Below are positions 1 to 37,203 of a stretch of 37,203 bases of DNA, in pieces. Position 1 is the stretch's first letter. The number at the start of each line of letters is the position of its first letter. The position numbers and the translations under genes are program-made. The notes below the pieces were generated by a model. The model saw only the letters and a list, made by a program, of their open reading frames with translations. It ran no database searches and was not told the DNA's origin. The stretch is from a virus. The stretch covers positions 1 through 37,203 of IMG/VR virus record IMGVR_UViG_3300028025_001243. One strand, written 5' to 3'.

Positions 1-10
1 TGATTCAGGA

Positions 11-328
11 GTGTGGTGGTCTAACGATTCCTGCTACCTGCCCAAGCCATACACCTACACCGCTAGTTCATGGGAGAATAAATACTATTCGACCAAGCCA
101 CTAGACTTCGTTACCAAGCACGACAAAGATGCCAAGTTCTACGAGTGCAAAGTCTGTGAGTTCTCTGTCGCAGAAGATGAACTATGGGATAGCGGTCTCG
201 GTGACGACTACTGCCCACAATGCGGTTGCTGTTATGACTGCAACACTTACATGTCGGACGACCTATGCTACAAAGGTAGCAACGCCGATGCTAAGTGGTG
301 GGCTAAGCAAGGCGGGTGGGACTGGTGA
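11..328 (+). CDS. Cys-rich zinc-ribbon-like small protein (possibly cut by left edge)
   Basis: I do not recognise the family. The 105-residue reading starts at a GTG at position 11, but the frame stays open to the window edge, so the gene may begin outside. Cysteine pairs (ECKVCEF, then YCPQCGCCYDC) resemble two zinc knuckles, and the C-terminus is Trp-rich (WWAKQGGWDW). It is the first visible gene of a plus-strand run of tiny genes that includes WhiB, and its TGA overlaps the GTG of the next gene, so the two are probably co-translated. A nucleic-acid or protein-binding role is only inferred from the cysteines. Confidence 0.6.
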   Translation: MWWSNDSCYLPKPYTYTASSWENKYYSTKPLDFVTKHDKDAKFYECKVCEFSVAEDELWDSGLGDDYCPQCGCCYDCNTYMSDDLCYKGSNADAKWWAKQGGWDW

Positions 329-516
329 GCAAGAAGCACAAGCCAGTACCGCCAACGCCGTTCTACTACGGCAAGCGCGCCGAACTATTCCTGCATGATG
401 CTCAGATGGCATTATTGCAGGGAGATACAAGCAAACACGCACGACTGATGCTACGAGCCACGGAGTATCAGGAACTAGCGGGGCAACTCCCGCTGGAGAA
501 AGAAGCAAATGAATAA
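325..516 (+). CDS. hypothetical protein, 63 residues
   Basis: The GTG at 325 overlaps the previous stop (GTGA), which is why it is chosen over an in-frame GTG nine bases upstream. The product is basic at the N-terminus (MSKKHKPVPP) and then predicted helical, with a stretch around HDAQMALLQGDTSKHARLML. It ends inside the start of the next gene (ATG at 509, eight-base overlap). No family is recognised. Its place between two Cys-rich genes marks it as part of the accessory early operon. Confidence 0.6.
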   Translation: MSKKHKPVPPTPFYYGKRAELFLHDAQMALLQGDTSKHARLMLRATEYQELAGQLPLEKEANE

Positions 517-664
517 ATATAAAGAAGCCATATGCTGTAAGTGTCTAGGTGCAATCCTTGTACTTGGACACGATTACAGCGACGACTTCTACTGCAACAC
601 TTGTGCATGGTCTAAGGTGGGAGATGTTCGGATTCCGAACACTTCTACCGAGGTGCAATCATGA
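509..664 (+). CDS. 51-residue zinc-ribbon-like protein
   Basis: The ATG lies eight bases inside the preceding gene. Two Cys pairs, ICCKC near the N-terminus and YCNTC about 20 residues later, form a minimal zinc ribbon. The last codons contain the first copy of the 19-bp palindromic repeat, translated as VRIPN, so the C-terminus may be an add-on created by that element. The stop overlaps the ATG of the WhiB gene (ATGA). Function unknown. Confidence 0.6.
   Translation: MNKYKEAICCKCLGAILVLGHDYSDDFYCNTCAWSKVGDVRIPNTSTEVQS
625..643. repeat. 19-bp palindromic repeat, copy 1
   Basis: TGTTCGGATTCCGAACACT, containing the perfect palindrome GTTCGGA-T-TCCGAAC. It lies inside the 3' end of a small gene, 18 bases before the WhiB start codon. 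The same 19 bases recur at 1100 and 1750. It could be a repressor operator, or an RNA hairpin with a short loop. Confidence 0.9.
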
Positions 665-987
665 GTGGCGCTACCAACTTCTCACAGAAGGGGTCATGCT
701 CTAATCCAGAGTACGACCCTGACTGGTGGTTCCCACAAGAGAAGGCTGGTAAAGTGCAGTGGTCGCGTACTCCCGATGCTAACAAAGCCCGCGCTATATG
801 TGCTACATGTCCCATACTGCAAGAGTGTAGAGATTACGCTGTTCCGTTTGAGGGTATCTATGGCATATGGGGTGGGTGGGATTGGCACGAGATGCGAGCC
901 GAAAGAAAACGCAAGAATATCCTAGCCAAATCATGGGCTATGACGTATCTTGCCATGAGTACAGGTTGGAGAGAAACTAATGGATAA
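661..987 (+). CDS. whiB: WhiB-like Fe-S transcription factor
   Basis: The 108-residue product has the WhiB signature: four cysteines (C13, C47, C50, C56, the middle pair as CATC) that would hold a 4Fe-4S cluster, followed by the glycine turn GIWGG at 68-72 and a basic tail (RAERKRKN) of the type that contacts DNA. WhiB proteins bind the principal sigma factor's region 4 and redirect transcription in actinobacteria; phage copies such as mycobacteriophage TM4 WhiBTM4 interfere with host WhiB functions. The ATG overlaps the preceding stop, and a palindromic repeat sits 18 bases upstream, so this gene may be locally regulated. It is the best single indicator of an actinobacterial host. Confidence 0.93.
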   Translation: MSGATNFSQKGSCSNPEYDPDWWFPQEKAGKVQWSRTPDANKARAICATCPILQECRDYAVPFEGIYGIWGGWDWHEMRAERKRKNILAKSWAMTYLAMSTGWRETNG

Positions 988-1099
988 GAATGATTACGAT
1001 TACTTTGTAGAAAGCGTATCGGAGCAACTTATCTTGATGTTTTGGACTGCCTTCGGTACTCTAGTTGGCGTAGGAGTAATCCTTGCCGTAGCCCTATAG
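980..1099 (+). CDS. 39-residue single-pass membrane protein
   Basis: The ATG overlaps the last eight bases of the WhiB gene. The product has an acidic N-terminus (MDKNDYDYF) and then one hydrophobic helix (about residues 18-39, containing FGTLVGVGVILAVAL) that runs to the end. This is a typical small phage membrane peptide. The stop TAG abuts the second palindromic repeat. Function unknown; an early-expressed membrane effector, for example against superinfection, is one possibility. Confidence 0.55.
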   Translation: MDKNDYDYFVESVSEQLILMFWTAFGTLVGVGVILAVAL

Positions 1100-1118
1100 T
1101 GTTCGGATTCCGAACACT
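1100..1118. repeat. 19-bp palindromic repeat, copy 2
   Basis: Identical to copies 1 and 3. Flanking bases extend the palindrome to 19 bp (GTGTTCGGA-T-TCCGAACAC, 1099-1117). It begins directly after a stop codon and lies 27 bases before the next ATG. Between 1099 and 1145 there is no other structure, so this is the only intergenic gap of the early operon and a natural place for an operator or processing site. Confidence 0.9.
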
Positions 1119-1144
1119 CAACCCGAATAGAAAGAAGAAAAGAA

Positions 1145-1339
1145 ATGCCGAAATACGATATCGAAGTTCAACTGTCAGGTAATGACGGCAACGCGTTTGC
1201 TGTCATGGCACAAGTAACCAAGGCACTTCGTAGTGCTGGTGCTACTCCTGATGAGTTATCCCAGTACCAACAAGAGTCAATGAGTGGGGATTATAATAAT
1301 CTCCTACGCGTTGCTATGGAGTGGGTAGAAGTAGCCTAA
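1145..1339 (+). CDS. conserved small phage protein, 64 residues
   Basis: The product begins MPKYDIEVQLSGNDGNAF and contains EQ-rich helical sequence and MSGDYNNLL. From memory this resembles a small family scattered across actinophages and other phages with no known function; no cysteines or membrane segment are visible. The start follows a purine-rich stretch (GAAAGAAGAAAAGAA). The last base of its stop codon is the A of the next ATG (TAATG), indicating translational coupling. Confidence 0.7.
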   Translation: MPKYDIEVQLSGNDGNAFAVMAQVTKALRSAGATPDELSQYQQESMSGDYNNLLRVAMEWVEVA

Positions 1340-1494
1340 TGCTGGGATATAAAGAATCAGACATCGATGTAATGATGTACGCTATGGAAGATGCTATCAA
1401 ATCAGGTAGACTCTCTGATGAGATTACAGATGGGTTAGCACAGTCCATGTCCTTCCTTGAAGGACTAATAGCGGAAGGACACTTTGATGAGTGA
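1339..1494 (+). CDS. 51-residue acidic helical protein
   Basis: Starts in a TAATG overlap with the previous gene. The product is acidic and amphipathic (MMYAMEDAIKSGRLSDEITDG), with no Cys or membrane segment. It overlaps the next gene by eight bases. Not recognised; supported mainly by tight packing and uninterrupted frame. Confidence 0.5.
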   Translation: MLGYKESDIDVMMYAMEDAIKSGRLSDEITDGLAQSMSFLEGLIAEGHFDE

Positions 1495-1624
1495 GCCACG
1501 CTTAGAAGATGACATCGCCATCGGAAAGAATCAGGACTGTGATGAGTGTGATTCATCGGAAGATGATTGCACCTGTTCTGATTCACCATACGACACACTA
1601 GAGGAGATGTATGACGACTTTTAG
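1487..1624 (+). CDS. 45-residue acidic Cys-pair protein
   Basis: Very acidic, with two Cys pairs (CDEC and CTC) surrounded by Asp, Glu and Ser, so it could bind a metal. It overlaps both neighbours by 8-14 bases. Not recognised; the coding call rests on packing and frame continuity. Confidence 0.45.
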   Translation: MSEPRLEDDIAIGKNQDCDECDSSEDDCTCSDSPYDTLEEMYDDF

Positions 1625-1748
1625 TGTAACTGTAGAAGTCGAGGACGATATAGAACCATTATCCGTGGAGGGCATGATGGACTATATTCTGCTTCGATTA
1701 GAGTCACAAAGCGTGTTACGTGTAACCAATATCGTACGTGACTACTGA
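1611..1748 (+). CDS. 45-residue beta-strand-rich small protein
   Basis: The ATG overlaps the previous gene by 14 bases. The product alternates hydrophobic and charged residues (FSVTVEVEDDIEPL, then a helix DYILLRLESQSVL and a strand RVTNIV), a compact alpha/beta pattern. It is the last gene of the plus-strand early operon; one base after its TGA comes the third palindromic repeat, then a terminator. Not recognised. Confidence 0.5.
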   Translation: MTTFSVTVEVEDDIEPLSVEGMMDYILLRLESQSVLRVTNIVRDY

Positions 1749-1749
1749 C

Positions 1750-1768
1750 TGTTCGGATTCCGAACACT
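1750..1768. repeat. 19-bp palindromic repeat, copy 3
   Basis: TGTTCGGATTCCGAACACT again, starting one base after a stop codon and ending one base before the terminator stem. Copies 2 and 3 both sit immediately after stop codons. Confidence 0.9.
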
Positions 1769-1769
1769 T

Positions 1770-1800
1770 GCCCCTCGTCCTTAACTGGGCGGGGGGCTTT
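1770..1800 (+). terminator. Rho-independent-type terminator of the early operon
   Basis: GCCCCTCGTCC and GGGCGGGGGGC can pair over 11 positions (two of them G-T) around the loop TTAACT, followed by TTT. It lies between the plus-strand early operon and the end of the convergent minus-strand operon, where a terminator is expected. The U-tract is short. Confidence 0.8.
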
Positions 1801-1807
1801 GTCATGC

Positions 1808-1942
1808 CTACTTTTTGTACCAACCATCGCCAGTCTTATGCTGGCACACGCAACCTGTGCATTGGTCATGCAGACCGATAGCAATATACACTTCGCCAAA
1901 CTTATTCGCCATGCCACCTGCGCTACACTTCTCACATATCAT
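1808..1942 (-). CDS. 44-residue zinc-finger-like protein
   Basis: Last gene of the leftward replication operon. It has an AAGGAG ribosome site about eight bases before its ATG, and that ATG overlaps the previous stop (ATGA). The product carries CEKC near the N-terminus and CTGCVC about 22 residues later, a plausible one-zinc ribbon, with a Trp/Tyr/Lys end (GDGWYKK). Function unknown. It ends eight bases from the plus-strand terminator. Confidence 0.65.
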   Translation of the reverse strand: MICEKCSAGGMANKFGEVYIAIGLHDQCTGCVCQHKTGDGWYKK

Positions 1943-2304
1943 GACTGCTTCTCCTTGACTACATCAAAAGGAGTTTTCTTTTTCTCGGACGACCTACGCT
2001 CAGCACGATTGGCAGGAGCGGGAGCGGGAAAAGTTTGTGTTGGATAGACATTGGCGTCATTTGATTCTGGCTCCACGAACTCGGGACTAAAGATAGCAGC
2101 ACTCTGTACAAGGTCAATGTACTGGTGGAACAAGTCAATGAAAACGTAAACTTGGCTGATGAGATTGCCAGCCATGACCTCTACATCTTCGAGAAGTTTA
2201 ATATCGTCTTCGTCGAGTTTATCATTCCAGACCTTCGCTTCCATCGCTATCGATAGTTTCTTGTAGGTCGTCATCACTTGGTCTATCTTCATTATCTTGC
2301 TCAT
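1939..2304 (-). CDS. hypothetical protein, 121 residues
   Basis: The start MSKIMKIDQ is chosen because a GAGGAG ribosome site lies upstream; a longer in-frame reading exists but goes deeper into the sigma-like gene, which it already overlaps by 83 bases. The first 80 residues look helical (KLDEDDIKLLEDVEVM; QVYVFIDLFHQYIDLVQ). The C-terminal part is Pro/Ala-rich and then basic (NRAERRSSEKKK). It may act with the upstream sigma-like factor, but that is inference from the overlap. Not recognised. Confidence 0.6.
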   Translation of the reverse strand: MSKIMKIDQVMTTYKKLSIAMEAKVWNDKLDEDDIKLLEDVEVMAGNLISQVYVFIDLFHQYIDLVQSAAIFSPEFVEPESNDANVYPTQTFPAPAPANRAERRSSEKKKTPFDVVKEKQS

Positions 2305-2926
2305 TAACCTGCTCCTCTGTATAGTCCCGCTCTTTACGTGGGCGTTGCCCACCAAGAAAGTTCAGTAGATTATTGACTGCACGATTGACACGCATACGCG
2401 CAGCATCCTCAGTCACTGATAGTTCTTTAGCCAAGGTGACATTATCACATCCATCACCGAAGCGCAGATAGATGATAGTCAACTGCTCATGAGTCAAACG
2501 AGCCAGAGCACGTTCAATATCAGCCATCATGGCAAACCAATTGCCACCCTCAGAGGCTACCTTTTTACTATTTGTAAATCCTAAATCGTTCAGTGCTGGT
2601 GCTACCTTGTCCTTACGCAGAACTGCTGGCAGAAGTAACTCTACAATCTCTCGGTCATAGTAATAGTTATCATCAACCTTGTAGCCAGAGGCACGAGCCT
2701 TCTCCTTCTGGCAGTAGTCCTTAGCAGCGTTACGCAGCGACCTAGCAATCAGTTTGATTGACTGCTTACCATCTAACTGCTCCCACACTTTAACCTTGTT
2801 AGGGTGCTCTAAGAACCATATCCATAGTTCCTGACGAATATCATCAGCATCACACATATGATACTTACGAGAATACTCGTAGGCTATAGCACCCACAACA
2901 CCAGCGTATGTTTCAGTAACTACCAC
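2222..2926 (-). CDS. sigma-70-like factor (sigma region 2/region 4-type)
   Basis: The 234-residue product has an N-terminal helical segment (residues 22-45, DADDIRQELWIWFLEHP) like sigma region 2, and a C-terminal helix-turn-helix (about 140-190: LTHEQLTIIYLRFGDG, then LAKELSVTEDAARMRVNRAV) like sigma region 4. The tail after 195 is acidic. It probably directs RNA polymerase to a subset of phage promoters, perhaps late ones, though it could also be a non-sigma HTH regulator. The GTG start overlaps the end of the metallophosphoesterase gene by seven bases. Confidence 0.75.
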   Translation of the reverse strand: MVVTETYAGVVGAIAYEYSRKYHMCDADDIRQELWIWFLEHPNKVKVWEQLDGKQSIKLIARSLRNAAKDYCQKEKARASGYKVDDNYYYDREIVELLLPAVLRKDKVAPALNDLGFTNSKKVASEGGNWFAMMADIERALARLTHEQLTIIYLRFGDGCDNVTLAKELSVTEDAARMRVNRAVNNLLNFLGGQRPRKERDYTEEQVNEQDNEDRPSDDDLQETIDSDGSEGLE

Positions 2927-3660
2927 TTAAACGTCTTTCCATCAACAGTGAATGACTGATTGACAATAGGAACCAACTGCGGTGTTACGTTCTTGCCATC
3001 GACATGCAAGATACCAAAGCCCTGTTGCCATGTGAATAGCCCAGCCTTGATATACTTTGCATTACGATAATCCATTAAGTTGCCCAGTTCCATGCCCCAG
3101 ATAGTCTTAGGCTTACCACCACGATAAGTCTGGGTCTGATGTGTCAAGCCCATGCGGTGCGTGTGACCACACACTACGGACATGCCTGAGCGCTTTGCTA
3201 AGCCCAATGCAGTAGCGCCAGCCGTAGGCTGTACGTTTCCTTCATCGCCGTGCATAAGCAACCAGCCAGGGGCTAGTTCATAAGGGTCCTTGTGATACTT
3301 AATCTCAAGTTCATCGAGACCAAGAAAGTTTTCTAATTCTAATTCAGGAAGTCCAAGGAATCCTGGCGCTCTCATAGCCACTGTGTTAAACAAGCGGTCA
3401 GTATGATTACTACGCACCATATGCTCAATCGTTAAGTCATACAGCACTTGGCGTGTAAGGTCTCTGTCACGTCCAATAGAACGTTCATACTCTAGTTCAG
3501 TACCCTTACTCCACTTCGATATAGTCTGCATATCCATTTCGTCTCCACAAGAGACGACAGTCTCAGGTTGATACCATTGGATAAACTTAGCCACTGCCTT
3601 GGTGGCTTCTACATCATGATATGGGACCTGCAAGTCGGAAATGCAAACTATATTTTTCAT
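2920..3660 (-). CDS. calcineurin-like metallophosphoesterase
   Basis: The 246-residue product carries the two-metal phosphoesterase motifs in order: SDLQ (D9), CGDEMD (D40), SNHTD (N85, H86), MHGD (H137) and GHTH (H166, H168). The usual first motif DxH reads D-L-Q and GNHD reads SNHTD, so one metal ligand is altered. Family members hydrolyse phosphodiesters or phosphomonoesters; in phages the substrate is usually unknown and could be DNA ends, nucleotides or host signalling molecules. The ATG overlaps the HNH gene's stop (ATGA). Cytoplasmic: no signal or membrane segment is visible. Confidence 0.85.
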   Translation of the reverse strand: MKNIVCISDLQVPYHDVEATKAVAKFIQWYQPETVVSCGDEMDMQTISKWSKGTELEYERSIGRDRDLTRQVLYDLTIEHMVRSNHTDRLFNTVAMRAPGFLGLPELELENFLGLDELEIKYHKDPYELAPGWLLMHGDEGNVQPTAGATALGLAKRSGMSVVCGHTHRMGLTHQTQTYRGGKPKTIWGMELGNLMDYRNAKYIKAGLFTWQQGFGILHVDGKNVTPQLVPIVNQSFTVDGKTFKW

Positions 3661-3989
3661 GGTTTCTTTTTTGTCGCTTTCTTCGCGGTTTTTTTCGCAG
3701 TTTTTTTAGCGCGACGTTTGTTCTCTAGTCCCACATTCTTACTTTTGGAAATGGTTCTGAGATTTGATATTCTGTCGTCGCCTGCTCTGCCTTTGTTGTT
3801 CTTGTGGTCGACTTCTGTATCTCTTGGTAATGTCTTTCCTGTGGCTTTCTCGTAATCAACGCGAGCCTTGTTGCTAGAAGTTGTAACCACTTCGCCATTC
3901 TTTTTCCTTCTTTTAAAGACGTAGATTGGACGTCCACCATTTTGCTTGCTGCCTTTATAGGGTCCAAAGATTTTCATTCTGTTGGCCAT
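3657..3989 (-). CDS. HNH endonuclease-like protein with lysine-rich tail
   Basis: Residues 58-90 match the phage HNH pattern: EVDHKNN (D61, H62), then DDRISNLR with N76 and a late Asn (KNVGLEN). Such proteins nick or cut DNA and are often homing endonucleases or packaging helpers. The last 20 residues are a Lys/Ala/Thr tail (RRAKKTAKKTAKK) like histone H1, which would bind DNA without specificity. A GAAAGG site precedes the ATG. A perfect extended -10 lies about 25 bases upstream inside the previous gene, so it may have its own promoter. It is not beside terminase, making a packaging role less likely. Confidence 0.78.
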   Translation of the reverse strand: MANRMKIFGPYKGSKQNGGRPIYVFKRRKKNGEVVTTSSNKARVDYEKATGKTLPRDTEVDHKNNKGRAGDDRISNLRTISKSKNVGLENKRRAKKTAKKTAKKATKKKP

Positions 3990-4339
3990 TTACCTTTCAG
4001 TACTAGTATGGAAATTATAGCATAGTTAGCCAAGTCACGGAAAGAATCCTCAAGGGATTCGTGTGCTGGCGTATCATGACGATTGCTGTCAAGCAGGTGA
4101 TTGATGCGAGCCAACTTGTCATGCATGCGCACACGCAGCCCATTGAGAGGACCACCTGGCGCTAGAGAGATATTGGTAGGACCATAGTCACGATGCTTAG
4201 ATAGTAGTAGATTGTTCAACTCATCAGACACAGCCCACACCTCTAACTCTAGGTCAGTCGGTTCGTAGTCTTCTCTGTCAGACACGTTAAAACCATTGTA
4301 CAGCACTGCTTTTACAGCACCCATCTCAGCCTTGTCCAT
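3974..4339 (-). CDS. MazG/DUF1599-like all-helical protein
   Basis: The 121-residue product contains SKHRDYGPTNI, then LRVRMHDKLARINHLL, then ESLEDSFRDLANYAII. This order of motifs matches a phage family I associate with DUF1599, related to MazG-type nucleotide pyrophosphohydrolases, where acidic residues (here in ESLED and the RDL helix) hold Mg2+. It may hydrolyse a nucleotide or take part in nucleotide modification; the substrate is not evident. It overlaps both neighbours by about 15 bases. Confidence 0.65.
   Translation of the reverse strand: MDKAEMGAVKAVLYNGFNVSDREDYEPTDLELEVWAVSDELNNLLLSKHRDYGPTNISLAPGGPLNGLRVRMHDKLARINHLLDSNRHDTPAHESLEDSFRDLANYAIISILVLKGKWPTE
4014..4022 (-). promoter_or_regulatory. 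candidate extended -10 promoter before the HNH gene
   Basis: On the minus strand the sequence reads TGCTATAAT inside TATGCTATAATT, a perfect extended -10. The HNH ATG lies 25 bases further on. The same 12-mer recurs before the TOPRIM primase frame. It is inside coding sequence (Tyr-Ala-Ile-Ile), so chance is possible. Confidence 0.4.
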
Positions 4340-4679
4340 TCTCTCTTAACATCCTTTCGATGTTCTTGATTCCGTATTCTGTCTCTTCTGCAACTATAGA
4401 TTCTTCAATGAAGTCATCTAGTTCATCACTAGAAGCATTCACGAAAAGAAACGCTGTGTCCTGAATCACTTGATAGGCTTCATCTAAATCTCCATGGTTT
4501 ACCATGTCAGATAGAGTCTCAAAGAATCTAAATAGGTCAAAAGAATACTTAGGAGTAACTCTTACATCCCATGTGAACTCAACGCCTACATGGTCTAGGA
4601 ACTCAAACAAGTCTGTGCTCTTGAAGTCGCAGTCATGCGTCTCACAAAAAACAAATCCATCTTTATCAGGAAACAACAT
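4326..4679 (-). CDS. hypothetical protein, 117 residues
   Basis: The N-terminus has a possible C/H metal site (FCETHDCDF...DHVG), followed by helical acidic sequence (MVNHGDLDEAYQVIQDT; SSDELDDFIEES). It is translationally tied to both neighbours by 14-base overlaps: with the primase TOPRIM frame upstream and the DUF1599-like gene downstream. I do not recognise the family. Its position suggests a replication accessory, but nothing in the sequence proves it. Confidence 0.6.
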   Translation of the reverse strand: MLFPDKDGFVFCETHDCDFKSTDLFEFLDHVGVEFTWDVRVTPKYSFDLFRFFETLSDMVNHGDLDEAYQVIQDTAFLFVNASSDELDDFIEESIVAEETEYGIKNIERMLRENGQG

Positions 4680-5301
4680 CTACAACACTTCCAATCTTCT
4701 GTTGGAAATATTCTACACCATATTTGAGATACATACTGTTTACATCTTCACCATCAGGCATGTGTACCACGACTAAGTTCCCTAGTTCTTTAGCAAGATG
4801 CTTAGCGAAATCAGCGCCAGCACTGTCGCCGTCAGCAAAAAGAAATACTTTGTCAAAGTCTGCGAGGAGCCTTGTGTAATGCTTCTTCCAGTTGTTGACT
4901 CCTGGGACCCCCACCGAAGGTATGTTACAAGCCATATCAAGAGTAATGGTGTCAATCTCACCCTCACAGATAGAAATATATGAGGAGGCTTTAAAGAACG
5001 CGCTGACGTTATAAAGATGCGTGGTTGCCCCTGTGAGACCCATGTACTTTGGTTCTGATAAGTCCATGGAACGGAATCTAAGGTCAACCACCCCTGAACG
5101 CGTGAGATACGGAATCGCAAGCCTATTAATGTACGCCTCATGACCCGTTAGTGGCTCTAGCACGACGCCCAATCGAGCGCGAGTTGCTTGCTCCAGAGTT
5201 ATTCCCCGACCTGCCAGATAATCCTCTGCCTCGTGTAGAGCGCTGTGGTAAAACTTTGCCGCTTTGGTTAAAGATTCTCTCTGCGATATTGATTGCTTCA
5301 C
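4666..5301 (-). CDS. DNA primase, TOPRIM catalytic part
   Basis: From the GTG at 5301 the product has 211 residues. TOPRIM motifs are clear: ICEGEID (E113, E115), FLFADGDSAG (D157, D159) and MPDGEDVNSMYL. Residues 12-35 (TKAAKFYHSAL...DYLAGRGIT) match the segment that normally joins zinc finger and TOPRIM in DnaG-like primases, which make RNA primers for lagging-strand synthesis. The zinc finger is in another frame (5138-5518), overlapping by about 160 bases. Start choice: AAGGAG (5311-5316) lies nine bases before this GTG; a TTG at 5310 abuts the AAGGAG and is too close. A +1 shift near 5270 would fuse both parts. Confidence 0.88.
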   Translation of the reverse strand: MKQSISQRESLTKAAKFYHSALHEAEDYLAGRGITLEQATRARLGVVLEPLTGHEAYINRLAIPYLTRSGVVDLRFRSMDLSEPKYMGLTGATTHLYNVSAFFKASSYISICEGEIDTITLDMACNIPSVGVPGVNNWKKHYTRLLADFDKVFLFADGDSAGADFAKHLAKELGNLVVVHMPDGEDVNSMYLKYGVEYFQQKIGSVVDVVS

Positions 5302-5518
5302 GAAATTCAACTCCTTCTTTCTGCATAATTATAGCATACCCATCGCCCTTCATCTGACAAGCGAAGCAGCAGAAAGCGTTATCGTCTCTAGTTGCTGATG
5401 CAGATGCGTGACTATCATCGTGGAAAGGACACTTCATTCCAAACCACCCACGACGTTCTGGAACTCGTGCACCATAGTGCTCAAGTATGACTGCGATATC
5501 GGGTTTATCGTATTTCAT
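5138..5518 (-). CDS. DNA primase, CHC2 zinc-finger part (frame breaks before TOPRIM)
   Basis: Residues 22-60 form the CHC2 zinc finger of DnaG-like primases: C30-P-F-H33, then C51-F-A-C54, preceded by RRGWFGMK. Helical sequence (EFREAINIAERI, 71-82) follows as in full primases. After residue 82 this frame becomes low-complexity Ser/Arg/Gly (STRGRGLSGRSG), which looks like out-of-frame translation, while the adjacent frame continues the primase. So the functional sequence ends about residue 82. Either the primase is made from two genes, a +1 frameshift joins them, or a one-base indel is present. The ATG overlaps a tiny upstream frame by TAATG. Confidence 0.85.
   Translation of the reverse strand: MKYDKPDIAVILEHYGARVPERRGWFGMKCPFHDDSHASASATRDDNAFCCFACQMKGDGYAIIMQKEGVEFREAINIAERIFNQSGKVLPQRSTRGRGLSGRSGNNSGASNSRSIGRRARATNGS
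5328..5336 (-). promoter_or_regulatory. candidate internal promoter for the TOPRIM frame
   Basis: On the minus strand TGCTATAAT (within TATGCTATAATT) is a perfect extended -10. A transcript starting about seven bases later would carry AAGGAG (5316-5311) and then the GTG at 5301, a normal leader. It lies inside the CHC2 coding frame. It supports, but does not prove, separate expression of the TOPRIM part. Confidence 0.4.
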
Positions 5519-5577
5519 TATTCGTCCATGTCTGTATTGTTAATACTTAACCAATCGAGGTAAGTGTACACCATCAT
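5518..5577 (-). CDS. possible 19-residue coupling peptide
   Basis: A tiny frame fills the gap between the resolvase and primase genes. Its ATG overlaps the resolvase stop (ATGA at 5577-5574) and its TAA overlaps the primase ATG (TAATG). The peptide is MMVYTYLDWLSINNTDMDE. The two perfect overlaps suggest ribosomes pass through it to reach the primase gene. There is no homology evidence; it may only be a translational relay. Confidence 0.35.
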   Translation of the reverse strand: MMVYTYLDWLSINNTDMDE

Positions 5578-5921
5578 CGAGCCTTCAATGCAAGTTTAAG
5601 TAGTTCTATCCATACACGTGCAGGCATGGTGCAGTACCAATCAAGAGGGTTCCCCTTGCCCTTTCGCTTGTGCCACACCACGCCTGTCCACGCATTGTCA
5701 TTGGTCATTTCGACCTTTAACTCTTCTAACCAACCAGCCAAATCCATCTTGGCATGGTTCTTTATCTCAATGGTAACTCCTGGGATTCCAGAGATGTCAC
5801 CTTTGTCGAGGGTCGCGCCAGCAAGTCTGCGGTCAGCGTAGATGAAACCTTCCTCCTTAAGAGAGGATACTACGTCTCGCTCTGCACCTGAACCTTTAGC
5901 CTTGGCAGCGCGACCACCCAT
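5574..5921 (-). CDS. PD-(D/E)XK Holliday-junction-resolvase-like nuclease
   Basis: The 115-residue product has the nuclease core of Hjc/phage resolvase proteins: an early acidic residue in SGAERDVV (E14), KGDISGI (D42), then TIEIKNH (E52, K54), and a basic loop WHKRKGKG with a final hydrophobic helix. Length fits the family. It would cut branched DNA during replication, recombination or before packaging. It sits between a transglycosylase gene and the primase genes. Another PD-(D/E)XK activity, such as a nickase, cannot be excluded. Confidence 0.82.
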   Translation of the reverse strand: MGGRAAKAKGSGAERDVVSSLKEEGFIYADRRLAGATLDKGDISGIPGVTIEIKNHAKMDLAGWLEELKVEMTNDNAWTGVVWHKRKGKGNPLDWYCTMPARVWIELLKLALKAR

Positions 5922-5924
5922 TAT

Positions 5925-6359
5925 TTAGTACCAGCCGTTACGATTGTGGAAGGCTAGTGCCTTCGATGGAGTATCATATCGGTGTTGGATATATTTCAAT
6001 CCTAATTCAATCTGACGTGCCATAGGTGTACCTTCATCCATTTTTAATAGTTGCGGTATGCCATAGGCTGATGAACGTGGGTTATTCGCTGTATAATCCC
6101 AGCGAGATTCTTTATCCCACAAAGTAAAGAGTGCTTTCCACTCATGATGACTTTGGTATCTTGCAAGCACTTCTTGTTTACCAAGTTGCTTAGCGCGTTT
6201 CTTCATCTCTCTTAAAGACACGAAGTTTAGATTCTTGCAAGTGTCAGTTGCTCCAATAATTGCTATTTGAGTCCTCTGGAACATCGCACCCACAGCGTGA
6301 GGCAAGGTTCCCACAAAGACTACAGCAGCCATTATCCAAGCGTATGTTGTCAGTTTCAT
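5925..6359 (-). CDS. secreted or membrane-anchored lytic transglycosylase (SLT fold)
   Basis: The 144-residue product begins with a signal or anchor helix (MKLTTYAWIMAAVVFVGTLP) and ends with a small SLT-type domain. The catalytic glutamate is in DKESRW (E84), followed by NNPRSSAYGIPQLL, which matches the family's xSSAYGxxQ stretch, and a final GLKYIQHRY...ALAFHNRNGWY. These enzymes cleave peptidoglycan without water and leave anhydro sugars. It sits among replication genes, not near endolysin, so a role other than lysis is possible, for example wall remodelling or blocking a second infection. GAGGAG precedes the ATG. Confidence 0.82.
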   Translation of the reverse strand: MKLTTYAWIMAAVVFVGTLPHAVGAMFQRTQIAIIGATDTCKNLNFVSLREMKKRAKQLGKQEVLARYQSHHEWKALFTLWDKESRWDYTANNPRSSAYGIPQLLKMDEGTPMARQIELGLKYIQHRYDTPSKALAFHNRNGWY

Positions 6360-6361
6360 TA

Positions 6362-6565
6362 TTACTCCTCAATTGGCGCGGTTGCCTGTGTTCCACAGTC
6401 AGCACACTCCATATCTAGAAAATACATACTGATAGTACCATACTCATCGAATGATACTTTCAGGTTCCATATGAAACTCCCACAGATGCATATAGTGGTA
6501 GGTTCACCACGTATATCCATCGCCCTTGTATAATCTGGTTTTAGTTCGGTTATAGGTTTAGTCAT
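6362..6565 (-). CDS. zinc-ribbon-like protein, 67 residues
   Basis: The start MTKPITEL is preferred because it overlaps the preceding 29-residue gene by only eight bases; a longer in-frame start exists at 6580. Two Cys pairs (ICICGSF and CADCGT), separated by a beta-rich stretch, form a zinc ribbon. Function unknown. It ends two bases before the transglycosylase ATG. Confidence 0.6.
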   Translation of the reverse strand: MTKPITELKPDYTRAMDIRGEPTTICICGSFIWNLKVSFDEYGTISMYFLDMECADCGTQATAPIEE

Positions 6566-6647
6566 CATCTTCCCACTCATCAGGGTCTACATCAACTGTA
6601 GGAAGCCCCCAATTAGGGTCTGGTATGATTGGGTCAAAGATGCTCAT
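6558..6647 (-). CDS. 29-residue acidic Pro/Trp peptide
   Basis: The ATG overlaps the helicase stop (ATGA) with a GAGAGG site upstream. The product (MSIFDPIIPDPNWGLPTVD, then an acidic end) resembles short acidic peptides common in actinophage genomes, without known function. Supported by the coupling and by the filling of an otherwise empty gap. Confidence 0.5.
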   Translation of the reverse strand: MSIFDPIIPDPNWGLPTVDVDPDEWEDDD

Positions 6648-7435
6648 TTCAACCTCTCAGAGATGTCAGAGACATCCATATATTCAGGGTTAAAGTTTAA
6701 CCAATAGGCAGTATTGCCTGATGGGTCTGCCTTTCCGTACCGATTCTTCACTGGTGCTACAGCGATAAAGCCAGGAGCATCAGTACCCACAGTACAGATT
6801 AAAGCAGGTAACTGTGCAACCATGCCCTGCAGAGCAGAGCGTGGCTGACACGGTGTACCTGTGTAGGACTCCTTCGTATGATGAAGTACTACAACAGCAG
6901 CATTAGTATCTCTTGCGAGGTACTTGAGTTCTTTCAGAGTTGAACGCATGTTCGCAAACTCTTCTCCCCCATCATTAGCAATATCCATAAGGTTATCGAT
7001 AACAATGAGAGTCGGCGAACAGCCCCACAACTCCTCGAAGGCAGATACCTCTTGGTCAAGGTCATCAAGCGTTGGGCTTGACTCGAATGACCAAAAGATA
7101 TGCCCCGAGTTCTCGTTAATGGTCTTACGACTACCAGCAACATCATTCTCAAGCAAGTGTTCTGCATCAGTCTGAGGCTTACCAGTAATCATAGACAGCA
7201 GGCGCATAGCCATAGTGTGAGCATTGGTATCAGCACTCACGTATAATGTTGGAACCTTGGCACGAAGTGCAAGGGCTAAAGCAACGGAAGACTTGCCAGC
7301 ACCAGGTGTACCAGCAATCATCGAAATTTCGGCACGTCGAAATACGATTTTATTGATATCAAAGGTACGAAAGACAGTTGGAAGCGGTTCGCCACCAATG
7401 TCCTTCGAGCCTACGGCGCGGGCAAGTGTTCTCAT
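6644..7435 (-). CDS. RecA/DnaB-type ATPase, probable replicative helicase
   Basis: The 263-residue product is a single RecA-like ATPase core. The Walker A motif is AGTPGAGKSS (41-50) and Walker B is TLIVIDN (143-149, D147). The strand VVVLHHTKES (181-190) carries the position where DnaB/RadA families have a sensing residue, and KNRYG near residue 232 is a likely arginine/lysine finger. It lacks the N-terminal primase-binding domain of DnaB, so it resembles the short DnaB-like helicases of actinophages. Next to primase, Cas4-like nuclease and resolvase, it most likely unwinds or loads at phage replication forks; a RadA-like recombination role is the alternative. Confidence 0.82.
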   Translation of the reverse strand: MRTLARAVGSKDIGGEPLPTVFRTFDINKIVFRRAEISMIAGTPGAGKSSVALALALRAKVPTLYVSADTNAHTMAMRLLSMITGKPQTDAEHLLENDVAGSRKTINENSGHIFWSFESSPTLDDLDQEVSAFEELWGCSPTLIVIDNLMDIANDGGEEFANMRSTLKELKYLARDTNAAVVVLHHTKESYTGTPCQPRSALQGMVAQLPALICTVGTDAPGFIAVAPVKNRYGKADPSGNTAYWLNFNPEYMDVSDISERLK

Positions 7436-7527
7436 TATCTAGTCCTTTTTCCACATCTTGTACAGTAGATAGTTGCAGTCGTTAATGAACTATAGTAACT
7501 ATGTCCAAAAAATTTGCATATCCACAT
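7435..7527 (-). CDS. 30-residue Cys-rich peptide (DUF1660-like)
   Basis: The frame lies exactly between the zinc-ribbon gene and the helicase gene and ends in a TAATG overlap with the helicase start. The product starts MWICKFFGHSYY and ends YCTRCGKRTR. This C..GH...CxxCGK pattern is typical of a tiny phage zinc protein family (I associate it with DUF1660, unverified). It probably folds around one zinc. Function unknown. Confidence 0.65.
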   Translation of the reverse strand: MWICKFFGHSYYSSLTTATIYCTRCGKRTR

Positions 7528-7530
7528 TGA

Positions 7531-7956
7531 TTAGAAACTATTCCAATCTGCGTCACCTCGGCGAAGCCATACTGGCTCGCATTGGTCTGGAGTTCCCTTA
7601 GGTGAAGGGCACATATATGCCTTCCATGGTCCCTTGGCTCCTGAACCTGTACGCTGCGACATTACACCATGCTTACAGGTCTTGCCCACTGGACCGACTG
7701 TAGAAGCAGTTTGTGTTGGATGTGCAGTGTGGTCTACTTGTGTGTTAGGAAAGGCAGCACGGATATTCTCGGTTGCCTGTCCTAGATTAGAGGGTGCGCC
7801 TGCAATAGACTTACCCATCTCTGTTAGTAGGTCTTGTGATTCTGTTACACCTACCACTGATTCAAGTGCCTCACAGAAGCCTGCGTAAGTCTCAGATGCG
7901 ACTACGAAGATTCTTCCGTCAGGTAACTTGCTACTGACTTGGAAATTACCAGTCAT
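7531..7956 (-). CDS. zinc-ribbon protein, possible ssDNA-binding accessory
   Basis: The 141-residue product has an N-terminal beta-rich part (residues 3-35, FQVSSKLPDGRIFVVAS) and a C-terminal metal-binding part (CKHGVMSQRTG...YMCPSPKGTPDQCEPVW). The CxHG...CP...C layout recurs in actinophage proteins next to Cas4-like nucleases and helicases. A role in binding single-stranded DNA is plausible from context but not demonstrated by motif. AAGGAG precedes the ATG, which overlaps the upstream stop. Confidence 0.6.
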   Translation of the reverse strand: MTGNFQVSSKLPDGRIFVVASETYAGFCEALESVVGVTESQDLLTEMGKSIAGAPSNLGQATENIRAAFPNTQVDHTAHPTQTASTVGPVGKTCKHGVMSQRTGSGAKGPWKAYMCPSPKGTPDQCEPVWLRRGDADWNSF

Positions 7957-8072
7957 TGGTTTTTCTCCTTTTCTTGTTCATGGTTGAACCCTATGTTGTC
8001 CCAAGCATCTACCATATCATCAATGCTTCTCAGCACTGGAACGATGCTAGTTAGAAACGTGTCCATTGACAT
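7953..8072 (-). CDS. 39-residue acidic helical peptide
   Basis: This reading begins MSMDTFLTS; an in-frame start further upstream exists but would overlap the Cas4-like gene almost entirely. It overlaps the end of that gene by 26 bases and its stop overlaps the next ATG. The sequence is a single amphipathic helix (SIVPVLRSIDDMVDAWDNI) plus a charged tail. No ribosome site is obvious. Not recognised. Confidence 0.45.
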   Translation of the reverse strand: MSMDTFLTSIVPVLRSIDDMVDAWDNIGFNHEQEKEKNQ

Positions 8073-8790
8073 ACTTGCAGGCAGATGATACACCACATCG
8101 ACCACAGTTGGACAAGTTAGGCAGGAAGATTGTTTCTTTCCTAGCCCTATCAAAAGTATTAAGAATATCTTCTACGCGTTCAGGGTGAAGATTGTCAAGG
8201 CTCCATAGAGTCACATGACCAGTACGTGCATCCCAGAAGCCCGCTCTGGAGACGGAAATCCCTTGCTTCTGCAGAGCCCACGCATAGACTGCTAGTTGCA
8301 AAGGATGCCTCTGGGATGACGCACCTGTTTTGATATCGAGGAGCACCCGATTCCCCTCGAAATCTACCATAACGCGGTCAATTGCCATCTTGACTGTCGC
8401 GTCATCTATATCGATTTCGTACTGCTTTTCAATAAAATCTTCGTAGACTGACCAGTTCTTGCGGAACTCAATCCACTTATCTAGCATGTAGATGCCCTCA
8501 CCATACCACCATGACATGTCCTCGCGCTTGGCGAATTGCCAGTGTTGCATGTCACCATGGAGTGCTTCGTCCTCGGCTACTTGGTCATACCAGACCTTGT
8601 TCCAAATGTCTTCAGAAGTGCCACCCTCAAGGTCATAGACTTCAGTGGCTTTATGGACGGCTGTACCGCCAGTGAACCATACGGCATGAGGCTCTGATGC
8701 GCCCTCAACCTTGGTTAGATAATACTTCCAGCCACATTCTTGCCAAGTGCTGAAAGAGGAATAGGAAATATGCTTAGGTAATTCGTTCAT
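8047..8790 (-). CDS. Cas4/RecB-like PD-(D/E)XK nuclease with Fe-S cysteines
   Basis: From the ATG at 8790 the 247-residue product shows the Cas4/AddB layout: an N-terminal SYSSFSTWQECGWKYYL with C19, GTAVHKATE (H46), the nuclease core AIDRVMVD...LLDIKTG (D139, D152, K154), QLAVYAWAL (Q165, Y169), and a C-terminal cluster C229, C232, C238. The four cysteines would bind a 4Fe-4S cluster. Such enzymes degrade or resect single-stranded DNA ends and in phages support recombination. It is the first gene of the leftward operon. A TGGTATAGT promoter element ends six bases before this ATG, which would make the mRNA leaderless; this is why the ATG at 8790 is preferred over an upstream ATG. Confidence 0.88.
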   Translation of the reverse strand: MNELPKHISYSSFSTWQECGWKYYLTKVEGASEPHAVWFTGGTAVHKATEVYDLEGGTSEDIWNKVWYDQVAEDEALHGDMQHWQFAKREDMSWWYGEGIYMLDKWIEFRKNWSVYEDFIEKQYEIDIDDATVKMAIDRVMVDFEGNRVLLDIKTGASSQRHPLQLAVYAWALQKQGISVSRAGFWDARTGHVTLWSLDNLHPERVEDILNTFDRARKETIFLPNLSNCGRCGVSSACKYVNGHVSN

Positions 8791-8805
8791 GGAAGTACTA
8801 TACCA
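8791..8805 (-). promoter_or_regulatory. extended -10 promoter for a leaderless leftward mRNA
   Basis: On the minus strand TGGTATAGT (8805-8797) is followed by six bases and the ATG at 8790. That puts the expected +1 on the A of the start codon. Leaderless mRNAs are common in actinobacteria. No good -35 is seen; the extended TGG may compensate. Confidence 0.65.
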
Positions 8806-8821
8806 CAACCCTACGATACGG

Positions 8822-8860
8822 GTTTCTTAAAACGCTGCCTGAATCCAGATTTTAAGAAAC
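8822..8860. promoter_or_regulatory. perfect 11-bp inverted repeat in the divergent control region
   Basis: GTTTCTTAAAA (8822-8832) and TTTTAAGAAAC (8850-8860) are exact inverted copies separated by 17 bases. The left arm covers the expected -35 zone of the leftward promoter. The spacing, about 28 bases centre to centre, suits a dimeric or looped regulator, or an origin-binding protein. The surroundings (8861-8966) hold C-runs, an A-run and no gene. Confidence 0.7.
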
Positions 8861-8966
8861 GCCCCCCTACCCCCCAAAAAAAAGATTGGTGGTTCAGGGA
8901 GTTGGATTCAGACGTTGCCGTCATCCTTCATTTGAAGTTTCCGCCCCACGGTTTCCCGCACGAATA

Positions 8967-8981
8967 TGGTACAGTATGAGT
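8967..8981 (+). promoter_or_regulatory. extended -10 promoter for a leaderless rightward mRNA
   Basis: TGGTACAGT (8967-8975) is followed by six bases and the ATG at 8982, the same geometry as the divergent leftward promoter. The two elements differ by one base. This decides the start of the 42-residue gene over the overlapping ATG at 8976. Confidence 0.65.
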
Positions 8982-9110
8982 ATGGAAAAGCGCATCTTGA
9001 ATAAATGGCTAATTGCTGGGCGAGCCCCTGGCTTTGCCATAGGGTTTAATATTAGCAGATACAGTGTTGGGATTGAACTAGGGTTCTGGTATATAGGGGT
9101 TGAGTTCTAG
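8982..9110 (+). CDS. 42-residue protein, leaderless
   Basis: The basic N-terminus (MEKRILNKWLIAGR) is followed by alternating aromatic and hydrophobic residues (GFAIGFNISRYSVGIELGFW), suggesting a small beta-sheet or membrane-associated fold. It forms a two-gene island with the zinc-ribbon gene, whose GTG overlaps its stop by one base. Not recognised; from other actinophages I recall similar short proteins in this setting, without function. The frame stays open upstream to 8886, but the promoter placement favours 8982. Confidence 0.6.
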   Translation: MEKRILNKWLIAGRAPGFAIGFNISRYSVGIELGFWYIGVEF

Positions 9111-9286
9111 TGGCTACATATGAATACGAATGCCCTGGCGATGGTCATATAGTAACCATCACTAGGTCAATGACAGAACCAGAAGGCAAGTATGACTGCC
9201 CTATCTGTGAAACTCCACTACGGCGTGTCTACACCGCACCACCAGTCAAGTTTAACGCTGGCGGATTCTACTCAACAGGCGGATAA
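9110..9286 (+). CDS. FmdB-like zinc-ribbon protein
   Basis: The 58-residue product starts MATYEYECPGDGH and contains CPIC, then RRVYTAPPVKFNAGGFYST. This is the FmdB/CxxC zinc-ribbon family pattern: Tyr-Glu-Tyr opening, a second Cys pair, and the PxVxFxGGFYST ending. Phages often carry such proteins; a regulatory role is assumed for the family, not proven. The first Cys pair is reduced to C8 with D11/H13 nearby. The GTG overlaps the previous stop, with AGGGG upstream. It ends just before a terminator. Confidence 0.8.
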   Translation: MATYEYECPGDGHIVTITRSMTEPEGKYDCPICETPLRRVYTAPPVKFNAGGFYSTGG

Positions 9287-9290
9287 ACAG

Positions 9291-9334
9291 AAAAAACCCC
9301 CCATCTTAGTATTTCTACTAAAACAGGGGGTTTC
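9291..9334. terminator. two-level hairpin terminator between convergent operons
   Basis: Outer stem AACCCCC/GGGGGTT with an A-run on one side and a T-run on the other, and an inner stem TTAGTA/TACTAA around TTTC. Its symmetry lets it stop transcription from both sides: the plus-strand two-gene island and the minus-strand late operon that ends at 9348. Confidence 0.88.
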
Positions 9335-9347
9335 TGGTAGGCAGAGC

Positions 9348-9536
9348 CTACTTCTTTAAGCCAAATTCCTTTGCTGACTTGTCAAGGTACTTAGCAGCAG
9401 GTCCTACAAAGCCAGCGATGAAGGCATAAGCCAACACCTTAGGTTCTGTTTCTCCTGCCATGTATAGAGCCACTACTGCTGCACCTGCTGCACGAGCATA
9501 GGTGAGAGCAACTTGCTTAAGAGTCTTGATATCCAT
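9348..9536 (-). CDS. small holin-like membrane protein, 62 residues
   Basis: The product begins MDIKTLKQVALTYARAAG, followed by a hydrophobic segment (AAVVALYMAG) and a second (VLAYAFIAGFVGPAAKYL), ending in basic residues (KSAKEFGLKK). Two short helices plus a charged tail fit small holins. It follows the endolysin gene, with AAGGAG before its ATG, and is the last gene of the late operon. Holins form membrane holes that release or activate the endolysin. Three other small membrane proteins nearby compete for this role. Confidence 0.65.
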   Translation of the reverse strand: MDIKTLKQVALTYARAAGAAVVALYMAGETEPKVLAYAFIAGFVGPAAKYLDKSAKEFGLKK

Positions 9537-9542
9537 GGTTCT

Positions 9543-9575
9543 CCTTTACTTAAGGTTTCTTAGCCTTTACTTAAG
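9543..9575. repeat. 12-bp direct repeat around the endolysin/holin junction
   Basis: CCTTTACTTAAG occurs at 9543-9554 and 9564-9575. The left copy overlaps the ribosome site of the 62-residue gene; the right copy contains the endolysin stop. It may reflect a local duplication. Confidence 0.7.
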
Positions 9576-10080
9576 ACTTAAATACAGGCTTGCCGAATCC
9601 TACCACAAAAACAGGCAGGGACTTCTTTAAAGTAGCCCCGTTCTTCTTCTTGTAGGCGCGCTTCTTCTGGCAGACTTCGCCTCCGTTGCGCTGGTCGCCC
9701 TTCTTATCTGGGCTGGTGTTGCCTTCAATACAGATTATAGTTCCGTCTCCGTTGTCTCGTACCACGATACCAACATGTGAGATGCGGTCAATGCCGTCAT
9801 TAGGGAAATCAAAGAAAACAATATCCCCAGGTAGCGGAGTCGCTTCATCTACTTTTTCCCATTGACCCTTCTTGATAAATGCCTGTGCTCCTGCAAGTGT
9901 ACTGACTACGTTAGGAATCTTAAGTCCTACCTCGTTGGCACACCACATGACGAATGACCCACACCAAGGTAGGAAGTTCGCCTTTGTAAAGGCTCCATAC
10001 TTGGTTTCGTTATCCTTTGGACCTTCGATAACCCCTACTTCTGCACGGGCTACCTTGATAAAGTCGTTACGCTGTCCCAT
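9571..10080 (-). CDS. endolysin, CHAP-type cysteine peptidase/amidase
   Basis: The 169-residue product shows the CHAP catalytic pair: Cys40 in PWCGSFVMWCANEVG and His102 in RISHVGIV, with LPGDIVFFDFP between and IEGNTS afterwards. The family cleaves amide bonds in peptidoglycan, here for host lysis. There is no signal peptide and no obvious cell-wall-binding domain; the C-terminus is basic (KKRAYKKKNGATLKK), which could bind the wall electrostatically. It lies between membrane-protein genes, giving a normal lysis cassette. Its ATG overlaps the previous stop (TAATG). Confidence 0.88.
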   Translation of the reverse strand: MGQRNDFIKVARAEVGVIEGPKDNETKYGAFTKANFLPWCGSFVMWCANEVGLKIPNVVSTLAGAQAFIKKGQWEKVDEATPLPGDIVFFDFPNDGIDRISHVGIVVRDNGDGTIICIEGNTSPDKKGDQRNGGEVCQKKRAYKKKNGATLKKSLPVFVVGFGKPVFKS

Positions 10081-10322
10081 TATGCACTCGCTTTCTTGTC
10101 AACCTTAGCAAAGGCTGCGTTGATTTCTTCTGATGTCAGGCTTCCGTCTGCTAGGTAGAAGCGGGCTAGGGCTTCAAGGACTCGTGCTGCACCTAGTGCA
10201 CCTGCGAGTGTTGCTGCCTGCCATACTTCGATACCTACTAAGGAACCTGCACCAATTACACCGAGAGACTCTGCTGCGATTACAGCAAAGATTCTCATCA
10301 TTACGTTCTTAAATGTATCCAT
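10080..10322 (-). CDS. small membrane protein, holin candidate
   Basis: The start MDTFKNVMMRIF is chosen because AAGGAC lies just upstream; a longer frame with a hydrophilic prefix exists. The 80-residue product has two hydrophobic segments (residues 10-29 and 34-52, rich in Ala/Gly) and a charged C-terminus (SLTSEEINAAFAKVDKKAS). This two-helix layout before an endolysin gene is classic for a holin. It is coupled to the endolysin by TAATG. Confidence 0.7.
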   Translation of the reverse strand: MDTFKNVMMRIFAVIAAESLGVIGAGSLVGIEVWQAATLAGALGAARVLEALARFYLADGSLTSEEINAAFAKVDKKASA

Positions 10323-10323
10323 T

Positions 10324-10488
10324 TTAGTCCTTCTTGAGTGTCTGTCGTGTTGCGTCAATTGCGATTGCAATACCAATTGCGTAGGTAACGATTGTTCGTG
10401 CGCTACCTTCCAGTACTACCCAGGCTACGAACATTCCAAGAAGGGTATAGGTCTGGTCTAGAATTGCGTTAAAAAACTTTTTAATCAA
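10324..10488 (-). CDS. 54-residue membrane protein (lysis cassette)
   Basis: The TTG at 10488 overlaps the previous gene's TGA (TTGA) and has AGGAG upstream. The product has a basic start (IKKFFN), a hydrophobic segment (TLLGMFVAWVVLEG), a second (TIVTYAIGIAIAI), and a basic tail (TRQTLKKD), so two membrane passes are likely. It lies immediately before another holin-like gene. The pair could be holin and antiholin, or two subunits of one pore. Confidence 0.6.
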   Translation of the reverse strand: MIKKFFNAILDQTYTLLGMFVAWVVLEGSARTIVTYAIGIAIAIDATRQTLKKD

Positions 10489-11846
10489 GGGTTTCTCCTA
10501 TAGGCTGCGGCAGCGGCGGCAGAAGCAGCCGCTTGGGTGGCTATGTTTCCAGCAATAACTGCTGCGACGATTACGTCTTCTGCTTGCTCACGCACTTCGG
10601 GTGGGAGGTCTGCACCGACATTACTTAGGGCAGCAAGTGCTGCCATAGGGTCTGTCAGGACTGTTGCTAGAAGTTCACCTGGGCTTTGTAACAACTCAAC
10701 CGCTATGGCAACTTCTGCTGTAACTACAACACCATTCTCCAGTTGTACTGGAGTCTCTGGTGCTAATGATTGTAAATCTGTATTAGCCGATAGAACTACA
10801 ACTTCTGCTGTATACTGTGGCTCTATTGCGGGAGGTTCATCATCTTCAACATCAAGCACAGATTCCACAGGCTCTACTGGCGTTTCCGCTGGTGGCTCTT
10901 CCTCAGGAAGTGGCTCTAATGGAACGTCATCTACGATTGGTTCCTCCACTGGGGCAGAAGGCTCCTCAACAGGCGGTAACTCTGGTTCCTGTACGGGTTC
11001 GGGCTCTGGCTCAACAATTGGCTCTGGCTCAGAAACTGGCTCAGGACTTGGAGCAGGAATTATCTCGGGGGCTGGAGGAGGGTCTGCAACTGCCACAGGT
11101 GCTGGTTGAGGACTTTGCTCTGGAGCGGGCTGAGGCGCAGGCGTTGGTGTTGACGATGGCTCGGGTTGCGACACTGGCTCGGATACTGGAGCAGGAGTAG
11201 GCTCAGGCTCGGTCACAGGAGGCGCTGGAGGGGTCACAGGGACGACTACAGGCTCTTCTGGTACACTTGGCTGACTAATTACCGTGGAGGTGTCAGATGG
11301 AGTTACTAATACTGTTGGGGTTTCTGACTGGATGGTTTGTGTGCTGGATTCAGATGTCGAAGTCTGAGTCTCGGCAGGTTGAGCAGTTGAAGTCTGGGAG
11401 TCATTCGTGGATGTTGACGTCTCAACACTGGCTGACACAGTATCAGAGGGCGCAGGAGACGGTTGTGGCTCAGGAGATGGAGATACTGAAGGTTCAGGAG
11501 AAGGTGACGGCTCAGGAGCGGGAGTTGGACTCACTCCGTTATAAAATCTGAGCGACATATCGGTCACTGATGTAGATACGAATGTTGTGTATCCATTAGG
11601 TGCGTGACCACCCTCACAGAATAAACGAGCAATATCACCCTTACCATCAAAGTAAGAGTTGCTGTTATCCCACTGCACATTAAAGATTTGCTGGGTTCCT
11701 TCGGAGTTAGCACAGGTAATTGTTGCAGGTCCCGTTAGGGCTGCTTGTGCGCTAGGGCTCCAGAAGAACGATGTTCCGAATACTAAAAAGATTACTGCTA
11801 GTTTACTTGCTGTCTTTCTCGCATAAGAGGAGATAGATTTGGTCAA
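10485..11846 (-). CDS. exported Pro/Glu/Ser-rich protein with C-terminal anchor helix
   Basis: The 453-residue product starts at a TTG and has a Sec-type signal peptide (basic start, then LAVIFLVFGTSFFW, cleavage likely after SAQA at 35). Residues 36-105 form a small domain with two Cys (ITCANSEG; LFCEGG), possibly a disulphide. Residues 106-340 are extended Pro-rich sequence (PSPEPSVSPSPEPQ, later PVEEP). The C-terminal 110 residues are Val/Ala-rich and end in a hydrophobic Ala stretch and YRRNP, as a membrane anchor would. It could span the host wall, for wall disruption, surface blocking or lysis. The exact function is unknown; no protease or lysin motif is visible. Confidence 0.65.
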   Translation of the reverse strand: MTKSISSYARKTASKLAVIFLVFGTSFFWSPSAQAALTGPATITCANSEGTQQIFNVQWDNSNSYFDGKGDIARLFCEGGHAPNGYTTFVSTSVTDMSLRFYNGVSPTPAPEPSPSPEPSVSPSPEPQPSPAPSDTVSASVETSTSTNDSQTSTAQPAETQTSTSESSTQTIQSETPTVLVTPSDTSTVISQPSVPEEPVVVPVTPPAPPVTEPEPTPAPVSEPVSQPEPSSTPTPAPQPAPEQSPQPAPVAVADPPPAPEIIPAPSPEPVSEPEPIVEPEPEPVQEPELPPVEEPSAPVEEPIVDDVPLEPLPEEEPPAETPVEPVESVLDVEDDEPPAIEPQYTAEVVVLSANTDLQSLAPETPVQLENGVVVTAEVAIAVELLQSPGELLATVLTDPMAALAALSNVGADLPPEVREQAEDVIVAAVIAGNIATQAAASAAAAAAYRRNP

Positions 11847-12006
11847 CTCGGGATTCCAATCGGTTTACTTGGTCTTTCACGGAACCGCCCCCGTTTGGCT
11901 TTAATTCAGCCAGATAATGCTTAACTAACCAACGTACTGCTGCGGTAAAACCGCCAAGCAGTGTCATAATGGCTACAGCAAATGCAGCCCAATCCATCGC
12001 GCTCAT
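11803..12006 (-). CDS. membrane protein with C-terminal coiled coil
   Basis: The 67-residue product has one membrane helix (about residues 5-27, FAVAIMTLLGGFTAAVRWLV) and then LAELKPNGGGS linking to a coiled coil (VKDQVNRLESRVDQIYLLL). This layout is very common near actinophage lysis genes and is often annotated only as a membrane protein. It overlaps the exported Pro-rich gene by 44 bases and starts in a TAATG overlap with the tail gene. It might be a holin partner or regulator. Confidence 0.7.
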   Translation of the reverse strand: MSAMDWAAFAVAIMTLLGGFTAAVRWLVKHYLAELKPNGGGSVKDQVNRLESRVDQIYLLLCEKDSK

Positions 12007-14213
12007 TATAAGACAGTCCTAACTGTGATAGAAAGCAGACCGCCGAATCCTGAGAAATTACCAGAAGGTGGAGTCTTGCGTGAGAAGTTTACACGTTCAA
12101 TAACTGCTTGTACGCGCTCACCAGTTGTAAAATCTTGGACGTTAACAATATCGCCAAGTCGTTCAATTTGTTCTAGAGTTTGAATACGCTCCCACGCACG
12201 GCCTTCATAGCCAGTCTTCACATTGTATCTGTCGGTTTCTACGTCGAAGCACCAAACTGGAAATTGAATCAGTCTCTGGCGTTCAGTGGCAGGTAGAGCC
12301 TTTGTTTGATATCCCTTGAACACGGGACCGCGACTGGTATCGCTTGCGCTACGTGAGAGCGTAAACTTGTATGACAGGTACTCTTGTGGACCCTCAGGGT
12401 TGGTTGTAGCAGCCTCTGGAGTGCCTACAGCAGCATTGTATGTGATGATTGTATAAGCGTTATTGGCTGCGTCAATTGCAAAGAGGTCCATAGCACCATG
12501 GGTGTAATCACCACGTGCACGAATGAACTTGAAGTTCTTAGGCTCTAGGGTTCCATAGCGGATAGCACCAGTAGTAACATATCCCGAAGGACGTAGCACT
12601 GTGGCTGACTCAAGATAGATAGCGCCATTAGTTGTATCTTTAGCAGTACAGAAAGCAAGTCTGTTAGTTGTACCTAAGAAGCCTACAGATGTAGTGTAGT
12701 GGCTGGTAGTTTGAGTTACTTGCAGGTCATTAGCGTATGCAAAGCGTAGTGGTTCGTTCTCAACGTTCTGACCAAGGTCGATACGGACAAGACCACCATC
12801 AAGTGCACCGATACCTGAGGCAGCCCAGATAAATCTGTCACGTCCTGCAAAATCGTATACTGGCTGTGCAGTCTCTACAATAAGTGGACCATAGCCAATT
12901 GAGCCGTCTTGGTCATTGACCACGGCAATACGTACACCCTTGCTTGTTCCAATAGCCATATAGCCTAGGTAGTAGTACAACTTCTCGACTATCTCTCCAG
13001 GAGGAAACTCTGCAGCAACAGAAGCCTGAGACAGTGTTGGCATAGCGCCACCAGAGGTCAGTGTGTACTTCTGGATAGTTGAGTAGATACCTGAGTGACC
13101 AGCAGTGTAGATAGCAGGACCAGAGGCAGCAACGCTTGTATAGTGATAATTAGTGTTAGGGTTGGTATAAACCGCAGTAGGAAGTGCTGTAGCAGTAGGT
13201 GAGATTTCATAGACTGCGTTGTTAATACAAGCAATAATACGGTCTTTGACGAACTCCATGGCTGCGTAGGTAACAGTAATGCTGTTTGCAGTAAACATAG
13301 GAGACGGAATAGTTGTTGTATTATCTGTCAGCAACTTCTTGTACATATGAAGTCTTGGAGTACCGCTAACATCAGCGTTAGTTATCCAGTAAGCATATAC
13401 GCCATCATCACACATAGCATAGACAGCCTCTGCGCTTCCAGTATTATAGTCAACAAAGTGAATAATAGAAGTAACACCAGTACCTACTGGAGATACGGCT
13501 GTAGATGTAACATTAGATGCAGTCTTGGCATAGGTAAAAGTAGTAGTTGTTGGTACGCTTGTAATGCGGTATTCACCATTAAAGGTAGCATCTACGTCAC
13601 TGATTGTAATTTCCATACCAACAGATAGACCATGTGCTTCAGAAGTAGTCAGAGTAGCCACATTAGAAGTCAATGCTTTGTTGCTGATAGAGACTGTAAT
13701 AGCAGGGAAGATTTTATCTATATCATACTCATCGTGCAGAAGGACACCATTGATGCCGTTCCACTGTATAGAACGAATATGCTGATTAGCGTGTTGGTGG
13801 TCTGTACCTGTAACTTCACCTGTTGTGATGTGGGTATTTACTACGTCCTTAAGAAGAGTAACCTCTCCTTTAGTCCAGACATTGACACCCTGTGAGTCAG
13901 CAAAGCGGTACTTGCTAGCCTCTCCTGCAGATGGGTCATAGAACTTAATGCCGTTTCCAACATGGAAAGATGACTGTGAACGAATCCACCAACCAGTTAA
14001 AGACTGTTCTCCTGGCTCAGAGCCATTGTCGAACTGGTCTTTACGATAAGGAGCAGTCTCTCTTTGGTAAGGAGTCTGGTCTGTTGGCGCTAGGAAGAAT
14101 GGAAGCCCACCAATGGCTACGTCAAAGTCTTCGGCATTGTTTGTCCAAAAGCCAGAAGTTCCTGGATTACCTATGTTTAACGGTATATTGTCCGTAATAT
14201 CTGGTGATGCCAC
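12006..14213 (-). CDS. large tail protein (nozzle or minor tail protein), 735 residues
   Basis: The GTG start has AAGGAG eight bases away. The N-terminus is a virion-type beta region (residues 1-170). Residues 173-246 (NKALTSNVATLTTSEAHGL, then SVPTTTTFTYAKTASNV) form a known small beta-sandwich insert seen in many phage tail proteins. Residues 250-600 contain repeated short beta sheets (VYAMCDDGVYAYW; IYTAGHSGIYS; FIWAASGIGALDGG) compatible with a beta-propeller, as in podovirus tail nozzles. The C-terminus (TGERVQAVIERVNFSR) resembles tail-hub modules. A host-surface or nozzle role is inferred; siphovirus minor tail protein is the alternative. Confidence 0.65.
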   Translation of the reverse strand: MASPDITDNIPLNIGNPGTSGFWTNNAEDFDVAIGGLPFFLAPTDQTPYQRETAPYRKDQFDNGSEPGEQSLTGWWIRSQSSFHVGNGIKFYDPSAGEASKYRFADSQGVNVWTKGEVTLLKDVVNTHITTGEVTGTDHQHANQHIRSIQWNGINGVLLHDEYDIDKIFPAITVSISNKALTSNVATLTTSEAHGLSVGMEITISDVDATFNGEYRITSVPTTTTFTYAKTASNVTSTAVSPVGTGVTSIIHFVDYNTGSAEAVYAMCDDGVYAYWITNADVSGTPRLHMYKKLLTDNTTTIPSPMFTANSITVTYAAMEFVKDRIIACINNAVYEISPTATALPTAVYTNPNTNYHYTSVAASGPAIYTAGHSGIYSTIQKYTLTSGGAMPTLSQASVAAEFPPGEIVEKLYYYLGYMAIGTSKGVRIAVVNDQDGSIGYGPLIVETAQPVYDFAGRDRFIWAASGIGALDGGLVRIDLGQNVENEPLRFAYANDLQVTQTTSHYTTSVGFLGTTNRLAFCTAKDTTNGAIYLESATVLRPSGYVTTGAIRYGTLEPKNFKFIRARGDYTHGAMDLFAIDAANNAYTIITYNAAVGTPEAATTNPEGPQEYLSYKFTLSRSASDTSRGPVFKGYQTKALPATERQRLIQFPVWCFDVETDRYNVKTGYEGRAWERIQTLEQIERLGDIVNVQDFTTGERVQAVIERVNFSRKTPPSGNFSGFGGLLSITVRTVL

Positions 14214-14274
14214 GTTACTCCTTAAATAGAAAAATTAGTTGAGCAGTTTGAATCCGTACTCAGGGATAAGTTAA

Positions 14275-15261
14275 TTAGAAACGAACTGCGTAAACAATGC
14301 CAGCGCGACCAGCAGTGCCGTTTGCAAAGTTAGTGCTATTTCCACCACCGTAGCCACCACCACCACCAGCACCAAAACCACTAGCGGCACCTGCAGCAAC
14401 ACCCTGTCCAGCACCAGTACCACCAGTTCCAATACCAGCACCACCACCAGCACCTGCGTTTTGTCCAGCACCACCACCACCGCCAGTTGTTCCTGCTGTT
14501 CCAGAACCAACCCAAATAGGAGACATTGCAGTTGATGCTACTCCAGAGCCACCAGCAAATGCAGAGCCACTTCCTCCTGCTCCGCCACCAGGAGTTCCTG
14601 CAGCACCACCAGCGGCACCAGAACCACTTGAAGTTCCAATTGCTCCAACGCCACCATTAGAAGTATAAGTTGAACCACCAGTAACAGCAACGGAAGATAA
14701 ACCACCAGAGTTACCAGCATTTCCACCATTAGTTCCACCGTTACCAGCAGCACCAACAGTTACAACAGCGTTATTTGCTACAGTAATAGGTCCTACTGTT
14801 TGAAATCCTCCAGAACCACCACCTCCTGCAGAACCTGAAGCGCTTGCAGCACCGCCACCGCCACCGCCGCCGCCCACAATGGTAAAGTAATATGTACCAG
14901 GAGTTGTAATGTTTCCGCTAGACGCAAATGTTGTTCCTGTTCCAAGGGTAGCGGATGATGTTGACGCTCCAGTAAGTTCTAATGAAATTTGAATGTCTGT
15001 TCCAGATGCAGTAAAAAATCTTATTGAATCTGATGCTGTTGCTAAAACAACAGGTACTGTTCCGCTTGATGTTGTTGCTGAAATAATTAATGTGCTTCCA
15101 GACCAAAATTCTACAGTTGCAACAACTGCAGATGGGCATTCAACTGTATAAACACCAACAGGTGAAGAAAGAGTAGCCTGATATAATCTGTTTGGTAACG
15201 CTGCGGTTACATACTTTTTAGCAGGACTAGCGACAACAGGGTTTACTTTACTAATAGCCAT
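14275..15261 (-). CDS. glycine-rich receptor-binding protein, copy A
   Basis: Residues 1-135 form a beta domain (KKYVTAALPNRLYQ, LIISATTSSGTV, SDSIRFFTASGTD). Residues about 135-328 are a glycine-rich domain with repeated GGG stretches, as in the polyglycine loops of phage adhesins such as T-even gp38. It is a paralogue of the 337-residue protein at 16629-17642 (the same start MAIS, the shared NITTxGTYYFTIVGGGGGGGG, the same ending GxAGRxGxVYAxxF). It most likely binds a host surface receptor; the glycine loops tend to vary between phages. Its ATG is coupled to the 109-residue gene by TAATG. Confidence 0.75.
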   Translation of the reverse strand: MAISKVNPVVASPAKKYVTAALPNRLYQATLSSPVGVYTVECPSAVVATVEFWSGSTLIISATTSSGTVPVVLATASDSIRFFTASGTDIQISLELTGASTSSATLGTGTTFASSGNITTPGTYYFTIVGGGGGGGGAASASGSAGGGGSGGFQTVGPITVANNAVVTVGAAGNGGTNGGNAGNSGGLSSVAVTGGSTYTSNGGVGAIGTSSGSGAAGGAAGTPGGGAGGSGSAFAGGSGVASTAMSPIWVGSGTAGTTGGGGGAGQNAGAGGGAGIGTGGTGAGQGVAAGAASGFGAGGGGGYGGGNSTNFANGTAGRAGIVYAVRF

Positions 15262-15590
15262 TAGGAAATCTCGCTTCCGAACGCATTGAATGATACTGTT
15301 GCAGTTGATGCATAGACAGTAATAACATCTGCAGCATCAAGGGTAATACCAAGGGTTAGGGCTGTAGTATCGTTGGCAGCAACAGTTGCATCATATGCCA
15401 CGTAGTGCTTTGCAGCCAATGTTTCAGCGTTAGGACGTACAGCAATACGGAATGTAGCAGCAGATGCTGCTTGGTTAGCCACTGTAATTGTTGATACTAC
15501 GCTTGTTGTAGCAGACGGCACTGTATATAGAGTGGTTGCTGTGGTTGCGCTAGGGTTTGATTGCCCTAGTACTTTATAGGTTGTTGGCAT
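15261..15590 (-). CDS. small beta-sandwich tail protein, copy A
   Basis: The 109-residue product is Thr/Ala/Val-rich and predicted all beta (TTLYTVPSATTSVVSTITVAN). It is a paralogue of the 101-residue protein at 17642-17947; both precede a glycine-rich adhesin. The constant pairing suggests that it mounts the adhesin on the tail or stabilises its trimer. Family: phage tail accessory proteins of the TLYTVPSATT type, function not established. Confidence 0.6.
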   Translation of the reverse strand: MPTTYKVLGQSNPSATTATTLYTVPSATTSVVSTITVANQAASAATFRIAVRPNAETLAAKHYVAYDATVAANDTTALTLGITLDAADVITVYASTATVSFNAFGSEIS

Positions 15591-15593
15591 TTG

Positions 15594-15722
15594 TTATGCT
15601 CCCATTGTCATTAGTGCGGTTGGGGTTGAGTCTGCTGCTGCTACGGCAGCGGTAACTTCTGCGTCCGTTGCTAGCGCAGTCGCTGAGCCAGCAAGGGATG
15701 CTAGGTCACGGGCTTTAGTCAT
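15594..15722 (-). CDS. 42-residue tail-fibre-like stub
   Basis: The product starts MTKARDLASLAGSATAL, the opening commonly seen at the N-terminus of phage tail-fibre proteins, but it stops after 42 residues (ending SSTPTALMTMGA-like sequence). It has a strong AAGGAG site and its ATG overlaps the stop of the 227-residue gene (ATGA). It could be a truncated fibre or a genuine small linker protein between adhesin cassettes. Confidence 0.55.
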   Translation of the reverse strand: MTKARDLASLAGSATALATDAEVTAAVAAADSTPTALMTMGA

Positions 15723-16402
15723 TTGTACTCCTTGTTCTTTCTGAACATAGTCTTGTATCTGTCAAAGAATTTGGTTTCTAAGGTCTTTATATTTTCTGAT
15801 TCTTTTTTAATTTCTTTTTCTCCACCAAATTGCATAGTCCAAGAATCCCGCTTAAACGGTATAACTTGAACAATAGGAGTTCCTTTAGGAATTAGACCCT
15901 CAAACTTGGGGTCATTAACAACAAAAGGAAAATTAACTGGAGAGCAATAATCGTCTGTATCTACAATACCTGGAAGAATTGTAAATATTAATTCACGATG
16001 CATTGGCGGGACAAGCATAACTGAGTACCCTTTAGGGGTACGAATGCCCCAATAATTCATCCATTTAGGATAAGCGTGTTCATTTCGCGCTGGATGTTCT
16101 GGTGCTTGTTCAATTGGATGAAATGATATTAACCCTAATGAAGACCACTCAAAGTATTGCTGACCATCTTTAATAGATACATACACATCAGCAGGTGTGG
16201 TTATAATATAACCAGCATTGATGGCATCAAATACTGGCATACAGCGTTTGATGGTAGCACTTGTTGTTCCGTCACCTTTAGGTTTCTTTTCTCCACCTAT
16301 ATATGATTCCATATTTTTGTACCACTCTGGGATGAACTTGGAAGCAGGTTGTGGCTGCTCCAAGCCATCGAATCCAGATATGTTTGTAAATGTAATATTC
16401 AT
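15719..16402 (-). CDS. conserved aquatic-phage protein of unknown function (DUF6065-like)
   Basis: The 227-residue product begins MNITFTNISGF and has KFIPEWYKNM at 23-31, IKRCMPVFDAINAGYIITTPAD, and PKWMNYWGI...TPKGYSVMLVPP. These stretches match a family I recall as DUF6065, common in cyanophages and other aquatic phages, with no proven activity. The basic C-terminus (TKFFDRYKTMFRKNKEYK) may bind nucleic acid or protein. It sits between the two adhesin cassettes and its DNA looks more AT-rich than the neighbours, so it may be a recent insertion. Confidence 0.6.
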   Translation of the reverse strand: MNITFTNISGFDGLEQPQPASKFIPEWYKNMESYIGGEKKPKGDGTTSATIKRCMPVFDAINAGYIITTPADVYVSIKDGQQYFEWSSLGLISFHPIEQAPEHPARNEHAYPKWMNYWGIRTPKGYSVMLVPPMHRELIFTILPGIVDTDDYCSPVNFPFVVNDPKFEGLIPKGTPIVQVIPFKRDSWTMQFGGEKEIKKESENIKTLETKFFDRYKTMFRKNKEYK

Positions 16403-16420
16403 TTCCGTCCCCTTAAATGA

Positions 16421-16612
16421 TTATTCGGTTGGTTCTTCTTCCTGAGCAGGTTGCTCAAAAGTTGTACCATCATACCCTAGCCCAATACAGGCTGGGTTGG
16501 CATCAGTAAACTCAACACAGGTCTTACCTGTAACTTCTTCGGCGATAGCCTTAGAGTCAGCAAGAATTATATTTGTTACTTTTCCGTTTTCAATTACTGC
16601 AAAGTTTGCCAT
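16421..16612 (-). CDS. small tail-associated protein, 63 residues
   Basis: The product begins MANFAVIENGKVTNIILADS and has GKTCVEFTDANPACIGLGYDGTTFEQP. This is a widespread small phage protein found next to tail-fibre genes; the first strands resemble the N-terminus of tail-fibre assembly proteins. It may be a chaperone or a minor component of the adhesin. AAAGGA precedes the ATG. It lies directly downstream of adhesin copy B. Confidence 0.65.
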   Translation of the reverse strand: MANFAVIENGKVTNIILADSKAIAEEVTGKTCVEFTDANPACIGLGYDGTTFEQPAQEEEPTE

Positions 16613-16628
16613 TGTTTATTTCCTTTCA

Positions 16629-17642
16629 TTAAGAGAACTTAAACGCGTAAACAACGCCAGGTCGACCAGCAACGCCGTTATATCCAAGGTTGTTACCAGA
16701 TGCACCACCGCCACCACCACTGCCGTAACCAGTACCAACAGTTGCTGCGGCGCTATTACTTGCACCAGTACCACCAGTACCGATACCAGAACCGCCACCA
16801 GGATAACCACCTGAGTTACCAAAACCGCCACCGCCACCGCCAGTTGTTGCTGTAGCAGAAAGTGCTGTATCAGCAACCCACGATGGTGATATTGCGCCAG
16901 AAGCAGCACCGCTTGACCCACCGCCAAAGTTGCTATCAGAACCTTTACCACCTGCTCCACCACTAGGTGTTCCAGCAGTTCCACCATTACCAGAAGCATT
17001 GTTACCAACGGGAACATTGCCACCACCACCACCGTTGGCTGTATAAGTGGAACCACCAGAAACTGCAACAGATGACAAACCGCCAGCATTACCAGCAACG
17101 TTTTGTGCACCGCCGTTGCCAGCAGCACCGATAGTAACTACAGCATTATTTGTAACAGTAACTGGACCCACAGTAGATACGCCACCTGACCCACCACCGC
17201 CAGCACCATAGTTGAAAGAAGGACCGAGGCTACCACCACCGCCACCACCGCCACCTACAATAGTGAAGTAGTATGTTCCAGCAGTTGTAATATTTCCACT
17301 AGAAGTAAATGTTGTAGTAGTTCCAGTAGCGTTTGCTGAAGAAGATGTTCCAGTATTTTCTAATGATATTGAAACATCCGTTCCAGATGTTGTAAAAAAT
17401 CTGATAGAATCTGAAGCACTTGGAAGGACAATTGCTACTGTTCCGCTTGCCGTTGTTCCAGATATAATTAATGTATTTCCACTATAAAAATAAACTGTTG
17501 CAGCAACACCAGTAGGGGACGTAATTGTGTATACACCAGGAAGGGAGGATATAGATGATGTGTATAATCTATCTGATACTGCTGCGGTTACAAACTTTTT
17601 AGTAGGGGTGCTTGTTGGTGCTGGAAATACGCTGATAGCCAT
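16629..17642 (-). CDS. glycine-rich receptor-binding protein, copy B
   Basis: The 337-residue product has the same two-part layout as the protein at 14275-15261: an N-terminal beta domain (KKFVTAAVSDRLY, LIISGTTASGTV, SDSIRFFTTSGTD) and a C-terminal glycine-rich domain with several GGGGGG runs. Alignment by eye shows strong similarity over the N-terminal 120 residues, with more change in the loop-forming parts. It is probably an adhesin that contacts the host; two different copies would widen or switch receptor use. Coupled to the 101-residue gene by TAATG. Confidence 0.75.
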   Translation of the reverse strand: MAISVFPAPTSTPTKKFVTAAVSDRLYTSSISSLPGVYTITSPTGVAATVYFYSGNTLIISGTTASGTVAIVLPSASDSIRFFTTSGTDVSISLENTGTSSSANATGTTTTFTSSGNITTAGTYYFTIVGGGGGGGGSLGPSFNYGAGGGGSGGVSTVGPVTVTNNAVVTIGAAGNGGAQNVAGNAGGLSSVAVSGGSTYTANGGGGGNVPVGNNASGNGGTAGTPSGGAGGKGSDSNFGGGSSGAASGAISPSWVADTALSATATTGGGGGGFGNSGGYPGGGSGIGTGGTGASNSAAATVGTGYGSGGGGGASGNNLGYNGVAGRPGVVYAFKFS

Positions 17643-17947
17643 TAGGAAATCTCCACTCCGCTAATATGAAAGTTTACTGTTGTTGCTGATGCTCCGCCTT
17701 GAATTGTTTGAGTTGCTGCAATAACTTGTTTTAGGTCAATAACTGAAATACTATCAGCAGCAATTGAAACCGCATCAGCCAACTTAACTCCGTTAAGAGA
17801 TAAATCAAATGTTGCAGCAGATGCTGCTGTATTAGCAACTACAATGTTAGTTACTACTGTAGTTGTTGCGGAAGGAACTGTGTATAAGGTTGTTGTTAGA
17901 GTTGTTGTTGCTGCTCCACGAAAGAGCGCTTTAGATGTTACAGCCAT
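17642..17947 (-). CDS. small beta-sandwich tail protein, copy B
   Basis: 101 residues, paralogue of the 109-residue protein at 15261-15590 (TTLYTVPSATTTVVTNIVVAN; the end ISGVEIS versus FGSEIS). It is shorter by about eight residues in the middle. Same position immediately before a glycine-rich adhesin, supporting duplication of a two-gene unit. It follows the tail fibre gene and has an AAAGGA-type site. Confidence 0.6.
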   Translation of the reverse strand: MAVTSKALFRGAATTTLTTTLYTVPSATTTVVTNIVVANTAASAATFDLSLNGVKLADAVSIAADSISVIDLKQVIAATQTIQGGASATTVNFHISGVEIS

Positions 17948-17966
17948 TAGTTACTGTATCCTTTTC

Positions 17967-20261
17967 TTAGTATGCCTGCATTATTTGCATAATGTCTTGG
18001 TCGTTGTTTGATGCAATTGTTGCGTATAAAGATAAATCTACTGATGCCCACTTAAGTCCTGTGGCAGTAGATGAGTCAGCCTGTAGGTACTGACCATTAG
18101 TTCCAACTGTCAACTTGCCTGGTGTATCTGCAGATGTTGCTACAAGAATGTCACCTTTAGCATCGAATAGTGAACGAGCAATTGAGTCTGCTAGTTCAAA
18201 TGCTGTAAAGGTAATTACCTCTAGTATATCACCAGCGGTCAATGCTGCAAGAGATGTAATGCTTGAGCCGTTAGAGGCTGTGTAGTCAGATGTACGAGCA
18301 AGTAGTACACCATTGAGGTATACCTGCTCCTTACCTGGAATGTAAGACAAGGTAAGTCCATTAGCATCTACACCAGAGATTGTTGTCTCTCCGCCTGATG
18401 CTGTAAAGCGATAGCGGTAGATGTCTGCAGTAGACGATATTGAACCCCACTCAGAACCAGTCCAAGCATACATAGCATTGGTTGAAGAGTTCCAGTAGAT
18501 AGCACCAGTAAGAAGTGCATTTCCATCATTGTCTACAGATGGAGCAGATGACTTGCTACCAAGATAGCGGTCATCAAAATTGTCGTAGGTAGTTGCCGCT
18601 GCTGCTGCAGATGCTGCTGCTGCGGTAGCAGAACCAGCCACTGCATCTACATACTGCTTAGTAGCAGCACCTAGGTTAGCAGATGGGTCAGCGTTCAAGA
18701 CAAGGTTTCCTGTCATTGTTCCGCCAGCCTTGGCAAGATATGTTCCGCTTAGGCTAACTGCACCAGTGTTTCCGTCTACAGAAAGAACTGCATCTGTTGG
18801 GGTTAAGAGTTCCTGCCAGTTAGCAAGAGTTGATGCTCCTGCAGTCTTAAGAATAAATGATTTATTTAAATCTGTACGTACCGCAATATCGCCAACTTCT
18901 GCAGTAAGAGCAAGCATCGCAGCCTGTGAAGCAACTACAGATGTGTCACTGATTGCAATTGCTGGTAGTTGTCCAGTAGGAATCTTTCCATCGCCATCAA
19001 GGGATGCAATTCCGTTAACAGCAGCCTTTTGGTCTGTAAGATACTTAAGTGTAACCGCATCTTGGTTAGATGTTGGGTCTGCCACGTTAGTAAGTTTTTG
19101 GCTGTTAAGTGATACCGAACCAGTAGGTGCAGCCATTTGGTCTAAACGACTGGTGCGTACTTGTGTATCAAAATCTGAGATAGTAGATGCTGCTTGTGTA
19201 CCAGTGTGGTTAGCACGAGCATATGGATTGACAGCCATTTTAGCCTGGGTAATTGTTCCATCTGCAATATCTGAAGCAACAATAGTTCCGTCAACCAAGT
19301 CGGCAGAGGTAATAGTTCCACCAAGGTCTAACTTAGTTTTAGCAATAGCAGCAGAAGCGTTAATATCAGCGTTTACAATTGTTCCATCTAGAATCTTGGC
19401 AGAAGTTACCGCACCATCGGCAAGGTCTCCAGCAACGATAGTGCCGTCTAGAATTTTAGCCGAAGTAATAGCACCGTCTGCAATATCTCCAGCCACAATT
19501 GTGCCGTCAGCAATCTTGGCTGAGGTAATGGCTGAGTCTGCTATCTTGCCTGTTGTAACGTTAAGGTCTACCAACTTGGCTGTGGTTACATTAGCGTCAG
19601 CAATTTTGGCTGTAGTTATAGCGCTATCTGCGATGTCGCCAGTTGCAATAGTGCCATCAAGAATTTTTGCTGATGTGATTGCTCCATCTGCGATGTCTCC
19701 AGCAACAATTGTTCCATCGGCTATCTTTGCGCTAGTAATTGCAGAATCTGCAATCTTAGCGGTTGTAACATTTGCATCTGCAATTTTAGCAGTAGTAATA
19801 TTAGCATCTGTAATCTTGGCTGTAGTTACTGAGTTAGACTGCAACATGGCTGTTGTAATCATGTTGGTGTCTGTGGTTTCAAGAACGTTAGCAATAGTCA
19901 ACCCGTGTGCTGTGGTTGTATTTTCAATGTGGGTATTGGCTTCGCGGAAGTCGCGACCAATAGCCATGTGGCGTACTTTAGCGCCAGCAGAGTGAGCAAT
20001 TGCAGCAGTGCTATCTACTCCACGGACAACAGTAAGAGTATTACTGGAAGATGATGAAGGATAAGTTACTTCAACAATTTCTTCAAGGGCTGTATCTGGG
20101 TCAATAACAACAACAAATGTCTCAAGTGGTGATGTATTGCCAACAGTAATACCACCTAGTAGGGCAGTAGAAGAACCCACAATCATTGTTGTTGCGCTTG
20201 AGTTTAGCGCTGAGGTAAGAGTTGTTTCCTGGGAAGTGGAGGAATATTTACGGACTGTCAT
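17967..20261 (-). CDS. tail fibre with decapeptide-repeat shaft, 764 residues
   Basis: Residues 1-140 form an attachment domain with a beta-rich start (LTSALNSSATTMIVGSS; TLTVVRGVDSTAA). Residues 141-345 are about 18-20 decapeptide repeats of the type AITSAKIADG/TIVAGDIADG, a regular shaft. Next comes NHTGTQAASTISDFD, a motif typical of tail fibres, then NSQKLTNVADPTSNQDAV and a distal part ending with a beta tip (residues 640-764). It probably trimerises and forms the host-contacting fibre. It is encoded directly after the 301-residue adaptor-like gene and before the adhesin cassettes. Confidence 0.85.
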   Translation of the reverse strand: MTVRKYSSTSQETTLTSALNSSATTMIVGSSTALLGGITVGNTSPLETFVVVIDPDTALEEIVEVTYPSSSSSNTLTVVRGVDSTAAIAHSAGAKVRHMAIGRDFREANTHIENTTTAHGLTIANVLETTDTNMITTAMLQSNSVTTAKITDANITTAKIADANVTTAKIADSAITSAKIADGTIVAGDIADGAITSAKILDGTIATGDIADSAITTAKIADANVTTAKLVDLNVTTGKIADSAITSAKIADGTIVAGDIADGAITSAKILDGTIVAGDLADGAVTSAKILDGTIVNADINASAAIAKTKLDLGGTITSADLVDGTIVASDIADGTITQAKMAVNPYARANHTGTQAASTISDFDTQVRTSRLDQMAAPTGSVSLNSQKLTNVADPTSNQDAVTLKYLTDQKAAVNGIASLDGDGKIPTGQLPAIAISDTSVVASQAAMLALTAEVGDIAVRTDLNKSFILKTAGASTLANWQELLTPTDAVLSVDGNTGAVSLSGTYLAKAGGTMTGNLVLNADPSANLGAATKQYVDAVAGSATAAAASAAAAATTYDNFDDRYLGSKSSAPSVDNDGNALLTGAIYWNSSTNAMYAWTGSEWGSISSTADIYRYRFTASGGETTISGVDANGLTLSYIPGKEQVYLNGVLLARTSDYTASNGSSITSLAALTAGDILEVITFTAFELADSIARSLFDAKGDILVATSADTPGKLTVGTNGQYLQADSSTATGLKWASVDLSLYATIASNNDQDIMQIMQAY
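19227..19841 (-). repeat. 30-bp tandem coding repeats in the fibre shaft
   Basis: The DNA encodes successive decapeptides such as NVTTAKIADS and AITSAKIADG, with period exactly 30 bases over residues 141-300 and slightly irregular after that. Such tracts can expand or contract by recombination and so change fibre length. Confidence 0.85.
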
Positions 20262-20264
20262 ATT

Positions 20265-21170
20265 TTAGTACCTCGTGTAGTGGATTCGGGTTGGATAAAC
20301 ATCACGCAACTTCTTAGTCTCTTCATTAAGGCGTTGCTGGTATAGAGCAAGAAGGAAACGTGCAGTAGATGCACCAGAACCATATTGAATCTTGGTATCT
20401 GCGTTGTCTGCTTCTGCAGAATTATAGTTAAGACGACCTGGGTCAATAAATGCTGCAAGTCGATAGGCAGCGCCATACACGATAACGTCTTTACAGGATG
20501 AAGGTAGTCCTGTGACAGATTCAAATGTAGCGCTTGGACCTGATGCTGTAAGAGTGCTTGGCTTCTTAGTGTAGTAAACCTGTACTGTACGACCTGCATC
20601 AATGCGGTCATAGATTGAGATAGTCTGACCAGTAGCAAATGATGTTGCGTTTGCAAAAGAGTCTTGACGCCAGTTTCTTACAGGGACCCACTCTTGCGTT
20701 GGTCCTGTTGACTTCCATGAAACGTAAAGAATTGTCTCAGAGTCTGCAGGAAGTGAATATGTTGTGACAGCGGTATTAAAGTTAAATGTGTGAACACCAA
20801 CCCCGAAGAGGTTAGGAAATACAGCATCAATTGTGTCATTGATAGCCTTCTTTACTGTAGCGCGTGGGAATGTTGGAGCAATTACTACCTTGGTATTTGC
20901 TAGATGCTCTGCAGCGGTTGTACCTTGATACCCACGACCATAAGGAGCAACGGTTGCTGTAGACGAAATTCGGTCATACGAATCAATCCACAGCAACTCG
21001 TCTTCAATTTCAATCGTTCCCATACCAATATTACTAACGCTAGCAAGGTTAAGAGATAACCCTGTAGAAGTAACATTTTGGGTCAAGTGCGTAGCGCGGT
21101 CTTGCCTTAATGTATAGCCTGCTAGATTGAGAAGAATCTCATCTACCAAATTGGCATAGGTTGTTGTCAT
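20265..21170 (-). CDS. tail adaptor-like virion protein, 301 residues
   Basis: The product has an N-terminal helical region (YANLVDEILLNLAGYTLRQDR), a beta-rich insert (IEIEDELLWIDSYDR; APYGRGYQGTTAAEH), then VKKAINDTIDAVFPNLF, more beta strands and a C-terminal helix (CKDVIVYGAAYRLAAF; LLALYQQRLNEETKK). The helix-insert-helix layout and its place after the head genes resemble podovirus adaptor (tail tubular A-type) proteins linking portal and tail. The identity is inferred from layout; a generic structural protein is the fallback. AAGGAT precedes the ATG. Confidence 0.55.
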   Translation of the reverse strand: MTTTYANLVDEILLNLAGYTLRQDRATHLTQNVTSTGLSLNLASVSNIGMGTIEIEDELLWIDSYDRISSTATVAPYGRGYQGTTAAEHLANTKVVIAPTFPRATVKKAINDTIDAVFPNLFGVGVHTFNFNTAVTTYSLPADSETILYVSWKSTGPTQEWVPVRNWRQDSFANATSFATGQTISIYDRIDAGRTVQVYYTKKPSTLTASGPSATFESVTGLPSSCKDVIVYGAAYRLAAFIDPGRLNYNSAEADNADTKIQYGSGASTARFLLALYQQRLNEETKKLRDVYPTRIHYTRY

Positions 21171-21189
21171 CGAATATCCTTAAAGTTAA

Positions 21190-21597
21190 TTACTTCTTTG
21201 GTTGTGATTTAAAAGGCTGTGCTGCTGCTTTACCAACACCAAATACGAACTTAGCAAATGGGTCAGTTGTTCCTGACTTCTTCTTTGCTGCTGGCTTTGG
21301 TGTTGGTTTAGAAGAACCAGCAGGAGTTCCTGTTCTTGTACGCTTTGCAGTAGGCTTAGATTGCGCCTGTCCGAAAGGTGTCCCTACTGAACTAGCAGCG
21401 CTTTTACCTGCTGCTGCAGAAACACGACGAGCACCATACATACGTGTAAGTGCTTCCTTCATTTCTGGATTAGCAGACTTTGCACCAGCAAGTGCTTTAG
21501 TCATGCCCATCTTCTTAATCTTGTCAATTGTTGCTTGAGATACTGTAACCTTCTTAGCGTTTCCGCCACCCATTGAAGGGTTCTTTGCCATTGCCAT
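21190..21597 (-). CDS. basic virion-associated protein with GTPFGQ motif, 135 residues
   Basis: The start MAMAKNPSMGGG is chosen because longer frames would run into the preceding gene. The N-terminal half is a compact domain (KKVTVSQATIDKIKKMGMTKA...EMKEALTRMYGARR) recalled from aquatic phages. The C-terminal half is Ser/Pro/Lys-rich low complexity with the motif VGTPFGQAQ, which also occurs in the 447-residue virion protein at 25482. It is strongly basic, so binding to DNA or to acidic capsid parts is possible. Function unknown. Confidence 0.6.
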   Translation of the reverse strand: MAMAKNPSMGGGNAKKVTVSQATIDKIKKMGMTKALAGAKSANPEMKEALTRMYGARRVSAAAGKSAASSVGTPFGQAQSKPTAKRTRTGTPAGSSKPTPKPAAKKKSGTTDPFAKFVFGVGKAAAQPFKSQPKK

Positions 21598-21602
21598 AGT
21601 TA

Positions 21603-21881
21603 TTACCATTTCACCTTGTCTGCCCAATATGCGGCACTCATTTTTCCTTTGGATATATTGCTTGCATGTCTTGCTTTGAAAGACCTACGACGTGCTGCAT
21701 ATGATGCAGATTCTCCTGCTTTTCTAGGTGAGCCAGAAACGCCTTGCTGTCCAAAGCGGATGGTTTTAACCTGGCTACCTACCTTAGCCACAACAACGTG
21801 TGACTTAGTAGGGTGGCTAGGAGTACGCTTAGGCTTGTTATAGCCTGCTACTCCTGCCCGTGTTAAACGTGAGTCTTTCAT
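21603..21881 (-). CDS. small basic protein (DUF6321-like)
   Basis: 92 residues, opening KDSRLTRAGVAGYNKPKRTP and continuing with SHVVVAKVGSQVKTIRFGQQGV, then KARHASNISKGKMSAAYWADKVKW. I recall near-identical proteins from cyanophages and other aquatic phages (DUF6321, unverified). Very rich in Lys/Arg and likely nucleic-acid binding; several neighbours share this. A genome-condensing or head-assembly role is possible but unproven. The ATG overlaps the upstream stop. Confidence 0.65.
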   Translation of the reverse strand: MKDSRLTRAGVAGYNKPKRTPSHPTKSHVVVAKVGSQVKTIRFGQQGVSGSPRKAGESASYAARRRSFKARHASNISKGKMSAAYWADKVKW

Positions 21882-22114
21882 CTGTAACCTTTTGTTTTCT
21901 TTGCGATTGCTTTAGGTTGCTTTACGAACTGCTTACCCTTTGCGTTACCTTTGGCTTTTGCCTTATTGGTAGCGGCTTTCTCTGCTGGGCTTAAAGCAGC
22001 CCATGCAGCAGCAGGTAAATATCTTTTCTTGCCCTTCGACGGCTTGCCATCAGAAGTCTTCCACTTCTGTGCAGTCCACTTCTTGAGTGACTGTTGAGAT
22101 TTAGCAAGTGCCAT
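21878..22114 (-). CDS. small basic protein (DUF5872-like)
   Basis: 78 residues, beginning with SLKKWTAQKWKTSDGKPSKG, then RYLPAAAWAALSPAEKAATNKAK and a Lys-rich tail. This order matches a family I associate with DUF5872, found in large DNA viruses and aquatic phages, function unknown. Part of a run of seven Lys-rich small proteins between tail and capsid genes. Coupled on both sides by overlaps. Confidence 0.65.
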   Translation of the reverse strand: MALAKSQQSLKKWTAQKWKTSDGKPSKGKKRYLPAAAWAALSPAEKAATNKAKAKGNAKGKQFVKQPKAIAKKTKGYR

Positions 22115-22299
22115 TATCTGTATCCCCCGCCTGCCTTCTTGTACTGAACAGCAAGCAACTGTGCCTTACGGGCAGACCATTCTCCAGGGTCTCCACCTTT
22201 AGAACCAGCCTTAATCTTCTTGAATAGTGCGGCTCTCATACCAGGCTTGGTGTAGTTACCTGCAGCATTAACTTTAGATTTAGGCTTTGCCTTTGGCAT
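22114..22299 (-). CDS. small basic protein, 61 residues
   Basis: KPGMRAALFKKIKAGSKGG followed by DPGEWSARKAQLLAVQYKKAGGGY, a sequence type recurrent in aquatic-phage genomes next to DUF5872-like genes. Strongly basic with a Trp; it likely binds nucleic acid. AAAAGGA lies just upstream of the ATG. Function unknown. Confidence 0.6.
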   Translation of the reverse strand: MPKAKPKSKVNAAGNYTKPGMRAALFKKIKAGSKGGDPGEWSARKAQLLAVQYKKAGGGYR

Positions 22300-22417
22300 T
22301 CTTTTTCCTTTTACGAGAGACTACTAACTTTCCATTTTTTTCAGTTACTGTCATACCAGCAGATTCTGTCTGGCGCTTTAACTGATTATACTTCTGAGCA
22401 GTAGTAAGTTTTTTCAT
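22280..22417 (-). CDS. 45-residue basic peptide
   Basis: The ATG overlaps the previous stop (TAATG). The product reads like a short helix plus basic end (MKKLTTAQKYNQLKRQTES, then KNGKLVVSRKRKKNAKGKA). It overlaps the 61-residue gene by 20 bases. Same Lys-rich character as its neighbours. Not recognised. Confidence 0.55.
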   Translation of the reverse strand: MKKLTTAQKYNQLKRQTESAGMTVTEKNGKLVVSRKRKKNAKGKA

Positions 22418-22605
22418 TACTTCTTCATCTGCTGACCTTTGGAGTTGTACTTACGATTCTGTAGTACGGCTCCCCAAAATTGTCCAGCCTCTGGGCTTCT
22501 TGCAGGTGAGTTCTGTAGGTTGTTCCATTTACGATAACTTTTTGCTGCTGTTGCACCGTAATCATAAACTTTATCAAAAATTGATTCGTTCTTCTTCTTA
22601 GCCAT
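22417..22605 (-). CDS. 62-residue basic protein
   Basis: The product begins MAKKKNESIFDKVYDYG, has a central helix (AATAAKSYRKWNNLQ) and ends NRKYNSKGQQMKK. It is flanked by overlaps on both sides and belongs to the same run of small basic proteins. Not recognised. Confidence 0.55.
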   Translation of the reverse strand: MAKKKNESIFDKVYDYGATAAKSYRKWNNLQNSPARSPEAGQFWGAVLQNRKYNSKGQQMKK

Positions 22606-22778
22606 TACATGCCTCCGAATAGTCCGCGACGTGGAGCCGCCTTCTTTGCTGCCTTCTTAGCAGTCTTCTTTACGACCTTCTTTTTGCCGTATTCCATCAT
22701 GCGCTCTTTAGCGCCTTCTGTTTTTTCATGGCGCTTCTTGGCAGCCATTGACTTGTACTTCTCGCCCTTTGCTGACAT
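22605..22778 (-). CDS. 57-residue histone-H1-like Lys/Ala protein
   Basis: Starts in a TAATG overlap. The sequence is basic throughout (MSAKGEKYKSMAAKKRHEK) and the C-terminal part is KKTAKKAAKKAAPRRGLFGG. The Lys-Ala repeat is the pattern of histone-H1-like tails, which bind DNA non-specifically and condense it. It may be packed with the genome or help package DNA. No family assigned. Confidence 0.6.
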   Translation of the reverse strand: MSAKGEKYKSMAAKKRHEKTEGAKERMMEYGKKKVVKKTAKKAAKKAAPRRGLFGGM

Positions 22779-22906
22779 TACTTCTTGCCCATCTTCTTCT
22801 TAGCGGTCTTCTTGACCATCTTCTTGCCTGACTTCTTTGCTGCAGCCTTGGCCATAGCCATACCCTTAGCAGTGTATGCGTATTCTTTTCCGTTTACCAT
22901 TGGCAT
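22778..22906 (-). CDS. 42-residue histone-H1-like Lys/Ala peptide
   Basis: TAATG-coupled to both neighbours. The N-terminus (MPMVNGKEYAYTAKGM) is followed by AKAAAKKSGKKMVKKTAKKK, again a histone-H1-like tail. Note that the HNH protein at 3657 carries a similar tail. Function unknown, DNA binding likely. Confidence 0.6.
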   Translation of the reverse strand: MPMVNGKEYAYTAKGMAMAKAAAKKSGKKMVKKTAKKKMGKK

Positions 22907-23343
22907 TATATTGCTCCTACTTCCTTGAGTTTGGATACTGTCTTGTTCTGGATAATGTTTGTGTCGGGCATGGTAGTAGCGTCATAAGCAGAACCCATAG
23001 AATCAGATGCTCTTTGAGCCTCTTGAACTGCTTTTAGGGTTGTACCTGCTGGTTGTATTCCCTCAGACCTTGCCTTGCGGTAGGCTTCTAACTCGCCTTC
23101 CCATTTCTTGTTGGTGGTTTGCTTCTGTGAGGAAGCATCTCCCGTATTCAACAAGAGTCCTGCTGCCTTGCACCCGAAGCAGACTTCTGGTCCACCACAG
23201 GCGGTATGGTCAACAGCGATTGTTTCTGACGGGAATGGTACGTCTGAAACCTCATCGCAGTTCAAGCATCCATACTTTGTAACCTTGTAGTCGTGAGCGT
23301 CAGTGAATCCCCATTCAAGCACCTTACTGATATGTTCACACAC
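22906..23343 (-). CDS. zinc-finger protein near capsid gene, 145 residues
   Basis: The first half has several Cys/His pairs (MCEHISK; YGCLNCDEV; TACGGPEVCFGCKAAG), so at least two zinc sites are likely. The second half is helical (KKWEGELEAYRKARSEGIQPAGTT; VQEAQRASDS). The recurring phrase GIQPAGT is familiar from phage proteins encoded near capsid genes. It may be a scaffold-like or capsid-associated factor. Function not established. Confidence 0.6.
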   Translation of the reverse strand: MCEHISKVLEWGFTDAHDYKVTKYGCLNCDEVSDVPFPSETIAVDHTACGGPEVCFGCKAAGLLLNTGDASSQKQTTNKKWEGELEAYRKARSEGIQPAGTTLKAVQEAQRASDSMGSAYDATTMPDTNIIQNKTVSKLKEVGAI

Positions 23344-23595
23344 TTATATAGTCTCCACCGTGTATCCTGCAGCCTCAAGGTCTGTCTTTTCCCCTAGGCT
23401 GACTTCATACGAATATCCCCCGATATACGCAACATCTGCATCCGCAATCTCCTCTGAGGAGGGGAATCGGACTTCGTAGTACTCTCCGTCTATCTTTAGG
23501 ACTGTTATGCCCCGTACGAGCCTGTAGCGGCTGAATAGACGCCCTTCGCCAGCAGGTCCTTCGCTGACTGTGGGTGTTGTAAACCTGTATGCCAT
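23344..23595 (-). CDS. conserved small protein after the capsid gene, 83 residues
   Basis: The product begins MAYRFTTPTVSEGPAGEGR, with RYRLVRGITVLKIDGEYYEVRFPS and a C-terminal beta part (YIGGYSYEVSLGE). I recall this from actinophage head regions, always just after the major capsid gene, so a head-completion or capsid-stabilising role is likely but not shown. It has an ideal AGGAGG ribosome site. Confidence 0.65.
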   Translation of the reverse strand: MAYRFTTPTVSEGPAGEGRLFSRYRLVRGITVLKIDGEYYEVRFPSSEEIADADVAYIGGYSYEVSLGEKTDLEAAGYTVETI

Positions 23596-23623
23596 TTAGC
23601 CTCCTAAGCCGTTTTATGGATAA

Positions 23624-23643
23624 GGCAGGAGTTTCCCCCTGCC
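23624..23643. other. small hairpin after the capsid gene
   Basis: GGCAGG and CCTGCC pair around eight bases. It lies 22 bases after the capsid gene and before the 83-residue gene. There is no U-tract, so it is an attenuator or mRNA-stabilising hairpin at most. Confidence 0.4.
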
Positions 23644-23664
23644 CCACCCATCTAAATACTTAGA

Positions 23665-24852
23665 TTATGCACGAACTGATGAAGCAGTTTCGATGCGGTA
23701 TAGAGCCTCTGGACGATAGATTGACCAGTTGATGATACCGTGCCAGCCGACTGGGCGGAAGCGGTTCAACTTGTCAACAACGTTACCAAATTCAATACCT
23801 GGTTCCTTCCATACTGCTTCAGCAAGTGCTTGCTGTCCGAGTACGTAGGTGTTGTAAACACGAGCCTTTGGAGTAACTGTAAGTGTGTTTGTTCCAACAG
23901 TTCCTGAGTTAGCAACAGACACTGTAAGTGTTGTGTTTGTTGTACCAACTTCAATTGCTGTAATCAAAGCACCTGAACCTACGTTAGTTCCAGAGATAGC
24001 ATCTCCAACCTCAGCGAGTCCACCGAATGCGCCGTTTGCAACGACGATTGTGAATGCGCCTGAAACACCGCTTACTGCTGGAGCAGTAGCAAGTGCTGTG
24101 AGAGCCTTACCTGAGATTGTGTTTGTCATGCGTGGTGTCTCGATGAAACGGACACCTTCCCATGCTCCGAGTTCACCAGCAAGAAGTGGACCAGCGTTCT
24201 GGTACTCATGTGGTGTACGCCAGATGTTGTTACCTGTCTCTGTACGAAGGTCGTGTGAGACTTCTGGGTGGATGTATGAAACATACATTCCGCCACGGGT
24301 TACAACGTTAGCAGCGCGCAACTTAGTTACTGCGTAGCGAACATCGCGTCCCTTGAAGGTATCTGTTGTGTCAATTGTTGACTTAGCAGCAGTTGTTGAA
24401 AGTGCTCCGCCAGATTCGCGGATGACGTTTGTACCTGCATCAAGAACAGCGGCGATACCGTTGTCAAGTGTTGTTGCCATGTTGAATGAGACTGCGTTTG
24501 CAATCCATGGGTCAACATCTGCAAGTGTCATAAGTGCCAACTTGCGTGTTGGGAGTACTACACGACCAAGTTCAACCTGTGACACATCAAGTGTTGTGGT
24601 TGCTGGTAGTGCTACTGCATCTGGGTCTACAGTTTCAGCGAGAGTCGCACCTGCGATTGAGGTGTCAGAAATATCGTTGTGGAACTGGAAACGGATTGAA
24701 GAACCGTCGTGAGTTGGGTTTCCGACCTTCTTGTCCGCAATTGCGCGGAACTGTGGTGTTGAACGCAAGTTGAGTTCAATCAACTTATCGTACGCCATAG
24801 TTACAAGATTGGAACCTAACCCAGAGGTTGTGGTTGAAAAGACATCAGGCAT
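23665..24852 (-). CDS. major capsid protein, N4-gp56-like HK97 fold
   Basis: The 395-residue product opens FSTTTSGLGSNLVTMAYDKL and contains GSSIRFQFHNDISD, TLDVSQVELGRVVL, DNGIAAVLDAGTNV, and later HPEVSHDLRTETG and VYNTYVLGQQALAEAVW. This is the ordered signature of the N4-gp56 family of HK97-fold major capsid proteins. Residues about 250-329 (TALATAPAVSGVSG to TNTLTVTPKA) form an extra beta domain inserted between FIETPRM and the VYNTYVLG strand. AAGGAG precedes the ATG. Preceded by a scaffold-like gene. Confidence 0.88.
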   Translation of the reverse strand: MPDVFSTTTSGLGSNLVTMAYDKLIELNLRSTPQFRAIADKKVGNPTHDGSSIRFQFHNDISDTSIAGATLAETVDPDAVALPATTTLDVSQVELGRVVLPTRKLALMTLADVDPWIANAVSFNMATTLDNGIAAVLDAGTNVIRESGGALSTTAAKSTIDTTDTFKGRDVRYAVTKLRAANVVTRGGMYVSYIHPEVSHDLRTETGNNIWRTPHEYQNAGPLLAGELGAWEGVRFIETPRMTNTISGKALTALATAPAVSGVSGAFTIVVANGAFGGLAEVGDAISGTNVGSGALITAIEVGTTNTTLTVSVANSGTVGTNTLTVTPKARVYNTYVLGQQALAEAVWKEPGIEFGNVVDKLNRFRPVGWHGIINWSIYRPEALYRIETASSVRA

Positions 24853-24887
24853 TTGCTGATATCTCCTTTCTGGTTAGAGTGTGCGGC

Positions 24888-25364
24888 TTATTGACCGCTG
24901 AGGATTGATAAGATTTCTTCTTCGGATTCTGCGTTAGCAATACGATTTTGTAAATCATCCGAAGCAGCGGGTGTTTCAGCACCTGTTAGCACAGCATCCA
25001 TCTTCTGCATAGAAGCAATATCTTGTTGGTTTAGCGCTGGCTTTGGTGTTGGTGTGTATCCGAATACATCACCATTAGCATCAAGCCAGGCATTGATAGC
25101 ATCTTCAGATGCCTCGATATCTGCTGGAATAAACTGTGCAATCTTGTGATTAACACCCTTGGACGAAAGTACGTCCTTTAGAATCCGCTCTTTTTGGGCT
25201 TTGGTGAGTTCACCAAATGAAGTTTCTAGTTCCTTGTTCTTACGCTGTTCAGCCTTGAGGGCCTTACGTAGTTTCTTAACGAGGTCTGTATCCGATTCAA
25301 ATGCACCAGTAGGTGTATCGTCTTCGTCTTCATCTTCCCAGTAGTTGTCGCGGTTATCGCTCAT
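24888..25364 (-). CDS. capsid scaffold-like protein, 158 residues
   Basis: The start MSDNRDNYWEDE is preferred because GGGAG precedes it; an upstream in-frame start exists. The N-terminus is highly acidic, followed by a coiled-coil-like segment (VKKLRKALKAEQRKNKELETSF) and a disordered Pro/Gln-rich stretch, ending with a helix (LQNRIANAESEEEILSIL). Acidic plus coiled-coil plus position directly before the capsid gene is the classic scaffold layout. Scaffolds guide capsid assembly and then leave. Confidence 0.75.
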   Translation of the reverse strand: MSDNRDNYWEDEDEDDTPTGAFESDTDLVKKLRKALKAEQRKNKELETSFGELTKAQKERILKDVLSSKGVNHKIAQFIPADIEASEDAINAWLDANGDVFGYTPTPKPALNQQDIASMQKMDAVLTGAETPAASDDLQNRIANAESEEEILSILSGQ

Positions 25365-25448
25365 GCGATTGTCTCCCTTATTAGTAGTTGTCGCACACCT
25401 CAATCCAGACGGGGAATCTGTATTGGCTTGTACTCTCGGTCTTGTACG

Positions 25449-25475
25449 CCCTCTGAGGCCGATAGATTCAGAGGG
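25449..25475. other. 8-bp-stem hairpin between virion gene and scaffold gene
   Basis: CCCTCTGA and TCAGAGGG pair perfectly around 11 bases in the 117-base gap between the 447-residue gene and the scaffold gene. On the minus strand no U-tract follows. It might regulate the expression step before scaffold and capsid or stabilise the mRNA. Confidence 0.5.
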
Positions 25476-25481
25476 GATTCT

Positions 25482-26825
25482 TTATAGTATGCCGCCTGTG
25501 CTGCTTGTTCTCAAGGAAGTCTGGGTAGTACCCGCTGTTCCCTGGAAGGCTTTTATGTTCTGCTGCTCAAGTTTCTTACGACGAGCAGAAGCCATATTCA
25601 TAAATTCTTCTTCTTGAAGTTCTGACTGGATAAGAGAAGTGGTTGCTTCGTTTCCAGGAGTTTTTTCATAGATGCCTGAAAGTGTCACAGTAGGCTGCAA
25701 GTTCTGAGCAACATTCTGGAAGCCAGTAGATGCAAGTTGTGCAACCTGAGCCTCTGAGTAACCCTTACCAGTAAGCGATGCTGCAATCTTCTTGTAGTTA
25801 GCAATTTGGATATTCTCAACAAGAAGTCCAGAACCAGCACGGCGGATAGCCTCTGCTACGAATGCTCCAGTGTTGCGGTTGAGTTCAAGTTGCTCTGTGC
25901 CAATCTTTGAATCCATGTAGAAGTCTTGGAGACCAGCAGAGTTAGCGATGTAGCCCAACTTAATGAGAGCCTCTGACTTAGCAGGGTCTGCGTTGATGGC
26001 AGCAAGGCGAGCAGCATTAGAGCGCTCATCAAGGTCTGCAACAGTTACGTTGTTCTTAACGTAGTTCTTAAGAGATTCAGGAGATAGATACTTGTCGCTG
26101 AATCCATACTTGACCTGTAGTTCCTTGTAGCCTTCTACAGCATTGTAAAGTTCTGATGCTGTTCTAGGCTTTGTAAGTCCCTCGTTTAGATAGCCATACT
26201 GCTCATAGAATGGGGATGTAACCTTTGTACCATTCTTGAGCGTGTAGTCCCTGCTGTTAAGAAATACTTGAACTGCGTTATCGTAGTCCAAGCCTTCCTT
26301 AACCAAAGAGTTAAGAAATGATGCTGATGCATCTACAACACTACCCTTGAAACCTAGTCCCTTGAGCATAGCCTTAAGAACCTCTACGCTTGTTGTAGGA
26401 GTTCCTGTTGTTGTCTCAGTTGTATCTGTAGGGTTGTTGCCACCTCCACCACCACCACCTGTAGGAACAGTTGGAGAAGTAGGGCTCTTATAAAGTTTAT
26501 AGTCTGTGCCAATCCATGACCAGTAGTAACCAGCAGGAGCGGGGGATGGTGGACCAGCAGCCTTCTTAGCCTCATTCTGCTCAACACGAGTTGGTGCTTT
26601 TGGCGTTGTTCCATCAGGATTAAGACCTTTGGCTACATTTTGCTCTGCAACAGTTTTTGCTAAATTTTGAATAAATGAAGTTCCAGATGGTGTAGCAATA
26701 GGAGCAGAAGCAGAACCAGCCTGACCAAAAGGTGTTCCTGTGGCAGTGGCTGCTGGCTTAGGTGCTGATGGTGTAGAGACTCTAGCCCGTAGTCTGTTAT
26801 CTGATTCATCTGGTGCTATTGCCAC
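25482..26825 (-). CDS. virion protein with Gly-rich hinge, 447 residues
   Basis: The first 150 residues are disordered, Pro/Ala/Thr-rich, with TGTPFGQAGSAS (30-40) and a hinge TVPTGGGGGGGNN. From about 160 the protein is helical and globular (LKAMLKGLGFKGSVVDASASFL; ESLKNYVKNNVTVADLDERSNAARL). The C-terminus is again low complexity. It lies between the large putative ejection protein and the scaffold, which suggests an internal or ejected virion component. I do not recognise the family. Confidence 0.6.
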   Translation of the reverse strand: MAIAPDESDNRLRARVSTPSAPKPAATATGTPFGQAGSASAPIATPSGTSFIQNLAKTVAEQNVAKGLNPDGTTPKAPTRVEQNEAKKAAGPPSPAPAGYYWSWIGTDYKLYKSPTSPTVPTGGGGGGGNNPTDTTETTTGTPTTSVEVLKAMLKGLGFKGSVVDASASFLNSLVKEGLDYDNAVQVFLNSRDYTLKNGTKVTSPFYEQYGYLNEGLTKPRTASELYNAVEGYKELQVKYGFSDKYLSPESLKNYVKNNVTVADLDERSNAARLAAINADPAKSEALIKLGYIANSAGLQDFYMDSKIGTEQLELNRNTGAFVAEAIRRAGSGLLVENIQIANYKKIAASLTGKGYSEAQVAQLASTGFQNVAQNLQPTVTLSGIYEKTPGNEATTSLIQSELQEEEFMNMASARRKKLEQQNIKAFQGTAGTTQTSLRTSSTGGIL

Positions 26826-26827
26826 GA

Positions 26828-28117
26828 TTACCTCAACTCATTTTTAAGCGACTGGAACATATTGATAGATGTATTAATTGCAGTAGATGTGCCGTCATAA
26901 CGCTTGTCATTAACAACCATCTGGGTTAATTCCAAATCATTAGGAAGTCTGTAGTTACCCTTATCGTCTTTGAAGTTCAAAGCCTGTAGGACAAGCGGGT
27001 CTTTGGTATCTACTGTTGTCTCAAGGGCATTTCCAATAGCCTTAAGAACTGGGTCTACGTACTTGTTAGCATTCTCGCCAGGCTGGATAAGTCCCTGAAC
27101 TGCCATGAAGCGTGTGCCAACCTTCTTCTGTAAACCTGTTACATATTGGCTAAACATTTCTTGTTGAACTTTTTCGTCAGGGTTTGAAAGAATATCTTTG
27201 ATGAGAGGAGATACTGATGCAAAGTCAGGTTCAGGCTCATAATTATTTTGGTTGTACGCTTTAATAGCATTATAAACAGTTTTAGCAGTTCCGCCCAAAT
27301 CTTCTGCAGTAAACTGTGCTTCTGGAAAGTTATCCACTAAGAAGTCAGCAAGAAACTTAGTTTGCTCTTCTTCGGTAAATCCTAGACCTTTAGCAGAAGT
27401 AACGCCAGTTGAAATTGTTTTAGTTTGGAAAACGCCATCTTTGTCCTTGAGTCTACCTGTGTAAACCTTTTGACCTGCAGCATCAATCTTCTGCTTACCT
27501 GTAGCCTTATCCATAACAGGCTTACTCTTCTTGTCATAGACATAGACTTTTTCAGTCTTAGTATCTGTTGTTGTAGGCTGGTTCTGAGCCTTGACCTGTG
27601 CATTCCAACTATCTTGAAACTTCTTATCAAGTTCTGGGGCAGGGAACTGACCCCATGCTGTAAAGTAAGCGTCGCTATAAGCGGTTCGTGCATCACCCAA
27701 ATCTTTAAATTTCAAAGCGGACTGAACCTGCTTTGTGAACTGGGTGGTCATGTCAGGCTGCTTAATCTCTTTAGGCTTAAGCGTAGCGTTGTAATTTGCT
27801 AAATACTGTAGTGGCATTAACTGGCTAGGGATAGCAGCAGAGATAACCTTATCCATAGCAGCCATCTCATCAAGACCAACGATACCTAGCGGTGTGGTTG
27901 ACTTGCTGAGTTTTGACTTACGGAGCATATCCTGAAACGCTTGAAATTCTGTCTGGTATCCACCAAGTCCAGGACCTGACATCTGGCGTTGGATATCCTG
28001 TAGCGCTGCCTGCTTAGCAACAAGGTCAGTTGTTGTAACGAATCTTACAAAAGGATTTGTAGAGTCACCATAGATGCCAAGGATATTGGATGCTACTGTC
28101 TGTGTCTTTTCAGCCAT
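26828..28117 (-). CDS. virion protein, 429 residues
   Basis: The N-terminal region is helical (VASNILGIYGDSTNPF; VAKQAALQDIQRQM); a charged middle region (KVYVYDKKSKPVMDKATGK) has beta strands; and the end is helical (VLKAIGNALETTVDT; NTSINMFQSLKNEL). No catalytic motif is visible. It is tied to the 1943-residue gene by TAATG and precedes the 447-residue gene by two bases, so the three may form an internal core. Not recognised. Confidence 0.6.
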   Translation of the reverse strand: MAEKTQTVASNILGIYGDSTNPFVRFVTTTDLVAKQAALQDIQRQMSGPGLGGYQTEFQAFQDMLRKSKLSKSTTPLGIVGLDEMAAMDKVISAAIPSQLMPLQYLANYNATLKPKEIKQPDMTTQFTKQVQSALKFKDLGDARTAYSDAYFTAWGQFPAPELDKKFQDSWNAQVKAQNQPTTTDTKTEKVYVYDKKSKPVMDKATGKQKIDAAGQKVYTGRLKDKDGVFQTKTISTGVTSAKGLGFTEEEQTKFLADFLVDNFPEAQFTAEDLGGTAKTVYNAIKAYNQNNYEPEPDFASVSPLIKDILSNPDEKVQQEMFSQYVTGLQKKVGTRFMAVQGLIQPGENANKYVDPVLKAIGNALETTVDTKDPLVLQALNFKDDKGNYRLPNDLELTQMVVNDKRYDGTSTAINTSINMFQSLKNELR

Positions 28118-31100
28118 TACTTAGCCTCCCTCAATATTCCAGCAAATACCCCGTAGTACATGCGGGAGAATTCAGGATTCTGTAGCATTAGTGTTTCTCC
28201 TAGTGTAACGAGTTCGTTGCGCATCAATGTGGCAATTCCACCAGCAGATAGTTCTGCATAGTTAGAAGCCTTTTGCATGTTTAATACTTTTCTGAGTTCA
28301 TCAAATCGTGCATAGAACTCTGCTGTCTCCTTGTAAACAGGTGACTTCTGGAAAGCAGGGTCTTGCAAAGCAAGCCCGATGTTTGCTACCTTCTGGTCAT
28401 TTACGCCTGTGACAATAGTGTCAGATGGACGAGCACCAAACTGCTTATCAAGGAGTGCTATCTGCTCGTTGTACCAGTAGTCTGTATAACCGCCAGCAAT
28501 CTGATTTTCTGCAATCTGACTCTTAAGCATTGAGTAAACCATGCCTTCTGACTCTTGTGCTATTTCCTGGGTAGATAGTGCACGGCGTGAGCCGCTCTTC
28601 TTCTGCCAGTTATAGTACTTAAGAGAAAACTCTCCACCAGGGAAGAAGTAAGGAACTATGTCTCCAGTAGGTGTTGCGTACTTGTCAGCAATCTCAGGGT
28701 TGTTGTTAAGGAATGTCCAAGCATCTGCAGAACCAGATGTTCCTGGTGTGCTTCCGCTCACAGCAACTAGAATGTTGTTGATGCCAAACTTGTCAGAGAA
28801 CTCTACAACTGCTGCGTTGCGGTCTCCAGGATGTCTTTCGTTGATATCCTTCCATGCCTTGTAAAGCATGCTCATGGTCATGAAGTTCTTCTTGTTCTCA
28901 GGGTTTTTAACCTTGGTGAGAACTTCTTGAATAGGAGTTGCAGGAGAGATAGACTGAAAAATGCCTCCCCAAAGATTCATATTCTTTGCAAGACGCTCAG
29001 CATCATTAAACAATTTTGTACGATTAGCATCTGATGCAAATGGATTATCTCCATACTGACCAGTAGATGCTAAGTAAGAAGCCCAATCTTTAACAGCGCG
29101 CTGTGTAGATGCATCATCTCCAAGTACCGCCGCTGATGTCTTCTTGAGCCATGCAGGAAAGATAATATCTCCAAGTGTCTTTGGTTGTCCAAATGGTGTC
29201 AAAATGTCACGCAAGAAATCATCTGCAGGACCAAATGCACTAGAACGTCCACTAAATTGATACGCTGCAACCATAGCAGGTCCCATTCCAGGAACTACTG
29301 GGTTGAGAGAACCAAATGCAAGGTTAAGAGACTCAACAGGTGATGTAATCTGTAGTGCATCTTTAGCACTAAGGTTCTTGCCTGCAAGTGCACCAAGTAT
29401 GCTGCCTACGATTGGCATTTTAAATTTAATCTGGTCTTGACCTTCTTCTTTGTACAAGAAGCCTTGGTTATCATCGTATGTCATTCCTGACACGTCATAG
29501 ATAACGTTTGAGCCTTCCTTGGTCAAGGCATCAAATGCTTTGCCAGCCTTGTATATAGGTGTTGGGTTAGACCAAGTAAGTTCAGCCCACTTACCAATTG
29601 TATTGTAGTGAGCCTGTGCGAATGGTGCTATCAAACGTGCAGAGTTTGCCCACTGCTTCTGCTTTGCAGCATCATAGAATAGGTTCTTAACGTACTCTGC
29701 AGCCTGTTCTCCAGCCATAGAATCAAGAGTCCTGAGAGATGCTCCACCCTTGTGTACATAATCTGGATTAGCCTGACGCTTCTTGAGAGTAGTGTTAATA
29801 ACACGAAGTGGCTTAGGAACTCTTCCAAGTACCTTTTTTCTACCAGTGGGTGCAAACGCTTTATTGGCGTTGCTACGAAGTTTAATCAAGTCATCAGTGC
29901 TGAGCATATCTGCGTATCCTGCAACAAAGTCCCAGTAAGCAGCGTCAAACTCAGGTCCAAAGTTAGCCTTTGATTCCATGCGGGCTGCTAAATTAAAGAA
30001 CATGTCGGTAAATGCTCGTGCTCTTGTAGTGATTGCATCTCCTACAAACTTCTCAGTCATGTTCTTAGCAACAGAACCAGTAAGTTCTTCTGGCTTAAAG
30101 AATGCTTCAATCTGACGTGCGAATACCTTTTCAGCAGCAAGTACGCCTTCTGTGGTTAGTCCCTTTTGACGATAAGGAGGCTTAATAGTAACTACCTTGC
30201 CGCCAGATGTTGTAACCTTTAGTTCGCCGTCACGAATAAGGTCCATAATCAAATTACGCTTTGAACCTTGACCAGCAAGGAGGTTCAACTGACCAGCAAC
30301 GCTGTCACGTTGTGAAGCATCAAAGAGCCAAATGCTTAGATTCTCTTTGTTGATATTGTCAGCAATTACTCCAGGACCAGTCTCCTTGAAAGGATTCTTA
30401 AGAAGGAGTTCACGCATTCCTTCGTTGTCATCGTAAATTGCTGAAACGAATTCTTTGAGTTTATTGCCTGGCTCATCAAATGTAGCAACAAGGTTATCAA
30501 TGTATTCAACCTGTGCTTCTGGACGACCAATCTGCATAACTCTGACTACATCAGGCATGAACTTATCTGATGAGAAGTTGTTGATTGTCCAAGAAAGAGC
30601 CTGTAAAAAGTCTGGGTGTTCAGGAGTAATATCTTCGTAAGCCTTGAACATAGCGCCCTTACGTCCTTCTGCGCCATAGTCACCACGTGATGTTCCACGC
30701 ATAAGAGACATACGAGCAATAACAGACTCAGAGAACTCAACCTCTGCATCTGTAGCCTTAAAAGAATCACCTAGTGCGTTTACGCCATACTGAGAACGCT
30801 TTGCAAGCATCTTCTGGATAGCGTTACCATTAGGGTCAGAAATCATCATAGAAATGAATCCCATGGGGTTATTAAAAAGGCTGTTATGTCCAGAGAAGAA
30901 CTGACGCATCTGCATTTCTGCGATGTTACGGAAGATGTATGCAGCACGACCAACTAACTGTGTTGTACGCCACAAGTCACCAAACTCTTCAAGAAGAATT
31001 CTTGCAGACTTAGCACCACCATAGACTGGGTTGTTAGTCTTAAACTTAATAACCGCTTCATTGACTCTACGTGAATCAGGGAAGTTAATGACATCGCGTA

Positions 31101-33948
31101 CTAATTGAGATTCAAGAATACCCTTTTCAAGACGGATGTTCTTGCCTTCTGTAACAATTAGACCAGCACCCTTGTTGCCAATGGCATTTCCAAGAGAGTA
31201 TGAAGTGATGATAGCCTCTTCTTTGCCGTTAATCTTTGTGGCATTACGAAGTGACTTAATCTCTTCATCGCTAAGATTAATTGCTTTTCCGATTTCATCT
31301 ACAAGTCTGCCTATGCCGTTTTGTACGGCAGCGGCACGTTCAGCGTTTGTAGTTGCAGCAAATACCGCGCGCTGAGTACTCTCGATAATCTTTTCTTGTG
31401 CGCCTTTTGAAATAATACCAGCAAACTTAGACGATACGCCAATAGAACTAATCCAGTCTTCGACTGTATTGTTCACTGCTGTAATATCGTTTAGATTGAC
31501 AGCGGTTGAGCGAATATAGAATCTACCGAACGATTTGTTAATATTCTCTGCAAACTTAATTGCATCCATATTAACCATTGGAATCATACGTGCAGCAGGA
31601 TTAGTTGCAATCTTTACGCCAGCAGAAATAGACTGTTTAATCTTAAGTGGGTCAGCACCAGGAACGAATTGGTTCAAGAATACCTTGAATACGTCATCTG
31701 CTGTCTGGGCATCAACCAGTTCTTTAACCATGTTGTCATCTAGTTTGCGACCAAATAGACGGCGTAGTTTAACTGGGTCTGTTTCCTTAGCAATCAATTC
31801 GCCGATAGGCTGGAACTGACGTCCTAAAAGGAACTTAAGTGGCTTAGAAAAGTCCTCACCAATGTTACCCATAAAGTTATCTGTAAGACCAATCTGAGAC
31901 TGAATTGACTCAATCATTAGTCTATTATCGGCAATCTCTGCCTCTAACTTAAGTAAGTTTTTAATTCCAGCATTGTTAGGGTCCTGGATAAGTTCACGAA
32001 GAATGTCTGGGTCCTCGTTAGCCTTCTGGCGAAGTTGCTGGAACCAGACTTCTTTATCTTCTAAATCTAGTTGCTTGTTAAGCAGGTCATCAAGTTCATT
32101 CTGACGTGCAGCAAGTGAAGCCTTTGTATCCTGAACTGAATCAAGTAACTTAAGTACGTTAGGACCAAGGTTAGTTGGGTCTGCAAACTCTGCTGCAGCG
32201 TTGCCAATCTCTGCGCGTGTAGCAGCAATTTTATTAGGATTGGTGACTACTACTCCGCCTTCTTTGCCATAGATAGCACGGACATTGGTAAAGCCATCTG
32301 GCTTCCAAATCTTTTCAATAGTGCTAGTAATCTTGCTCATTACCGCAAAGTTTTTATAGTCTGCAACTTCACCAATAAGAGCACCAAGAGTCTTGGCTGC
32401 TACAAGTTCGTCACCAACTGCAAATAGAGAACCTACAAAACCATCAAGGTTTGCGGCATCATCACGCAGGTTTGAAGCAAGTTCACTGTAGACCTTAAAG
32501 TCTGGGTCCTTGACGTTCTTGCCTAGTTTATCAAGAGAATCTGCTAACTTAGAACGACGAAGCGCTTCTGCAGCGCGTACAGTATCGTCAGCATTTGTGA
32601 AATCATCAGCAAGGTCAAGGAGTTTTAACTGTTTTGCATCGTTTGCTGTGACTACATACTCGTCTAGACCATGAGCACCAACGCTGATTTTGCCATATTG
32701 AGGCACTTCATCAAGGATAATGTGACCATCAAAGAAGCCGCCAGTGTTTTTCATATCTGCTGAAAGCAGGTCCATAGCCTGTGTAAGTTCACCTGTTTGA
32801 GTCTTAGGATTGCTTACAAACCACTCTGCAATAGACTTATTAGAAAGAGTTTGCTTTACAGCGGTATCTCCAGGCTCATTTGCCCAGCGCATCCACTTGT
32901 TAGTCTCAAAGTTAAGCAGTTTCTTGGCTGTTTCAACTTCTTTATTGACAATAGCCTTCTCTGTAGCAATAATCTCTTGCTCTTTAGCCTTATACTGATT
33001 AGCAATACGCTTGTATGGGCTAGAAATCTTCTTAGTTTGCTTATCACGAAGAATTTGACCGCTTTTTTCAAGGTCATCAATTGCTTCTTTGCTAAGATTA
33101 TCAAAATATGACTTAGTATAGGGTGCAACTTCTTCTGCTAACTTAGTTGCTTTCTGCCCTTGGCTAATAATCTTGCCTACAGCGCCAGGTCCAAACCATG
33201 TTGATGGGTCTGCAGCCACGTTAAGGGTTGCATCCACAATACCTGACATAACTTTATAGGCGTTTCCATTAGGATTCATACCTACGCCACTAAAAATACC
33301 GCGTCCCAATGTGTAAGACTTACCATTGATAAGACCAAACTGAGCCATTTCCTTGGCTTGAGCCTTACCAATTTTGCTTTCAGGTGATACGAAGAAGCCA
33401 GAACCTGTGCCGTTGTTTGCATTACGCAATACTTGACCGAGAGTTGTACTCTCTCCTAGGATTCCTTGGCTTAAACTTTTAACAAATTCAGCGCTGGAAC
33501 CTTCTTCTCCACGTAGCATGCCAGTAACGTCACGTCCCAGTGTAGTTGCCATGTCATAAGGTGAACGAAGTCCAGCAAATATTAAACGAGTAGCACCTTT
33601 GAAAGGGTCATATACAGCCTCTTTAAATGCAGACTCAATAGAACCAAGGATTCCGCGCTTAGGCTTTACCTGGCTCTTAATCTTATCTACTTTAAATGAA
33701 TCAGCCTTGAGTGCAGCGATACCATCAATGGTAGTAATCTTGTTCAATCCTGGTGTATCTGCAGTAAGCCCTTGGCCCACCATTGACATAACAAGGTCTT
33801 TGCTTATGCCAGGATACTTCTTAAGGATGTTATTAAAGTTATCTAACTCGCTACCACGCAAGCCTGCTTTTTTATAGTCAAGCATCTGCTGTAATGGAGT
33901 ACGAGTATCTGATAGATACCCTTTAATGGCTTCATTTACATTAGCCAT
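28117..33948 (-). CDS. giant virion protein, probable internal/ejection protein (1943 residues)
   Basis: Largest gene in the window. The N-terminus (EAIKGYLSDTRTPLQQML) leads into long helical regions with many Asn/Lys-rich turns. Two amphipathic patches occur near residue 110-140 (KGATRLIFAGLRSPYDMATT) and near 1500 (MPIVGSILGALAG); I see no protease, lysozyme or transglycosylase motif. It sits between portal and scaffold/capsid genes, as large internal virion proteins do in podoviruses, so ejection with the DNA is the best guess. Tape-measure function is less likely because no tail-tube gene follows. A 'polyvalent'-type multidomain protein is a third option. Confidence 0.65.
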   Translation of the reverse strand: MANVNEAIKGYLSDTRTPLQQMLDYKKAGLRGSELDNFNNILKKYPGISKDLVMSMVGQGLTADTPGLNKITTIDGIAALKADSFKVDKIKSQVKPKRGILGSIESAFKEAVYDPFKGATRLIFAGLRSPYDMATTLGRDVTGMLRGEEGSSAEFVKSLSQGILGESTTLGQVLRNANNGTGSGFFVSPESKIGKAQAKEMAQFGLINGKSYTLGRGIFSGVGMNPNGNAYKVMSGIVDATLNVAADPSTWFGPGAVGKIISQGQKATKLAEEVAPYTKSYFDNLSKEAIDDLEKSGQILRDKQTKKISSPYKRIANQYKAKEQEIIATEKAIVNKEVETAKKLLNFETNKWMRWANEPGDTAVKQTLSNKSIAEWFVSNPKTQTGELTQAMDLLSADMKNTGGFFDGHIILDEVPQYGKISVGAHGLDEYVVTANDAKQLKLLDLADDFTNADDTVRAAEALRRSKLADSLDKLGKNVKDPDFKVYSELASNLRDDAANLDGFVGSLFAVGDELVAAKTLGALIGEVADYKNFAVMSKITSTIEKIWKPDGFTNVRAIYGKEGGVVVTNPNKIAATRAEIGNAAAEFADPTNLGPNVLKLLDSVQDTKASLAARQNELDDLLNKQLDLEDKEVWFQQLRQKANEDPDILRELIQDPNNAGIKNLLKLEAEIADNRLMIESIQSQIGLTDNFMGNIGEDFSKPLKFLLGRQFQPIGELIAKETDPVKLRRLFGRKLDDNMVKELVDAQTADDVFKVFLNQFVPGADPLKIKQSISAGVKIATNPAARMIPMVNMDAIKFAENINKSFGRFYIRSTAVNLNDITAVNNTVEDWISSIGVSSKFAGIISKGAQEKIIESTQRAVFAATTNAERAAAVQNGIGRLVDEIGKAINLSDEEIKSLRNATKINGKEEAIITSYSLGNAIGNKGAGLIVTEGKNIRLEKGILESQLVRDVINFPDSRRVNEAVIKFKTNNPVYGGAKSARILLEEFGDLWRTTQLVGRAAYIFRNIAEMQMRQFFSGHNSLFNNPMGFISMMISDPNGNAIQKMLAKRSQYGVNALGDSFKATDAEVEFSESVIARMSLMRGTSRGDYGAEGRKGAMFKAYEDITPEHPDFLQALSWTINNFSSDKFMPDVVRVMQIGRPEAQVEYIDNLVATFDEPGNKLKEFVSAIYDDNEGMRELLLKNPFKETGPGVIADNINKENLSIWLFDASQRDSVAGQLNLLAGQGSKRNLIMDLIRDGELKVTTSGGKVVTIKPPYRQKGLTTEGVLAAEKVFARQIEAFFKPEELTGSVAKNMTEKFVGDAITTRARAFTDMFFNLAARMESKANFGPEFDAAYWDFVAGYADMLSTDDLIKLRSNANKAFAPTGRKKVLGRVPKPLRVINTTLKKRQANPDYVHKGGASLRTLDSMAGEQAAEYVKNLFYDAAKQKQWANSARLIAPFAQAHYNTIGKWAELTWSNPTPIYKAGKAFDALTKEGSNVIYDVSGMTYDDNQGFLYKEEGQDQIKFKMPIVGSILGALAGKNLSAKDALQITSPVESLNLAFGSLNPVVPGMGPAMVAAYQFSGRSSAFGPADDFLRDILTPFGQPKTLGDIIFPAWLKKTSAAVLGDDASTQRAVKDWASYLASTGQYGDNPFASDANRTKLFNDAERLAKNMNLWGGIFQSISPATPIQEVLTKVKNPENKKNFMTMSMLYKAWKDINERHPGDRNAAVVEFSDKFGINNILVAVSGSTPGTSGSADAWTFLNNNPEIADKYATPTGDIVPYFFPGGEFSLKYYNWQKKSGSRRALSTQEIAQESEGMVYSMLKSQIAENQIAGGYTDYWYNEQIALLDKQFGARPSDTIVTGVNDQKVANIGLALQDPAFQKSPVYKETAEFYARFDELRKVLNMQKASNYAELSAGGIATLMRNELVTLGETLMLQNPEFSRMYYGVFAGILREAK

Positions 33949-34383
33949 TTATGATTCCATTTCGTTAAATGCTTCCACCATCATTAATAGGTGACGAGAT
34001 GAAGGGTTTTGCTGTAGCAAAGCACGAGCAAGTAAAGAACTTTGGTCAACTGCGTCTACTGGGATTTGCTGGATTGAATCATCAGCACCAGGACCACCTT
34101 TTGCACCATGTGATAATGGTAGTTCTTGGCTTCCAGGAGCAAAAACGTTGGTTGTATTTACAGGGATACTGCCCATAGCAGGAGCATTTACTGGCAAAGA
34201 TGTTGCTACATCAGTAGATGCACCTTGTGCAAGGCTTTCTAGATTAGAACGCTCAGAGTATGAGCCTCCAGGAGCATTTTGAATCTTTGCATCATTGACT
34301 ACACGCTGTACACGGGCTGTAAGATTTTTGTCAGTACGGCTGGAGTTTGCACCAACCCCTGAAACTTTTTCATTAACAGCCAT
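33949..34383 (-). CDS. Ser/Gln-rich virion-associated protein, 144 residues
   Basis: Largely disordered, with repeated Asn/Ser/Pro (NAPGGSYSERSNLESLAQG; NAPAMGSIPVNTTNVFAPG) and a C-terminal helix (LLARALLQQNPSSRHLLMMVEAF). It follows the 76-residue gene by two bases and abuts the 1943-residue gene's ATG. GAGGA precedes the start. Its place between portal and the giant protein suggests a head-linked adaptor. Not recognised. Confidence 0.55.
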   Translation of the reverse strand: MAVNEKVSGVGANSSRTDKNLTARVQRVVNDAKIQNAPGGSYSERSNLESLAQGASTDVATSLPVNAPAMGSIPVNTTNVFAPGSQELPLSHGAKGGPGADDSIQQIPVDAVDQSSLLARALLQQNPSSRHLLMMVEAFNEMES

Positions 34384-34385
34384 TA

Positions 34386-34616
34386 TTAGTCCTCGTCTTC
34401 ATCCATGTATTTTGCAATATCAGTGTTGGTTGGTAGTTTCCACTCAACCCAGTCAGGATATGAATCCTTATCGATAATTAGCGCTAACGCTACATCGTGT
34501 TTAAAACCCGCTCTTAGCAGTGAGGTGTAGTACTCGTTAAGCCAGATGCAGTACATTTCCAAACGATTGTATTCGTTAGTATCTACTGTCTCGACTTTTT
34601 TCTTTCGAGTAGCCAC
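34386..34616 (-). CDS. hypothetical protein, 76 residues
   Basis: A basic start (MATRKKKVETV) is followed by a helix (EYNRLEMYCIWLNEYYTSLLR), FKHDVALALIIDKDSYP and an acidic end. GTG start with GGAGG upstream. It lies right after the portal gene. Small portal-downstream genes with this character are common in phages, with no assigned role. Confidence 0.6.
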   Translation of the reverse strand: MATRKKKVETVDTNEYNRLEMYCIWLNEYYTSLLRAGFKHDVALALIIDKDSYPDWVEWKLPTNTDIAKYMDEDED

Positions 34617-34617
34617 G

Positions 34618-36360
34618 TTATCCTCCTAAGCCTGCTAACATTGTTGCTAAATCTGCTGGTGCTCCCTGTTGTTGAGGGGCTCCGCCAGAAGGTTGTCCAG
34701 GAGCCGCTGGGGACGGGGGCGCTTGCTCAACTGGGCCTTGTGTGCCTGGCGGAGCCATCTCTGGCTGCATCGGTTGTTCAGGCTCTTTCGGACTGAACAC
34801 TGCCAACGCAGCAGCCTCGATACTATCCCCTTTACGACGACGTTCAATAACGTCAGCAATATTCTGGATTAGTTTAGATGGGTCTTGGCCTTGTGCGGCC
34901 ATAGCAGGTATTGCTTGTGCGCTTGCAGTAATTGCTGCAGTGAGATTATCGCGCATCTTTTCAATCTCAATTCGTTGTTCTTCCATTGTGACATTAACAG
35001 CCCATGGTAGTTCACGACGAATAAAGTCTTTAGATACTAAATCTGCGCCTAGCGCTTGGAGAGAGAAGATGAGTGCACGTGAAGGGTCTAATCCAGCCAT
35101 CAAGCCATATCGGACTTCTACCGAAGTGTCGCCCTTAATGTCCTTGCTTGGCATATACTTTAACTCGTACGGCGTACCTTGTGCAACACCTTTAACGCTC
35201 TTTTCGCTATTGAAAAGGAGTTCATCCATTTCAAAGCACATCTTGATGACATCTTCAAGAATCTCAGCAAGGACTGTTTGACCAGCCTTAATCTGAGAAT
35301 CGAAAGCACCAAGAAGTGCCTGGACACCTTGACCAGTGATTACACTAGCGTCAATGTTTCCAGTTCTACCCTCAGGATATCGAGCACCTAAACGCAATTC
35401 AGATTGGAGGGCTGATTGCTCCTGGAAAGTAGCAGCGGGAATGTCCAAACGGACACGCCCAACACCATTGGGTTGGTTAGTACGAATGATTGCATCAGGA
35501 CCCATAGGAAGGTCGATAACATCATCAGGTACTACGAGAGGCGCTTGGATTGACTTTTCAGCCGCTTCCATAGCGAGGTTAGCAAAACGTGCACGAGCAA
35601 GTTGTACAAAGAGCACATCATCAAACTGTCCGCGTGGCAAGCCATCGATAGATGGACGTTCAGCGATATACACTGTCATCTTGCCAAGTGGGTTTTTAGC
35701 CTGTGATAAAACTAAGTTTTTGCGTGAGGGAACGTAAAGGATAATATCGTTCTTATCCATGTAGCGGATAATCTCAACCTCAGCGTTTAGATTCTGGTCG
35801 TATCCGAACTGACCAAGAATAGCGCGGTCATACTCTGGGAACTCATTGACGAGTTCTCCGATTGTCTTGTTGTAGCGCTTAGCATAAGCAACAAGGCGAC
35901 TAAAGCGGTCACGCTCATAGTAGACACCAGTTGGGTCTTCGACGCGAATACGTGGGAGTTTTGCATCCCAGTCAGCCTCGACGTGGATTGGTAGGAAACC
36001 ATAGGAGAAGTACTGGTCTGCGCCACCATACATCTGGGTCTGCAGACGTGAATGATAAACATAGTTGTTGGCAATCATGCTGCGCTTGTCAGCAAAAGAA
36101 CGAGCACGGTCAGAGGTAATGTTAGTTGTAGAGCAGTTGATTGATGGTAGCGGTGCTAGCACCTCAGCCAAGTCACGTGCTGCAACATCTACAAAGTTCG
36201 CAACCATGGCATTAGGCATGTCTGTAGGGAACATGTCAGGGAATACCTCTGCCATACGTCCCTTACGCACAGACAGGATGTTAGCCATGTTGCTGTCGCG
36301 CTCTGCAGCACGATGCTTCATGGCGTCTACACGCCGTGCAATAGTCTTGATGTCTGCCAT
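34618..36360 (-). CDS. portal protein, 580 residues
   Basis: The start MADIKTIARRVDAM is chosen because AGGA lies just upstream; an in-frame TTG nearer the terminase gene is weaker. The product has a wing/stem pattern (helical N-terminus; YHSRLQTQMYGGADQYFSYG; VEDPTGVYYERDRF; a central part with GARYPEGRTGNIDASVITGQ; a helical stem region) and a Pro/Gln-rich tail. It is the size of podovirus-type portals, a ring of 12 subunits through which DNA is packaged and released. It directly follows terminase. The assignment rests on layout and neighbours; no single motif is decisive. Confidence 0.8.
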   Translation of the reverse strand: MADIKTIARRVDAMKHRAAERDSNMANILSVRKGRMAEVFPDMFPTDMPNAMVANFVDVAARDLAEVLAPLPSINCSTTNITSDRARSFADKRSMIANNYVYHSRLQTQMYGGADQYFSYGFLPIHVEADWDAKLPRIRVEDPTGVYYERDRFSRLVAYAKRYNKTIGELVNEFPEYDRAILGQFGYDQNLNAEVEIIRYMDKNDIILYVPSRKNLVLSQAKNPLGKMTVYIAERPSIDGLPRGQFDDVLFVQLARARFANLAMEAAEKSIQAPLVVPDDVIDLPMGPDAIIRTNQPNGVGRVRLDIPAATFQEQSALQSELRLGARYPEGRTGNIDASVITGQGVQALLGAFDSQIKAGQTVLAEILEDVIKMCFEMDELLFNSEKSVKGVAQGTPYELKYMPSKDIKGDTSVEVRYGLMAGLDPSRALIFSLQALGADLVSKDFIRRELPWAVNVTMEEQRIEIEKMRDNLTAAITASAQAIPAMAAQGQDPSKLIQNIADVIERRRKGDSIEAAALAVFSPKEPEQPMQPEMAPPGTQGPVEQAPPSPAAPGQPSGGAPQQQGAPADLATMLAGLGG

Positions 36361-36367
36361 TGTTGTC

Positions 36368-37203
36368 CTATTCGTATTCGCCAAATTCGTAATCGTTTAC
36401 GTTAACCATGTACCGTGTAGCACTCTGGCGAGGTGTAGCCCATTTATTTGGAATGTGGCTCTGGGTGATTCTTGTAGTTCCGATAACTTCTCTTGCCCGT
36501 AGTTCACAGAACCATAGAGCCATAACGCAGTCTGTCTTACCTTTGGTATCAGGCTTCCAGGTAATCAATTGCTGGATAAGTGCCTTGATGCCTTCTGAAC
36601 CGTCCTGAGAAGGAAGTTCCATCAGGTTGTCGTGATTGAATGAAGTGCCACGCATAGACCCAAAAAGCCCTGACATAGCAGCCACACCGAATGATGTGTC
36701 CCATTTATTCTTACCAGTAAACTGGCTTGAAAATTTGACCCCCGCCGAGGCTAGGTAACTACGTAGTGTCTCATCTAAGGCGTAAGCCTTTTGATGCGCA
36801 TTGATTTCGATACGCAGTTCCTGAGGGCGATACTTCTCGCACCATGCCTCAATCAAAGACTGAATCTTCTGCGGAGTTGGCTCCTGCATGTTCTCGACAT
36901 CTAAAATATATCTCTTGCGAGTTTGGCGGTCAACTGTCATGATTACCGCTGCAGTGTTACCGCTCATCGCTGGGTCAAGACCCATGATGGTGTACCACTG
37001 ACCCTGCTCAGCAGGATGTCCTGGTGTGCCTGGCTTTAGTTTGCCGCGTTTGCGCATCCTGTTGACTGAACCTTGGACACAAGCAGGGGGGAAAATAGAA
37101 TCTTCCTGGACATCCTGCTGCTGATAAACAAGTGCCCAAGCAGAAGGAGAGACTTCTGAACGTCGGCGAAACAGTGCTGGCCCATTCCATTTAGGATAAA
37201 GTC
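36368..37203 (-). CDS. terL: terminase large subunit, C-terminal part (cut by right edge)
   Basis: The frame runs off the window, so the N-terminal ATPase is missing. At the edge the protein reads YPKWNGPALFRRRSEVSP, then SAWALVYQQQDV, typical of the linker between ATPase and nuclease in terminases. The nuclease follows: GLDPAMSGNTAAVIMTVD (Asp), RIEINAH (Glu) and GKTDCVMALWF (Asp) are the RNase-H-like metal ligands. The enzyme cuts concatemeric DNA and pumps it into the capsid through the portal encoded next. The end is eight bases from the portal ATG. Confidence 0.9.
   Translation of the reverse strand, partial: LYPKWNGPALFRRRSEVSPSAWALVYQQQDVQEDSIFPPACVQGSVNRMRKRGKLKPGTPGHPAEQGQWYTIMGLDPAMSGNTAAVIMTVDRQTRKRYILDVENMQEPTPQKIQSLIEAWCEKYRPQELRIEINAHQKAYALDETLRSYLASAGVKFSSQFTGKNKWDTSFGVAAMSGLFGSMRGTSFNHDNLMELPSQDGSEGIKALIQQLITWKPDTKGKTDCVMALWFCELRAREVIGTTRITQSHIPNKWATPRQSATRYMVNVNDYEFGEYE

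Follow-up and report, generated by a model that had tools for sequence, protein, structure and literature searches.

The window analyzed here, a 37,203-bp viral record from IMG/VR that is classed as linear, carries between its capsid and tail genes a block of eight small, strongly basic and putatively nucleic-acid-binding proteins, which would form one translationally coupled late cassette. The cassette appears to consist of a conserved core, made up of p61 and p78, which together correspond to a single DUF5872-type protein, and of the compact module p92, which capsid-internal proteins also contain, around which there is a fast-changing set comprising p42, p57, p62, p45, and p135, many of them lysine-tailed. 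By analogy with the internal proteins IPI-IPIII of phage T4, we favor the interpretation that these are nucleic-acid-binding internal head proteins that are probably ejected with the DNA, and we put the chances of this at about even.

A previous sequence-only reading of this DNA had described seven small, basic, coupled genes, and its description was borne out. The seven ORFs are on the minus strand and encode 92, 78, 61, 45, 62, 57, and 42 amino acids (aa), exactly as claimed, with pIs of 10.1-11.6 and net charges of +9 to +20 apiece. The next gene downstream of p92 (21190-21609), which that reading had missed, is equally basic, and we therefore consider the block to comprise eight genes rather than seven. 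In order of transcription these are p42 (22778..22906; 42 aa, pI 10.5, 33% Lys), a variable member with the N-terminus MPxVxGKxxxYT; p57 (22605..22778; 57 aa, pI 10.5), also variable, which has a Lys/Ala-rich tail with RRGLFGGM at its end and in relatives often forms one ORF with p42; p62 (22417..22605; 62 aa, pI 10.1), which groups by phmmer single linkage with the GQxxGAxLQxRxY...KK proteins of relatives; p45 (22280..22417; 45 aa, pI 10.9), which is rare; p61 (22114..22299; 61 aa) and p78 (21878..22114; 78 aa), corresponding to the N-terminal and C-terminal halves of a DUF5872-type protein; p92 (21603..21881), a 92-aa module predicted to be folded; and p135/p139 (21190..21609; 139 aa from the ATG at 21609, pI 11.1, net charge +23), a fast-evolving gene found at 51 loci. 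The coordinates likewise agree with the claimed coupling, with five TAATG junctions, one ATGA, and one 20-base overlap. One base is shared within TAATG at the p145-p42, p42-p57, p57-p62, p62-p45, and p61-p78 junctions, p78 and p92 overlap by the 4 bases of ATGA, p45 and p61 overlap by 20 bases, and the ATG of the eighth gene overlaps the stop codon of p92. Eleven of about 55 window genes encode proteins of pI >10, a count that takes in p57, which the overlap filter had dropped, and only three of these are outside the block. Given 11 such genes among ~55, a run of at least eight would arise by chance with P = 6.1e-6. The net charges of the eight proteins sum to +123.

Short ORFs in an A-rich stretch could be spurious products of base composition, and it is in the block that the most extreme AT skew of the window is found (-0.234), while p45 and p62 have few relatives. 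We nonetheless regard such an artifact as hardly credible, given that dN/dS is far below 1 in the testable genes, the coupling is conserved, and there are family matches and confidently predicted folds. Median dN/dS was 0.057 for p61, 0.059 for p78, and 0.107 for p92, values similar to those of the major capsid protein (MCP; 0.118) and p83 (0.070), and these three genes are under strong purifying selection. The variable members gave medians of 0.14 (p57), 0.23 (p42), and 0.39 (p135). It is for these six genes that an artifactual origin is refuted, p45 and p62 having had no usable pairs. The assignment of three proteins to aquatic-phage families also held, as p92, p78, and p61 match phrog_7595 (4e-40), phrog_14910 (4.9e-38), and phrog_17747 (1e-34), and p42 makes a fourth (phrog_33179, 7.6e-8); these profile matches span nearly the whole of each protein. 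No match among isolate phages was obtained for p135 and p62, and an NCBIfam search gave no matches. As for the histone H1-like tails attributed to two proteins, the likeness stands as a matter of composition (p57 and p42) but not of family, as no histone family in Pfam matched up to E = 1.

The structural genes are on the minus strand, beginning with a partial TerL (cut by the end of the record), the portal, and two small ORFs. They continue in the direction of transcription with a 1,943-aa protein, two more proteins, a scaffold-like protein, the MCP (23665..24852; phrog_1357, 1.7e-59), and the small, acidic p83 and p145, after which come the eight-gene block, p301 as its downstream border (20265..21170; phrog_7578), and a tail-fiber protein (17967..20261; phrog_38058, 1.8e-82), all on the same strand. 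The upstream border, p145 (22906..23343, minus strand), is a 145-aa protein with CxxC motifs; relatives have either a long form (~145 aa) or a short form (~104 aa) without the N-terminal cysteine region (L115, L116, L168). Streptomyces phages such as Immanuel3 have MCPs with 44-49% identity to that of the window, and among the matches listed (80), the MCPs of environmental contigs are 89-99% identical to it. In Immanuel3 (L339), only two small ORFs separate the MCP from the minor tail protein, and 22 tRNA genes are immediately upstream of the capsid region. The 1,943-aa protein (28117-33948) had no PHROG (E <= 0.01) or Pfam match and is a candidate large internal or tail protein. Apart from the block, a basic 110-aa protein (3657-3989) matched HNH_3 endonuclease barely above the cut-off, and 2222-2926 and 2920-3660 gave weak, sub-cut-off matches to sigma-70 region 4 and metallophosphatase.

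p61 precedes p78 in 145 of the 145 loci that have both, and the two are <=30 nt apart in 116 of these; many of the loci were found via p61, such that the co-presence of the two genes is biased but their order is not. In about 16 sequences (e.g., P0001) they occur as a single 131-aa ORF, which matches phrog_17747 and then phrog_14910 in tandem, and the same fusion is present in 391 confirmed stretches of bacterial genomes as well as in Azospirillum and Phaeobacter plasmids. Because they are fused in both phages and bacteria, p61 and p78 represent the two halves of a single DUF5872-type protein. On their own, p61 and p78 of the window gave no match to DUF5872 (PF19197) at its cut-off of 27.5 bits. 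A phage fusion (L148) scored 25.2 bits and an Azospirillum homolog 28.5 bits, and from these scores we consider p61-p78 to be homologous to DUF5872, yet not filed there. An alga virus, CpV-BQ1, has been annotated with DUF5872 and DUF5754 proteins (PMC12085832).

The bacterial forms mostly have a C-terminal extension like the SAP/Rho_N helix-extension-helix; the Rho_N match of the Phaeobacter homolog was 7.7e-12, and the other SAP/Rho_N-like tails were judged by eye. Standalone DUF5872 proteins are common in Methylobacterium, Sphingomonas, Aureimonas, Azospirillum, and Pseudomonas (L170-L249), most of them with a SAP/Rho_N-like C-terminus, and in Belnapia arida (L220:3980-5701) a 573-aa DUF5872-type protein has a long, repetitive Lys/Arg/Ala-rich tail reminiscent of H1. 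No conserved neighbors of the bacterial DUF5872 genes were recognized, which is a weak negative given the overlapping ORFs of this high-GC DNA. The AlphaFold model of the p61-p78 fusion had a mean pLDDT of 90.1 and a pTM of 0.57, and its single Foldseek match in the PDB (E 9.6) was not meaningful. A SAP-like fold for p61 itself (FANC_SAP, E = 0.083) was considered and rejected, as the fold search gives no support; only the added C-terminal tail of the bacterial homologs is SAP/Rho_N-like. The suggestion that the virion region contains a block of DNA-binding proteins is strongly upheld as far as a dedicated block of small basic genes within the structural region is concerned, and in part for binding, at which the charge and the SAP/Rho_N or H1-like tails of the bacterial homologs hint. 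Strains of Pseudomonas, Methylobacterium, Sphingomonas, and Azospirillum with the p61-p78 fusion provide easy models for finding the binding partner of the domain.

The cassette recurs in other phages, next to structural or packaging genes in some of them. In MEP401, a 48-aa basic protein, a protein with a DUF6321-like start, p61, and p78 are immediately before TerL, and in HTVC034P a DUF6321-like protein, basic ORFs of 96 and 45 aa, p61, and p78 adjoin a DnaA-like gene, outside an evident structural module. In Hodr, the p61-p78 fusion is accompanied by a DUF6321-like protein and by other small ORFs, of which one is acidic. CRP-9 has p92 followed by p61 and p78, with one acidic ORF in between, and in the cyanomyovirus S-E7 DUF6321 matches the C-terminal part of a protein with a structural annotation. 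Relatives extend across many freshwater and marine phages, including pelagiphages, HMO-2011-type phages, cyanophages, and phages of Roseobacter and Methylophilales, and nearly all are annotated as "hypothetical." In phage C72C1 (L003:6378-6784), two adjacent basic ORFs of 57 and 77 aa downstream of a p92 relative resemble, by eye, another split DUF5872-type pair. Since homologs exist on bacterial chromosomes, the p61-p78 domain is not virion-specific. The cassette could encode proteins that are made late, stay out of the virion, and have the nucleic acid of the host or the phage as their target, such as RNA chaperones or nucleoid or ribosome binders, as the chromosomal DUF5872-Rho_N homologs without phage context and the differing gene locations among phages would allow. 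We find this rather unlikely, as p92 is fused to head proteins and the genes are located between capsid and tail genes in this clade.

Relatives of p92 with 46-78% identity were found in Roseobacter phages, cyanophages, HMO-2011, and a Vibrio phage, as well as in a phage from a metagenome whose head genes are P22-like. The p92 fold was modeled with a pLDDT of 94.7 and a pTM of 0.83. It had no significant match among PDB structures (best E 1.0), and neither sequence nor fold searches gave a PDB relative for p92, p78, p61, or the p61-p78 fusion. In a viral fold library, it matched the ICP1 ORF125 capsid protease, an XkdF-like protein, and a 1,393-aa viral protein of the same length as CL131 ORF012, all with a probability of 1.00. 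The profile comparisons place the shared domain within these proteins: residues 184-261 of ICP1 gp125 match phrog_7595 (6.5e-11) and are C-terminal to the Peptidase_S78_2 domain (37-160), and CL131 ORF012 matches phrog_7595 (4.4e-9) between its portal and InPase/MuF domains. No protease domain was found in p92, whose match is restricted to the non-protease part of ICP1 gp125. The CL131 portal protein ORF012 was identified by LC-MS/MS in purified virions (PMC6293099), and MuF proteins are head components, the domains fused to them being presumed to pass into the host (PMC5512222). In the literature on cassette-carrying phages, virion proteomics was found only for CL131 (the portal fusion) and ICP1 (virion MS). 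The fusion of the p92 domain to a capsid protease in one case and to a portal-MuF virion protein in another leads us to link the block to the interior of the head, with p92 as a predicted head-associated module, and a natural p78-p92 fusion of 178 aa (L322) ties p61, p78, and p92 together.

A 95-aa protein of Tunisvirus fontaine2 (BFVD V9SE36) also matched the p92 fold (probability 1.00, E = 7.7e-3), a hint that phages and Marseillevirus-type viruses have this module in common. DUF5754 was not accepted as the family of p92 (best relative 19.5 bits, cut-off 27.4), and the resemblance of p92 to DUF6321 was weak (15.7 bits, cut-off 28.5). A 299-aa p92 ORF in one contig (L291) looks like a spurious upstream extension and was not used.

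Alternatively, p92 and its partners may function in procapsid assembly or maturation, recruiting or positioning the protease, scaffold, or portal from within the core and then being lost or left behind, in which case neither genome binding nor ejection is required. This would be in keeping with the fusions of the p92 domain, in which its partner is an S78_2-type capsid protease in ICP1 and a portal-MuF protein in the other case, and with the closeness of the block to the MCP and scaffold genes. It leaves unexplained the uniform basic charge, the C-terminal lysines, the turnover of genes, and the SAP/Rho_N-tailed bacterial homologs, and we consider it rather unlikely.

Charge and turnover were analyzed in 54 same-clade contigs that have the whole p145-p301 interval, in which ATG ORFs were tiled. 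A pI >9.5 was found for 302 of 304 interval ORFs, a description of the interval without a neutral model behind it, and the summed net charge per interval ranged from +40 to +160. In the non-redundant set, 104 of 106 interval ORFs were basic, compared to 37 of 151 in the flanks, where the tiling includes false ORFs. Single linkage with phmmer sorts the interval ORFs into 21 families, DUF6496 and DUF6321 among them, which are present in some contigs and absent from others, and p92 may be located before or after p61-p78. This swapping of genes with retention of positive charge suggests a kit of DNA-binding proteins. The last four residues contained on average 1.99 K/R, where the composition of the individual proteins would predict 1.02 (z = 11.8, a value that ignores relatedness inside families), while flanking ORFs had no such excess (z = 0.6). 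When families were compared, 16 of the 21 were above expectation (Wilcoxon p = 2.1e-4). These additional lysines at the C-terminus may serve as a common tag, either electrostatic or for targeting.

The summed charge of +123, the lysine-rich tails, and the conservation of charge while sequence varies would be compatible with protamine- or histone-like neutralization of the packaged genome, the bulk condensation that the sequence-only reading had put forward and that proved to be its weakest point. We consider this very unlikely because, if 12-60 copies of each protein are assumed, all eight together would balance no more than ~2-9% of the DNA charge (1.8-8.8% of the phosphates of a genome taken to be 42 kb on the basis of related contigs of ~41-43 kb); at 360 copies each, they would balance 53% for the same assumed genome. 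In addition, the models of p92 and p61-p78 predict compact, folded domains and not tails, and it has been stated that there is no evidence of basic proteins contributing much to phage DNA neutralization (PMC3281028).

According to our preferred interpretation, that of internal head proteins, the products of the cassette would be made together with the head, would be taken into the procapsid or attach to the packaged genome, and would travel with the DNA into the host, where they may serve as a coat or shield for it or target the nucleic-acid machinery of the cell. Points against this are the position of the cassette outside an evident structural module in some phages, the chromosomal bacterial homologs of p61-p78, and the fact that neither a capsid targeting sequence nor a prohead protease could be recognized in the phage. 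No shared N-terminal leader of the kind expected for a capsid targeting sequence was evident by eye among the listed interval ORFs, and no prohead protease family was matched by the head genes of the window, several of whose products match nothing.

In a literature search of partial coverage, we found no earlier description of a cassette that swaps genes while conserving charge, nor of a connection of p92 with a capsid protease and a portal fusion, and the component families are known solely as DUFs or PHROGs without assigned function. More speculatively, and with a rather low probability in our estimation, many aquatic phages may pack fast-reassorting small basic DNA-binding proteins in the head that coat the incoming genome and shield it from host defenses; of the modules, p92 also occurs in a giant-virus protein and p61-p78 in SAP/Rho_N-tailed proteins of bacteria. 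If this were true, charge and perhaps the C-terminal lysine tag would be selected rather than sequence, contradicting the view that basic proteins are minor in tailed-phage genomes. If the proteins are internal to the head, aquatic phages bring a far richer protein cargo into the cell than has been assumed, and the above statement on phage DNA neutralization would need revision.

Several known systems resemble parts of the cassette. Compared to DUF5872 and DUF5872-Rho_N proteins, the version in the window is split over two genes and has no SAP/Rho_N tail. DUF6321 (PF19846) and DUF6496 (PF20106) are small basic proteins of the same interval in relatives but are absent from the window. ICP1 gp125 and the CL131 portal-InPase-MuF protein share the domain with p92 by profile and fold, but here it is a stand-alone 92-aa gene. 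The lysine-rich C-termini of block-type proteins are paralleled in T7 gp16, in which five positive C-terminal residues are required for infectivity (PMC8954989). Virions of the chlorella virus PBCV-1 package several different basic proteins that have been proposed to bind viral DNA (PMC3281028); this is a eukaryotic virus with mostly larger basic proteins, and we liken it to the block by description only. The closest parallel for our interpretation is T4, whose IPI-IPIII are small and basic, are replaced by other basic proteins in relatives, and are ejected, with about 360 copies of each (PMC9026906). Like these, the block comprises several small basic proteins that are exchanged between related phages; it differs in having no sequence relation to the T4 proteins that we could find and no recognized targeting sequence, and in having far more gene families, many with C-terminal lysine tails.
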